Positions 1 through 37,090 of a stretch of DNA of 37,090 nt are shown here, one piece after another (position 1 is the first letter of the stretch; every line of letters starts with the position of its first letter). The notes below the pieces were generated by a model. It was not told where the DNA came from and did no database searches. It worked only from the letters and a program-made list of their open reading frames with translations. The stretch covers positions 1 to 37,090 of the forward strand of contig JAAFIQ010000028.1 of NCBI GenBank assembly GCA_013298715.1, written 5' to 3'. This DNA is from Bacteroidota bacterium (GTDB lineage: Bacteria > Bacteroidota > Bacteroidia > B-17B0 > Aurantibacillaceae). Position numbers and translations under genes: made by a program.

Positions 1-19
1 AAATTTGATATAATTAAAA
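1..19. repeat. Terminal direct repeat, left copy (circle closure)
   Basis: The 19 bases here (aaatttgatataattaaaa) recur exactly at 37072-37090. A 19-base identity at the two extreme ends is best explained by a circular molecule of about 37,071 bp that was linearised with a short overlap. A short direct terminal repeat on a linear genome is the alternative. Confidence 0.85.
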
Positions 20-43
20 GATTGTAGGGTTGATTATAAGGTA

Positions 44-60
44 TTTAGCGATAAGCTAAA
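44..60. repeat. Short hairpin near the circle junction
   Basis: TTTAGC (44-49) and GCTAAA (55-60) form a 6-bp stem with loop GATAA. The sequence just before the other end of the window (37064-37080) holds a related GGCTAAATTTGAT string, so the junction area carries several similar GCTAAA elements. It lies upstream of the minus-strand early operon that begins at 37008, so a regulatory role is possible. No promoter of the TAnnTTTG type is clear here. Confidence 0.4.
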
Positions 61-105
61 ATTGAATAAACCTAGGGTTTGCAGGGTTTGCAGAGTTTAT
101 TCAAT
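61..105. repeat. 11-bp inverted repeat enclosing a tandem GGGTTTGCA pair
   Basis: ATTGAATAAAC (61-71) and GTTTATTCAAT (95-105) are perfect inverted copies separated by 23 nt. The spacer holds two tandem copies of GGGTTTGCA (75-83, 84-92). Eleven-base arms are the size of Xer-type half-sites, and the site lies about 390 bp upstream of a tyrosine recombinase gene. A recombination site or replication control element is plausible; the function is inference. Confidence 0.6.
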
Positions 106-134
106 ATTTTAAAGAACTTACTACTCTTTGGCTC

Positions 135-160
135 ATTAAAAGTATAGCTATACTTTTAAT
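135..160. repeat. Perfect 26-nt palindrome
   Basis: Bases 135-160 are a perfect palindrome with centre TATAGCTATA. Flanking GCTC (131-134) and GAGAGC (164-169) could extend the stem with a bulge. There is no T-run on either side strong enough for a terminator. It could be a recombinase core site, an operator or part of an origin. It sits between the 61-105 repeat and the small-RNA terminator. Confidence 0.65.
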
Positions 161-169
161 TTTGAGAGC

Positions 170-322
170 AAAAAATAAAAAAAGCGTTAAGATAATTAAA
201 CCTTAACGCTATACAACCGCCTTGCTGCGATTTACTAGTACTATCATAAGAGCTTGGGTTCTTATGACCAATTTTTTTTGGCTATTCGCCTCAATTTTTT
301 TGTATGTTCCCCAAGCGTTCAT
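170..322 (-). ncRNA. Candidate structured small RNA, about 150 nt
   Basis: A promoter on the minus strand (327-356) and a terminator (183-210) frame about 150 nt with no recognisable gene. The RNA would form three stems: 278-294 (short, GGC/GCC core with a bulge), 244-251 with 260-267 (TCATAAGA/TCTTATGA) and the terminator. A 37-codon reading frame (209-322) starts almost at the expected start site and ends in the terminator stem; it resembles no protein I know. A regulatory RNA, for example one controlling copy number or a counter-transcript, fits better, but a tiny leaderless gene cannot be excluded. Confidence 0.5.
183..210 (-). terminator. Rho-independent terminator on the minus strand
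   Basis: AGCGTTAAG (183-191) pairs perfectly with CTTAACGCT (202-210), loop 10 nt. On the minus strand the stem is followed by TTTTTTATTTTTT (complement of about 170-182). No annotated minus-strand gene lies just upstream, so it most likely ends the small RNA starting near 322. Confidence 0.75.
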
Positions 323-326
323 GGTA

Positions 327-356
327 CAAATGTATTTATTAAATTTAAACTGGCAA
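327..356 (-). promoter_or_regulatory. Bacteroidota-type promoter for the small RNA
   Basis: Read on the minus strand, TTG (354-356), a 19-nt spacer and TACATTTG (327-334) match the Bacteroidota consensus TTG-N19-TAnnTTTG exactly. The start site would be near 320-323. Confidence 0.65.
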
Positions 357-495
357 AAAATTTTTATAATTTTGTGCTTTTTTTTGCTAAAAACCTAATG
401 TTTTTTATTTTTTTAACAAATTTTAAATTTATATAAGCCACTACACTAATTTTTTTGTCAATTTACTAAATATTTACTACATTTATTTGAATATA

Positions 496-1617
496 ATGCT
501 TGGTAAACCTTTAATACAGCAATTTAAAGTCTATTTATTTACTGTTAAGTATTTAAAGGCGTCAACAGCCAAAAATTATTGTTACGAAGCTCAACAATTT
601 TTAAACTGGTTTACCAAAAATAATCAAATTGATTTTGAAAAAATAGATTTGACAAAATATATTGAGCATAAAATAAATTTGAAAAGCCTAACTAATGCTA
701 GTATTAACAACGTTGTTAAGCAAATTACACTTTTTTACGAATTTTTAAAGGAAGAAAAATACATTAAACAAAATACGTTGCTGAATTATGATAAGACTGG
801 AGCTGAACAACGTGTTTATTTTACTTTAAGTATTGATGAAATAAATATGTTATGCAAAACATTTGATAACAGTGAACTTGGGCTAAGAAATAACGCACTG
901 TTAGAGATTTTATTTAGCAGTGGATTAAGAATTAATGAGGCTTTGAGTATTACAACACATAATTATTTGAATAATTACAACGTTGTACTTAATAAAATGA
1001 ACACCGAACGTTTTTTTATAATTAATAATGAGGCCAGAGAAAAAATTAATAAGTACCTAAGTACAAAAAAAATTAGTACAACGTATTTGTTTAGTTCTGT
1101 TACAGGTAAACAAATTGGTAGAAGTGATGTAAACGATGTAATTAAAAAGAGCTGCGAATTAGCAGGTATTAGTAAGAAAGTTACTAGCCATACATTTAGG
1201 CGAAGTTTTGCTACAATTTTACAAGAAGGTGGCGCAAACATTATAGAAATAAAAGATTTGCTTGGCCACCAAAATATTTTTAGTACTGAAATTTACATTG
1301 GTAAAGATTATAACTATTTACGTGAACAAATTAAGTTATTGCCACGCTATACCAATAATGAAAAAAATTATAACAAAATTAGTTTGGAAAATGTACTTGA
1401 ATTTTTAGTTGGTAGAAAATCATGCTGTGTAAGTGTGCTGCAAAAGAGAATGAAAATTACCTATGCACTAGCAAAAAAATTATATTCTATTTTTATAGAA
1501 GATAATATAATAACTAATTTTAATGTGCGGCATCAGCAAATTTTAGTACAGAACAAACTTGCGCTACAACAGCTTTTAACAAACAATTTGCAGTTTAAAC
1601 AATTAGGTATAAAATAA
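496..1617 (+). CDS. Tyrosine recombinase with C-terminal FtsK-gamma-like winged-helix domain
   Basis: Site-specific DNA recombinase. Residue numbers count from the upstream TTG at 487; I prefer the ATG at 496 as start. An N-terminal SAM-like core-binding domain spans about 8-100. The catalytic domain holds the complete set: Arg148 (SSGLRINEAL), a possible beta-hairpin Lys170, His235 and Arg238 (SHTFRRSFAT), His261 (DLLGHQ) and Tyr270 (EIYIG). After the normal end at about 290 there is an extra domain, 298-356. Its pattern (VLEFLV..., SVLQKRMKITYALAKKLYS, then NII) matches the FtsK gamma domain, known as AV.FV...ASIS.VQR..RIGYNRAAR. In cells FtsK gamma activates XerD at dif; carrying the domain in cis would suggest an FtsK-independent recombinase (inference). 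It is one of only three plus-strand protein genes and faces a shared terminator at 1623-1639. Likely job: integration or dimer resolution. Confidence 0.85.
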   Translation: MLGKPLIQQFKVYLFTVKYLKASTAKNYCYEAQQFLNWFTKNNQIDFEKIDLTKYIEHKINLKSLTNASINNVVKQITLFYEFLKEEKYIKQNTLLNYDKTGAEQRVYFTLSIDEINMLCKTFDNSELGLRNNALLEILFSSGLRINEALSITTHNYLNNYNVVLNKMNTERFFIINNEAREKINKYLSTKKISTTYLFSSVTGKQIGRSDVNDVIKKSCELAGISKKVTSHTFRRSFATILQEGGANIIEIKDLLGHQNIFSTEIYIGKDYNYLREQIKLLPRYTNNEKNYNKISLENVLEFLVGRKSCCVSVLQKRMKITYALAKKLYSIFIEDNIITNFNVRHQQILVQNKLALQQLLTNNLQFKQLGIK

Positions 1618-1622
1618 AAAAA

Positions 1623-1639
1623 CCAACTAAAATAGTTGG
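1623..1639. terminator. Bidirectional terminator between convergent genes
   Basis: CCAACT (1623-1628) pairs with AGTTGG (1634-1639). It is followed by CTTTTT on the plus strand and by a T-rich run on the minus strand, so it can serve both the recombinase gene and the convergent secreted-protein gene. Confidence 0.8.
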
Positions 1640-1662
1640 CTTTTTAAAGTATAAATTAAAAA

Positions 1663-2979
1663 TTAGTGTTTAATAAATTTTTGTGTACTTACCGTATTGC
1701 CATTGCTTACTTGTATAAAGTAAACGCCAGCAATTAAATTATTTACATTAACCGTATTACCTTGCCCACTTTGCATAATTGCACCAGTAAGGTTAATTAT
1801 TTTGTAAGTAAAATTACCATTACCGTTAATGGTTAATTCATTAGTTACCGGGTTAGGGTAGATGCCAAAATTATAATTATTATTTTGCTTAATGTTTGTT
1901 ACAATTGGAGCTAAATCTGCAACTAATAGGCTTGGTAAACCTGCATTTACACCAATTGGTGCTTGATTTGTAAAAATAATTAACTTATTATTTTGTACCA
2001 ATGGCATTTGAAATTGTGAATAATTAGATTGTCCAAAAGTATAGTTACTATACGAATTTAATTGTGTGGTGAAATTTTGTGCGCTTAAAAGTAAACCGTC
2101 AATATTAACTGCTATGGTAGTTGAGCTTGCAAATTGATTGGTTGTGTTGTATAATTGAATTTGTCTTACAAAAGAATTATTAAGTGTATTTGTAGAAATA
2201 GTTAACGAATTAAAATAGTTAATATCATTAATACTACTACCCCAAATGCCATTAATATTGCCGTTAATTACTGCTACTTTATTCCATGTAACAGCATTAT
2301 CCAAAGAGGTTACTATTGTAGTGCTATCAGTATAGGCTTTTGCTCGCGCATTAATTACGCCCACTAAACTTCCATCTGCTAAACGAGCCACATCATCTAG
2401 TTTTTGAACTATGTTTACTAGGTTGCTTAATGTTCCTGTCAATATTGTGCGCACTGAAATAGTGTTTGAACTTGTTCCTGTAGTCCAACTTGTACCTCCA
2501 TTACTAGTTTTATGAAATAAACCAGCAACTGTACTGGTGCTAAAGGCAAGCGCATTGTTGTTATCAATTTTTATATATTTACGTGGTCCATATTTATTTT
2601 GCCCAGAAACTGCTCCACTCACAATACTAAACGTAGGTACGTTAGTCCAAGTGCCGTTAGCAGAATTGTAAATCGCATTGTTTTGATAAAAACCGTTATT
2701 TAATTTAACACAACTATATTGTATGTTAGTAGTATAAGTAGCTGATGGTGTAAAACTCAACCCATCGTTTGTGCTTTCGTAAATTAAACTGTTTGAGCAA
2801 GTAGAGCAAGCTAAGCCATTTACATAAATTTTATTACCTACGGTTTCGGTAACAATACTGCTTAATATTAAATTTGTGTTGGTTGGTATGCTTGTAATTG
2901 TAGTAAAATTAACTACACTTAATTGTGCGCTTAAAGCCACGTTTAAAGCCATTGCGGCAAATAGTAATATTTTTTTCAT
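1663..2979 (-). CDS. Secreted beta-propeller-like protein with type IX secretion sorting domain
   Basis: 438 aa. Residues 1-18 are a signal peptide ending in ALSA before QLS. The last about 65 residues form a type IX secretion (Por) C-terminal sorting domain: GIYPNPVTNELTI, then YKIINLTGAIMQSG, AGVYFIQV and TQKFIKH at the very end. The middle has at least three Asp-box/BNR-like turns (STNDGLSF, SNGGTSWTTG, SLDNAVTWNKV), as in sialidase or Ycf48-like beta-propellers. The product should leave the cell through the host type IX system and sit on or beyond the outer membrane. The start overlaps the upstream 66-aa gene by ATGA, so the pair is probably translationally coupled. This is cargo rather than virion machinery; adhesion or surface exclusion are guesses. 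Confidence 0.85.
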   Translation of the reverse strand: MKKILLFAAMALNVALSAQLSVVNFTTITSIPTNTNLILSSIVTETVGNKIYVNGLACSTCSNSLIYESTNDGLSFTPSATYTTNIQYSCVKLNNGFYQNNAIYNSANGTWTNVPTFSIVSGAVSGQNKYGPRKYIKIDNNNALAFSTSTVAGLFHKTSNGGTSWTTGTSSNTISVRTILTGTLSNLVNIVQKLDDVARLADGSLVGVINARAKAYTDSTTIVTSLDNAVTWNKVAVINGNINGIWGSSINDINYFNSLTISTNTLNNSFVRQIQLYNTTNQFASSTTIAVNIDGLLLSAQNFTTQLNSYSNYTFGQSNYSQFQMPLVQNNKLIIFTNQAPIGVNAGLPSLLVADLAPIVTNIKQNNNYNFGIYPNPVTNELTINGNGNFTYKIINLTGAIMQSGQGNTVNVNNLIAGVYFIQVSNGNTVSTQKFIKH

Positions 2980-3176
2980 TTTTTAATTTTGTTTTTGTTT
3001 ATAAATTTAGTTTCAAGGTGCTGCATTAAATATTCTTTGCATTGTTCCATGCCGCCAAAGTTGTTAATTCTACTTTCTAAAACGTAAAAACTAACTTGTT
3101 TTTTTTTATCCTGCTTGGGCTTTGCGCCTACTTTTGGCTTTGCAGTTGTTAATGTAATATCTGTTTTTTGTGCCAT
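2976..3176 (-). CDS. Small basic protein, unknown function
   Basis: 66 aa. Residues 1-27 are Lys/Pro-rich and likely disordered (KPKVGAKPKQDKKK). Residues 28-60 read as one beta-strand followed by two helices (QVSFYVLES, then MEQCKEYLMQHLETKF). That order would suit a small ribbon-helix-helix-type DNA-binding protein, but the match is weak. It is first in a two-gene operon with the secreted beta-propeller gene (ATGA overlap). A TATATTTG -7 element at 3196-3203 (minus) lies about 20 nt upstream of the start. It may regulate the operon; not recognised otherwise. Confidence 0.65.
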   Translation of the reverse strand: MAQKTDITLTTAKPKVGAKPKQDKKKQVSFYVLESRINNFGGMEQCKEYLMQHLETKFINKNKIKK

Positions 3177-3195
3177 AATTTTTTAAAAGTTTAAA

Positions 3196-3285
3196 CAAAT
3201 ATAAATATAATATTTAATTAATATGTTAAATATATAAATTTTAACATAAAGGTAATTTTACTCTTAAAAAAAAATTATATATTTG
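3196..3285. promoter_or_regulatory. Divergent promoter pair with central inverted repeat
   Basis: The intergenic region holds TATATTTG on the minus strand (3196-3203) and TATATTTG on the plus strand (3278-3285), both perfect TAnnTTTG elements facing away from each other; neither has a clear TTG at -33. Between them TATGTTAAA (3222-3230) and TTTAACATA (3240-3248) form a perfect 9-bp inverted repeat with a 9-nt spacer, suited to an operator controlling both directions. The plus -7 element is only 4 nt before the ATG at 3290, so that transcript would be leaderless or nearly so. Confidence 0.6.
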
Positions 3286-3289
3286 TATT

Positions 3290-3460
3290 ATGTCAATTAC
3301 AACTACACAAATAATTATTAAATCTGAATCCGTTGAAAAAAAATTGGACAAGCTGTTTGATAGAAAAACACAAAAGCTAGAATTGGCCAGACTTGAATTA
3401 GTAAAAAATAAAGATGCTATTTTTGCTAAAATAGCTAAGAAAAAGGCAAAAAAGAAATAA
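3290..3460 (+). CDS. Small lysine-rich helical protein, unknown function
   Basis: 56 aa, starting MSITTTQIIIKSES and ending AKKKAKKK. After a short beta-like N-terminus the sequence is one long charged helix with a very basic C-terminus, which suggests nucleic-acid binding. A TATATTTG promoter element ends 4 nt before the ATG. The gene is followed after 5 nt by the DUF6169-like gene, so the two form an operon divergent from the secreted-protein operon. I do not recognise a family. Confidence 0.6.
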   Translation: MSITTTQIIIKSESVEKKLDKLFDRKTQKLELARLELVKNKDAIFAKIAKKKAKKK

Positions 3461-3465
3461 AATTT

Positions 3466-3936
3466 TTGTTATACGAAATCCATAAATTTAAGAATTCTTA
3501 CTTTTTCATAAAATCTACGAACGTATTTTTTGAGGTAAAATTCGAACCTTATTTTGGCATTGAAGAGTTTGATTTAAAAGGCTTTGAGCATGAATTAATT
3601 GAATTTTCTATTGTAAAAAATCAAAATGTAGAAAACGAATTTGATTTTAAAATTAGCGCTACTATAATTGAAATTATTAAAAGAGAACTGAAACTAAAAA
3701 ACAAAATTTATTTTTTTATCATAAGCCCAGAGGGCGGCAAACAGAACAAAAGAAAAGTTGCATTTGAAAGGTGGTTTAAAGCTGCAAACGTTGATAATAA
3801 ATATAATTTGCAGATTAAAGAGTATGGTAAAAAACAAAATTTCTTAGGTTACGTTGCAAGAAAAAATAACAAAAAAATTGGTTTATTAAATAGTAGAATG
3901 GATGAAATAATTAATGAATTGGAATTCAAAAAATAA
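3466..3936 (+). CDS. DUF6169-like protein
   Basis: 156 aa, with a TTG start 5 nt after the stop of the upstream small gene; no ATG is available near the N-terminus. The order of motifs resembles DUF6169 proteins of Bacteroidota: an N-terminal beta-rich half, then ISATIIEIIKREL, then KIYFFIISPEGGKQNKRK and FERWF. The assignment is from memory of the family pattern, and no function is known for it. It ends before a strong bidirectional terminator at 3966-3988. Such short cytoplasmic proteins often occur as host-derived cargo. Confidence 0.6.
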   Translation: MLYEIHKFKNSYFFIKSTNVFFEVKFEPYFGIEEFDLKGFEHELIEFSIVKNQNVENEFDFKISATIIEIIKRELKLKNKIYFFIISPEGGKQNKRKVAFERWFKAANVDNKYNLQIKEYGKKQNFLGYVARKNNKKIGLLNSRMDEIINELEFKK

Positions 3937-3965
3937 TATTTGATAGAAAAAATAAATTACATAAA

Positions 3966-3988
3966 AAAACCGCCCATTAGGCGGTTTT
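3966..3988. terminator. Bidirectional terminator
   Basis: AAAACCGCC (3966-3974) pairs with GGCGGTTTT (3980-3988), loop CATTA. A-rich and T-rich flanks make it active in both directions. It ends the plus-strand DUF6169-like operon and the whole minus-strand late operon. Confidence 0.9.
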
Positions 3989-4010
3989 TCAATTTTATTA
4001 AATAATTTGG

Positions 4011-4568
4011 CTACGCTGCAAATCTTATATAGCCATTATCTAGCATTTTATTTGTATGTAATTGTTTTACTTGTGCAATAGTACGACCAAAAGCCATTTC
4101 AAAGTGTGGTTTATCAACAAGGTTTTTAAATTCACCGCCCCAAGCAAAACCAATTTGCTTGGCTATTTTTACAATTGCGGCCCAGTTTGTGTTCCAAATT
4201 ACCTTACCATCTCTAATTTCTGCTAAATCTACTGCTAGGCCATAATTATGAAAACTATCACCGGGTTTGGCCATTGTAACTATTTTACCCGGTGCACTTC
4301 GCCCTTGCGCATATAGTTTAGATTGATCTTCCCAGGTTCTTAACCCTTGAACAACTCTTAATTTAATTCCTAATTCTTTTTCAACGCGCACAATTAGTTC
4401 GCTTACTTTTTCTCTTATTGCTGGGTGTAATTTACTTATGCGCTCTTTGCTTATGCCATCCCAAACAAAGTCTTGGTAATATTCCATAATTTCTTTTCTT
4501 TTAGAGGTTAAAGCGATAATGCTTGCTAAAGCAATGCCACCATAAATTAGATTACTTGTTTTCATCAA
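4011..4568 (-). CDS. Membrane-anchored M15 peptidase (endolysin-like)
   Basis: 185 aa. A hydrophobic segment at about 6-21 anchors the protein. The rest is an M15 D-Ala-D-Ala carboxypeptidase / L-Ala-D-Glu endopeptidase domain: GLRTWEDQSKLYAQGR (75-90), the zinc motif SFHNYGLAVD (His107, Asp114), WGGEF (143-147) and KPHFEM (His155). It would cut peptide stems of peptidoglycan during lysis or entry. The start overlaps the end of the RadA-like gene by 17 bp. It is the last gene of the late operon, just before a terminator. The N-terminal anchor is unusual for a free endolysin and would also fit a virion or membrane-bound enzyme. Confidence 0.9.
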   Translation of the reverse strand: MMKTSNLIYGGIALASIIALTSKRKEIMEYYQDFVWDGISKERISKLHPAIREKVSELIVRVEKELGIKLRVVQGLRTWEDQSKLYAQGRSAPGKIVTMAKPGDSFHNYGLAVDLAEIRDGKVIWNTNWAAIVKIAKQIGFAWGGEFKNLVDKPHFEMAFGRTIAQVKQLHTNKMLDNGYIRFAA

Positions 4569-6168
4569 TTAATTGTTTTTTGCTGATGTTGTATTTTAAA
4601 CCAGTTTTACCATAACGGTTTTTAGTTGTTTTGGCATAATTGTTTTCAAAAGTATCATCTACTTTAAATAGTTCAATATTAATACCAGCATCGTATAATG
4701 GATTTGTGCCACCACGAATAATTTTTGCGCCTGTTCTTTGAAAAATAACAACAAAAATTGTATTTGGAAAATCCTTACGAAGTTTATCAAAATCATCTTT
4801 TTCAGCTTTTAGCTTGCCCCAACTATCTATAAAAATAGCATCAAACAATGGAGCTGCTTTCCGTATCGTTGCAATACCTTCAGGGGCTTGTTCAGCAAAT
4901 TCTATTTTTGGTAAATTTGTTGGGCTTATATATTGATTAATAAAGGCATTGTTTGGAACTGTGTTGCGTGCCATTTCAAGAGTAAACACACCATTTTTTA
5001 AACCAGCATCTGCAAAAGCATTTACAATTTGGTATTGTAATTGACTTTTACCAGCGCCTTGATCACCCTCTAGTGTAATAGCTAATTCATTTTGTTCAAG
5101 TTCGCCTAAAAACTTACCAATATCGCCTTGCAACTTAATAGTTTTACCTTTTGGTTCTTGGCTAATTTGATTTCCTTTAACAAATAAATCTGTTACGCCT
5201 TTTAAGTTTTCTTGTTGCATTTTAGCCAATTTTTCATCGAGTTTGGTATAAGATTTTTTTGCTGCCTCTTTTACAACAGCCTTAGCATTAGTTATATGTG
5301 GTTTAACTTTATTATACCCTTTTTTTACATAATCAGTGGCTCTTTTACCAGCATGTAAGGCTTTGCGTGCGTATTTACTAAAATTAAACCCACTAAGTGC
5401 TACTTCATTAATTGTTAATGTTGAGTTACTTCCATCTAAAAAACGTTTTAATTCACCAGCAATTGCGTAAAGTGTAGTTTCATATTTATCTTTTGGGTTT
5501 ATATTAATAAATCTATCAATATCGTTATACAATTTTTGGGCTTTTTCTTTTGTATTAAACTCACCGTCCATTGCAATATATCGCTTAACTAAGTTTACAC
5601 TCTTTAATGCACCATAGCTATCTGCAATTACTTTTAATTCAGAATAATTACTAAGTTCAATTTCAATAGTAGTAATTTTATCCGTTAACATGGTATTGTA
5701 AACCTTAATTAATTTTTTTTGCATACCATCAATTTGATTGGCATACTGTGTGTTTTTATTAATGCGTTTATCAAAAATTGCTTTTTGTATAGCATCAATT
5801 AAACCCATTATTTTTTTACGGTTATGGCTTTTTTTGTGCAACCCAATGTAGCGTTTAATTAAAGTTACTTGTATTGGCAATACCTCCAATTCATTTGATG
5901 GTTTTGATTTTGGAGCTTTAACCTTTTTTTGTTTTATAACTTTTTTTGTATTTGCTTTTGTTGATTTACTAGGTTTTGTTGCCAAGTATTCATTAAGTTG
6001 CTTAACGTGTAAGTCGATAGCGTTTTTTATTACACTATCCTCATCATACATTTCAAGATGCTTAAAATTTAAAGTGCTGCCAGTTACAAAATTGTGGCCA
6101 TCAATTAAATTTTTTGGCCAGTTGCTTGTATCAAAGTTTTGCTGAAGGTAGTTTTTTGTTGTTATCAT
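4552..6168 (-). CDS. RadA/RecA-like P-loop ATPase with polyvalent-protein N-terminus
   Basis: 538 aa. The C-terminal third is a RecA-superfamily ATPase: Walker A GDQGAGKS (368-375), TLEMAR (396-401), Walker B AIFIDSW (444-450), FQRTG (476-480) and KNRYG (516-520), which resembles the KNRFG motif of RadA. Residues 16-65 form a module shared with the neighbouring 387-aa protein (P..L..GH.F, then N.Y.A..P). Residues 65-90 are a Lys-rich linker and 95-330 are helical. Position between two other polyvalent-type genes suggests a protein delivered to or acting in the host at infection, perhaps on DNA. I considered a genome-packaging ATPase; the RadA-like motifs make that less likely. Confidence 0.75.
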   Translation of the reverse strand: MITTKNYLQQNFDTSNWPKNLIDGHNFVTGSTLNFKHLEMYDEDSVIKNAIDLHVKQLNEYLATKPSKSTKANTKKVIKQKKVKAPKSKPSNELEVLPIQVTLIKRYIGLHKKSHNRKKIMGLIDAIQKAIFDKRINKNTQYANQIDGMQKKLIKVYNTMLTDKITTIEIELSNYSELKVIADSYGALKSVNLVKRYIAMDGEFNTKEKAQKLYNDIDRFININPKDKYETTLYAIAGELKRFLDGSNSTLTINEVALSGFNFSKYARKALHAGKRATDYVKKGYNKVKPHITNAKAVVKEAAKKSYTKLDEKLAKMQQENLKGVTDLFVKGNQISQEPKGKTIKLQGDIGKFLGELEQNELAITLEGDQGAGKSQLQYQIVNAFADAGLKNGVFTLEMARNTVPNNAFINQYISPTNLPKIEFAEQAPEGIATIRKAAPLFDAIFIDSWGKLKAEKDDFDKLRKDFPNTIFVVIFQRTGAKIIRGGTNPLYDAGINIELFKVDDTFENNYAKTTKNRYGKTGLKYNISKKQLIDENK

Positions 6169-6175
6169 AAATATT

Positions 6176-7339
6176 TTATTTTAAAATTATTGCCGCTAAT
6201 TGTTTTGCCTTTAAAATAGCTATTTGTTTTGGCGCTAAATCAGTACTAAATAAGGCGTGTTCGTATACGCTTAAGCTTTGGTCGCTTTGGTTAAATGTTC
6301 CAAATTTGTGTTGTATAAAATTTTTATCTCTACCGATTTTTTTATAAAAATTTAATGTGCTTTCTTTTAAACTGTTTACTGGCATTAAAATGCGCACCAA
6401 ATAATTATTATTGTAAGCGCTACGTCCGTTTGGAGATTTAATTATTTTTACGAGATAAAATTCGCTTAAAGGTAATTTGTATTTATGCCAACTCTCGTGT
6501 AAATATCCCAAAAAATACACTATTTCGTCTTTTTTAAAAATACCTTTTCTTTGGGCGGCCACCTCACTACTTTTTTTCTTTTTAGATTCAACATCTGCCC
6601 AATATTTAACGTGCGCAATTACTTCTGGGTGATTAGGATAGTGTATTTTTTTAAAAGCCATTTCATCAAAAACTACACTTGAATAATAATTTACATGGTA
6701 GTAATCTGTTTGGCTATCACTATCATCAAAATTGTATTGGTTTAAAACTTTATTTACTTCATTAATAAATTTTTCAAATTGTTCGTTTGTTTTTTTAGGA
6801 GCCGGCTGTCTGTTGTACGAACCTCTGAAAATTTCGTAAGGCTCATTATTTAGTAATGATTGTGTGTATTCTTCTGTAAAAGGGTTAAATTTAGTAAAGT
6901 TCAATATTTCTACTCTGATACTTGAACCGCCAGCAAATAAATCACTGGTTACGCTAAATTTTGCATAATCGCCGTGTAAAATATCTAATTCCTTTTTTAC
7001 AAGTTTTGCAATTTCAGCAGTTTTTAAATTTTGAGTTAGCTTATACTTGCTACCAGTAAATTTATTTTGACTGTAACCGTTATCCTCAAAAAATATTGCA
7101 TCTTGTTTATTTTTAGGTAATGCAGCAACATAATTATTTAAGTCGGTTAAATAATCATTAATGGTATCAGCAATGCTGGTATTGGTATCAAACAAATCAA
7201 TATTTTTACTATAAAATTGATGGCCTTTTAATAAGGCTGGTGGTAACTTACTAATACCAATTTTATTTATAAATTGTTTGTAATTGTAAGTTGTAATGTT
7301 TGTACCTGATAGTCCTTTATATTTTGTGTAATCAATCAT
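6176..7339 (-). CDS. Polyvalent-type protein with LPD29-like domain
   Basis: 387 aa. Residues 18-75 repeat the N-terminal module of the RadA-like protein (LPPALLKGHQF; LNNYVAALPK). The part at about 95-240 matches my memory of LPD29 (large polyvalent protein domain 29): GDYAKFSVTSDLFAGGSSIRV, later TDYYHVNYYSSVVF. Polyvalent proteins occur in phages and conjugative elements and are thought to enter the recipient with the DNA. The C-terminal 140 residues are unassigned. It lies 7 bp before the RadA-like gene. A large hairpin at 7366-7425 separates it from the ParB/DdrB-like gene upstream, so its expression may depend on read-through or on a promoter in that gap. Confidence 0.65.
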   Translation of the reverse strand: MIDYTKYKGLSGTNITTYNYKQFINKIGISKLPPALLKGHQFYSKNIDLFDTNTSIADTINDYLTDLNNYVAALPKNKQDAIFFEDNGYSQNKFTGSKYKLTQNLKTAEIAKLVKKELDILHGDYAKFSVTSDLFAGGSSIRVEILNFTKFNPFTEEYTQSLLNNEPYEIFRGSYNRQPAPKKTNEQFEKFINEVNKVLNQYNFDDSDSQTDYYHVNYYSSVVFDEMAFKKIHYPNHPEVIAHVKYWADVESKKKKSSEVAAQRKGIFKKDEIVYFLGYLHESWHKYKLPLSEFYLVKIIKSPNGRSAYNNNYLVRILMPVNSLKESTLNFYKKIGRDKNFIQHKFGTFNQSDQSLSVYEHALFSTDLAPKQIAILKAKQLAAIILK

Positions 7340-7351
7340 GTAATTTTTTTA

Positions 7352-7425
7352 TATATTTGTAAAGCAAAAGGCTAGTTTATCACTAGGAGCAATTGCAGCT
7401 CCCAAGTTCTCTAAACTAGCCTTTT
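7352..7425. terminator. Nested hairpin, terminator or processing site, with a plus-strand promoter-like box
   Basis: AAAAGGCTAGTTTA (7366-7379) pairs perfectly over 14 bp with TAAACTAGCCTTTT (7412-7425). Inside, GGAGC (7386-7390) pairs with GCTCC (7398-7402), loop AATTGCA. The stem overlaps the stop codon of the ParB/DdrB-like gene (7411-7413). The plus strand has a TATATTTG box at 7352-7359, seven bases before the stem, and T-rich sequence after it, so a short plus-strand RNA is also possible. A matching -33 TTG at the right distance is absent. Confidence 0.65.
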
Positions 7426-9552
7426 CATTTTTTCTTTATTTAAGTAAAAAATATTTAAATTTATCTCTGCAATTTTAATTAAGTCTTTAAATTGTTTATT
7501 TGTACGAGTATGAATGCTAGAAATATTATTAATATTAATACGTTCAAATGATGTATTTAAGCGGATAGAAACTAAAGTATTATCTTTTTTAAAATCTTTA
7601 ATTTCGGTTATAACTACTATTGAATTTGTTGCTGTTTCACTTTTAAAAATTGCGATTGGGTTTTGCAAAAATTTTGGTAAATCAATCAAGTCTTCAACTT
7701 TTAATTGATGTGCAATATCCTTTTTATTTAATTGTAAACCAAGAGCTTTTCTTACCACACTTTCTTTAAGTATTATTGGTAGTTTTGGAATGTTTGCATC
7801 CTTTAAAATTGAATTTGGGCCTGCTACCAAAAAATAATCATTTTGCTTTGTTAGTCTAAAATTATTATTCTTAAACTCTATTAACTTTTTGTTAAATGCA
7901 CTTACAATATCTGTAAATCCACTTAGCGTATTTTGTTCTTTTAAACTTAAAGCTAATGCCCTAACTTTAGCAATTGCAATAGCTTTACTTTTACTATTAG
8001 TTTCAATTATTGTAATACCAAATACTTTTTTTACTGCATCTGTTTTTGGAAATGCTGGGCGTTCCTCCTCAAACATATCTCCCGGTCTAGTGGTTGCATA
8101 AAAGGCATAATTTTTAAATGTTTCAGTAATTTGTTTTTGGGTAGGGCTATCTGCAAAAATTTCAATTAATTTAATTTCTAACGCATTATATTTTTCGTTT
8201 ATTGCAGTACCAAAAATATCTACTTGGTTTTGCCAATTAATAATAGAGCCATTTGGTTTAAATATTAGGTAATCTCGCAAACCTAAAATGGCTTTGCTAA
8301 TTTCTAAATTTATGCTTTGTTCACCGCGGCACTTTAAAATGTATAAAGCGCTTTTTTCAATGCTTTTTTGCAAAGCAATAGGTAGTTGTAAAAAAACATC
8401 AGATGTATTAACATCGCCATCTTTAAAAATTAAGTTTAGTAATAATTTTGTAATAAAATTTACACCTGTTTCGTTAATTACATTATTACGTGTGTAAATT
8501 TCTAAATCATCGCCTCTAATAATATTTTCTTTAATTAATAATTTTAAAATATCGCTATTTCGTATTAATTCACTTAAACTTAAATCTCCTGTATCATTTT
8601 GAAGTAAGTTGTTTAGAATCGTATCTAAAACAGTATCGCTAATTAAGCCAACTTTACTTTTAATTTGAGTTGTTTCATTTGCAACCGCTTCTAAATCTTT
8701 TTGAGTGTATTGCCCCAATGCAATGGCTTCATTGTCGTTAATGTTTACCATACGCACTATTACTGGCTTATTTATGTTTTTTAAAGCTCCTTTAAAATTA
8801 TAACACGCCAAGTTTTCATTTAACCAGTTAATGTATTTTTTTGGATCATTTGGAAAATTTGCATAATAATATTTTATTGTATAAGCCCTTCCGTTGCCTT
8901 GTATTACCTCGCCACGGGTATTAATTATTGGCGCACCAGTAAATGCAGTTGCACCCTCTACCAATTCTGCTGGCCGTAAATTTTCAGCAATTAATTTAGG
9001 TGTATTATGCCCACTTTGCGAAGTTGCTCGATTACGAGGCTGCGCCTCGGGTATAAAGTGCAATGGGTTTTGAATGTTGCCTATATGGCTTGGCTGTAAT
9101 AAATCTGTATCAATAATTACATAATTTCCTTCTACAATTTTGTTTAAGGCAAAACTGATTTGGCACGTTTTGCCTTTAATTAGCGTTTTTATTGGCTGTT
9201 GCCTTTGATAACTAATATTATCTTTTATGTATTGACTGGTTAAGCGCGCATCATCAAAAGGTTTTCCTAAACCAAATAATGCTGTTTGTCCGGGCAATTG
9301 TTCTGCATTTAATAAATCACTTTGCTTTACTACAGCCTTAATTATTAAATCTTCGATAACTGGTTTGTATGCTTTTACATGATTTGTTGTAAAACCATTT
9401 TTGGCAATTAAACCTGGGCTTAAGTTTAATAAATACTTAAAGCCGTACAATTCATTTAAAAATTGGTTGGCCGCATTTAGATTAAACCTATTAATTTTTG
9501 TTTTAATAAGTTCAACAAGCCGTTTAAACGTGTATGTTTTACTGTTTTGCAT
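7411..9552 (-). CDS. Polyvalent-type protein with ParB/DdrB-like nuclease domain
   Basis: 713 aa. Residues 165-300 show the ddrB-ParB-like signature of mobile-element polyvalent proteins: FIPEAQPRNR (167-174), the segment NLRPAELVEG (191-200), NTRGEVIQGNGRAYTIKYY with GNGR at 219-222, then NKPVIVRMVN and QYTQKDLEAVAN. ParB-like folds of this group bind or cut DNA. The remaining about 400 residues are mostly helical and unassigned. A minus-strand terminator (9566-9584) lies just upstream and a nested hairpin covers the stop, so this gene is its own transcription unit or is read through from the holin gene. Likely role: a DNA-acting protein delivered to or made in the host (inference). Confidence 0.75.
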   Translation of the reverse strand: MQNSKTYTFKRLVELIKTKINRFNLNAANQFLNELYGFKYLLNLSPGLIAKNGFTTNHVKAYKPVIEDLIIKAVVKQSDLLNAEQLPGQTALFGLGKPFDDARLTSQYIKDNISYQRQQPIKTLIKGKTCQISFALNKIVEGNYVIIDTDLLQPSHIGNIQNPLHFIPEAQPRNRATSQSGHNTPKLIAENLRPAELVEGATAFTGAPIINTRGEVIQGNGRAYTIKYYYANFPNDPKKYINWLNENLACYNFKGALKNINKPVIVRMVNINDNEAIALGQYTQKDLEAVANETTQIKSKVGLISDTVLDTILNNLLQNDTGDLSLSELIRNSDILKLLIKENIIRGDDLEIYTRNNVINETGVNFITKLLLNLIFKDGDVNTSDVFLQLPIALQKSIEKSALYILKCRGEQSINLEISKAILGLRDYLIFKPNGSIINWQNQVDIFGTAINEKYNALEIKLIEIFADSPTQKQITETFKNYAFYATTRPGDMFEEERPAFPKTDAVKKVFGITIIETNSKSKAIAIAKVRALALSLKEQNTLSGFTDIVSAFNKKLIEFKNNNFRLTKQNDYFLVAGPNSILKDANIPKLPIILKESVVRKALGLQLNKKDIAHQLKVEDLIDLPKFLQNPIAIFKSETATNSIVVITEIKDFKKDNTLVSIRLNTSFERININNISSIHTRTNKQFKDLIKIAEINLNIFYLNKEKMKRLV

Positions 9553-9565
9553 TTTACAAAAAAAT

Positions 9566-9584
9566 AGCCCACAAAACGTGAGCT
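9566..9584 (-). terminator. Minus-strand terminator between the holin and ParB/DdrB-like genes
   Basis: AGCCCAC (9566-9572) and GTGAGCT (9578-9584) form a 7-bp stem with one wobble. On the minus strand it is followed by a run of seven T (complement of 9558-9564). It separates the lysis/fibre part of the late operon from the polyvalent genes. Confidence 0.65.
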
Positions 9585-9603
9585 ACTTAATTTAATTTTT
9601 AGG

Positions 9604-10122
9604 TTAATTTGCTCTGTACCCGTTATCAATTGCGTTTTTTGTTAGTTTATCAAAATTATCTCTAGCCCCTTTACTGGAGCCGTAAAAGAAATTAATAATA
9701 CTTGCAAGGCAAACACTATTAACCACGCCAGCAATCATATTAATAATATCGTGGTTTTCTTTTGGGTAGGTGATAAAGAAAAAAAGAAAGTCGTAAATAA
9801 AAGTGAGTAAAATTAACCCAAGGGTTAAATAGTACACAAAGCGTTTACTAAATTTATCATCTTGCTGCAAGGCTTCGATTTGCATAGCGCGGGCGTTTTG
9901 AACATCGGCAATGTATGCTTTGTTTTCTTCCAAAGTCATTGATATAATTTTAGCTTCATGGTCCAATTGGTATTTTTGAACCTCGGCCAATAATTTTTGT
10001 TTTTCAATTTCAAATTCGGCTGCTTTTTCTGGTGCTATTTTAAAATTTTGTATTAGGTCGGATATACCAGTAAAAGCATTTTTTAATCCGCCACCTAATA
10101 TTTTTGTTAATAAAGGATTCAT
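9604..10122 (-). CDS. Holin of the 3TM / gene-transfer-agent type
   Basis: 172 aa. The family pattern is clear: a helical, charged N-terminal half (KIAPEKAAEFEIEKQKLLAE; YIADVQNARAMQIEALQQDD), then two strong membrane segments at about 95-117 and 124-147, then INFFYGSSKGARDNFDKLTK. This matches holin_3TM proteins that let lysins reach the wall. It follows the permuted papain-like hydrolase and a 108-aa gene with very short gaps, and it is followed by a terminator. Together with the GH19-like and M15 enzymes it makes a standard lysis set. Confidence 0.85.
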   Translation of the reverse strand: MNPLLTKILGGGLKNAFTGISDLIQNFKIAPEKAAEFEIEKQKLLAEVQKYQLDHEAKIISMTLEENKAYIADVQNARAMQIEALQQDDKFSKRFVYYLTLGLILLTFIYDFLFFFITYPKENHDIINMIAGVVNSVCLASIINFFYGSSKGARDNFDKLTKNAIDNGYRAN

Positions 10123-10124
10123 AT

Positions 10125-10451
10125 TTATCTAGTTGGTGTTGGTGTTTGATTTGTACCAGTTATTTTGTAAATAGCTGTTTCGCAAAAAGCAATAATTTGT
10201 TTTTCATCATCCTCATTTGTACCAGCGTACCTATCCCATTTAAAACTTTGATTATTACATATTACGTAATAAATTAAAGTGTTTAGCCAATCTGCTTTTT
10301 CAGGATTATTAAGAATGTTTTGTAAAAAGCTTCTAAGTACTGTGTTGGTTTCTGGCATACTAATTTTTGCAGCTGCTATTAAAGCGCATATTTTTACTCC
10401 AACAATAATTTCGGCTTTTTGTACTAAATTTTGTATTTGGTTTGATGTCAT
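10125..10451 (-). CDS. Unknown late protein
   Basis: 108 aa, not recognised. An Ala-rich weakly hydrophobic helix lies at about 15-31 (IIVGVKICALIAAAKI). The rest is helical and ends in a Thr/Pro tail (TPTPTR). It is wedged 2 bp from the holin gene and 9 bp from the hydrolase gene, so it probably belongs to the lysis group; a regulator of the holin or a small virion protein are both possible. Confidence 0.6.
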   Translation of the reverse strand: MTSNQIQNLVQKAEIIVGVKICALIAAAKISMPETNTVLRSFLQNILNNPEKADWLNTLIYYVICNNQSFKWDRYAGTNEDDEKQIIAFCETAIYKITGTNQTPTPTR

Positions 10452-10460
10452 AACTTTTTT

Positions 10461-11000
10461 TTAATTGATTAATAAATTTTTTGCTTTACCTTGGTAAATA
10501 GTAATAAAACGAATATCGTTCGCTAAATCTTTTGGGGTTGTTTTATAATAGTTAGGAAAAATTTGCATGATTTTATTATACGCCCAAGCAATGTACTCAC
10601 TGCAATATAATTTTCTATCCGCAAAACTTTCAGTATGTCCAAGCCATATACCGCTTAATTGATATATTGCTTGATGCACCAATGTACCTGCATAATCGTA
10701 ACTATTACCACTTCTACTTAATAGTATTTTTGCCAATTCTTTTTTGTTAATTTTAAAATTAGGAGCGCTTATTTTTACAATTTTTTCTTTACAAAAATCA
10801 ACCCACTTAATAGGTATAATTTTTGGATCAGCTTCAATAACAAAAATTTCGCCATACAAAACAATTATGCAAGCCGTATGTTGCCAATAACTTTTTGTAA
10901 ACCATCTAATTATTGCACTTAGCCATGTTTTAGGTTTAAGTAAAACAAGTGGTGTGTGCACACTAATAATATATCCTGTATCTAACTTTAACTTATCCAT
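10461..11000 (-). CDS. Permuted papain-like hydrolase (YiiX/NlpC-P60 superfamily)
   Basis: 179 aa from the ATG at 11000; an in-frame ATG at 11021 would add 7 residues and overlap the upstream gene by 29 bp instead of 8. In the longer numbering the circularly permuted catalytic set is visible: His48 (WQHTACI), Glu63 (FVIEADP) and Cys140 (LYCSEYIAWAY). The domain starts with the usual TGYIISVHTP strand. These enzymes cut amide bonds in peptidoglycan peptides or lipids. Its place between fibre genes and the holin suggests lysis, or wall or membrane breaching at entry. The Cys-Ser-Glu-Tyr motif makes the family call firm; the substrate is unknown. Confidence 0.8.
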   Translation of the reverse strand: MDKLKLDTGYIISVHTPLVLLKPKTWLSAIIRWFTKSYWQHTACIIVLYGEIFVIEADPKIIPIKWVDFCKEKIVKISAPNFKINKKELAKILLSRSGNSYDYAGTLVHQAIYQLSGIWLGHTESFADRKLYCSEYIAWAYNKIMQIFPNYYKTTPKDLANDIRFITIYQGKAKNLLIN

Positions 11001-11451
11001 TTGTAAAACTAGTTGCGCCAAATCTGCGCGCTTGTATGCTTTTCATAACCCCCTCAAATAATTGGTATTGTAAAATAAATAAAAACTTAAATTCAGGTAT
11101 TAGCCCAGGTTTTAAAGTTTGAATTTGTGTTGGTAAACCATTTACATCTTCAATTGAATAAATAAAGGGTTCTAACTCAATTTGCCCAGTTTGAGCATTA
11201 ACGTAATTGTTCATTGTGGCTGTGCTTTGCATAAGCTCATCGGCTTTCCATACATTATCTTTTGGATCTAGCAATTGATAAAGATAAGTTGCGCTAGTTG
11301 TTTGCTGAACTAAATTATCAACACTTTCAAAATAAATAACTCTGCGCTTTATGCCATGCACATCAGTCCATTCAAAACCTATATTAAATGCTGTTACATC
11401 TTCTATAAATTCATTACCAACTTTTCGGTATTTTTTTATTGTTTGTTGCAT
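10993..11451 (-). CDS. Unknown late protein, probably particle-associated
   Basis: 152 aa, not recognised. It starts MQQTIKKYRKVGNEF, has no membrane segment and mixes beta-strands with polar turns. It lies 4 bp downstream of the collagen-like fibre gene and overlaps the hydrolase gene by 8 bp (or 29 with the longer start), so it belongs to the fibre/lysis operon. A fibre accessory or chaperone role is a guess from position only. Confidence 0.6.
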   Translation of the reverse strand: MQQTIKKYRKVGNEFIEDVTAFNIGFEWTDVHGIKRRVIYFESVDNLVQQTTSATYLYQLLDPKDNVWKADELMQSTATMNNYVNAQTGQIELEPFIYSIEDVNGLPTQIQTLKPGLIPEFKFLFILQYQLFEGVMKSIQARRFGATSFTNG

Positions 11452-11455
11452 GTCT

Positions 11456-12556
11456 TTAATAGTTGGATTTTATATACCTTATAATTTTATCAACATTTAA
11501 GTTTCTCGCAAGCATTGCTGTTCCGCTTCCGTTTCTAATATTTACACAGGCAAACGCAAAATTTATAAGCATTAAACTAGCATAAGTTGTGCTAAAGTTT
11601 AATATTGCGTTAGTAAAAGTGCTAGTGCCGTATTTTATAGTGCTTGTTAAAGTATTCGCACTGCCATTAAATTCTAAATAAGCGCTTACAAACCGTCTAT
11701 TTGTGCTATCATAAAGTGCACTTGTAATAAGTGTTAATGTGTCAACGCCAGCTAGCCTTACTACCAATCTATAAAAATTAGTTTCACCAACTCGAGGAGG
11801 GCGAATAAACACTCCATTTTGAGGGTTGTTATTTGCAGAGGAATCAAAAAAACCAATAGCTTGTAAAGTAGGATCGGTTGCAAAATCAACTTGCCCTCCT
11901 ACAATACTAAATTCGGCACCTTGACCAATTACTGTATTGCTAAAAAATCTAAAGTTGTTTGCCGATTGAATAGCCGATCTGCTGTTAGCAACGTTTGTTA
12001 TTCTTATTGAGCTTTGTCCAAATCTAGGTTTAGCAATAGTATTATTTACATCTGGTTGTGTTTCAGGTATTTCAGTTGACAAGGAACCACCAGATGCAAT
12101 TTGGCTTGAAAATACAATTTTTGAACCTAAATTTGAATTAAAAAAATCTTCAAATTCCCACTCAAAAATTACTGGCGCTAATGGTCCTGCTGGTCCTTGT
12201 GGTCCTTGTATACCTTGTATACCTTGTATACCTTGTATGCCTTGTATGCCTTGCGGCCCAACTAAACCTTGTATGCCTTGTGGCCCAACTAAACCTTGTA
12301 TACCTTGTGGGCCAACTAAACCTTGTATACCTTGAGGACCAACTAAACCTTGTACACCTTGTGGACCAATTATAGAACCTAACAAAACATAAGCGCCTGC
12401 TTGTTTTTGGTAAAAATTTCCGTTTGTAGTATCAATATAATAATCTAAATCATTACCTAAAGTATTTGCAGGTGCGCCTACACCATTATATGTAGTGGTG
12501 CCATCTTTGCCATTCCTTTTTGGCTTAGGATTATATGTTTTTGTACCATCAACCAT
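11456..12556 (-). CDS. Collagen-like fibre or spike protein
   Basis: 366 aa. Residues 64-125 are uninterrupted Gly-X-Y triplets (GPQGIQGLV type, then GIQGIQ), a collagen-like trimer stalk. The N-terminal 60 residues read like a phage fibre attachment part ([23 protein letters not shown]). Residues 130-366 form a beta-rich C-terminal head typical of receptor-binding proteins. It likely forms the host-contact fibre on the particle. The start overlaps the preceding 330-aa gene by 8 bp. The repeat is likely to expand and contract, which changes stalk length. Confidence 0.85.
12182..12367 (-). repeat. Gly-X-Y coding repeat
   Basis: About 186 bp encoding 62 residues of collagen-like triplets, built from a 27-bp unit (GPQGIQGLV) near the 5' end of the gene and a 9-bp unit (GIQ) further on. 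Near-identical tandem units allow slippage. Confidence 0.9.
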
Positions 12557-13541
12557 AATAGCTTATTCTTAGCCATGCATTACCGTTAAAAACGCTCATT
12601 ACTCGACAATTTTGAATATTAATAATGTTTTTGATTTCATAAAAGCTGAAATCAAACAAGTAAAAACATTCATTTTTAAAAACAAGTAAATTAAAAGTAG
12701 CAATTGGGTTTTCGCTTACAATAATTATTGGCCTTGTAATTTCAATGCCGTTACTTCCATCTTCAGTTACAATTTGTAAAATTGCTTTTTTTGCATTGCC
12801 CGGAATATTTGGTAATTGATAAACATTGTTTATTGCGCTCACATCCAATAATTCGCTCGAAATTAATTTCAAGTAGTTATCGTTATAAATATCACTAAGT
12901 AACTGTATTTGAATATCTTGTTTTGGTTCAGTTGCATATTGATTTAATGCAGCCACTTCAATATCTGCGCTTAACGGTGCTGTATTAATAACAGACTGTT
13001 GCGTTTTATTAAACCATATTTGACCAACAGTAGCTATTGGTGAGCTACTTGTATCAATTACATCTGTTCGTGTAATGTAATCGCCCAAATTGTATCCAGT
13101 ACCATTATTAATAGCCTTGTACTCTTCGTTAACTAATTCTTTGTCTTTATTTGCAACTGCTAAAATTATTGGTGGGGTAGGATTATAGCTAGTCCCATTA
13201 GGCAATATGTAATTAACCGTTTTTGTTTGTGTATCTTGTTCAAACTTAACTTCACGTATAAAAAATGCTCCAGTTGAATCTGTCCAAATTGTTTCAATTA
13301 ATTGAACATCATCTTTTAATTCATTTAAAATATCTGTTAACTTAGTTATTTGAACATCTTGTTTAGCTTCGGTGCTTGGTGCTGCTATTAGTTTGTTTAA
13401 GATACTATTTAAAGCAGCAAGAATAAAGGCATTACTAGAGGACTGATCAGTAACTTTAAATATTAATTCATTTGGGTTATTCGGATCTTGAATAGCCAAA
13501 CCGTTGTCAATTAATATTTTTTTAAACTCTAAATTATTCAT
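12549..13541 (-). CDS. Fibre-associated structural protein
   Basis: 330 aa, no membrane segment. Two segments carry a motif often seen in phage tail-fibre and base proteins: [19 protein letters not shown] (54-72) and [17 protein letters not shown] (about 202-218). The N-terminus is helical and the C-terminal 130 residues are beta-rich ([26 protein letters not shown]). It precedes and overlaps the collagen-like gene, so it probably forms the base that links the stalk to the particle. The family is not firmly assigned. Confidence 0.65.
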
Positions 13542-13581
13542 TAATAATGCTTTATTCCTGCTGATTTGTAGTTTTAGTTAA

Positions 13582-13881
13582 TTACGCATTTGGATTTGAG
13601 GTTTCCGTACCACCACTACTTTGAGTGTTGTTTTGATTTCCTCCTCCGCTGCCACCACTACTTTGAGTGTTGTTTTGATTTCCTCCTCCGCTGCCACCAC
13701 TTCCGTCAACTATTGCAACTGCGCCATCTGTTTTTAATAATTCGCCGCGGTAAATTATTAATGTTTCTATTCCGTTTTGACGGATTGCTCCATTTTGTGC
13801 AGCTTTTAACAATTCATCTAAATTGATTTGAACTTTTGCTGTTGAGCCTACTTTGCTTAATTCTACTTTTAATTGTGCCAT
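13582..13881 (-). CDS. Small protein with Gly/Ser/Asn repeat tail
   Basis: 99 aa. Residues 1-60 are a compact beta-rich domain (KVELSKVGSTAKVQINLDEL). Residues 61-99 are a flexible tail with two exact 14-residue repeats (NQNNTQSSGGSGGG) encoded by a 42-bp tandem duplication. It lies between the lysozyme-like and fibre genes. A decoration or fibre-linking protein is likely from position; I recognise no family. Confidence 0.65.
   Translation of the reverse strand: MAQLKVELSKVGSTAKVQINLDELLKAAQNGAIRQNGIETLIIYRGELLKTDGAVAIVDGSGGSGGGNQNNTQSSGGSGGGNQNNTQSSGGTETSNPNA
13610..13693 (-). repeat. Two tandem 42-bp direct repeats
   Basis: 13610-13651 and 13652-13693 are identical 42-bp units, in frame with the 99-aa gene, followed by a partial third copy. 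A recent in-frame duplication is the simplest explanation. Confidence 0.9.
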
Positions 13882-13967
13882 GTTATTTTGTTTTTAGGGT
13901 TATATATTTTATTTAATTAATTGTTTTAATTCTTTTCTAAACACTATTGCCGTTGTTGTTAACGTTA

Positions 13968-14660
13968 CTACAAAAAAAAACCTAGACTAGCGCTTTTGTT
14001 ATTTTTTGAAATAGTAATTAATTCACTTAAATAATCAATTCTTTGCGATGCCTTTTTGTAGCCGCCAGTTGTATCGGGGTGTGTTTTACCCCAGCCTCTA
14101 TTTGCTTGAAAAAAAGCATTTAAAGCCGTTATGTTATCTTTAAAATCGTTAATGTTGTTTATACCGTATTGTTTTAAAATACCTGCCTTTTTAGCCATTG
14201 CAAATTCACGCAAATAAAATTGAGCTGCGGCCATGGCAGCAATTTTTGGCTGTAATAATAAATCTGGATTAGCAACTAAATCAACACCAATTCTTTTACC
14301 AATATCTGCGTAATTACTTTTAAATGTTAGTTGATTAGCAAAGCCACGACCTCGAAACTTATACCCTTCGTTTGGTGCATTTTTATTTTTACCTCCATAC
14401 ACATAGTTTGCTAGTTTTTCTGGATTGTTTGCCAAAGTAACCGCTATGTGTGTAGGAATTTTAAAAACCTCTGTTATTCGTGAAGCTGTATAGTTTAATT
14501 TTTCGGAAATGGGTTGAAATTCAGTTTCTTTACTTGCCATACTTAAAATTGCACTTAAAGCATGTTTATTGGTAATGCCTTGCTTATAACTTTCTTGTAC
14601 AAGCACTTTAGCATTATTTTTTTGCTCTGGGGTTAGTGAATTTATGTATGCTTTGCTCAT
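13968..14660 (-). CDS. GH19-like lysozyme/chitinase-fold endolysin
   Basis: 230 aa. Motifs of the glycoside hydrolase 19 lysozyme family appear in order: ILSMASKETEF with the likely catalytic Glu45, SEKLNYTASRI with Glu53, YKFRGRGFANQLTFKSNYADIG (100-121) and DLVANPDLLLQPKIAAMAAAQF (127-148). It would cut the glycan strands of peptidoglycan. No signal peptide or membrane anchor is seen, so it depends on the holin or is packed in the particle. It lies about 4 kb upstream of the holin gene in the late region. The plus strand just upstream (14677-14783) carries a candidate small RNA. Confidence 0.85.
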   Translation of the reverse strand: MSKAYINSLTPEQKNNAKVLVQESYKQGITNKHALSAILSMASKETEFQPISEKLNYTASRITEVFKIPTHIAVTLANNPEKLANYVYGGKNKNAPNEGYKFRGRGFANQLTFKSNYADIGKRIGVDLVANPDLLLQPKIAAMAAAQFYLREFAMAKKAGILKQYGINNINDFKDNITALNAFFQANRGWGKTHPDTTGGYKKASQRIDYLSELITISKNNKSASLGFFL

Positions 14661-14676
14661 TAATTAGTGCTATTTT

Positions 14677-14704
14677 TTGTTTTTGTTTTTTTTGTTTATA
14701 TTTG
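14677..14704 (+). promoter_or_regulatory. Plus-strand promoter inside the late region, with palindromic operator
   Basis: TTG (14677-14679), a 17-nt spacer and TATATTTG (14697-14704) match the Bacteroidota promoter. A perfect 12-nt palindrome, GTTATTAATAAC (14709-14720), covers the expected start site and would suit a repressor. Confidence 0.6.
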
Positions 14705-14709
14705 TAATG

Positions 14710-14783
14710 TTATTAATAACAAAATTCCCACCTCGGTATTGCAGGTAGATTAATTTCGTACTGTTACATGGTGGGTTTTTTAT
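14710..14783 (+). ncRNA. Candidate plus-strand small RNA within the late operon
   Basis: After the promoter at 14677-14704 about 70 nt follow that end in a terminator: CCCACC (14727-14732) with GGTGGG (14770-14775), then TTTTTT. The inner part can fold again (ACCT 14730-14733 with AGGT 14743-14746, an alternative to the outer stem). The 3' end is antisense to the last codons of the minus-strand 145-aa gene (14764-15201) and the RNA fills the 103-bp gap before the GH19-like gene. It could tune read-through or stability of the late message. No protein of useful length fits. Confidence 0.5.
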
Positions 14784-15201
14784 TTACATCCATAGAATAA
14801 AAAAATTTACCATTATTATACATTTTAATCGCAATTCTCACATTTTCTATCTTGTTATCAATTTTAACTTTGGCTTTAAAATTTATAAACCCAATTAGAT
14901 TTTTTACATCGGAATCTTTTCGTAAACCAAAATTTGAAAATTCAGCGTATTTTAAAATATCAATTAGTTTAATAAGCAACATAGCCTTTTTACTGTAAGC
15001 GGCAGAGCCTTTACTTATTTTTCTCTGCCCATCTGTGGTAAAATTTATAGTTATACCTGTACTTAAATTTTTTACAGATTTACCTTTTAAATTTTTTTCA
15101 TAATACGCAATTAAAAATAGCCCAATTTTCTTTTTAGGTTGATTGTAAAAAGTTGCACTATTCGTAAGTACTTCAGGAATTATTTTTTGTTTGTACTTCA
15201 T
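14764..15201 (-). CDS. Unknown basic late protein
   Basis: 145 aa, strongly basic, no membrane segment. It starts MKYKQKIIPEVLTN and alternates beta-strands with Lys-rich turns (GLFLIAYYEKNLKGKSVKNL; NVRIAIKMYNNGKFFYSMDV). It lies 5 bp after the 348-aa membrane protein gene. Probably a small virion protein by location; not recognised. Confidence 0.6.
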   Translation of the reverse strand: MKYKQKIIPEVLTNSATFYNQPKKKIGLFLIAYYEKNLKGKSVKNLSTGITINFTTDGQRKISKGSAAYSKKAMLLIKLIDILKYAEFSNFGLRKDSDVKNLIGFINFKAKVKIDNKIENVRIAIKMYNNGKFFYSMDVNKKPTM

Positions 15202-15206
15202 TAAAA

Positions 15207-16253
15207 TTAATTAGCGTTATATTCTTTTACCTCTCTTTTTTCAACCATGCGTGTAAGACCTTGTACGTTCTTAAAAACAAAATAATCTTTATTACCTTGG
15301 CTATATTCCGCTTCTTTGTAGCCTAAAATTGTTCCAATGCCATACGCAAAACCAGTTAAATTACCATCTTTATCAAGCACTGCAACCGTTGGCTTATTTG
15401 TGTGTAATTCAGCTTGGTAGTTGGTGTTATCTCCAATTCCACTTAAAGCAAAATCATAAGATTGTTTGGTTATAATGTGAAAGTCTTTTAAGTTTGGTTT
15501 TGTGCCAAATGGTTTAACTTCGGTTCGCACCTGCGAACTTGCAACCCAAGCGGTTGTATTAAAGGCTTTTTTAGTTTTTAAATCTATTCCAACCGTACCA
15601 AACTCCAAGTATAATGTTCCTTGCGGACTTTCTGCATCTGCAGCAGTTCTGCCAGTTGCAAAACCAATATATTTGCCCGGTTTAGCTAACATAATTACGT
15701 TTGATGTGTTTTTACCTTTGCTCATAAGCAACGGATTTTTTAAAAATTCTTTTACTGAATCTGTTAACTTAAAGTACTTAGGCGTTTTTCTAATATTTGC
15801 TTCTTTTTCAATAAACACCCAAACGCCTTTTTTAACTGTATTTTTTTGGCTAACAACATTACCACTTTCATCACGCTTACTAAAATTGTACAGATTTAAG
15901 AATTTATTAAAATCACTGGCGCTCAAATCATTTTTAACATCATCAATTAAGTTTGAGTTATACAATTTTCTGTAAGCCTTGGTTACTTCTGACCAATTTT
16001 GAATAAGCTGCGCGGCCGCAAATAACTCCTTTTCACTTGTACCAGGTCCTTGTATAGCTTCCTTAATTTTTATAGCACTTTGTATGTTGGGATCACCACC
16101 CGCAGCATCGCTCGTTTTGTTTGCTTGCCAATCTTTGTAAAATTTTCTACCCACAAAAAAAATACCAACAACTGCACCAACTTTAAATAGTTTATCTAAC
16201 AAACCGCTTTGGTTTGCTTGCTGTGCCATAATATAAGTTGGATTTAGTTTCAT
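15207..16253 (-). CDS. Membrane-anchored late protein, unknown function
   Basis: 348 aa. One membrane segment lies at about 26-41 (LFKVGAVVGIFFVGRKFYKDW), followed by a linker (about 45-60) and a helical part (about 60-125). The C-terminal 220 residues are beta-rich (GVWVFIEKEANIRKTPKYF; GKYIGFATGRTA; TLYLEFGTVGIDL). The INIRKTP-like stretch recalls SH3-like wall-binding folds, but I would not assign it. Several late proteins here share one N-terminal membrane anchor plus a soluble domain, as in particles with an internal membrane. Confidence 0.6.
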   Translation of the reverse strand: MKLNPTYIMAQQANQSGLLDKLFKVGAVVGIFFVGRKFYKDWQANKTSDAAGGDPNIQSAIKIKEAIQGPGTSEKELFAAAQLIQNWSEVTKAYRKLYNSNLIDDVKNDLSASDFNKFLNLYNFSKRDESGNVVSQKNTVKKGVWVFIEKEANIRKTPKYFKLTDSVKEFLKNPLLMSKGKNTSNVIMLAKPGKYIGFATGRTAADAESPQGTLYLEFGTVGIDLKTKKAFNTTAWVASSQVRTEVKPFGTKPNLKDFHIITKQSYDFALSGIGDNTNYQAELHTNKPTVAVLDKDGNLTGFAYGIGTILGYKEAEYSQGNKDYFVFKNVQGLTRMVEKREVKEYNAN

Positions 16254-16258
16254 AGTAG

Positions 16259-16450
16259 TTATTTTGTTTTAAAAAGTAATTTTGCTTTTTTAATTAAGCC
16301 CGGATTTTTATTGATGGCATTTGCCAAACCTGTTAAATCATCTGGCACTAAACTTTTTGTAAGGCTTGTTAAGGCGGTTAATATTTTAACAGATTCTTCT
16401 TTTGTAGTTGCTTCTACAGTAAAATTGTATGTGAATTTTTGCTTTTCCAT
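16259..16450 (-). CDS. Small unknown late protein
   Basis: 63 aa: a beta-strand (KFTYNFTVEATTKEE) followed by two helices and a basic end (GLIKKAKLLFKTK). It sits 5 bp before the membrane protein gene and 12 bp after the coiled-coil gene, so it is co-transcribed with both. No family recognised. Confidence 0.6.
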   Translation of the reverse strand: MEKQKFTYNFTVEATTKEESVKILTALTSLTKSLVPDDLTGLANAINKNPGLIKKAKLLFKTK

Positions 16451-16462
16451 GTTTGCTTGTTT

Positions 16463-17644
16463 TTATTGTTTATTTAGTTCATCTGCTGTTTTTATAAGTA
16501 CTTGTAACGTTGTTTTGTTAATTGTAAAATCTTGATTAATAACTTTGTTAAGCAATAATGCAATTGCATTAATATCTTCAATCTCAAGCACATCAACTAA
16601 GTTTATAATTTGCTCTGCAACTTCTTTTTTACCTGATGGTAAATTATTAAAGGTTTCTATTACAGGGTTAGATTCTGTAAAGGTGCTGTTATTACCATTA
16701 TCTGGCTTTTCATTATCTTCAGCTTTTTCTTTATCTATAAAGTACTGTACAAGCTCGCTTTCATTAATATTTAAAAATTTAGAAATGCCTTTGGTATTAT
16801 CTTTAATTAAATTTTCGGTAATACTTTTTCCAACTTTACCTAAAATATCAATAAACTGTGGGTGTTGAGCTTCTTTAATTTTTTGTTCAATACCACTTAA
16901 ATTATCTTCCGTTTCAGCTGCCTCCGCTTCTAAATCTTCGATTTCGTATTCTAAATCCTCAATCTCTTCTTTTAAATCTTCAATTTGTTTTTGATACTCG
17001 CGCTCAATTAAATCAATTGTTCTTTGATGGTCGCGCTTCAGCGTTTCAATTTCGTGGCTATGTTTAATTTCACTTAGTTGTTGCGCAAAGTTTAATTCAC
17101 TTATTTTACTATCAAAATTGTTTAAATTTACCTCGGGGCGCTTTGCAATTTCGTTTTTTAAGCCCGCTAATTGCTCTGCTATTTTTTGGCTAGTTTCGCT
17201 ATTTATTTCGTTAATAGTTGTTGGCGTGGTAATTTCAACATCTTTTAGTTTAATTATTATAATTTCTGGCTTAGTAACACTTGTAATTTTTGAAGTTGGC
17301 GCAATTACCACTTCAATTGCATCGGGGTTTCTGCGCATAATACGCATTAAGGCATTTTCAAAATTTTGCTTACCGCTTGCCATTGCGTGCATGGTAGCAT
17401 CCCATTGTCCATTAATTGCAATTTTGCTAATCATTGCATGATCTGGCGTTTTTGAGTGATGGCGTGGTTGGCGCTTTTGCAAATCTTCAATCGCCATTTC
17501 TGTTTGATTGCTCGAAGCCTTTTTGTAATCTTTACGGCTATTGTTAATAGCCTCGGTTTGCTTAAAACTTTGATCTAAGCGGTGCGCTATATCCTCTAAC
17601 TGCGGATATTTGGCATATAGTGAGTTGATTGATACTTGATCCAT
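16463..17644 (-). CDS. Coiled-coil late protein
   Basis: 393 aa. Residues about 183-260 are a long, strongly charged coiled coil (ETLKRDHQRTIDLIEREYQK; QIEDLKEEIEDLEYEIEDLE). The N-terminal 110 residues are helical and polar and include HHSKTPDHAMISKIAINGQW. An acidic, Asn/Pro-rich linker at about 311-329 (ID..KAEDNEKPDNGNNSTF) precedes a helical C-terminus. A scaffold or particle-shape protein would fit a coiled coil placed among virion genes, but no homology is evident. No membrane segment. Confidence 0.65.
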   Translation of the reverse strand: MDQVSINSLYAKYPQLEDIAHRLDQSFKQTEAINNSRKDYKKASSNQTEMAIEDLQKRQPRHHSKTPDHAMISKIAINGQWDATMHAMASGKQNFENALMRIMRRNPDAIEVVIAPTSKITSVTKPEIIIIKLKDVEITTPTTINEINSETSQKIAEQLAGLKNEIAKRPEVNLNNFDSKISELNFAQQLSEIKHSHEIETLKRDHQRTIDLIEREYQKQIEDLKEEIEDLEYEIEDLEAEAAETEDNLSGIEQKIKEAQHPQFIDILGKVGKSITENLIKDNTKGISKFLNINESELVQYFIDKEKAEDNEKPDNGNNSTFTESNPVIETFNNLPSGKKEVAEQIINLVDVLEIEDINAIALLLNKVINQDFTINKTTLQVLIKTADELNKQ

Positions 17645-17659
17645 TTTTGCTTGTTTTTT

Positions 17660-18073
17660 TTAATAAGGTGTGCATTTGATAAACTCTAAATTAATTGCGA
17701 AAGGAAACGCCTCGAAAAATATTTGCCCAGTAAATTCTTTAAAATTGAAAAACGTATAATTGCTGTAATTCAACGCTTCATTTGCTGTTAAGCATCCAGT
17801 ATCGCTTGTTATACGCAAACTTGTTGGTACTGTTTTTTCTACCAAAAAATAATACTCGTTATATGCTAATAAATAAAATTTTGTTAAAGAAAATTGAACT
17901 TGAGGTGGTAAATATGGGGGTGGAACAGTACCTTGTTTGTAATCATAAAATACATCACTTACTGGCTCTAATGCTTTTTTTAAATCAACTTTTACACTTT
18001 CAAAATGGAATTTTGTATGCCCTAACTCGGCCATGCGTTGTTTTATATAAGGCAATATGTATGGGTGTTCCAT
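17660..18073 (-). CDS. Small beta-rich putative virion protein
   Basis: 137 aa. Mostly beta-strands after a short N-terminal helix, with a proline turn (TVPPPYLPPQVQF). It ends NLEFIKCTPY; the candidate major capsid protein ends KLKLIGISCIPY, so both finish with a strand and a C[TI]PY terminus. It lies 3 bp after the 296-aa gene. A minor capsid or penton-like role is possible. Inference only. Confidence 0.6.
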   Translation of the reverse strand: MEHPYILPYIKQRMAELGHTKFHFESVKVDLKKALEPVSDVFYDYKQGTVPPPYLPPQVQFSLTKFYLLAYNEYYFLVEKTVPTSLRITSDTGCLTANEALNYSNYTFFNFKEFTGQIFFEAFPFAINLEFIKCTPY

Positions 18074-18076
18074 TTA

Positions 18077-18967
18077 CTATTTAGTAAGGTTAGTAGCGTA
18101 TTTGTTGGTAATGTATAAGTTAAAATTAGGTACTGTACCAAGCACGTTTTGGCTTATTTTAAAATACCCATCTATGTTGCAATTAGGTTCAATAGGTTCA
18201 TCTAATTGCAAAAAATCAGCCTTACGTACAATATCTTGTATGCTTACATCAAAACAATTAGCTACTACTGGGTTGCTTTTTAATGAATTTAATTGAAAAC
18301 TAATTTTACCTACACTTGCATTTGACACATTTACTGGTAAGCCAGTATAAGGAACGTAATTACTAAAAAAATCAAAATCTTTATAAAGACTATTTTCTAA
18401 AAAATTAAAAGCTAATCCTTTTAATTTTTTCGAGCCAATGCGAGGTCTGTAATTAAATTTTTGAATTTTTGTAAGTGGGCTATTGGTAATTTTAAACACA
18501 TTTGTTTCGATACGGTGGTAATTTTTAAAATAATCTTTCTCGCTCAAAACATTGTTTAATTTTAAAACCAAATAAATTGTTTCTGGATTTCCAAAGATGC
18601 GTACGGCATCAATAATATTTATAATTATATTAATTTTATTAAAGTTGTTTGGAATATTTATTTCGGTAAATCTGTTGTTTAATTTAATACTATTGCCCCA
18701 AGCCAAAGCCTTTAAAGGCGTACGTTCGCCAACAATTTCGTAATCACTAATTTTAAATTCTCTAATTTCCGCAAAATTCATTTGGCTGAATGCACTATTT
18801 ATAAAACCTAGTGGCGCTTTATAATCAGGAATGTAAAAGCAGTAACTGTGTATGTTGTTATACTGCTTATCTGGAAAAACAGGTACTTTAGGCACGTAAA
18901 ATAGAGGCGCAAGACCAGCTGCAACATTATTTACCTCTAAAGGAATTATTTGATACTTAAAATTCAT
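18077..18967 (-). CDS. Beta-rich putative virion protein
   Basis: 296 aa, no signal or membrane segment. It is made of short beta-strands rich in Asn, Phe and Tyr (YQIIPLEVNNVAAGLAPLF; TEINIPNNFNKINIIINII; IYLVLKLNNVL), as expected for a jelly-roll or spike protein. It follows the 143-aa gene by 20 bp and precedes the 137-aa gene by 3 bp, within the presumed capsid block. No family recognised; structure prediction would be decisive. Confidence 0.65.
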   Translation of the reverse strand: MNFKYQIIPLEVNNVAAGLAPLFYVPKVPVFPDKQYNNIHSYCFYIPDYKAPLGFINSAFSQMNFAEIREFKISDYEIVGERTPLKALAWGNSIKLNNRFTEINIPNNFNKINIIINIIDAVRIFGNPETIYLVLKLNNVLSEKDYFKNYHRIETNVFKITNSPLTKIQKFNYRPRIGSKKLKGLAFNFLENSLYKDFDFFSNYVPYTGLPVNVSNASVGKISFQLNSLKSNPVVANCFDVSIQDIVRKADFLQLDEPIEPNCNIDGYFKISQNVLGTVPNFNLYITNKYATNLTK

Positions 18968-18987
18968 TTTTTGTTTTTAAGTAAAAA

Positions 18988-19419
18988 TTAAATAATGTTG
19001 CTTAATTTAAAAATTACAGAAACTGTATAAGGCACAAAGCCAATTGAATTAAATTCACGTAACTTAATACTTGCTTTTACACCATCAGCTTTTTCGTTAA
19101 TATCCTTATCAAACTTATCGTTTGGCGAAACCGTACTTGTATTTAAGAATAATTTTACTGGTAAATCTTGGCTATAAATTTCACGGTTGTTTATTTCGAA
19201 ACGGCCAATTTTTAATAAATCAACAAATACGCCCGGTGCGCTTGGTATAATTTCAAAAGCAACGCCAACACATTTTTTGTATTGCTTATCAAGGTCAAAT
19301 TCTGCGCTAAATTCTGCAAATTGTCCCGGACCAGCCGAACCGCCGGTAATATCAATATTAACAGTTTGATATTTAAACTCTCTTAAATTAGGGTTTGAAA
19401 TTTGTTGTGTACCTTCCAT
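18988..19419 (-). CDS. Beta-rich putative capsid protein
   Basis: 143 aa, compact and nearly all beta: EFKYQTVNIDITGGSAGPGQ, AEFSAEFDLDKQYKKCVGVAF, IGRFEINNREIY and a final strand FVPYTVSVIFKLSNII. Size and strand content would suit a single jelly roll of about eight strands. It follows the candidate major capsid gene across a 158-bp gap containing a large nested hairpin. In tailless phages with two single-jelly-roll capsid proteins the two genes are neighbours; whether that holds here is inference. Confidence 0.65.
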   Translation of the reverse strand: MEGTQQISNPNLREFKYQTVNIDITGGSAGPGQFAEFSAEFDLDKQYKKCVGVAFEIIPSAPGVFVDLLKIGRFEINNREIYSQDLPVKLFLNTSTVSPNDKFDKDINEKADGVKASIKLREFNSIGFVPYTVSVIFKLSNII

Positions 19420-19452
19420 AAAATATTTTTTAGATGTGCTTGTTTTGTTTTT

Positions 19453-19538
19453 TTACTGCTTGTTTTTGTAAATTAACCAAGGTAAAGCCAAACGTTGTTA
19501 CACGTTTGGCTTTATTATTAGGCAAAAACAAGCAGTAA
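19453..19538 (-). terminator. Large nested hairpin after the candidate capsid gene
   Basis: Outer arms 19453-19468 (TTACTGCTTGTTTTTG) and 19523-19538 are perfect 16-bp inverted repeats. Inner arms 19484-19494 (AAAGCCAAACG) and 19503-19513 are perfect 11-bp inverted repeats with loop TTGTTACA. On the minus strand the outer stem ends in a run of seven A, not T, so it is not a plain terminator. It could stabilise the capsid mRNA, act as a processing site, or partly terminate so that the capsid gene is made in excess. Confidence 0.75.
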
Positions 19539-19577
19539 TCAACCTAACAAACTTGGTAAGAATTAATAAATTAAACC

Positions 19578-20291
19578 TTAGTAAGGTATACAGCTAATAC
19601 CAATTAGTTTTAATTTACCAAAAAGGTTTGACGCTGCATTTGCCGCTGCATAGCGGAATGTGCCTTTAATGTTAACTTGTGGCTCAATCCATTTTGGATT
19701 ATCAACTTGCACAGCGTTAAATTTACCTTCGTAACCACCAGTACCTGTTACATCAGTAAACATACTAATTGGGCTACGTTCGCCAATCAAATATTTGTTT
19801 CCGTTAGCAATTAAATCATAATCGCCGTTTGCAGATGTTGCACCCGCGCTAAAGAAAAATGCTCCAGTTGGATCTGTTGGCGAAGCTCCAAAACCTTCTT
19901 GGTACTGAATACCAGTAATTAAAAAGAATTCATCTTTTTTCAATTTTGCGTTGTTAACGTTGGTAAACCCCTCTTTTATGGTATCCGCATCTTCAAAAAA
20001 GATTACTTGGGTTTTACCTGTAATTGGTTTTACAGAATATAATTCTGAATCAACAAATTGCATGCGTTTATCCACCAAGGCTTTCATAATTTCGTTTGGC
20101 AAAGCGGTAATACGCTCAAGTGCCAAATCGCGGCGGTTTTTATTACGGCTACCAAATTGCGGACCTTGAATTTTGGCAAAAGCGGCACGGCGCTGTTCTG
20201 GGTTCATTTTTACAATTGAACCCATTAAGGTTTCTTGTTTTTCGGCAGAATTTGTCATGCCTAAACCACTTAATATTTCTGTTGCTTCCAT
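19578..20291 (-). CDS. Candidate major capsid protein
   Basis: 237 aa, not recognised by motif. The N-terminal about 75 residues are helical and basic (MNPEQRRAAFAKIQGPQFGS; NKNRRDLALERITALPNEIM). Residues 80-237 are beta-rich with Gly/Ala turns (GKTQVIFFEDADTIKEGF; DEFFLITGIQYQEGFGASP; GTFRYAAANAASNLFGKL) and end in ISCIPY. Reasons to see it as the capsid protein: central place in the late block, wide gaps on both sides, a 158-bp 3' gap with a strong nested hairpin as often follows highly expressed capsid genes, and Ala/Gly-rich composition. It lacks HK97-fold marks I would recognise; a jelly roll is the working guess. Confidence 0.55.
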   Translation of the reverse strand: MEATEILSGLGMTNSAEKQETLMGSIVKMNPEQRRAAFAKIQGPQFGSRNKNRRDLALERITALPNEIMKALVDKRMQFVDSELYSVKPITGKTQVIFFEDADTIKEGFTNVNNAKLKKDEFFLITGIQYQEGFGASPTDPTGAFFFSAGATSANGDYDLIANGNKYLIGERSPISMFTDVTGTGGYEGKFNAVQVDNPKWIEPQVNIKGTFRYAAANAASNLFGKLKLIGISCIPY

Positions 20292-20345
20292 TTTTTGTTT
20301 TTTGTTTGTTTATTTTTTATTTAATTAATTAGTTTGCTTTTTCTG

Positions 20346-20969
20346 TTACATAATCATTGCTAAACGTTCAATTTCTAATTGAGTGCCAGGAATTGTAACT
20401 TTTTCATTAAGGCCTTCAATAAATGTATCAGCACCACCACCATTAAGGTTTATCATTTTTTGATTTTCGGCCATTACATCTTGCAAGGCTTGCATGTTTT
20501 CTTGATACAAAGCATTTACTTTGCCCATTGAATCATCATTTACATCTGCACTACCAAGACCATTAAAAATTTTAACTTTATCTCCTGCTAAAGATTTTAC
20601 ACCAGTAAATACGCCACCAGCCAGCATACCATCGCCAAATGCAGCACCAAACTTGATACCTTTTTTGCGAGATACTACAGATATAGTTCCTCCTAAAGTT
20701 GTTATAACAAATGGTTTAATGGCTTTTTTAAGTGCTTTTGCAATTTTACCATCGGTTTCTTTTGGGGCAATCAATTTTATTTGGTCAATGCCATAACCTA
20801 CAAGCGCGCTTGTAAGTAAGCCAGTAACATTACCACCACCAGTAATAGCAGTTTCTTTAACTGCTTCTTTTAGGGTTGCAGCTTTTGTTGCTGTACTTCC
20901 TAAACCTTTTTTACGACTGCCTTTTTTACGACGGGCGCCGTTTTTTCTTTTCGGTTTTTTATTTGACAT
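20346..20969 (-). CDS. Basic, glycine-rich membrane-associated late protein
   Basis: 207 aa. Residues 1-26 are extremely basic (KKPKRKNGARRKKGSRKKGL) and would bind nucleic acid. Residues about 45-140 contain weakly hydrophobic Gly/Ala-rich helices (GGNVTGLLTSALVGYGIDQI; FGAAFGDGMLAGGVFTGV). The C-terminal part is a polar helix (NALYQENMQALQDVMAENQK) and a short strand. A protein joining a basic tail to amphipathic membrane-like helices could tether DNA to an internal membrane or capsid wall. It lies next to the transglutaminase-like gene, whose C-terminus has the same build in reverse order. Confidence 0.65.
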   Translation of the reverse strand: MSNKKPKRKNGARRKKGSRKKGLGSTATKAATLKEAVKETAITGGGNVTGLLTSALVGYGIDQIKLIAPKETDGKIAKALKKAIKPFVITTLGGTISVVSRKKGIKFGAAFGDGMLAGGVFTGVKSLAGDKVKIFNGLGSADVNDDSMGKVNALYQENMQALQDVMAENQKMINLNGGGADTFIEGLNEKVTIPGTQLEIERLAMIM

Positions 20970-21005
20970 GATTTTTTATTTTAAGGGTTAAACTTTTATT
21001 TATTT

Positions 21006-23246
21006 TTAAATTTTTACATAACGCTTGCGCTTTGTGCCTGTTGCACGGCGTTTTGTGTTGCGTTTACGCTTACCAACACCACTTACACCTTTACTTTTTT
21101 TGCCAGTTAATGCGTTTTTTACTGCTTGGCGTGCTTTTGGCGATACAGTCAATACAAGTGCGCCAGTTGTTATAACTGCAATAGCTGTTGTGGTGCCAGG
21201 ATTTTCTTTTGCAAAAGTTTTTACTTTACTAAAAAAACCTTCTTTATTGGTTGGTGTTGTGGCACTATTATCTTTAGCGGCTGGGCTTTGATTTTTAGCA
21301 TTAGTGCCATCGGCGCTTTGCCCACTATCTTCACCCTCTTCAGCAACTTTTTCTGCAACATCGGCAGCATTTTCTGCTACCTTTTCAACATCTGTTGTTG
21401 TTTGTGTATCTTTTTCGGATGCTGAATTGTTGCTTGATTCTGGCGCACTATTATCTGTGCCAGATTCAGGTGTTTCGGATTCAGGTGTTGGTGAATTAGC
21501 GGCTTTTTTAGCATCGCGCTTATCTTTGGCAGCTTTAATTACTTTACCAGCTTTTTTACCTTCTTGTGCAGCGTTTCGTATTTTAGACTTGTTGCGTTTA
21601 AAAAAGTCGATTACGGCTTTAACTATACTTTTACCATTTTTTGTAGTTAAGCCTGCGGCTGTGGCTGCACTAGCGGCGCTTGTAACAGGTACTGCACTAG
21701 CGGCAACTGCTGTTGTTGTTGTGGCTGGCTCAACCCCCAAACTTTCTATAATTTGTCCTAAAACTTCTACATCGCCACTTAAACCACGTTTTTTAGCGCC
21801 AGCTAAAATTGCTTTTTTTAAATTTTCTGGTTTGCCTTGCAAAGTATTTACAAAAATCTTAGTTATTTTATCAAGTGCTTTTATTGCACGCTGCCTTCTA
21901 TCCTCATTAACACCTTTGCTTTTTGCTTCATCGGCAGTAAAATAACCTGGAGCAACCGCCCAAGCTAAATCAAACCAACCTTCTTTCATTACAAGCAAAA
22001 AGCCGCCACGCGCAGCAGCTGTTAATGGATTGTAACGCACCACTTTTTTAAACACTTTGCTATTAACTGCTTTTTTAACACCAGTTTTAGCACGGTTAGT
22101 TGCATTACCAGCGGCTTTGCGCACATTTTGAAAAAACTTTTTAGGTGCTTTGGTTTTACCCAATACATTAACATCATCGGCTAAATCATCAGTGCCATCT
22201 TTATCATCTGTACCTTGGAAATTTTCATCTTCAATGCCATCAAAACTTTCGTTTGCATCAAAATCTTTTGGTGATGCTAAACCCATTTCAACATTCATAT
22301 CATGCTCGGCTTGGGCAACTTCCGTTAAAGCTTTCATGCGGTTTGGTGTATCAAAATTATTAATCGCATGATCTAACATTTTTAAATTGTTAGCAGCGCC
22401 ACCTTGGTAAACTACACTTTGCGGATTGTTTTTAATAAAATTTCGTGTGCGAACCATGTGGCGTTTTAATGCGCCTAATTCATCGTTTGGATCGCTTACA
22501 GCGCCAAAACCAAACGTGTTAAAATCTGAACCGCTAGTTATGCCATTTAATTCAGATTCATTTTTCATGCCACTTAGCACTGCAACTGGTATTCCTAATG
22601 TTGTTTCCATTGTATAATCAAATTTGTCGGTATATGTTTTTTCTATATTAAACTTATCTAACACACAATCTATGATCCAATTGTGGCTAGGTTTATTAGC
22701 TACAGGAACTACAACGTATACATGCTGCCAACCTGCACCATATTTTGTAACACGTAGTTTGTGTTTAATTTCTAGGTTAGTTAAAATGCAACTCACAAAA
22801 ATTGAGTAGCAATCGCAATCAATACCAGCTAAATGTTTTGTTGCTGGGTTGCGCCCTAATATTTGTCCATCATGCCAAGAGCGCGCTGGGGTTCTTAATT
22901 CTTCAACACCTTCTTTATCTAACTTGTAAGGAATGTGCTTGTATAAAAAATTCCAAATTGCCTCCAATGTATCGGCCACTTGTTCTTTTTTTAATTCTCT
23001 TGCAATTTGCTTAGTTTGCCAATTGTAATCAGCAACTACTTTTTCCATTTGCTCAACAGTGTATTTTACGCTACCATCGGGATTAATTATTTTGTCTTTA
23101 AAATTTGCTTTTGGAAAAAAACTATCATACTGGCTTCCATCAATAACATTTCGTGCGCTTGTAGCAACTAAACCTAATGTTTCTTTTACATTAGTTTCGT
23201 GGCAACAAAGCTTACCATTAACGCCATTATGTTTGCAATTACACAT
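21006..23246 (-). CDS. Transglutaminase-like protein with membrane segment and basic tail
   Basis: 746 aa. Residues about 90-205 form a transglutaminase-like cysteine protease core: Cys144 in GIDCDCYSIF, His175 in WQHVYVVVP and Asp193 in WIIDCVLDKFN. The N-terminus is Cys/His-rich (C2, C4, H6, C14, C15, H16), possibly metal-binding. Residues about 380-480 are basic and helical; about 570-670 are low-complexity Lys/Ala then Glu/Ser/Thr-rich. A membrane segment lies at about 684-701, followed by a 45-residue tail packed with Lys/Arg (GKRKRNTKRRATGTKRKRY). A virion protein that spans a membrane with its basic end toward DNA fits. The catalytic part might process virion proteins or cut the host wall. 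The stop is TAA at 21013-21015 or close by as read; the gene abuts the 172-aa gene. Confidence 0.75.
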   Translation of the reverse strand: MCNCKHNGVNGKLCCHETNVKETLGLVATSARNVIDGSQYDSFFPKANFKDKIINPDGSVKYTVEQMEKVVADYNWQTKQIARELKKEQVADTLEAIWNFLYKHIPYKLDKEGVEELRTPARSWHDGQILGRNPATKHLAGIDCDCYSIFVSCILTNLEIKHKLRVTKYGAGWQHVYVVVPVANKPSHNWIIDCVLDKFNIEKTYTDKFDYTMETTLGIPVAVLSGMKNESELNGITSGSDFNTFGFGAVSDPNDELGALKRHMVRTRNFIKNNPQSVVYQGGAANNLKMLDHAINNFDTPNRMKALTEVAQAEHDMNVEMGLASPKDFDANESFDGIEDENFQGTDDKDGTDDLADDVNVLGKTKAPKKFFQNVRKAAGNATNRAKTGVKKAVNSKVFKKVVRYNPLTAAARGGFLLVMKEGWFDLAWAVAPGYFTADEAKSKGVNEDRRQRAIKALDKITKIFVNTLQGKPENLKKAILAGAKKRGLSGDVEVLGQIIESLGVEPATTTTAVAASAVPVTSAASAATAAGLTTKNGKSIVKAVIDFFKRNKSKIRNAAQEGKKAGKVIKAAKDKRDAKKAANSPTPESETPESGTDNSAPESSNNSASEKDTQTTTDVEKVAENAADVAEKVAEEGEDSGQSADGTNAKNQSPAAKDNSATTPTNKEGFFSKVKTFAKENPGTTTAIAVITTGALVLTVSPKARQAVKNALTGKKSKGVSGVGKRKRNTKRRATGTKRKRYVKI

Positions 23247-23743
23247 TATACTTGCACGTTTTGTTTTTGTTTAAAATTTTTGTTTAATGCTGTAAAGCCG
23301 TATTCAACAACAATGGTTTTTTTTGCGCGCGAAGGATTAATTGCGTTGCTAACCATGTGCATTATAAGCCCAGGAATTTTTGTAGCTTGTAATGGGGTTA
23401 CTTGTAAATTAAATTTTAAATCGCTTGTTTTACGAGCTGGTAGTTTAACCATGCCATTAGCATCATTACTTAAAGCAATTGGGGTTAATACGCCTTTATC
23501 GTTTAAAATGCTTATTTGAACAAATGGTTGCGAAAATTCTAAGTCTTGGCTACTACCATTTGTGGCTTTTAGAATAACATCCATTAAAATGCCATCTTTA
23601 AAGCTTACTTTTTTTATGTTTAATGAACCAAAAGCAATTTTTAAATCGCTTGCTGCGGCGGCTTTACTTGATAAAGATGTAACGCCATATATAATTGCAG
23701 CGCTAAGGCTTATGCCCCCAATTATTAACAATGGTTTACTCAT
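23246..23743 (-). CDS. Membrane-anchored beta-domain protein
   Basis: 165 aa from the ATG at 23743; an ATG at 23764 would add 7 residues. I prefer 23743 because AAGGAGG lies 6 nt upstream, a near-perfect Shine-Dalgarno that is rare in this genome and in Bacteroidota. A single membrane segment covers about residues 3-22 (LLIIGGISLSAAIIYGVTSL). The rest is an all-beta domain resembling LEA type 2 or Ig-like folds (VSFKDGILMDVILKATNGSS; LKFNLQVTPLQATKIPGLI). Such an anchor plus beta domain would suit a membrane-standing virion protein. It overlaps the 91-aa gene by 8 bp. Confidence 0.7.
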   Translation of the reverse strand: MSKPLLIIGGISLSAAIIYGVTSLSSKAAAASDLKIAFGSLNIKKVSFKDGILMDVILKATNGSSQDLEFSQPFVQISILNDKGVLTPIALSNDANGMVKLPARKTSDLKFNLQVTPLQATKIPGLIMHMVSNAINPSRAKKTIVVEYGFTALNKNFKQKQNVQV

Positions 23744-24011
23744 CTTTAACCTCCTTTTCAGCAAACCATTTTTTGGTCAAAAAATCGTATATTATTTTAA
23801 AAAATAAACCTATTGCGCCAAAGGCAATTGAACGAATAAGATAAGTTACAAATTCAAAAGACGTAATGTAATCGATAAAATGCTCGAATGATGCGTGGAG
23901 AATTAATTTATCGGTAAATAAGTTTAAAATGAATAAACAAGAAAAAACAGTAAAGTTTTTACTATTGTTGTTATCTGTATTTGTTTGATTATTTGAACCT
24001 AATGTTTGCAA
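23736..24011 (-). CDS. Small membrane protein, first gene of the late operon
   Basis: 91 aa. Polar Asn/Thr-rich N-terminus (1-18), then two hydrophobic stretches at about 20-34 and 53-74 (FVTYLIRSIAFGAIGLFFKI), and a charged end EKEVKDE. That end also encodes the Shine-Dalgarno of the next gene. It is the first late gene after the cassette array, with a likely control region at 24012-24090. Holin or virion-membrane protein are both possible; not recognised. Confidence 0.65.
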   Translation of the reverse strand: MQTLGSNNQTNTDNNNSKNFTVFSCLFILNLFTDKLILHASFEHFIDYITSFEFVTYLIRSIAFGAIGLFFKIIYDFLTKKWFAEKEVKDE

Positions 24012-24051
24012 AAAATTATTTTACAAATATTACATTAGGTGAAAATGTTAC

Positions 24052-24085
24052 TTGTAGCACTATTGTAGCACTATGCTTGTAACTA
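24052..24085. promoter_or_regulatory. Tandem 11-bp repeats upstream of the late operon
   Basis: TTGTAGCACTA occurs twice in tandem (24052-24062, 24063-24073) and a partial copy TTGTAACTA follows (24077-24085). Closer to the first late gene the minus strand reads TAATATTTG (24024-24032), a TAnnTTTG-like box with one extra base. Directly repeated 11-bp units, one helical turn apart, suit binding of an activator or repressor that controls late transcription. Confidence 0.5.
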
Positions 24086-24147
24086 ACTGAAAACTAGGCA
24101 GAAAAAATTATTTTTTTGGGCAAATTTTGGCGGCTGCCACCTGCCGA

Positions 24148-24203
24148 TAACAGCCGCTAACCAACATTGCTCGTGCCTCGCAACGGAGGTTAGCTTGTTG
24201 TTA
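24148..24203. repeat. attC-like palindrome A
   Basis: TAACA (24148-24152) pairs with TGTTA (24199-24203); GCTAACC (24156-24162) pairs with GGTTAGC (24188-24194). Two paired blocks, unequal spacers of 3 and 4 nt, a GC-rich middle and TAAC...GTTA ends are the layout of an integron attC site. It lies 22 bp after the stop of the 149-aa gene. Confidence 0.6.
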
Positions 24204-24224
24204 TGTTCAATTGTATTAATTAAT

Positions 24225-24674
24225 TTAAACTTTTCCCACCGCACGGATAAGTCGTTTATTCTGTGAAATTTTAATCCAGTCATATTTATTTTTGAATTTG
24301 TAAATATATTGTTTGTATGTTTTTTGCTCTTTCAAAAATTGCTCAACTGGCTTAAATCCGATTGCAGAAAAATCTATTTCAAAATAATAATGTCCACCTC
24401 TTTCAGTTTTCCACCACCACATCATCCAAAATAGTTTATGCTTCTGCAATGCTTCAATTATATCTTCATTACCACTCCATCCTCCTGTATGTAATTCAAG
24501 CATTAAAACTGGTCTTTCTTTATGGATATGGTCAAGCCCCCAACTTTCAATAAAGTAGTTTTTATACTCCCATATATCCCTCAATCTATCAATTAAATTG
24601 TGAGCTTCTTTTATATTCCAGTTTTGAATTTCTTTCAATTGTTTTTCTGTATGATATTCACTATTATAAGCCAT
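24225..24674 (-). CDS. Cassette-type hypothetical protein
   Basis: 149 aa, no signal or membrane segment, aromatic-rich (PVLMLELHTGGWSGNEDIIE; LFWMMWWWKTERGGHYYFEI). I recognise the general look of a short alpha/beta hypothetical protein often found in cassettes and genomic islands, but no function. It is flanked by attC-like repeats A (downstream) and B (upstream), with the start 58 bp inside B. Start chosen at MAYNSEY. Its order repeat-gene-repeat, shared with its neighbours, suggests it entered as a cassette. Confidence 0.7.
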   Translation of the reverse strand: MAYNSEYHTEKQLKEIQNWNIKEAHNLIDRLRDIWEYKNYFIESWGLDHIHKERPVLMLELHTGGWSGNEDIIEALQKHKLFWMMWWWKTERGGHYYFEIDFSAIGFKPVEQFLKEQKTYKQYIYKFKNKYDWIKISQNKRLIRAVGKV

Positions 24675-24732
24675 CGCTAAAAGTTTAAATTAATTAATAC
24701 AACTGCCTCAAGCACATTCCAACGCACCAACA

Positions 24733-24808
24733 TAACAGCGGTTTGACGCAAGCTACTCCACCGCAGAATGCCAACGCTTCGTAGCCATCGCCAAGCCGCA
24801 AAACGTTA
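24733..24808. repeat. attC-like palindrome B
   Basis: TAAC (24733-24736) and GTTA (24805-24808) bound the site. GCGGTTTG (24738-24745) pairs with CAAGCCGC (24792-24799) with one wobble; after symmetrical 6-nt internal loops GCTAC (24752-24756) pairs with GTAGC (24781-24785). It ends 18 bp before the stop codon of the 90-aa gene. Confidence 0.6.
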
Positions 24809-24826
24809 CCTGCAAGCGGCGGACGG

Positions 24827-25099
24827 CTACTCGTCATAGCTTTTGCCTTTAAAAACATTATTCATTTCTACTCCGAAATAATCGCAAAGCTCTTTCATCC
24901 AAATTGCAACATAAGAACCACTCATTAAACGCATTTGCAATCCTTCACCATCGTCATCATAATTCTTAACCAGCTCACAAAAATCTTTTAGATTAAAAAC
25001 GTAAGGCATGATTATAATATCATCCTTTCCTTCATTGTTTTCTCTATGCCACTCAACATTAGCATCTGTAATAAACTTGTATAATTCTAATTCAGTCAT
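24827..25099 (-). CDS. Cassette-type small acidic protein
   Basis: 90 aa, acidic, helical: MTELELYKFITDANVEWHRE, then DIIIMPYVFNLKDFCELVKN and a polar C-terminus ending GKSYDE. It resembles the many short soluble hypothetical proteins carried by gene cassettes, some of which are antitoxin-like or immunity-like; nothing in the sequence proves a role. It lies between attC-like repeats B and C, in the same orientation as the other cassette genes, with the TAG stop 19 bp from repeat B. Confidence 0.7.
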   Translation of the reverse strand: MTELELYKFITDANVEWHRENNEGKDDIIIMPYVFNLKDFCELVKNYDDDGEGLQMRLMSGSYVAIWMKELCDYFGVEMNNVFKGKSYDE

Positions 25100-25150
25100 T
25101 TTATGTATTTTAAATTGTTCGTTTTAATTCTGTGTGCCACCGCCAGCAGG

Positions 25151-25214
25151 TAACAACAAACTTGCGCCATTACCTACTAACCGCCTATTAAACGGCGCAA
25201 GTTCGCTGCCGTTA
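25151..25214. repeat. attC-like palindrome C
   Basis: TAAC (25151-25154) and GTTA (25211-25214) bound the site; ACTTGCGCC (25160-25168) pairs perfectly with GGCGCAAGT (25194-25202). The GTTA end contains the stop codon (25212-25214) of the neighbouring 81-aa gene, a feature common in integron cassettes. Confidence 0.65.
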
Positions 25215-25457
25215 GCGGTCAGGCTTGAAAAGCTCCGAACCAATTTGTAACGCCATTATATCTTGTAATTCAGACACAAGACAATGAGCCTTAATTAATG
25301 CACTTTGAAAATCTTTGATTGATAGGTAATATTCGATATTGCCCATTTGCACATTTACATTGTTTGCAATTTCATCAACTGTCGTAGGATTGCTGATATA
25401 GCCCGAACCGCTAACAGCAGTTTGGCAAGATGCGGGGTTTTTTACTTCGTTTGACAT
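25212..25457 (-). CDS. Cassette-type small helical protein
   Basis: 81 aa. The N-terminus (EVKNPASCQTAVSGSGYIS) is encoded by one arm of attC-like repeat D and is probably not ancestral protein sequence. Residues 26-72 are two amphipathic helices (TVDEIANNVNVQMGNIEYYL; FQSALIKAHCLVSELQDIMA), similar in style to short TPR-like or DUF3077-type proteins. The stop codon lies in repeat C. The true start may be an internal Met, such as Met37, but the listed ATG at 25457 has the longest open frame. Function unknown. Confidence 0.6.
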   Translation of the reverse strand: MSNEVKNPASCQTAVSGSGYISNPTTVDEIANNVNVQMGNIEYYLSIKDFQSALIKAHCLVSELQDIMALQIGSELFKPDR

Positions 25458-25539
25458 ATTGTTGTTTATTTAAATATTTTTAATTCTAATTGGCTTTAGT
25501 GCTGAAAGTCCCGCACCTCGCCAAGCTGCGGAACCGTTA
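25412..25539. repeat. attC-like palindrome D with long loop
   Basis: TAAC (25412-25415) and GTTA (25536-25539) bound the site. GTTTGGC (25420-25426) pairs with GCCAAGC (25520-25526, one wobble) and TGCGGG (25431-25436) with CCCGCA (25510-25515). The 73-nt loop contains the ATG of the 81-aa gene, so that gene begins inside the hairpin. Confidence 0.55.
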
Positions 25540-25596
25540 GCGGTAATTGCACCCCATCGCACGGGTTAATCTTTAAACTCTGTGTAAATTTTTACA

Positions 25597-25737
25597 TTAA
25601 AAATTATAAAATAGAAAATTATCATTTCATAGTGCCTCATTTGAAAAAAACTCCAACCCAAAGAAATCATTGTTTTTGGTAATTCTAATTTCCATTTACC
25701 GTGCCTTAAACACTAAGAATATTTTAAAATTTGTCAT
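25597..25737 (-). pseudogene. Decayed cassette reading frame
   Basis: The 290-bp stretch between repeats D and E has no intact gene. One minus-strand frame from an ATG at 25737 reads MTNFKIFLVFKAR, stop, MEIRITKNNDFFGLEFFSNE.., stop, NDNFLFYNF, stop, all in the same frame. The middle part (ITKNNDFFGLEFF) looks like true protein sequence. It is probably an old cassette gene broken by nonsense changes. Low certainty. Confidence 0.35.
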
Positions 25738-25829
25738 TTGTATATTATTTTAAATTGTTTCTAAATCCACGCTAAAAAAGGTTTTAAATAAATTACAACT
25801 GGCTCGCCTACAATCCCAACGCAACAAGG

Positions 25830-25896
25830 TAACAGCACCTTAGCGCAATTCACTTCTCACAAGCCAGCGCAAACTGGGCCAAGCTGCAATCCGTTA
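25830..25896. repeat. attC-like palindrome E
   Basis: TAAC (25830-25833) and GTTA (25893-25896) bound the site; AGC (25834-25836) pairs with GCT (25883-25885) and TAGCGC (25841-25846) with GCGCAA (25867-25872) imperfectly. On the minus strand it shares GCAGCTTGG with repeat D and the flank TTGTTGCGTTGG is close to that of repeat B (TTGGTGCGTTGG). It ends 9 bp from the stop of the 68-aa gene. Confidence 0.5.
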
Positions 25897-25905
25897 TAGG
25901 TAATG

Positions 25906-26112
25906 CTAAGACACCGCATCCCGAAGTGATTTTATTTTATTCAACCAAACTTCGGGGTTTCCATCAGGCACGTAAAGCGAAATTATTTCATCAATAACAT
26001 CTCTTTTTACATCATTAATGGTTTCAGCTATACGTGCTTCGTAATAACTTCTATTTGTTTCTGAATCAAACTCCAATTCGGTGTTATTAATGTAATCGCT
26101 TGTATTTATCAT
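25906..26112 (-). CDS. Cassette-type small acidic protein
   Basis: 68 aa, acidic and helical (SYYEARIAETINDVKRDVID; NPEVWLNKIKSLRDAV). It is the outermost member of the repeat-bounded array, with its stop 9 bp from repeat E, and no repeat lies upstream of it, so it marks the edge of the array. Function unknown. Confidence 0.65.
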   Translation of the reverse strand: MINTSDYINNTELEFDSETNRSYYEARIAETINDVKRDVIDEIISLYVPDGNPEVWLNKIKSLRDAVS

Positions 26113-26181
26113 TTTATTTAATTTAATTAGTTAATGATTTCCAATGAACATTTGTATTTCAAATCTTTTTTATTGGCTTCG

Positions 26182-26559
26182 TCATCGGTTGCAGTTCTTA
26201 CAAAACTTGTTATTTATTTCTCTTCTATCTTCATCGCTTAGTTCTTCAAAAATTATTTGTGTTAGTTTTATTTCCAATTGAATAAGACGTGTAGTTAATT
26301 TTTCTATTACAAAAAATTTTATACTGTTGGTTTTAAAATTATTGCCTAATGCAATAATTTCTCTTTTAATACTTTCAATATTTTGAATCAATTTTATTTT
26401 TTTAGTTTTTTCTTCCATAAACCTTAAAATATCATTTATAAAATAAATTGTATTACCTTTTTCATCTTCAGAAACGCCTTGGCCAATCATCCATTTTTGA
26501 AAATCTTGCCAAGATAATCCTTCGTTTTTTAAGGTTAATTTTATTTGTTCTTCGTTCAT
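26182..26559 (-). CDS. Hypothetical helical protein with C-terminal Cys pair
   Basis: 125 aa, almost fully helical: an N-terminal part (GLSWQDFQKWMIGQGVSEDE) reading like a short DNA- or protein-binding helical bundle, a long charged middle helix, and a C-terminal KFCKNCNR with CxxC that could bind metal. It is the first gene past the cassette array and has no palindrome at either end. Not recognised. Confidence 0.65.
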   Translation of the reverse strand: MNEEQIKLTLKNEGLSWQDFQKWMIGQGVSEDEKGNTIYFINDILRFMEEKTKKIKLIQNIESIKREIIALGNNFKTNSIKFFVIEKLTTRLIQLEIKLTQIIFEELSDEDRREINNKFCKNCNR

Positions 26560-26578
26560 GTTTAGTTTTTTTATTAGG

Positions 26579-26668
26579 TTAAAATTCTGGAAATTCTCTT
26601 ATTTGCATTTCATTCGGTATTACTAATTTTTTATCAATAGTATATAACTTTTCATTAAATAAAAAGTC
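26579..26668 (-). pseudogene. Remnant of a protein C-terminus
   Basis: A 29-codon frame without a start codon at its beginning reads DFLFNEKLYTIDKKLVIPNE and ends REFPEF before TAA. The sequence has the feel of a genuine protein end (YTIDKKLVIPNEMQIREF) but is cut off by a TAG at 26669-26671. It fills part of the 172-bp gap between two small genes and is probably a gene fragment; a very short gene starting at the internal Met is less likely. Confidence 0.3.
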
Positions 26669-26731
26669 CTATAAATTATGGAGTTTACAAGTAATATTTT
26701 TTTTATAATTTTCATTTTTCTAATTGTAGTT

Positions 26732-26992
26732 TTAATTATTTTTTATTTTTTCTTTAGTTAAATAATCTATCATAAGTTTAATTTTTATCGCATTTTCATA
26801 ATCCTCAATACCGGGTTTTAAACAATCTTCTAAAATCTTTTGTAAGCAAAAAATTAAAACATCATCGTTTTTTTTGTGTAATTCTTTTATATAATTTTTA
26901 TAAGCTGCAATTAAATTTCTTTGAAAGTAAGTTGTTAACCAACCAGCAACAGCAATGATTGCAAGTGATATATAATAAATTGTTTGTATCAT
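26732..26992 (-). CDS. Small single-pass membrane protein
   Basis: 86 aa. Residues 4-19 are a membrane segment (TIYYISLAIIAVAGWLTTY), followed by charged helices (NYIKELHKKNDDVLIFCLQK) and a basic end. Probably inner-membrane with a cytoplasmic C-terminus. One of several small membrane proteins of the early region; superinfection or host-takeover roles are possible but unproven. Confidence 0.65.
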   Translation of the reverse strand: MIQTIYYISLAIIAVAGWLTTYFQRNLIAAYKNYIKELHKKNDDVLIFCLQKILEDCLKPGIEDYENAIKIKLMIDYLTKEKIKNN

Positions 26993-27011
26993 GTTTTAAA
27001 TTTTATTTGGT

Positions 27012-27239
27012 TTATAAATCTATATCAATTATATTAATGTTTGTTAAATAATCGTTTGGATTGAGTATAATTACCTTGCATTTATTGGTTATTAAAGCAA
27101 TATCTTTTTTAATTCTGTTAATAATTTTTTCGTCATTTTTTATATCATACAGCATTATCGAATAATTATCCCGATTGTAATGGCCTATCTCTCTTGTTTC
27201 TAAAAATTTATCAACTAATTGATCGAATACTTTACTCAT
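27012..27239 (-). CDS. Small hypothetical early protein
   Basis: 75 aa, soluble, alpha/beta: an N-terminal helix (KVFDQLVDKFLETREIGHYN) and a C-terminal strand-rich half (IALITNKCKVIILNPNDYLT) ending in INIIDIDL. It lies 19 bp from the next gene in a run of same-strand small genes. No family recognised. Confidence 0.6.
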   Translation of the reverse strand: MSKVFDQLVDKFLETREIGHYNRDNYSIMLYDIKNDEKIINRIKKDIALITNKCKVIILNPNDYLTNINIIDIDL

Positions 27240-27320
27240 TTTTTAAAATAATTTTAATTGTTTTTTATAATTATTCCAGTTTTTAGTGTGCAGTGTAATG
27301 TAAGTTTGATTAATTATAAA

Positions 27321-27836
27321 TTATTTTGACTGATATTGTTCAAACTTAAATTCGCCAAATTCGGGTTTACGATTTTTTATTAATTGCACAAGTAAAATTT
27401 TACCGCTATTTACTTTATTAGCACATTTTTTGCACGGTATAAAGCCTGTAAATTGACCGTTAACGCAACCTGCATAGTAACGTAATTTATCATCTTGAGT
27501 TCTATAATAAAATTGATTATTTAAAAGTTTGGGAGTTTCTAAACAAAAAGAATTAACACAGCATTTTGGATAGCCCAAATCAATTCCATGTTTGTAGTTT
27601 TCATCTTTCCATTCCACATAACTTTTAGAATAATAAGATATTAATCTAAAAAAAATGCCAAACATTTTTTTGGTATTAAAATCAATTGCTGATAACATTA
27701 GAACAACTAGCGCCAAAGGCACTGTGCTAATTAATAAAAGGATTGCTACAATAATTTGTATAAGATTAAATTTTTTCATTTTATTAAAAGGGTTTTGTTG
27801 ATTGGTTTTTATTTTGTAAATAAAATATGTCTTCAT
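27321..27836 (-). CDS. Membrane protein with cysteine-rich putative metal-binding domain
   Basis: 171 aa. A strong membrane segment lies at 24-50 (LIQIIVAILLLISTVPLALV). The C-terminal domain has a distinctive cysteine pattern: LGYPKCCVNSF (Cys92, Cys93, Cys98), Cys124 and GFIPCKKCAN (Cys135, Cys138). The GYPxCCV...F and F.PCxxCA pair recurs in small phage and archaeal proteins of unknown role, and suggests zinc or an iron-sulfur site. The start could be Met20 rather than Met1. The fusion of this domain to a membrane anchor is unusual. Confidence 0.7.
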   Translation of the reverse strand: MKTYFIYKIKTNQQNPFNKMKKFNLIQIIVAILLLISTVPLALVVLMLSAIDFNTKKMFGIFFRLISYYSKSYVEWKDENYKHGIDLGYPKCCVNSFCLETPKLLNNQFYYRTQDDKLRYYAGCVNGQFTGFIPCKKCANKVNSGKILLVQLIKNRKPEFGEFKFEQYQSK

Positions 27837-27894
27837 TTCTATTAATTAAGTATTCTATATCTAAACAGTTTTTTAATAATGTTTTTTAAAATAT

Positions 27895-28128
27895 TTAATT
27901 TATTCCATTAAAATTATTTTTGTATATTTTTTGAAAGTGTTGTTTAAGATAATTTTTAGCTTCATTAATACTTTCATTGGTTTTAAATAATTAACCATCT
28001 GGATTATAATATTTATAATTTTCAACTAACCAATAGCGCCAAGCCATATACACTTTTATATTTTTAAAATTGTGTATATGAGGGTAAATTGAATTTTCTT
28101 TTACTCCATACGGATAAGTAGTTTTCAT
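27895..28128 (-). pseudogene. Small gene split by one in-frame stop
   Basis: Starting at an ATG that overlaps the methyltransferase stop as ATGA (28125-28128), the frame runs 45 codons (KTTYPYGVKENSIYPHIHN ... YKYYNPDG), meets TAA at 27991-27993, then continues in the same frame for 31 codons (LFKTNESINEAKNYLKQHFQ ...) to a second TAA at 27895-27897. Both halves read like one helical protein and codon use does not change at the stop. A recent nonsense mutation is simplest; stop read-through is an alternative. The first half may still be made as a 45-aa protein. Confidence 0.6.
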
Positions 28129-29294
28129 TTTAAAATATTTAATTTACTGGCAATAGCAGCTACAACGTTTGTTGTTACTGCATTGCCGATTAATTTATAG
28201 CGTTGTGTTTTTGCAATTGTTTTAATAATTCCGTTGTAGTTGCCGTATTTTGTAAAGTCATCTGCGAAACCTTGTAAACGTTCGCATTCAATTTCGGTTA
28301 AGCGCCTAATTGTTTGGTTAATTTTCACACCATCTAAATCTTGACTTGTAACTGTAAAACTAGGTTCACCTTCATTTTTAAATTGCCTACCGTTTTGTCT
28401 TTTTTCTTTTCTATTTGGTATTAAAACTGCTTTAACTTCCGGCACTAAAATATTGACTTTGCCTTCGGTGCGATGTGCGCTTAGGGTAGCCATTAAACCT
28501 GTTGTATCATACACTCTGTTTTGTTGCATGGGTTGGTTGCCAAATTCTTGAGCTGGATTAATTTGTTTTATTAATGTCATATCGCTATGTAAACCCCCAC
28601 TTTTACCACCTGCTGTTAATTTATGAGCATTTTTAGGTACAATAAATGTATCTGTTGATCTATTACCTTGTTTAGTACTTATTGTTGAACTATGTTGGGT
28701 TTGTGATTGTCCGTTGTTTGTGTTTTCCGCTTCAGTAAATAATCTACCATTTTTTGTGATAGGAAATACTCCTGGCTCACTTGCTCCTGTAAGATGTCCG
28801 ACAAGGTAAATCCGCTCTCTGTTTTGGGGTAAAAACCAGCTTGTATTAAGCAATTGCCATTCAAGTCTATAACCCCCAATGTTGGCAAAGGCAGCGAGAA
28901 TTGCCCAAAAATCTGCTCCACCATTTGAGGAGAAAGCTCCTTTAACATTTTCCCAAATAAACACACTTGGTTTGTAGTAATTAATAATGGTAATTGCTTC
29001 CATGATAAGGCTGCTACGTTGGCCGTTAAGTCCTTGTTTTTTTCCTGCCAAACTAAAATCTTGGCAAGGGCTTCCGAAAGTGATAATGTGGGGGCGCTTA
29101 ATTGCAGCTCCGATAACAGATTGTACTGGTCCGATGTATGTTGCATTTTTAAAATTATATTGATAATTTGCAATAGCGTGTTTATCAACCTCGCTAAAGT
29201 AATGTTGATTAAACGTATAGCCAGAATTAATAAAGCCTTGTGTAGAGCCACCAATTCCGCTAAATAATTCGAGTATGTTAAGGTTTTGGTTCAA
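28125..29294 (-). CDS. DNA cytosine-5 methyltransferase (orphan)
   Basis: 389 aa with the complete m5C methyltransferase motif set: I FSGIGG (11-16), IV GSPCQDFS with catalytic Cys77, VI ENVKG (115-119), VIII QNRERIYLVG (157-166), then a variable target-recognition region at about 190-320, IX RRLTEIECERLQGF and X KLIGNAVTTNVVAAIA near the end. It methylates cytosine in a short site that cannot be told from the sequence. No restriction endonuclease lies beside it, so it probably protects the element from host restriction. A second reading frame overlaps residues 50-205, and the ATGA at its end couples it to the next small frame. It begins 1 bp after the 124-aa gene. Confidence 0.95.
   Translation of the reverse strand: MNQNLNILELFSGIGGSTQGFINSGYTFNQHYFSEVDKHAIANYQYNFKNATYIGPVQSVIGAAIKRPHIITFGSPCQDFSLAGKKQGLNGQRSSLIMEAITIINYYKPSVFIWENVKGAFSSNGGADFWAILAAFANIGGYRLEWQLLNTSWFLPQNRERIYLVGHLTGASEPGVFPITKNGRLFTEAENTNNGQSQTQHSSTISTKQGNRSTDTFIVPKNAHKLTAGGKSGGLHSDMTLIKQINPAQEFGNQPMQQNRVYDTTGLMATLSAHRTEGKVNILVPEVKAVLIPNRKEKRQNGRQFKNEGEPSFTVTSQDLDGVKINQTIRRLTEIECERLQGFADDFTKYGNYNGIIKTIAKTQRYKLIGNAVTTNVVAAIASKLNILK
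28679..29146 (-). CDS. Overprinted phage protein inside the methyltransferase gene
   Basis: 155 aa from the ATG at 29146 (the open frame extends up to 29254). It lies in a different frame, same strand, fully within the methyltransferase gene. It is not a random shadow: it carries the recognisable pattern of a phage protein family often found with cytosine methylases, KMLKELSPQMVEQIFGQF, GVIDLNGNCLIQAGFYPKTE, then FTLSDILQEQVSQEYFLSQK and YLLKRK (family pattern LSxILExxVPxKYFLSxKAxxxILRR). Function of the family is unknown to me. Overprinting of two meaningful proteins constrains both; start choice is uncertain. Confidence 0.55.
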   Translation of the reverse strand: MQHTSDQYNLLSELQLSAPTLSLSEALAKILVWQEKNKDLTANVAALSWKQLPLLITTNQVCLFGKMLKELSPQMVEQIFGQFSLPLPTLGVIDLNGNCLIQAGFYPKTESGFTLSDILQEQVSQEYFLSQKMVDYLLKRKTQTTDNHKPNIVQQ

Positions 29295-29295
29295 T

Positions 29296-29670
29296 TTATT
29301 TTTTTAATATTTTAAAAAAACAATCATTAATTCTTGTATAACCTAAATCGTACATATAAATATGATGTACATAATCTTTATCTATTGTAATTATATCAAT
29401 CTTTTCATTTATCGCAAGTTTTTCAAATTCTTTAAGTAATATAACCATAAGTTCACTATCCGAATGCGACCATAAATTTCTTAAACTATATTCTGTTTTT
29501 AAATCGTACTTTTCACATAAAAAATTAAATAGAAAAGTGTCTTTATAAGGTTTTTCAATATTTGTACATTTATAATAGGCAAGTGCAGCTTTATCAGTAT
29601 TTGATATTTCAATGAAAATACCATCATATCTTGAGCTGAAGGTTTCATATTTTTTAAAAATTATGTTCAT
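29296..29670 (-). CDS. Hypothetical early protein
   Basis: 124 aa, soluble alpha/beta. The C-terminal HIYMYDLGYTRINDCFFKIL loosely recalls the end of acetyltransferase (GNAT) folds, but the acetyl-CoA loop is not visible, so I do not assign it. It sits 1 bp before the methyltransferase gene and 16 bp after the ASCH-domain gene, in the same operon. Confidence 0.6.
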   Translation of the reverse strand: MNIIFKKYETFSSRYDGIFIEISNTDKAALAYYKCTNIEKPYKDTFLFNFLCEKYDLKTEYSLRNLWSHSDSELMVILLKEFEKLAINEKIDIITIDKDYVHHIYMYDLGYTRINDCFFKILKK

Positions 29671-29686
29671 TTTATTAAATTTATTT

Positions 29687-30337
29687 TTAATACTTAAAAT
29701 TTGTCCAGTGAATTATTTTACCATTAAAGCCATCTTTAAACCATGTGAAAAAATCATCAACCGATTTAAAACCATCGTTGTAAGCTATATCTATAATTTG
29801 TTGATTGTTTAAAAATTTACCATCAACCGAAATTTTATAATATAAACCCTTAAATGGCCAATATTTTTCGTCTTTTTTTCTTTTAGCGTTCTGATAGGTT
29901 ATAATTACTATTTGTGTACTTACACAATTATCTATATCATTAAAACAATTAAAATTTTTTGTTCTTACTCCCGTGGCCATGTGTATTCTCATACCGGGCT
30001 TCCAACGGTTATGTTTATCTTCACGAAAAGTGTGAATTTTTGTTGCTGCTAAGATTGGTTGCTTAAAAATTGGGTTAAATGCTAAAATCATACTGCTTGT
30101 TTGTTTTGTTGGGTTAATAATTCCTAATTTTTGGTTTTTATAGTTTATTTTTCGGGCTTGTTTTGCTCTATGTTCTTTTGCTCTTTCTTTGCGTTGTTTT
30201 TTGCTTAATTGTTGCCTTTTTCTTTTGCTATCGTATTTTGGTATACTTAAATCTAATTTTACAATATCATCATCAAAATGTCTTGTGTTTATTGATAGGG
30301 CAAAACAACTAAGTAAAAAAGGTTTACTTTTAAGCAT
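29687..30337 (-). CDS. ASCH-domain protein with basic N-terminal extension
   Basis: 216 aa from the ATG at 30337, which overlaps the upstream gene by 8 bp; the open frame allows a start at 30367. In the longer numbering residues 47-75 are very basic (SKRKRQQLSKKQRKERAKEH). Residues 93-226 match the ASCH form common in Bacteroidota elements: MILAFNPIFKQPILAATKIH, TFREDKHNRWKPGMRIHMATG and VRTKNFNCF. ASCH folds bind RNA or modified nucleotides; the basic arm would add nucleic-acid affinity. Role in the early operon is probably on RNA or as a host regulator (inference). Confidence 0.8.
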   Translation of the reverse strand: MLKSKPFLLSCFALSINTRHFDDDIVKLDLSIPKYDSKRKRQQLSKKQRKERAKEHRAKQARKINYKNQKLGIINPTKQTSSMILAFNPIFKQPILAATKIHTFREDKHNRWKPGMRIHMATGVRTKNFNCFNDIDNCVSTQIVIITYQNAKRKKDEKYWPFKGLYYKISVDGKFLNNQQIIDIAYNDGFKSVDDFFTWFKDGFNGKIIHWTNFKY

Positions 30338-30803
30338 TTGTTTGAATAAAATTATTATACATATCAAATAGTTTTGTTTTAACCTTAATGTCTGGATGGT
30401 GTTGAGCTAAAAAATATAAGTTAGCTAATTTTGTAATATTAATGCTGTATACATTTCTTAAATCATACTCTATTGCATGTAAAACCAAATTAAATTGCGA
30501 AAATTGAACTTTTTTATAAGTATCGAAATCAGCATAGCTTAATTTTTCTTTACTACTTATTTTATGAAATTCTGAATAGGTTAATGAATCTATGTGTTTT
30601 ATATTATGCTTTAATCCATTACTATCAAAAAGTAGTACTTTTGCTCTTATTTTTTCTGACAGCTTCGTAAGTATAATTTGAAAATCACTGTTAATACTAT
30701 CAATAATTAATTCAGGAAATATAAATGTGAAAAAATAAGCAATATTTAAGGGTATGCTTACTATAAGTATTATAACTAAAAATATGTAATAAATTATTTT
30801 CAT
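30330..30803 (-). CDS. Membrane-anchored hypothetical protein
   Basis: 157 aa. Residues 3-34 are strongly hydrophobic (YYIFLVIILIVSIPLNIAYF), a membrane anchor. The soluble part is helical and charged (KEKLSYADFDTYKKVQFSQF). The end overlaps the ASCH-domain gene by 8 bp. No family recognised. Confidence 0.6.
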   Translation of the reverse strand: MKIIYYIFLVIILIVSIPLNIAYFFTFIFPELIIDSINSDFQIILTKLSEKIRAKVLLFDSNGLKHNIKHIDSLTYSEFHKISSKEKLSYADFDTYKKVQFSQFNLVLHAIEYDLRNVYSINITKLANLYFLAQHHPDIKVKTKLFDMYNNFIQTNA

Positions 30804-30822
30804 TCTCTAAATTATTTTATTG

Positions 30823-31176
30823 TTAATCCTTATCATCCTCGGCATAAGCGCCATCATCTTCAAAAGGTTCATCATCAAAACACTCGTTATTTTTTATATC
30901 TTCTACTGAATTAATCGTTATTATTTGTCCAGTAATAGGGCTGTAATTGCTTTGAATTATGCTATTGGTGTTATAACCTCTTTTTTGTAACTCATTCATT
31001 ATTATTAATATTTTTACGTTTAGTGAACTTTTTTGTTTAAGTGGAGTAGTGGAGTATGCACTACTTTTAGTAGGATGCTTTTTAATTATTATTAATTCGT
31101 TGTTTGTACTAATTTTTAGTTTTGTATTTAAAAGCTCATTTAGCTTTTTAAATAGTTGTGCCTCGGTTTGGTTCAT
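30823..31176 (-). CDS. Hypothetical protein with very acidic tail
   Basis: 117 aa: a helical N-terminus (NQTEAQLFKKLNELLNTKLK), a middle with basic and polar stretches (IKKHPTKSSAYSTTPLKQKS) and an acidic C-terminus (ECFDDEPFEDDGAYAEDDKD). It ends 2 bp from the J-domain gene. Acidic tails of this kind occur in SSB-like and partner-binding proteins, but no fold is evident. Confidence 0.6.
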   Translation of the reverse strand: MNQTEAQLFKKLNELLNTKLKISTNNELIIIKKHPTKSSAYSTTPLKQKSSLNVKILIIMNELQKRGYNTNSIIQSNYSPITGQIITINSVEDIKNNECFDDEPFEDDGAYAEDDKD

Positions 31177-31178
31177 TA

Positions 31179-31523
31179 TTAAAACATTTTTTTTACTATG
31201 GTAAATACTAAATCTGTTACTTTTTTATCTTTATTAGAATTTCTTTTTTTGAGAATAACTCTATTAAGCAGTTCTTGCCAAGTATCAATATATTCTGTTT
31301 GCTCATCTGTTAAATTTTCGCTATAAAAAATTGAAAATTTATTAGTGGTTTTATTTTCTTTTTTTTGGTAATTTTTATATGTGTTTTGATAAAATTCCCA
31401 TTCGTTTTTTAATTCGTTAAATTGATCTGCGGTGCCACCGCAATCTGGATGCAGTTTTTTTGCAAATAACTTGTACTTGACTTTATTAACTTCGTAACTA
31501 AAATTATAATCGAAAAATTTCAT
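31179..31523 (-). CDS. J-domain (DnaJ-like) protein
   Basis: 114 aa. The first 50 residues are a short J domain: VKYKLFAKKLHPDCGGTADQ with the HPD triad at 25-27, then FNELKNEWEFYQ. It would stimulate host DnaK. Phage J-proteins are known partners in remodelling replication complexes. The C-terminal half is charged and helical. Its start overlaps the 64-aa gene by ATGA, so the two are translationally coupled. Confidence 0.85.
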   Translation of the reverse strand: MKFFDYNFSYEVNKVKYKLFAKKLHPDCGGTADQFNELKNEWEFYQNTYKNYQKKENKTTNKFSIFYSENLTDEQTEYIDTWQELLNRVILKKRNSNKDKKVTDLVFTIVKKMF

Positions 31524-31714
31524 AAATAACCTAAGTGTTTTTTTATTAATTCTATTTGAGGCGGGGTTAATTTTTGAGCATGATTTAATTTTTTCATTTT
31601 ATTTAAGCGCCTCATTATTTTGGCACAATTTTTTTTTAATGTACGTACATCCATATTATCAAGCTCTTGAGCGAGTTTTGTCCATGTTTTACGTGTATTA
31701 TTATCATTAACCAT
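31520..31714 (-). CDS. Small basic helical protein
   Basis: 64 aa, basic, made of two or three helices (RKTWTKLAQELDNMDVRTLK; MRRLNKMKKLNHAQKLTPPQ). A small DNA-binding or adaptor protein is likely in style. ATGA overlap with the J-domain gene and an 8-bp overlap with the 115-aa gene tie it into the operon. Confidence 0.65.
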   Translation of the reverse strand: MVNDNNTRKTWTKLAQELDNMDVRTLKKNCAKIMRRLNKMKKLNHAQKLTPPQIELIKKHLGYL

Positions 31715-32054
31715 TGCTTAATTGCTTATAAATATTTACAATAACTTGGTTAATATAAATAGGGCTGTTATGCACAGAATAATTACTTATTGCTAAATGT
31801 GCTTGATAATCATTTAATGTTAGTGTTAGTTGTTTTGTTGGTTTATTGATTAACTGAAATTTATTAATTGTAGATTGAAGTTTTACTTTAACTTGAAGTA
31901 AGTTGTTTAGTTTAATTTTTGTAGTTATAATAATATCATTCACTAAATTTTTTGAATTTAATAGTTGCTGTAATTGATTAATGTTATTTGTACAATGTTG
32001 TGCCATACCAATAAATTCTAATTTTGTGGCTTTAATTTTAACCTTCATTTTCAT
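31707..32054 (-). CDS. Hypothetical early protein
   Basis: 115 aa, basic, with a long helical middle (NNINQLQQLLNSKNLVNDII; TKIKLNNLLQVKVKLQSTIN) and no membrane segment. It overlaps both neighbours (8 bp and 17 bp; 11 bp if Met3 is the start). No family recognised. Confidence 0.6.
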   Translation of the reverse strand: MKMKVKIKATKLEFIGMAQHCTNNINQLQQLLNSKNLVNDIIITTKIKLNNLLQVKVKLQSTINKFQLINKPTKQLTLTLNDYQAHLAISNYSVHNSPIYINQVIVNIYKQLSNG

Positions 32055-32346
32055 TAATAGCTAAAAGTGATGCGTTGGTGCCAGGAATTTTATAAACACA
32101 CGTATCAGTTGTTTGATCATAAATTCGAGCTTCAATAATATCATCACGTAAAAATTTCGCTTTGTTTAAAAGCCAATCTAAACCGTTTTCTTTCCGTTTA
32201 TTAAAGCCAAAGTATACCATAGTTCTTTTACCATGCCATTTACTTACAAATTGAGGTTTAATAGCTAACCACAATTTATATTTAGCAGCTTTTTTTGCTT
32301 CTTCAGCTTTAAAGTAATTTAATTTTTGTTTGTGTTTATTATTCAT
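32038..32346 (-). CDS. Hypothetical basic early protein
   Basis: 102 aa. A basic helical N-terminus (KHKQKLNYFKAEEAKKAAKY) is followed by a mixed alpha/beta part (GKRTMVYFGFNKRKENGLDW; EARIYDQTTDTCVYKIPGTN). It is 1 bp from the next gene upstream and overlaps the following gene. Function unknown; a nucleic-acid role would suit its charge. Confidence 0.6.
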   Translation of the reverse strand: MNNKHKQKLNYFKAEEAKKAAKYKLWLAIKPQFVSKWHGKRTMVYFGFNKRKENGLDWLLNKAKFLRDDIIEARIYDQTTDTCVYKIPGTNASLLAINENEG

Positions 32347-32347
32347 A

Positions 32348-32653
32348 TTAATTGTTTAAGTGAGGAAGTAAGTTGTAAAATATAAATTTTGCAATTGAAC
32401 CATGCCACATTGTACTTGTAAATAAAGTAGAGTAGGGAATGTTACTTACATTTAGTTTAATTATAATTTCAATAATTTTTTTTAACTCGTTTTCATTGGC
32501 ATAAATACTGTATAGTTCGGCGTTTTTATCTTCCATTTTTGATGCGCAATTATTTAAGTAAGTAATTAATTGTGGATTTAATCCATCGCTATTAAGTTTA
32601 AATTCTGTAAAAGAAAATTCCTCATTTTTATACTTATAAGTTATCACTATCAT
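32348..32653 (-). CDS. Hypothetical early protein
   Basis: 101 aa, soluble, with an N-terminal beta-hairpin (IVITYKYKNEEFSFTEFKLN) and helical rest (CASKMEDKNAELYSIYANEN). The start lies 20 bp inside the end of the 57-aa membrane-protein gene. Not recognised. Confidence 0.6.
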   Translation of the reverse strand: MIVITYKYKNEEFSFTEFKLNSDGLNPQLITYLNNCASKMEDKNAELYSIYANENELKKIIEIIIKLNVSNIPYSTLFTSTMWHGSIAKFIFYNLLPHLNN

Positions 32654-32807
32654 TTTGTTTTGATATTTTGTTGCGAATTTTTTTGTATAACTTTTTATTT
32701 TTTTTGCCTATGCGGTGAAATAAAAAAATGATATTAATAACTAAATAGCAAACAGTAAATGAAATTACCACTAGGTTTATCAGCATTATTTTTATTCCAA
32801 AAATCAT
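32634..32807 (-). CDS. Very small single-pass membrane protein
   Basis: 57 aa: MIFGIKIMLINLVVISFTVC continues to residue 30 as one membrane segment, followed by a basic tail (HRIGKKNKKLYKKIRNKISK) and a polar end. The ATG lies 2 bp after the stop of the OB-fold gene and the end overlaps the next gene by 20 bp, which fits the close packing of this operon and supports a real gene. The positive-inside rule places the tail in the cytoplasm. Function unknown; small membrane proteins of this kind often interfere with host membranes or superinfection. Confidence 0.6.
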   Translation of the reverse strand: MIFGIKIMLINLVVISFTVCYLVINIIFLFHRIGKKNKKLYKKIRNKISKQNDSDNL

Positions 32808-32809
32808 TT

Positions 32810-33082
32810 TTACAATGTTTCAGCTTTCCAGATTTCAAGACTTATATAATACTTTTTATCTTTTGTTTCTCTGCCACGTAAATTGCAACTAATGTTAACT
32901 GCTTGACCTACACTTAAATTTTTAACTAAGTCAATTCTACTATTTACGGCATAAGCAATTACTTTTTGAGGATATTTAAGTTCCTCATCTATTTGAACAA
33001 CAAATCCTTTTTTTTGAAAATTATCGTTTACATTTTCAATTGGTAAAATGGCAACTAGGGTGCCGGTTAAATCTACATTCAT
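32810..33082 (-). CDS. DUF3127-type OB-fold protein (SSB-like)
   Basis: 90 aa. The pattern fits the DUF3127 OB-fold family of Bacteroidota: NVDLTGTLVAILPIENVNDN, FQKKGFVVQIDEELKYPQKV, LSVGQAVNISCNLRGRE and KKYYISLEIWKAE. These proteins are thought to bind single-stranded DNA. It sits 19 bp from an 89-aa gene and three genes from the replication protein, so a replication role is likely. It lacks the long acidic tail of cellular SSB. Confidence 0.8.
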   Translation of the reverse strand: MNVDLTGTLVAILPIENVNDNFQKKGFVVQIDEELKYPQKVIAYAVNSRIDLVKNLSVGQAVNISCNLRGRETKDKKYYISLEIWKAETL

Positions 33083-33101
33083 GTTTTATTTTTTTTGTTT
33101 A

Positions 33102-33371
33102 TTATTTGCAAATTATGTCTTTGTATTCTATTTTTCTATTGTAGTCAATTTTCAAATTACATAAAGCATCTTCAGCAGATAAACCAGTTCCACTGATATT
33201 ACTACCTTTTGAAGGATAAACAACCACTTTGAAATTAATTTTTTTATCTACTTGTTTAGGTCCATCCCATAAATCAATTTCAACAAAGAAAAAATCAATT
33301 GGTATTTTTAATTCATCAATTAATTTTTGAGCTTGATGCTTGAATTCAGTTAGTGTAATTGTTTTATTCAT
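33102..33371 (-). CDS. Hypothetical early protein near the replication gene
   Basis: 89 aa, alpha/beta: ITLTEFKHQAQKLIDELKIP, then a strand-turn part (IDFFFVEIDLWDGPKQVDKK; INFKVVVYPSKGSNISGTGL) and a helix. It lies between the OB-fold and winged-helix replication genes with about 20-bp gaps. No family recognised; a replication accessory role is suggested by position only. Confidence 0.6.
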   Translation of the reverse strand: MNKTITLTEFKHQAQKLIDELKIPIDFFFVEIDLWDGPKQVDKKINFKVVVYPSKGSNISGTGLSAEDALCNLKIDYNRKIEYKDIICK

Positions 33372-33392
33372 TTTATAATTTTATTTATGGTT

Positions 33393-34913
33393 TTAAGCTC
33401 TATAATGTGTTTTCCAAATATTTTGTATGTCGTTTTCGTTAAAACTATTAAGGTTGGCAACTGATTGATTAAAATAATTTAACCAACAATCTTTTTTTAG
33501 TTTACCCAGTTGTTGTTGTACTTGCCTATACACAGTTACATTTGGATTTTTGGTGTAATCTTTCCAAGCTTGTATAAAAATTTTATAATGAGATAAGTAA
33601 ACTTTATTTTCGGCTTCCATTTTTTTAGTCTTATCAACCCAAGGTAATGTGCCGTTAAACCCTGCTTTGTGATTGATGTTAAAGTAACTTATAGGTGATT
33701 CTAAATTCCAAAATTTATTTTTATCGAGGTATTTTTTTGTTAGCATTACTCTAAACATAAATTCACCTCTAAACATTATCACTCCAGCATCTACACTGCT
33801 ATTTTTTAAACGATTTTTAAAGTGAATGTAAATTTGTGAGCAAATTTGCGCACGTTCGTAATTACTAACTATTCTGTTTGGCCAAAGAACACTCATAGCA
33901 AAACAATAAAAACTAAAAATGTGTTTCCAAAGTTTGTCCTCTTCAGTTTTTCCAGAAGTTACGTTTTTTGTGTTTTTTTCAGCATTTTCAACTAAAATTA
34001 AAGCGTTGTAATGTTCATCTAAAGAAGCTTGTATGTCTGTAACACGGTTACCATTGCCATCGTAAACTACAAAATCATCCCACTCACTAGATACTTTATT
34101 TGTTTCATTATTTTGGCGCGGGGGGGCGGCCGCAACTGGGGGGGTGTTCTCTAAAGTTTGGCATGATTTTTTACGTTCCTTGTTCTCGTTAAAATCATTA
34201 AAAAAATTCTTGTTAACATGATTTTCAGAAAAGGATTGTGGGAAGGGAAAATCATAGTTAACAAGTCCACTTTCTATATTTATTTTATGTACTTGTAATA
34301 GTATACTAGTACTATTAAGGCGACAATTTGTCGGGGTGTAACCTAGGGGGAAATCGCTTAACTTAGCTGAAAATGAGAGAGTTGTCGCATAAACAGCCTT
34401 TGGTGGGTTAAGATGTCCAATTGCAGCTTTATACTGCTCATAAAGCGCCCAATTGAATGAAGCATTTTTCTTAAAATGTATTAATTCTGAATTAAAAATT
34501 AAAATTGAACTTGCATTTGTACCTCTAAAAATTTTATTTACAATTAGCCCGGCTTGTTTTAATTTAACAAAATGACGTTGTATTGTTCGTTCGCTTACAT
34601 GTTTGTTCAAATTGGTTGCAATACCAACATTGTTTACATAAAAAGCATCTGGTTCTACTTTTGTAAAAGAATTTTGATGTAAAGAACCACCGTATATTTC
34701 TAAGCATGCTAAGAATGTTTTTTCTTCGCCAGATTTAATTGTAACAGCTTTATAAGTTTGTTTAGGGCTAAGTTTATGCGTTTTTCTGAACGCAATTTGA
34801 TTGTCAGTATAACTTTTACATAAAGCATCGTTGTAATTATCTATATGCGCTTTAACAGCTTTCTTAGATGCTTTGTAATCAATTAAAAAATAATAATTTT
34901 TACTAGTTTCCAT
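33393..34913 (-). CDS. Winged-helix replication initiator-like protein
   Basis: 506 aa. Residues about 95-142 form a winged helix-turn-helix: GIATNLNKHVSERTIQRHFV, KLKQAGLIVNKIFRG and ILIFN, in the style of DnaD-like and plasmid Rep N-terminal domains. A Pro/Ala-rich linker (about 255-270) separates it from a helical C-terminal half (IFSFYCFAMSVLWPNRIVSN; QICSQIYIHFKNRLKNSSVD) that could bind helicase or origin DNA. No helicase motifs. It is the largest early gene and the best candidate to start replication. The linker is encoded by an unusual G-rich stretch (34117-34144) with two runs of seven G and a NotI site. Confidence 0.65.
   Translation of the reverse strand: METSKNYYFLIDYKASKKAVKAHIDNYNDALCKSYTDNQIAFRKTHKLSPKQTYKAVTIKSGEEKTFLACLEIYGGSLHQNSFTKVEPDAFYVNNVGIATNLNKHVSERTIQRHFVKLKQAGLIVNKIFRGTNASSILIFNSELIHFKKNASFNWALYEQYKAAIGHLNPPKAVYATTLSFSAKLSDFPLGYTPTNCRLNSTSILLQVHKINIESGLVNYDFPFPQSFSENHVNKNFFNDFNENKERKKSCQTLENTPPVAAAPPRQNNETNKVSSEWDDFVVYDGNGNRVTDIQASLDEHYNALILVENAEKNTKNVTSGKTEEDKLWKHIFSFYCFAMSVLWPNRIVSNYERAQICSQIYIHFKNRLKNSSVDAGVIMFRGEFMFRVMLTKKYLDKNKFWNLESPISYFNINHKAGFNGTLPWVDKTKKMEAENKVYLSHYKIFIQAWKDYTKNPNVTVYRQVQQQLGKLKKDCWLNYFNQSVANLNSFNENDIQNIWKTHYRA
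34117..34144. repeat. G-rich stretch with two G7 runs inside the replication gene
   Basis: Two runs of seven G (34120-34126 and 34138-34144) flank GCGGCCGC on the plus strand, a sharp GC peak in a very AT-rich genome. They encode the TPPVAAAPPR linker. Such homopolymers are prone to slippage, which would shift the frame and remove the C-terminal half. Confidence 0.7.
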
Positions 34914-35367
34914 TGTAGTTTATTTGTATTATATCAGTAAAAAATATTCTTAAAATTTGAGCGGTTGACGTAATGCCACTAACAAATTCGTTAATTTCGT
35001 TAAGATGTTTTATTTCAAAGGCATCTATAAATAGTTTATCAAAAGCTATTCCTTGAACTATAGCAATACAATTAATCGTATCATTATAAACTTTCCCATT
35101 TTCGATTTCAAAGTTTATTAATTGATTAATTTTATTAGAATTTGAATGCTGATTTTGGGTATAGTTAGAAATGCCATAGCCCCTTACAGTTGTAAGTTTT
35201 TTAATTTGTTCGATTTTACAATCACAGTATTCTGAAATAATTTGTGGTGTTAGTTCATTGGCTAATTGAGAATATTGCAATACAACATTTCTATTAACTC
35301 CATTTTGAAAAACTTGCGTAATTAAAAAATAGCTGTCGTTTAATTTATTTTGAATTGTTGTTACCAC
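34903..35367 (-). CDS. Hypothetical early protein
   Basis: 154 aa, soluble and helical, with a possible helix-turn-helix at about 25-55 (NVVLQYSQLANELTPQIISE; YCDCKIEQIKKLTTVRGYG). The end overlaps the replication gene by 11 bp, suggesting coupled translation and a linked role. Not recognised. Confidence 0.65.
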   Translation of the reverse strand: MVTTIQNKLNDSYFLITQVFQNGVNRNVVLQYSQLANELTPQIISEYCDCKIEQIKKLTTVRGYGISNYTQNQHSNSNKINQLINFEIENGKVYNDTINCIAIVQGIAFDKLFIDAFEIKHLNEINEFVSGITSTAQILRIFFTDIIQINYNGN

Positions 35368-35591
35368 TCTGTTATAATTTTAAATTTTTCGCTTGATTCG
35401 CTATTTTTTGCAACCCATCTTTTTACCTCTGCTTTTGTAAATCTATCTTTGTAATCTGAGTTTGTATCAAACAAAAAAAATTCATGATAGGTATTGTTCA
35501 ATTTGTGTTTTAGTAGAATTGCAAATTCTTTTTTGTCAATTATTTTAAACCAACTTGTTTCAAAAAAATCTATCAATTCGTAAAGATTCAT
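35361..35591 (-). CDS. Small hypothetical early protein
   Basis: 76 aa, alpha/beta and charged: NLYELIDFFETSWFKIIDKK, EFAILLKHKLNNTYHEFFLF and TKAEVKRWVAKNSESSEKFK. It overlaps the 154-aa gene by 7 bp. No family recognised. Confidence 0.6.
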   Translation of the reverse strand: MNLYELIDFFETSWFKIIDKKEFAILLKHKLNNTYHEFFLFDTNSDYKDRFTKAEVKRWVAKNSESSEKFKIITEW

Positions 35592-35593
35592 TC

Positions 35594-35815
35594 CTAATTT
35601 TTACTTGTTACAATATGACACGCCCAAGATGTTAATCTCATATCTCTATTATTTAATTTTAGAGCTTGCTCAAATTTTTCATCGCCAACGTAATCACCGC
35701 CGTTACTATTTAAAATAGTAATAACCTTTTTTGCAAGATTTAATTTATCTGCGTGGCAAAAAATTCTGGTTAACATTTCGCCTTTGCTAACAGTGTTTAT
35801 ATTAGTTTGCTGCAT
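35594..35815 (-). CDS. Small hypothetical early protein
   Basis: 73 aa, helical (EMLTRIFCHADKLNLAKKVI; TILNSNGGDYVGDEKFEQAL), 2 bp from each neighbouring gene. It reads as a compact helical bundle without membrane segment. Not recognised. Confidence 0.6.
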   Translation of the reverse strand: MQQTNINTVSKGEMLTRIFCHADKLNLAKKVITILNSNGGDYVGDEKFEQALKLNNRDMRLTSWACHIVTSKN

Positions 35816-35817
35816 AA

Positions 35818-36162
35818 TTAATTAATGAAAGTTTTATGACTTGTTCGTATTACATTTTTTAAAACAATGCACTCAAATTTTTGCTTTTGCGCAATAGAAT
35901 AGGCTTTATCTTCATCTTTGCTTATATGAAGTAAAACATGTTTTAATCTTAAATTTTTTAAAGCATTAGTTGATAATTTTTGCCCTAAAATATTTTTAGG
36001 CTGATTAAATTTTGGTATTTCGCAAGGAATGCTTTTAAAAAAATTAATGGGTTTTTGTCCATCAATAAATTTTGGTTTAACAATAAATGATACAATTTTT
36101 TCTACCTGTGTAAAATTGTAATTTCTTCCGTTTGTTCTTTTTTTATTATTTTTTCTTTCCAT
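35818..36162 (-). CDS. Basic hypothetical early protein
   Basis: 114 aa, strongly basic (KNNKKRTNGRNYNFTQVEKI; KNLRLKHVLLHISKDEDKAY) with a C-terminal alpha/beta part. It is first of the closely packed run 36162-28125, after a 255-bp gap with inverted repeats. The charge suggests binding to nucleic acid. Not recognised. Confidence 0.6.
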   Translation of the reverse strand: MERKNNKKRTNGRNYNFTQVEKIVSFIVKPKFIDGQKPINFFKSIPCEIPKFNQPKNILGQKLSTNALKNLRLKHVLLHISKDEDKAYSIAQKQKFECIVLKNVIRTSHKTFIN

Positions 36163-36417
36163 AATTTTATAAAAAATGCTTGTCTTTCCAAGCTGTCATC
36201 GCTTTTTTTCTGGTTGAGGGGTTGCACTGGTTATGGCTTCAAATAAAAACACTTGCGAGTGTATTTTTAAGTTTGTTTTTGATTGTACCAGTATTTCAAA
36301 AACTCCTTTGCGCTAACCTGCCTCGTTTGCAATAACCACCCCTAGCAAGTGTTTTTGCATCGGGCTAAATAGCACTGGCAAAAATCACTTACTTAGGCGC
36401 GTTCCTTATCTTTAATT
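36163..36417. other. Non-coding gap with nested inverted repeats (possible origin or promoter region)
   Basis: No gene is seen in these 255 bp. AAAAACACTTGC (36245-36256) and GCAAGTGTTTTT (36345-36356) are perfect 12-bp inverted copies; outside the first and inside the second lie GGTTAT (36229-36234) and ATAACC (36332-36337). A small hairpin ACACT-TGCG-AGTGT (36249-36262) overlaps the left arm. GC content is higher than around it. The gap splits the first early gene from the replication operon and could hold an origin, a promoter or a further cassette-type palindrome; none can be proved. Confidence 0.5.
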
Positions 36418-37008
36418 TTAAGCTGTTACTCTAAGTTCGGGTATAAACTCTGTTTCGTTATCTCCAACATGAATGGGAAGAGTAAATAGTTCGTAAGCCT
36501 CTCGTTGGCTATAATTAGTTAATGCGTTTTGAATGTGTTGTAATCTTTCAAATAAATCATCAAAAGCAAACCTATCAAAGGCATTTGATTTTTTTTTGTG
36601 AACTTTGTCTAACTTCAAAATAACATCTTTGCACATGCGAGATATTAACTGTTGTTTTTGAAACGCAAAATAATTACCATTTGTAAAATCACTTCTTTTT
36701 ATAACTAAATCAAATTGATCTTCAATTGACCTAAGATTTTCAATGCAAAAACGTTCGTCAATTACGTTATTTGAACTCATGGTTTTTTTGTTGTGTGCAA
36801 AATATCCCCAATTTCTATTGAAAAGATTTTGGCACTCGGAGTAAATTAAACGTAAGGAATAAAGATTTTTGGTTAAAAAGTTTGAAGTAATGCACAGAAA
36901 ATTTTTTGCTTTTACTTCATTGCTAAATGTATGTGCCGTTCCGTTACCGAGATAAACAACATAAACCTTATTTAGCTTGTGATACTTGGTTATTTTTACG
37001 TGTTTCAT
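36418..37008 (-). CDS. Hypothetical protein, first early gene
   Basis: 196 aa. The N-terminus is a beta-hairpin (HVKITKYHKLNKVYVVYLGN; GTAHTFSNEVKAKNFLCITS) and the rest is helical and basic (VILKLDKVHKKKSNAFDRFA; FERLQHIQNALTNYSQREAY). No membrane segment. It is nearest to the circle junction and is followed by the 255-bp repeat-rich gap, so it may be controlled apart from the other early genes; a regulator is possible. Not recognised. Confidence 0.65.
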   Translation of the reverse strand: MKHVKITKYHKLNKVYVVYLGNGTAHTFSNEVKAKNFLCITSNFLTKNLYSLRLIYSECQNLFNRNWGYFAHNKKTMSSNNVIDERFCIENLRSIEDQFDLVIKRSDFTNGNYFAFQKQQLISRMCKDVILKLDKVHKKKSNAFDRFAFDDLFERLQHIQNALTNYSQREAYELFTLPIHVGDNETEFIPELRVTA

Positions 37009-37071
37009 AAAACTTTTAGTTTTTACGAAACCCTGTAAACTAGAGTTATTTAATTTTAGGTTTTATCGGCT

Positions 37072-37090
37072 AAATTTGATATAATTAAAA
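37072..37090. repeat. Terminal direct repeat, right copy
   Basis: Exact copy of bases 1-19, showing that the two ends join in the native molecule. Confidence 0.85.

Follow-up and report, generated by a model that had tools for sequence, protein, structure and literature searches.

The window, by which we mean the whole stretch of DNA that was analysed, is contig C21 (37,090 bp) of a 46-contig genome, and it begins and ends with the same 19 bp, with an integrase gene close to the left copy (Table 1). The integrase frame is open from TTG 487 (ATG 496) to a stop codon ending at 1617 and encodes 376 residues counted from the TTG, or 373 from the ATG. The protein consists of a recombinase body with an XerD-like end (...KLLPRY), a linker of about a dozen residues and a C-terminal tail. 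In total 106 residues follow the catalytic tyrosine, where 75 recombinases, parsed out of 80 viral loci, have 10–47; an extension that is common in unrelated integrases, which the preliminary description had named as speaking against its reading, is not what this comparison shows.

Table 1. Integrase, attachment sites and flanking repeats, in window coordinates.
Feature	Position	Strand	Basis or remark
Tyrosine recombinase, XerD-like, with gamma-like C-terminal domain	487..1617	+	ORF, Pfam, NCBIfam, alignment
Stretch matching PF09397 FtsK_gamma (profile positions 7–56 of 63)	1384..1530	+	E 4.3e-5 within own genome
att repeat, left copy (attL); XerC-type arm 3–13, centre 14–19	1..19	+	End repeat, junction comparison
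Element's own arm GATTGTAGGGT, where dif has TTATGTTAAAT	20..30	+	Putative recombinase arm, role inferred
att repeat, right copy (attR); completed to a full dif by TTATGTTAAAT, which follows in contig C3	37072..37090	+	Junction
Two overlapping copies of AGGGTTTGCAG (74–84 and 83–93); possible accessory sites	74..93	+	
Inverted repeat TTGAATAAAC (62–71) / GTTTATTCAA (95–104) enclosing the AGGGTTTGCAG copies	62..104	.	

The recombinase body matches PF00589 with E 2.1e-31 (109.4 bits against a cut-off of 27.1), which places it among the tyrosine recombinases. When it is aligned with 39 viral recombinases, R148, K170, H235, R238, H261 and Y270 never vary, so the complete R-K-H-R-H-Y set described earlier stands. 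The best NCBIfam match is the XerD model TIGR02225, and since its score of 163.3 bits lies below the curated cut-off of 329.6, we call the protein XerD-like and not an XerD orthologue. Within its own genome the body shares 32% identity with the XerD-like protein (contig C34) and 23% with the XerC-like protein (C42). An AlphaFold2 model of the full-length integrase, for which 39 of the 80 viral recombinases served as alignment (40 were picked and one with a stop codon was dropped), shows a confident Xer-type body from residue 11 to 270 (block means 81–98) and leaves the tail unresolved.

The element sits in the chromosomal dif site of its host. The 19-mer found at both ends of the window occurs elsewhere in the genome, with up to one mismatch, only in contigs C3 and C32. 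C32 ends with the first 126 bp of the window and C3 starts with its last 126 bp, and these overlaps give the chromosome order C32, element, C3. The junction in C3 reads ATTTGATATAA-TTAAAA-TTATGTTAAAT and is the only zero-mismatch match of the family dif pattern in the host genome; its right arm, TTATGTTAAAT, is identical to the XerD arm of E. coli dif. The pattern TATAA-N6-TTATGTTAAAT is found without mismatch in 37 of 87 family genomes, once in each except G078 (twice), and with similar spacers. Allowing one mismatch makes the pattern unselective (75 of the 87 genomes match, and a reversed control about as often), so the argument for dif rests on the zero-mismatch sites and their context; the 28-mer at up to three mismatches is found in 2 of 40 genus genomes. 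In the complete, one-contig sister genome G003, dif lies at 3,143,698, between samples at 2.99 and 3.22 Mb where GC skew goes from positive to negative in a noisy series of 20 samples of 20 kb. Such a change of sign is expected at the replication terminus. The surroundings of dif in 19 of the 36 other zero-mismatch genomes (20 stretches, some of them one-sided) hold no tyrosine recombinase frame, and the association of dif with a recombinase therefore belongs to the element. A comparison of 32 dif loci for empty-site synteny matched a flanking gene in no sister genome. Among the 5- to 8-mers with a skew over 400 kb of G003, no clear candidate for KOPS appeared, and AGGGTT is unskewed (71 versus 69 occurrences). 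Two other family genomes carry dif sites that may mark further dif-integrated elements: G078, where one of the two perfect sites (C13:1168 and C32:78 of that assembly) is 78 bp from a contig start, and G032, where dif at C65:28824 is about 70 bp from a contig end.

The att site keeps the XerC arm and the 6-bp centre of dif, while its XerD arm differs. The same arrangement, an XerC arm and centre like dif with a divergent XerD arm, is described for the att sites of TLCphi and the gonococcal island (PMC5357621). The substrate for a recombination assay, given previously as positions 1–270, can be narrowed to the att core at 1–30 together with the other contig end. C21 stands apart as a contig whose breaks fall exactly at the repeats and which overlaps both flanks by 126 bp. 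This suggests that the sequenced DNA also contains the element with its two ends joined, in a circle or a head-to-tail array. C32 extends 107 bp into the element and does not branch to C3; the contigs thus show no empty dif. Like an IMEX, the element is integrated at host dif through a dif-like att site; an IMEX uses host Xer instead of an integrase of its own, and here an intact XerD-like integrase lies 0.5 kb from att. We therefore consider that the element works like an IMEX, though it is not a classical one.

What is the tail of the integrase? Compared with 24,736 Pfam families, its 95 residues match FtsK_gamma (PF09397) first, at E 1.3e-5 and with a score (25.3 bits) below the gathering cut-off of 30.6; ribosomal S25 comes second at E 0.047, more than three orders of magnitude behind in E-value. 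The best PHROG is an FtsK/SpoIIIE-like family (0.013), and hhalign against seven gamma domains gives a probability of 88.9 (E 2.4e-6, 65 columns, 18% identity), with the register S-x-x-Q-[RK]-x-x-[RK]-[IL]-x-[YF] kept. A narrow gamma HMM that we built from FtsK domains scores the tail at 10.8 bits (E 0.096 in 5,200 frames), phmmer against the PDB returns no gamma chain and S25 at E 0.21, and a scan of NCBIfam has no match for the tail. Modelled with 20 gamma domains as its alignment, the tail folds into a winged helix (core block pLDDT 83–87), and since the gamma rows shaped this model we regard it as compatible with gamma rather than as proof. With the model so biased, Foldseek gives gamma entries probabilities of 0.97–0.99, the highest among the best 50 matches listed, with no match reaching E 0.001, and in VIA-align the P. 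aeruginosa gamma domain (Z 7.2, rmsd 2.3, 60 residues) is tied with a Hop1 domain (7.9); both programs also return many DNA-binding winged helices. The natural recombinase–gamma fusion claimed at the outset thus gains support from sequence (the Pfam ranking and hhalign), and the proposed check by profile search, Foldseek and AlphaFold came out in its favour for hhalign, while on the structural side it yielded a compatible model only. A C-terminus with no structural likeness to a gamma winged helix, the other outcome that had been envisaged, is not what the model suggests. Taken together, we think it very probable that the tail descends from FtsK gamma.

The residues through which gamma meets XerD are partly changed. 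In the accessible text of Keller et al. 2016 (PMC5052618) the XerD-facing residues of E. coli gamma are Q1288, R1289, R1292, I1293, G1294 and N1296, with R1289 pairing with E184 of XerD. In our alignment the tail has Q, K, K, I, T and A at these six positions, so that Q1288 and I1293 are kept, R1289 and R1292 become lysine, G1294 becomes threonine and N1296 alanine; the host's own FtsK has Q, R, K, L, G and N. Alanine in place of N1296 is also seen in gamma domains of other viral proteins, so this change need not disable the domain. On the recombinase side, the integrase has glutamate at the place of E184 and N, E and K at those of E183, Y187 and W188, while host XerD has serine at both E183 and E184. 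We considered E184 as a distinguishing mark of the integrase and dropped it, as position 184 varies in 23 XerD-like proteins (from 25 loci).

No second example of the fusion came to light in the genome, phage and plasmid sets that we searched. Single-sequence scans found no relative of it in viral contigs and, in genome contigs, one 32% match of the recombinase domain in a Mycoplasmatota protein of 320 residues without the tail. Across the phylum, the full-length integrase finds matches at E ≤1e-30 in 26 of 395 genomes (about four candidates were scored per genome), and the 25 others are XerD-like proteins that stop where the body stops, their matches reaching no further than query residue 302. 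The full-length query gives 96 matches in phage records, none covering 80% of it, and matches 2,242 plasmid records, two of which reach 80% coverage with recombinases that stop before the tail. Four plasmid matches run past residue 310, among the 20 listed of the 2,242, and in these records the annotated recombinase stops short of the end of the match, hence without a tail. The tail by itself matches 1 of 87 order genomes, its own; three phage records at E about 6 were taken as chance.

Searches with gamma lead to the same picture. PF09397 has a match in 375 of 395 class genomes, with two in 13 of them, and the second matches, some in frames that were read partly, proved to be FtsK-like copies, short proteins, other fusions or at chance level. 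In the order, 79 of 87 genomes have a match and six of these have two; a weak match in G050 (E 0.009) was rejected, its frame reading as a membrane acyltransferase, and E near 0.01 can therefore be taken as the level of chance, where matches in other genomes also fall (E 0.005–0.01, 18 bits). At E 0.01 the host's gamma has matches in 374 of 50,697 phage records, a count that takes in FtsK-like translocases, so that gamma outside FtsK is common in phages; the 60 of these matches that were listed include Vibrio phage proteins annotated as FtsK gamma domain proteins and matches under genes annotated as recombination-associated exonuclease or RdgC. Of 78 loci taken from the gamma searches, 76 show a gamma frame, which in no case is a tyrosine recombinase; at two of the loci (L230, L231) a separate recombinase-like frame stands beside the gamma frame. 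Our own gamma HMM misses the tail of the window itself at threshold, so its silence elsewhere says little about divergent fusions. In several loci (L089 in G376, L093 in G288, L094 in G451, L095 in G077, L096 in G257, L228/L232, L233 and L234) gamma lies in short or unrelated fused proteins, with partners such as an HNH-like end, putative membrane segments or a large primase/helicase-like protein, and there it reads as a detached module on mobile DNA. In the open-licence PMC literature, as far as its accessible text extends, searches for recombinase–gamma fusions and for prophages that carry FtsK gamma or lie at dif return only engineered fusions, reviews and unrelated work, in line with the initial statement that no natural system of this kind has been described. 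Elements exploiting dif are known, and what appears new, within that literature, is a domain fusion of which we find only engineered examples described.

FtsK gamma acts as the switch by which the resolution of chromosome dimers is coupled to cell division. Judging from the sequence, we lean slightly towards the view that the integrase brings its own gamma domain and activates Xer-type recombination at dif without FtsK. The fuller proposal, a natural, self-activating XerD-gamma that evolved independently and integrates at dif together with host XerC, free of FtsK and the cell cycle, seems to us evenly balanced between right and wrong. In this proposal the phage-like element, integrated at chromosomal dif, would use its XerD-family protein with the gamma-derived domain in the role of XerD on the divergent attP arm, and perhaps on dif too, while host XerC would occupy the conserved XerC arm beside it. 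The tethered gamma would take over the activating part that the FtsK motor normally plays, and an XerD-type first strand exchange could then proceed without FtsK or cell division. After crossover in the 6-bp centre one end would carry a complete dif, with which the host could still resolve dimers, and the opposite end a hybrid site. What the sequences show is the architecture of the fusion, its place in dif and the structure of the arms; the partnership with XerC, the activation by gamma and the independence from FtsK are what we infer, and the preliminary interpretation is supported in part. The position in dif, which the preliminary description could not know, fits the idea of an Xer activator far better than that account could foresee, and makes the fusion reading better supported than it was there. 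The activator role is also favoured by gamma being the top Pfam family, by hhalign (88.9), by a body closer to the XerD-like than to the XerC-like protein, by the terminus-like skew, by att arms built like those of TLCphi and the gonococcal island and by the contact positions (Q1288 and I1293 kept, lysine for R1289 and R1292, glutamate at E184 of the XerD side); counting against it are the sub-cut-off gamma match, the weak narrow HMM, the changes G1294 to T, N1296 to A and at E183/Y187/W188, and the failure of the searches to bring up a second fusion in which conservation might be seen. According to the accessible text of PMC5052618, engineered XerC-gamma and XerD-gamma recombine dif without the FtsK C-terminus, either recombinase may carry gamma, and nine gamma residues suffice.

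The main rival, which we judge rather unlikely but worth weighing, is that the winged helix, gamma-derived or other, has an accessory part in DNA binding: it would hold on to sites next to att, for example AGGGTTTGCAG, and build or orient the synapse, with no activation of Xer catalysis. DNA binding is the usual function of winged helices, and the KOPS sequence is G-rich. Two copies of AGGGTTTGCAG inside an inverted repeat, 55 bp from the att core, could be such sites; many DNA-binding winged helices are among the Foldseek and VIA-align matches, gamma occurs in many phage proteins whose annotation does not point to Xer, and gamma itself binds KOPS (accessible text of PMC5052618). This alternative, however, leaves unexplained why dif is the target and why the best family is gamma, and the two roles do not exclude each other. 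It is improbable, in our opinion, that the tail is not gamma at all, being some generic winged helix or matching by chance, on an ordinary dif-targeting integrase: the tail does not reach the Pfam cut-off, structure comparison places S25 and other winged helices close to it and the model is gamma-biased, but gamma leads all the Pfam families by the margin given above, while chance matches reach E 0.005–0.01 and 18 bits. Least probable, if only by a little, is action in trans, whether the tail activates host XerD (with host XerC) at dif, the fused recombinase not being the activated one, or holds the element in place by vying with FtsK for host XerD. Engineered gamma on XerC still activates XerD, so the domain need not sit on the protein on which it acts (PMC5052618, accessible text), and the gonococcal island remains integrated because its site is stripped by FtsK (PMC5357621, likewise), but host XerD has serine at both E183 and E184, even if position 184 varies among Bacteroidota-type XerDs.

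A self-activating XerD-gamma would have close parallels in known systems. The engineered XerD-FtsKgamma and XerC-FtsKgamma (PDB 5DCF; PMC5052618, accessible text) share the order of recombinase, short linker and C-terminal gamma and act at dif; their linker has 16 residues, as against about a dozen in the integrase, and they are man-made from E. coli parts, whereas the integrase is natural, lies on a mobile element and combines a divergent gamma with a diverged XerD. The Vibrio cholerae IMEX TLCphi shows the same pattern of att arms and evades FtsK with an XerD activator encoded by the element; as described in the available part of the source, it differs in needing host XerC and XerD and in that this activator, XafT, is a separate protein (PMC9765430). 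The gonococcal genomic island (GGI) with difGGI is likewise a large dif-integrated element with the same arm pattern, but reportedly uses host XerCD with FtsK, whereas the element here encodes its own XerD-like recombinase (PMC5357621, accessible text). Gamma domains outside FtsK in phages (Vibrio phage, RdgC-associated) resemble the tail as detached modules on mobile elements and differ in their setting, with 0 of 76 in a tyrosine recombinase. We know of no gamma domain in XerT of TnPZ from Helicobacter. As far as the accessible text of PMC5357621 goes, XerT is comparable as an element-associated Xer-family recombinase that affects difH recombination. If our reading is correct, elements would have a second, different route beside XafT for escaping the control of FtsK, and two strategies, the engineered-type fusion and the XafT-type element-borne activator, would be combined in one chain. 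It would also provide a natural one-chain protein for studying how gamma activates Xer in a group, taken as Bacteroidota from gene content and best matches, whose XerD does not keep the residues that make the contact in E. coli.

The rest of the element is phage-like with few database relatives. Three of its large proteins, at 19578–20291, 4552–6168 and 21006–23246, have no match in 50,697 phage records, and the P-loop protein at 4552–6168 has relatives in 39 of 395 class genomes, often over one half only. No tail gene was seen among the element proteins scanned. Genes for an endolysin-like protein (13968–14660), a DNA methyltransferase (28125–29294) and an M15 peptidase (4011–4568) are present, together with a 713-residue protein with ddrB-ParB and MuF_C domains (7411–9552, minus strand) and a probable fibre protein with collagen-like GPQGIQG repeats (11456–12556, minus strand). 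Adjoining the integrase on the minus strand, 1663–2979 encodes a 438-residue protein whose C-terminus reads as a T9SS type A sorting domain, possibly a cargo gene. The 401-residue PDB chain 9i5v_14 bears the name RaiA but aligns with XerC/XerD recombinases along some 290 residues; it is perhaps mislabelled.
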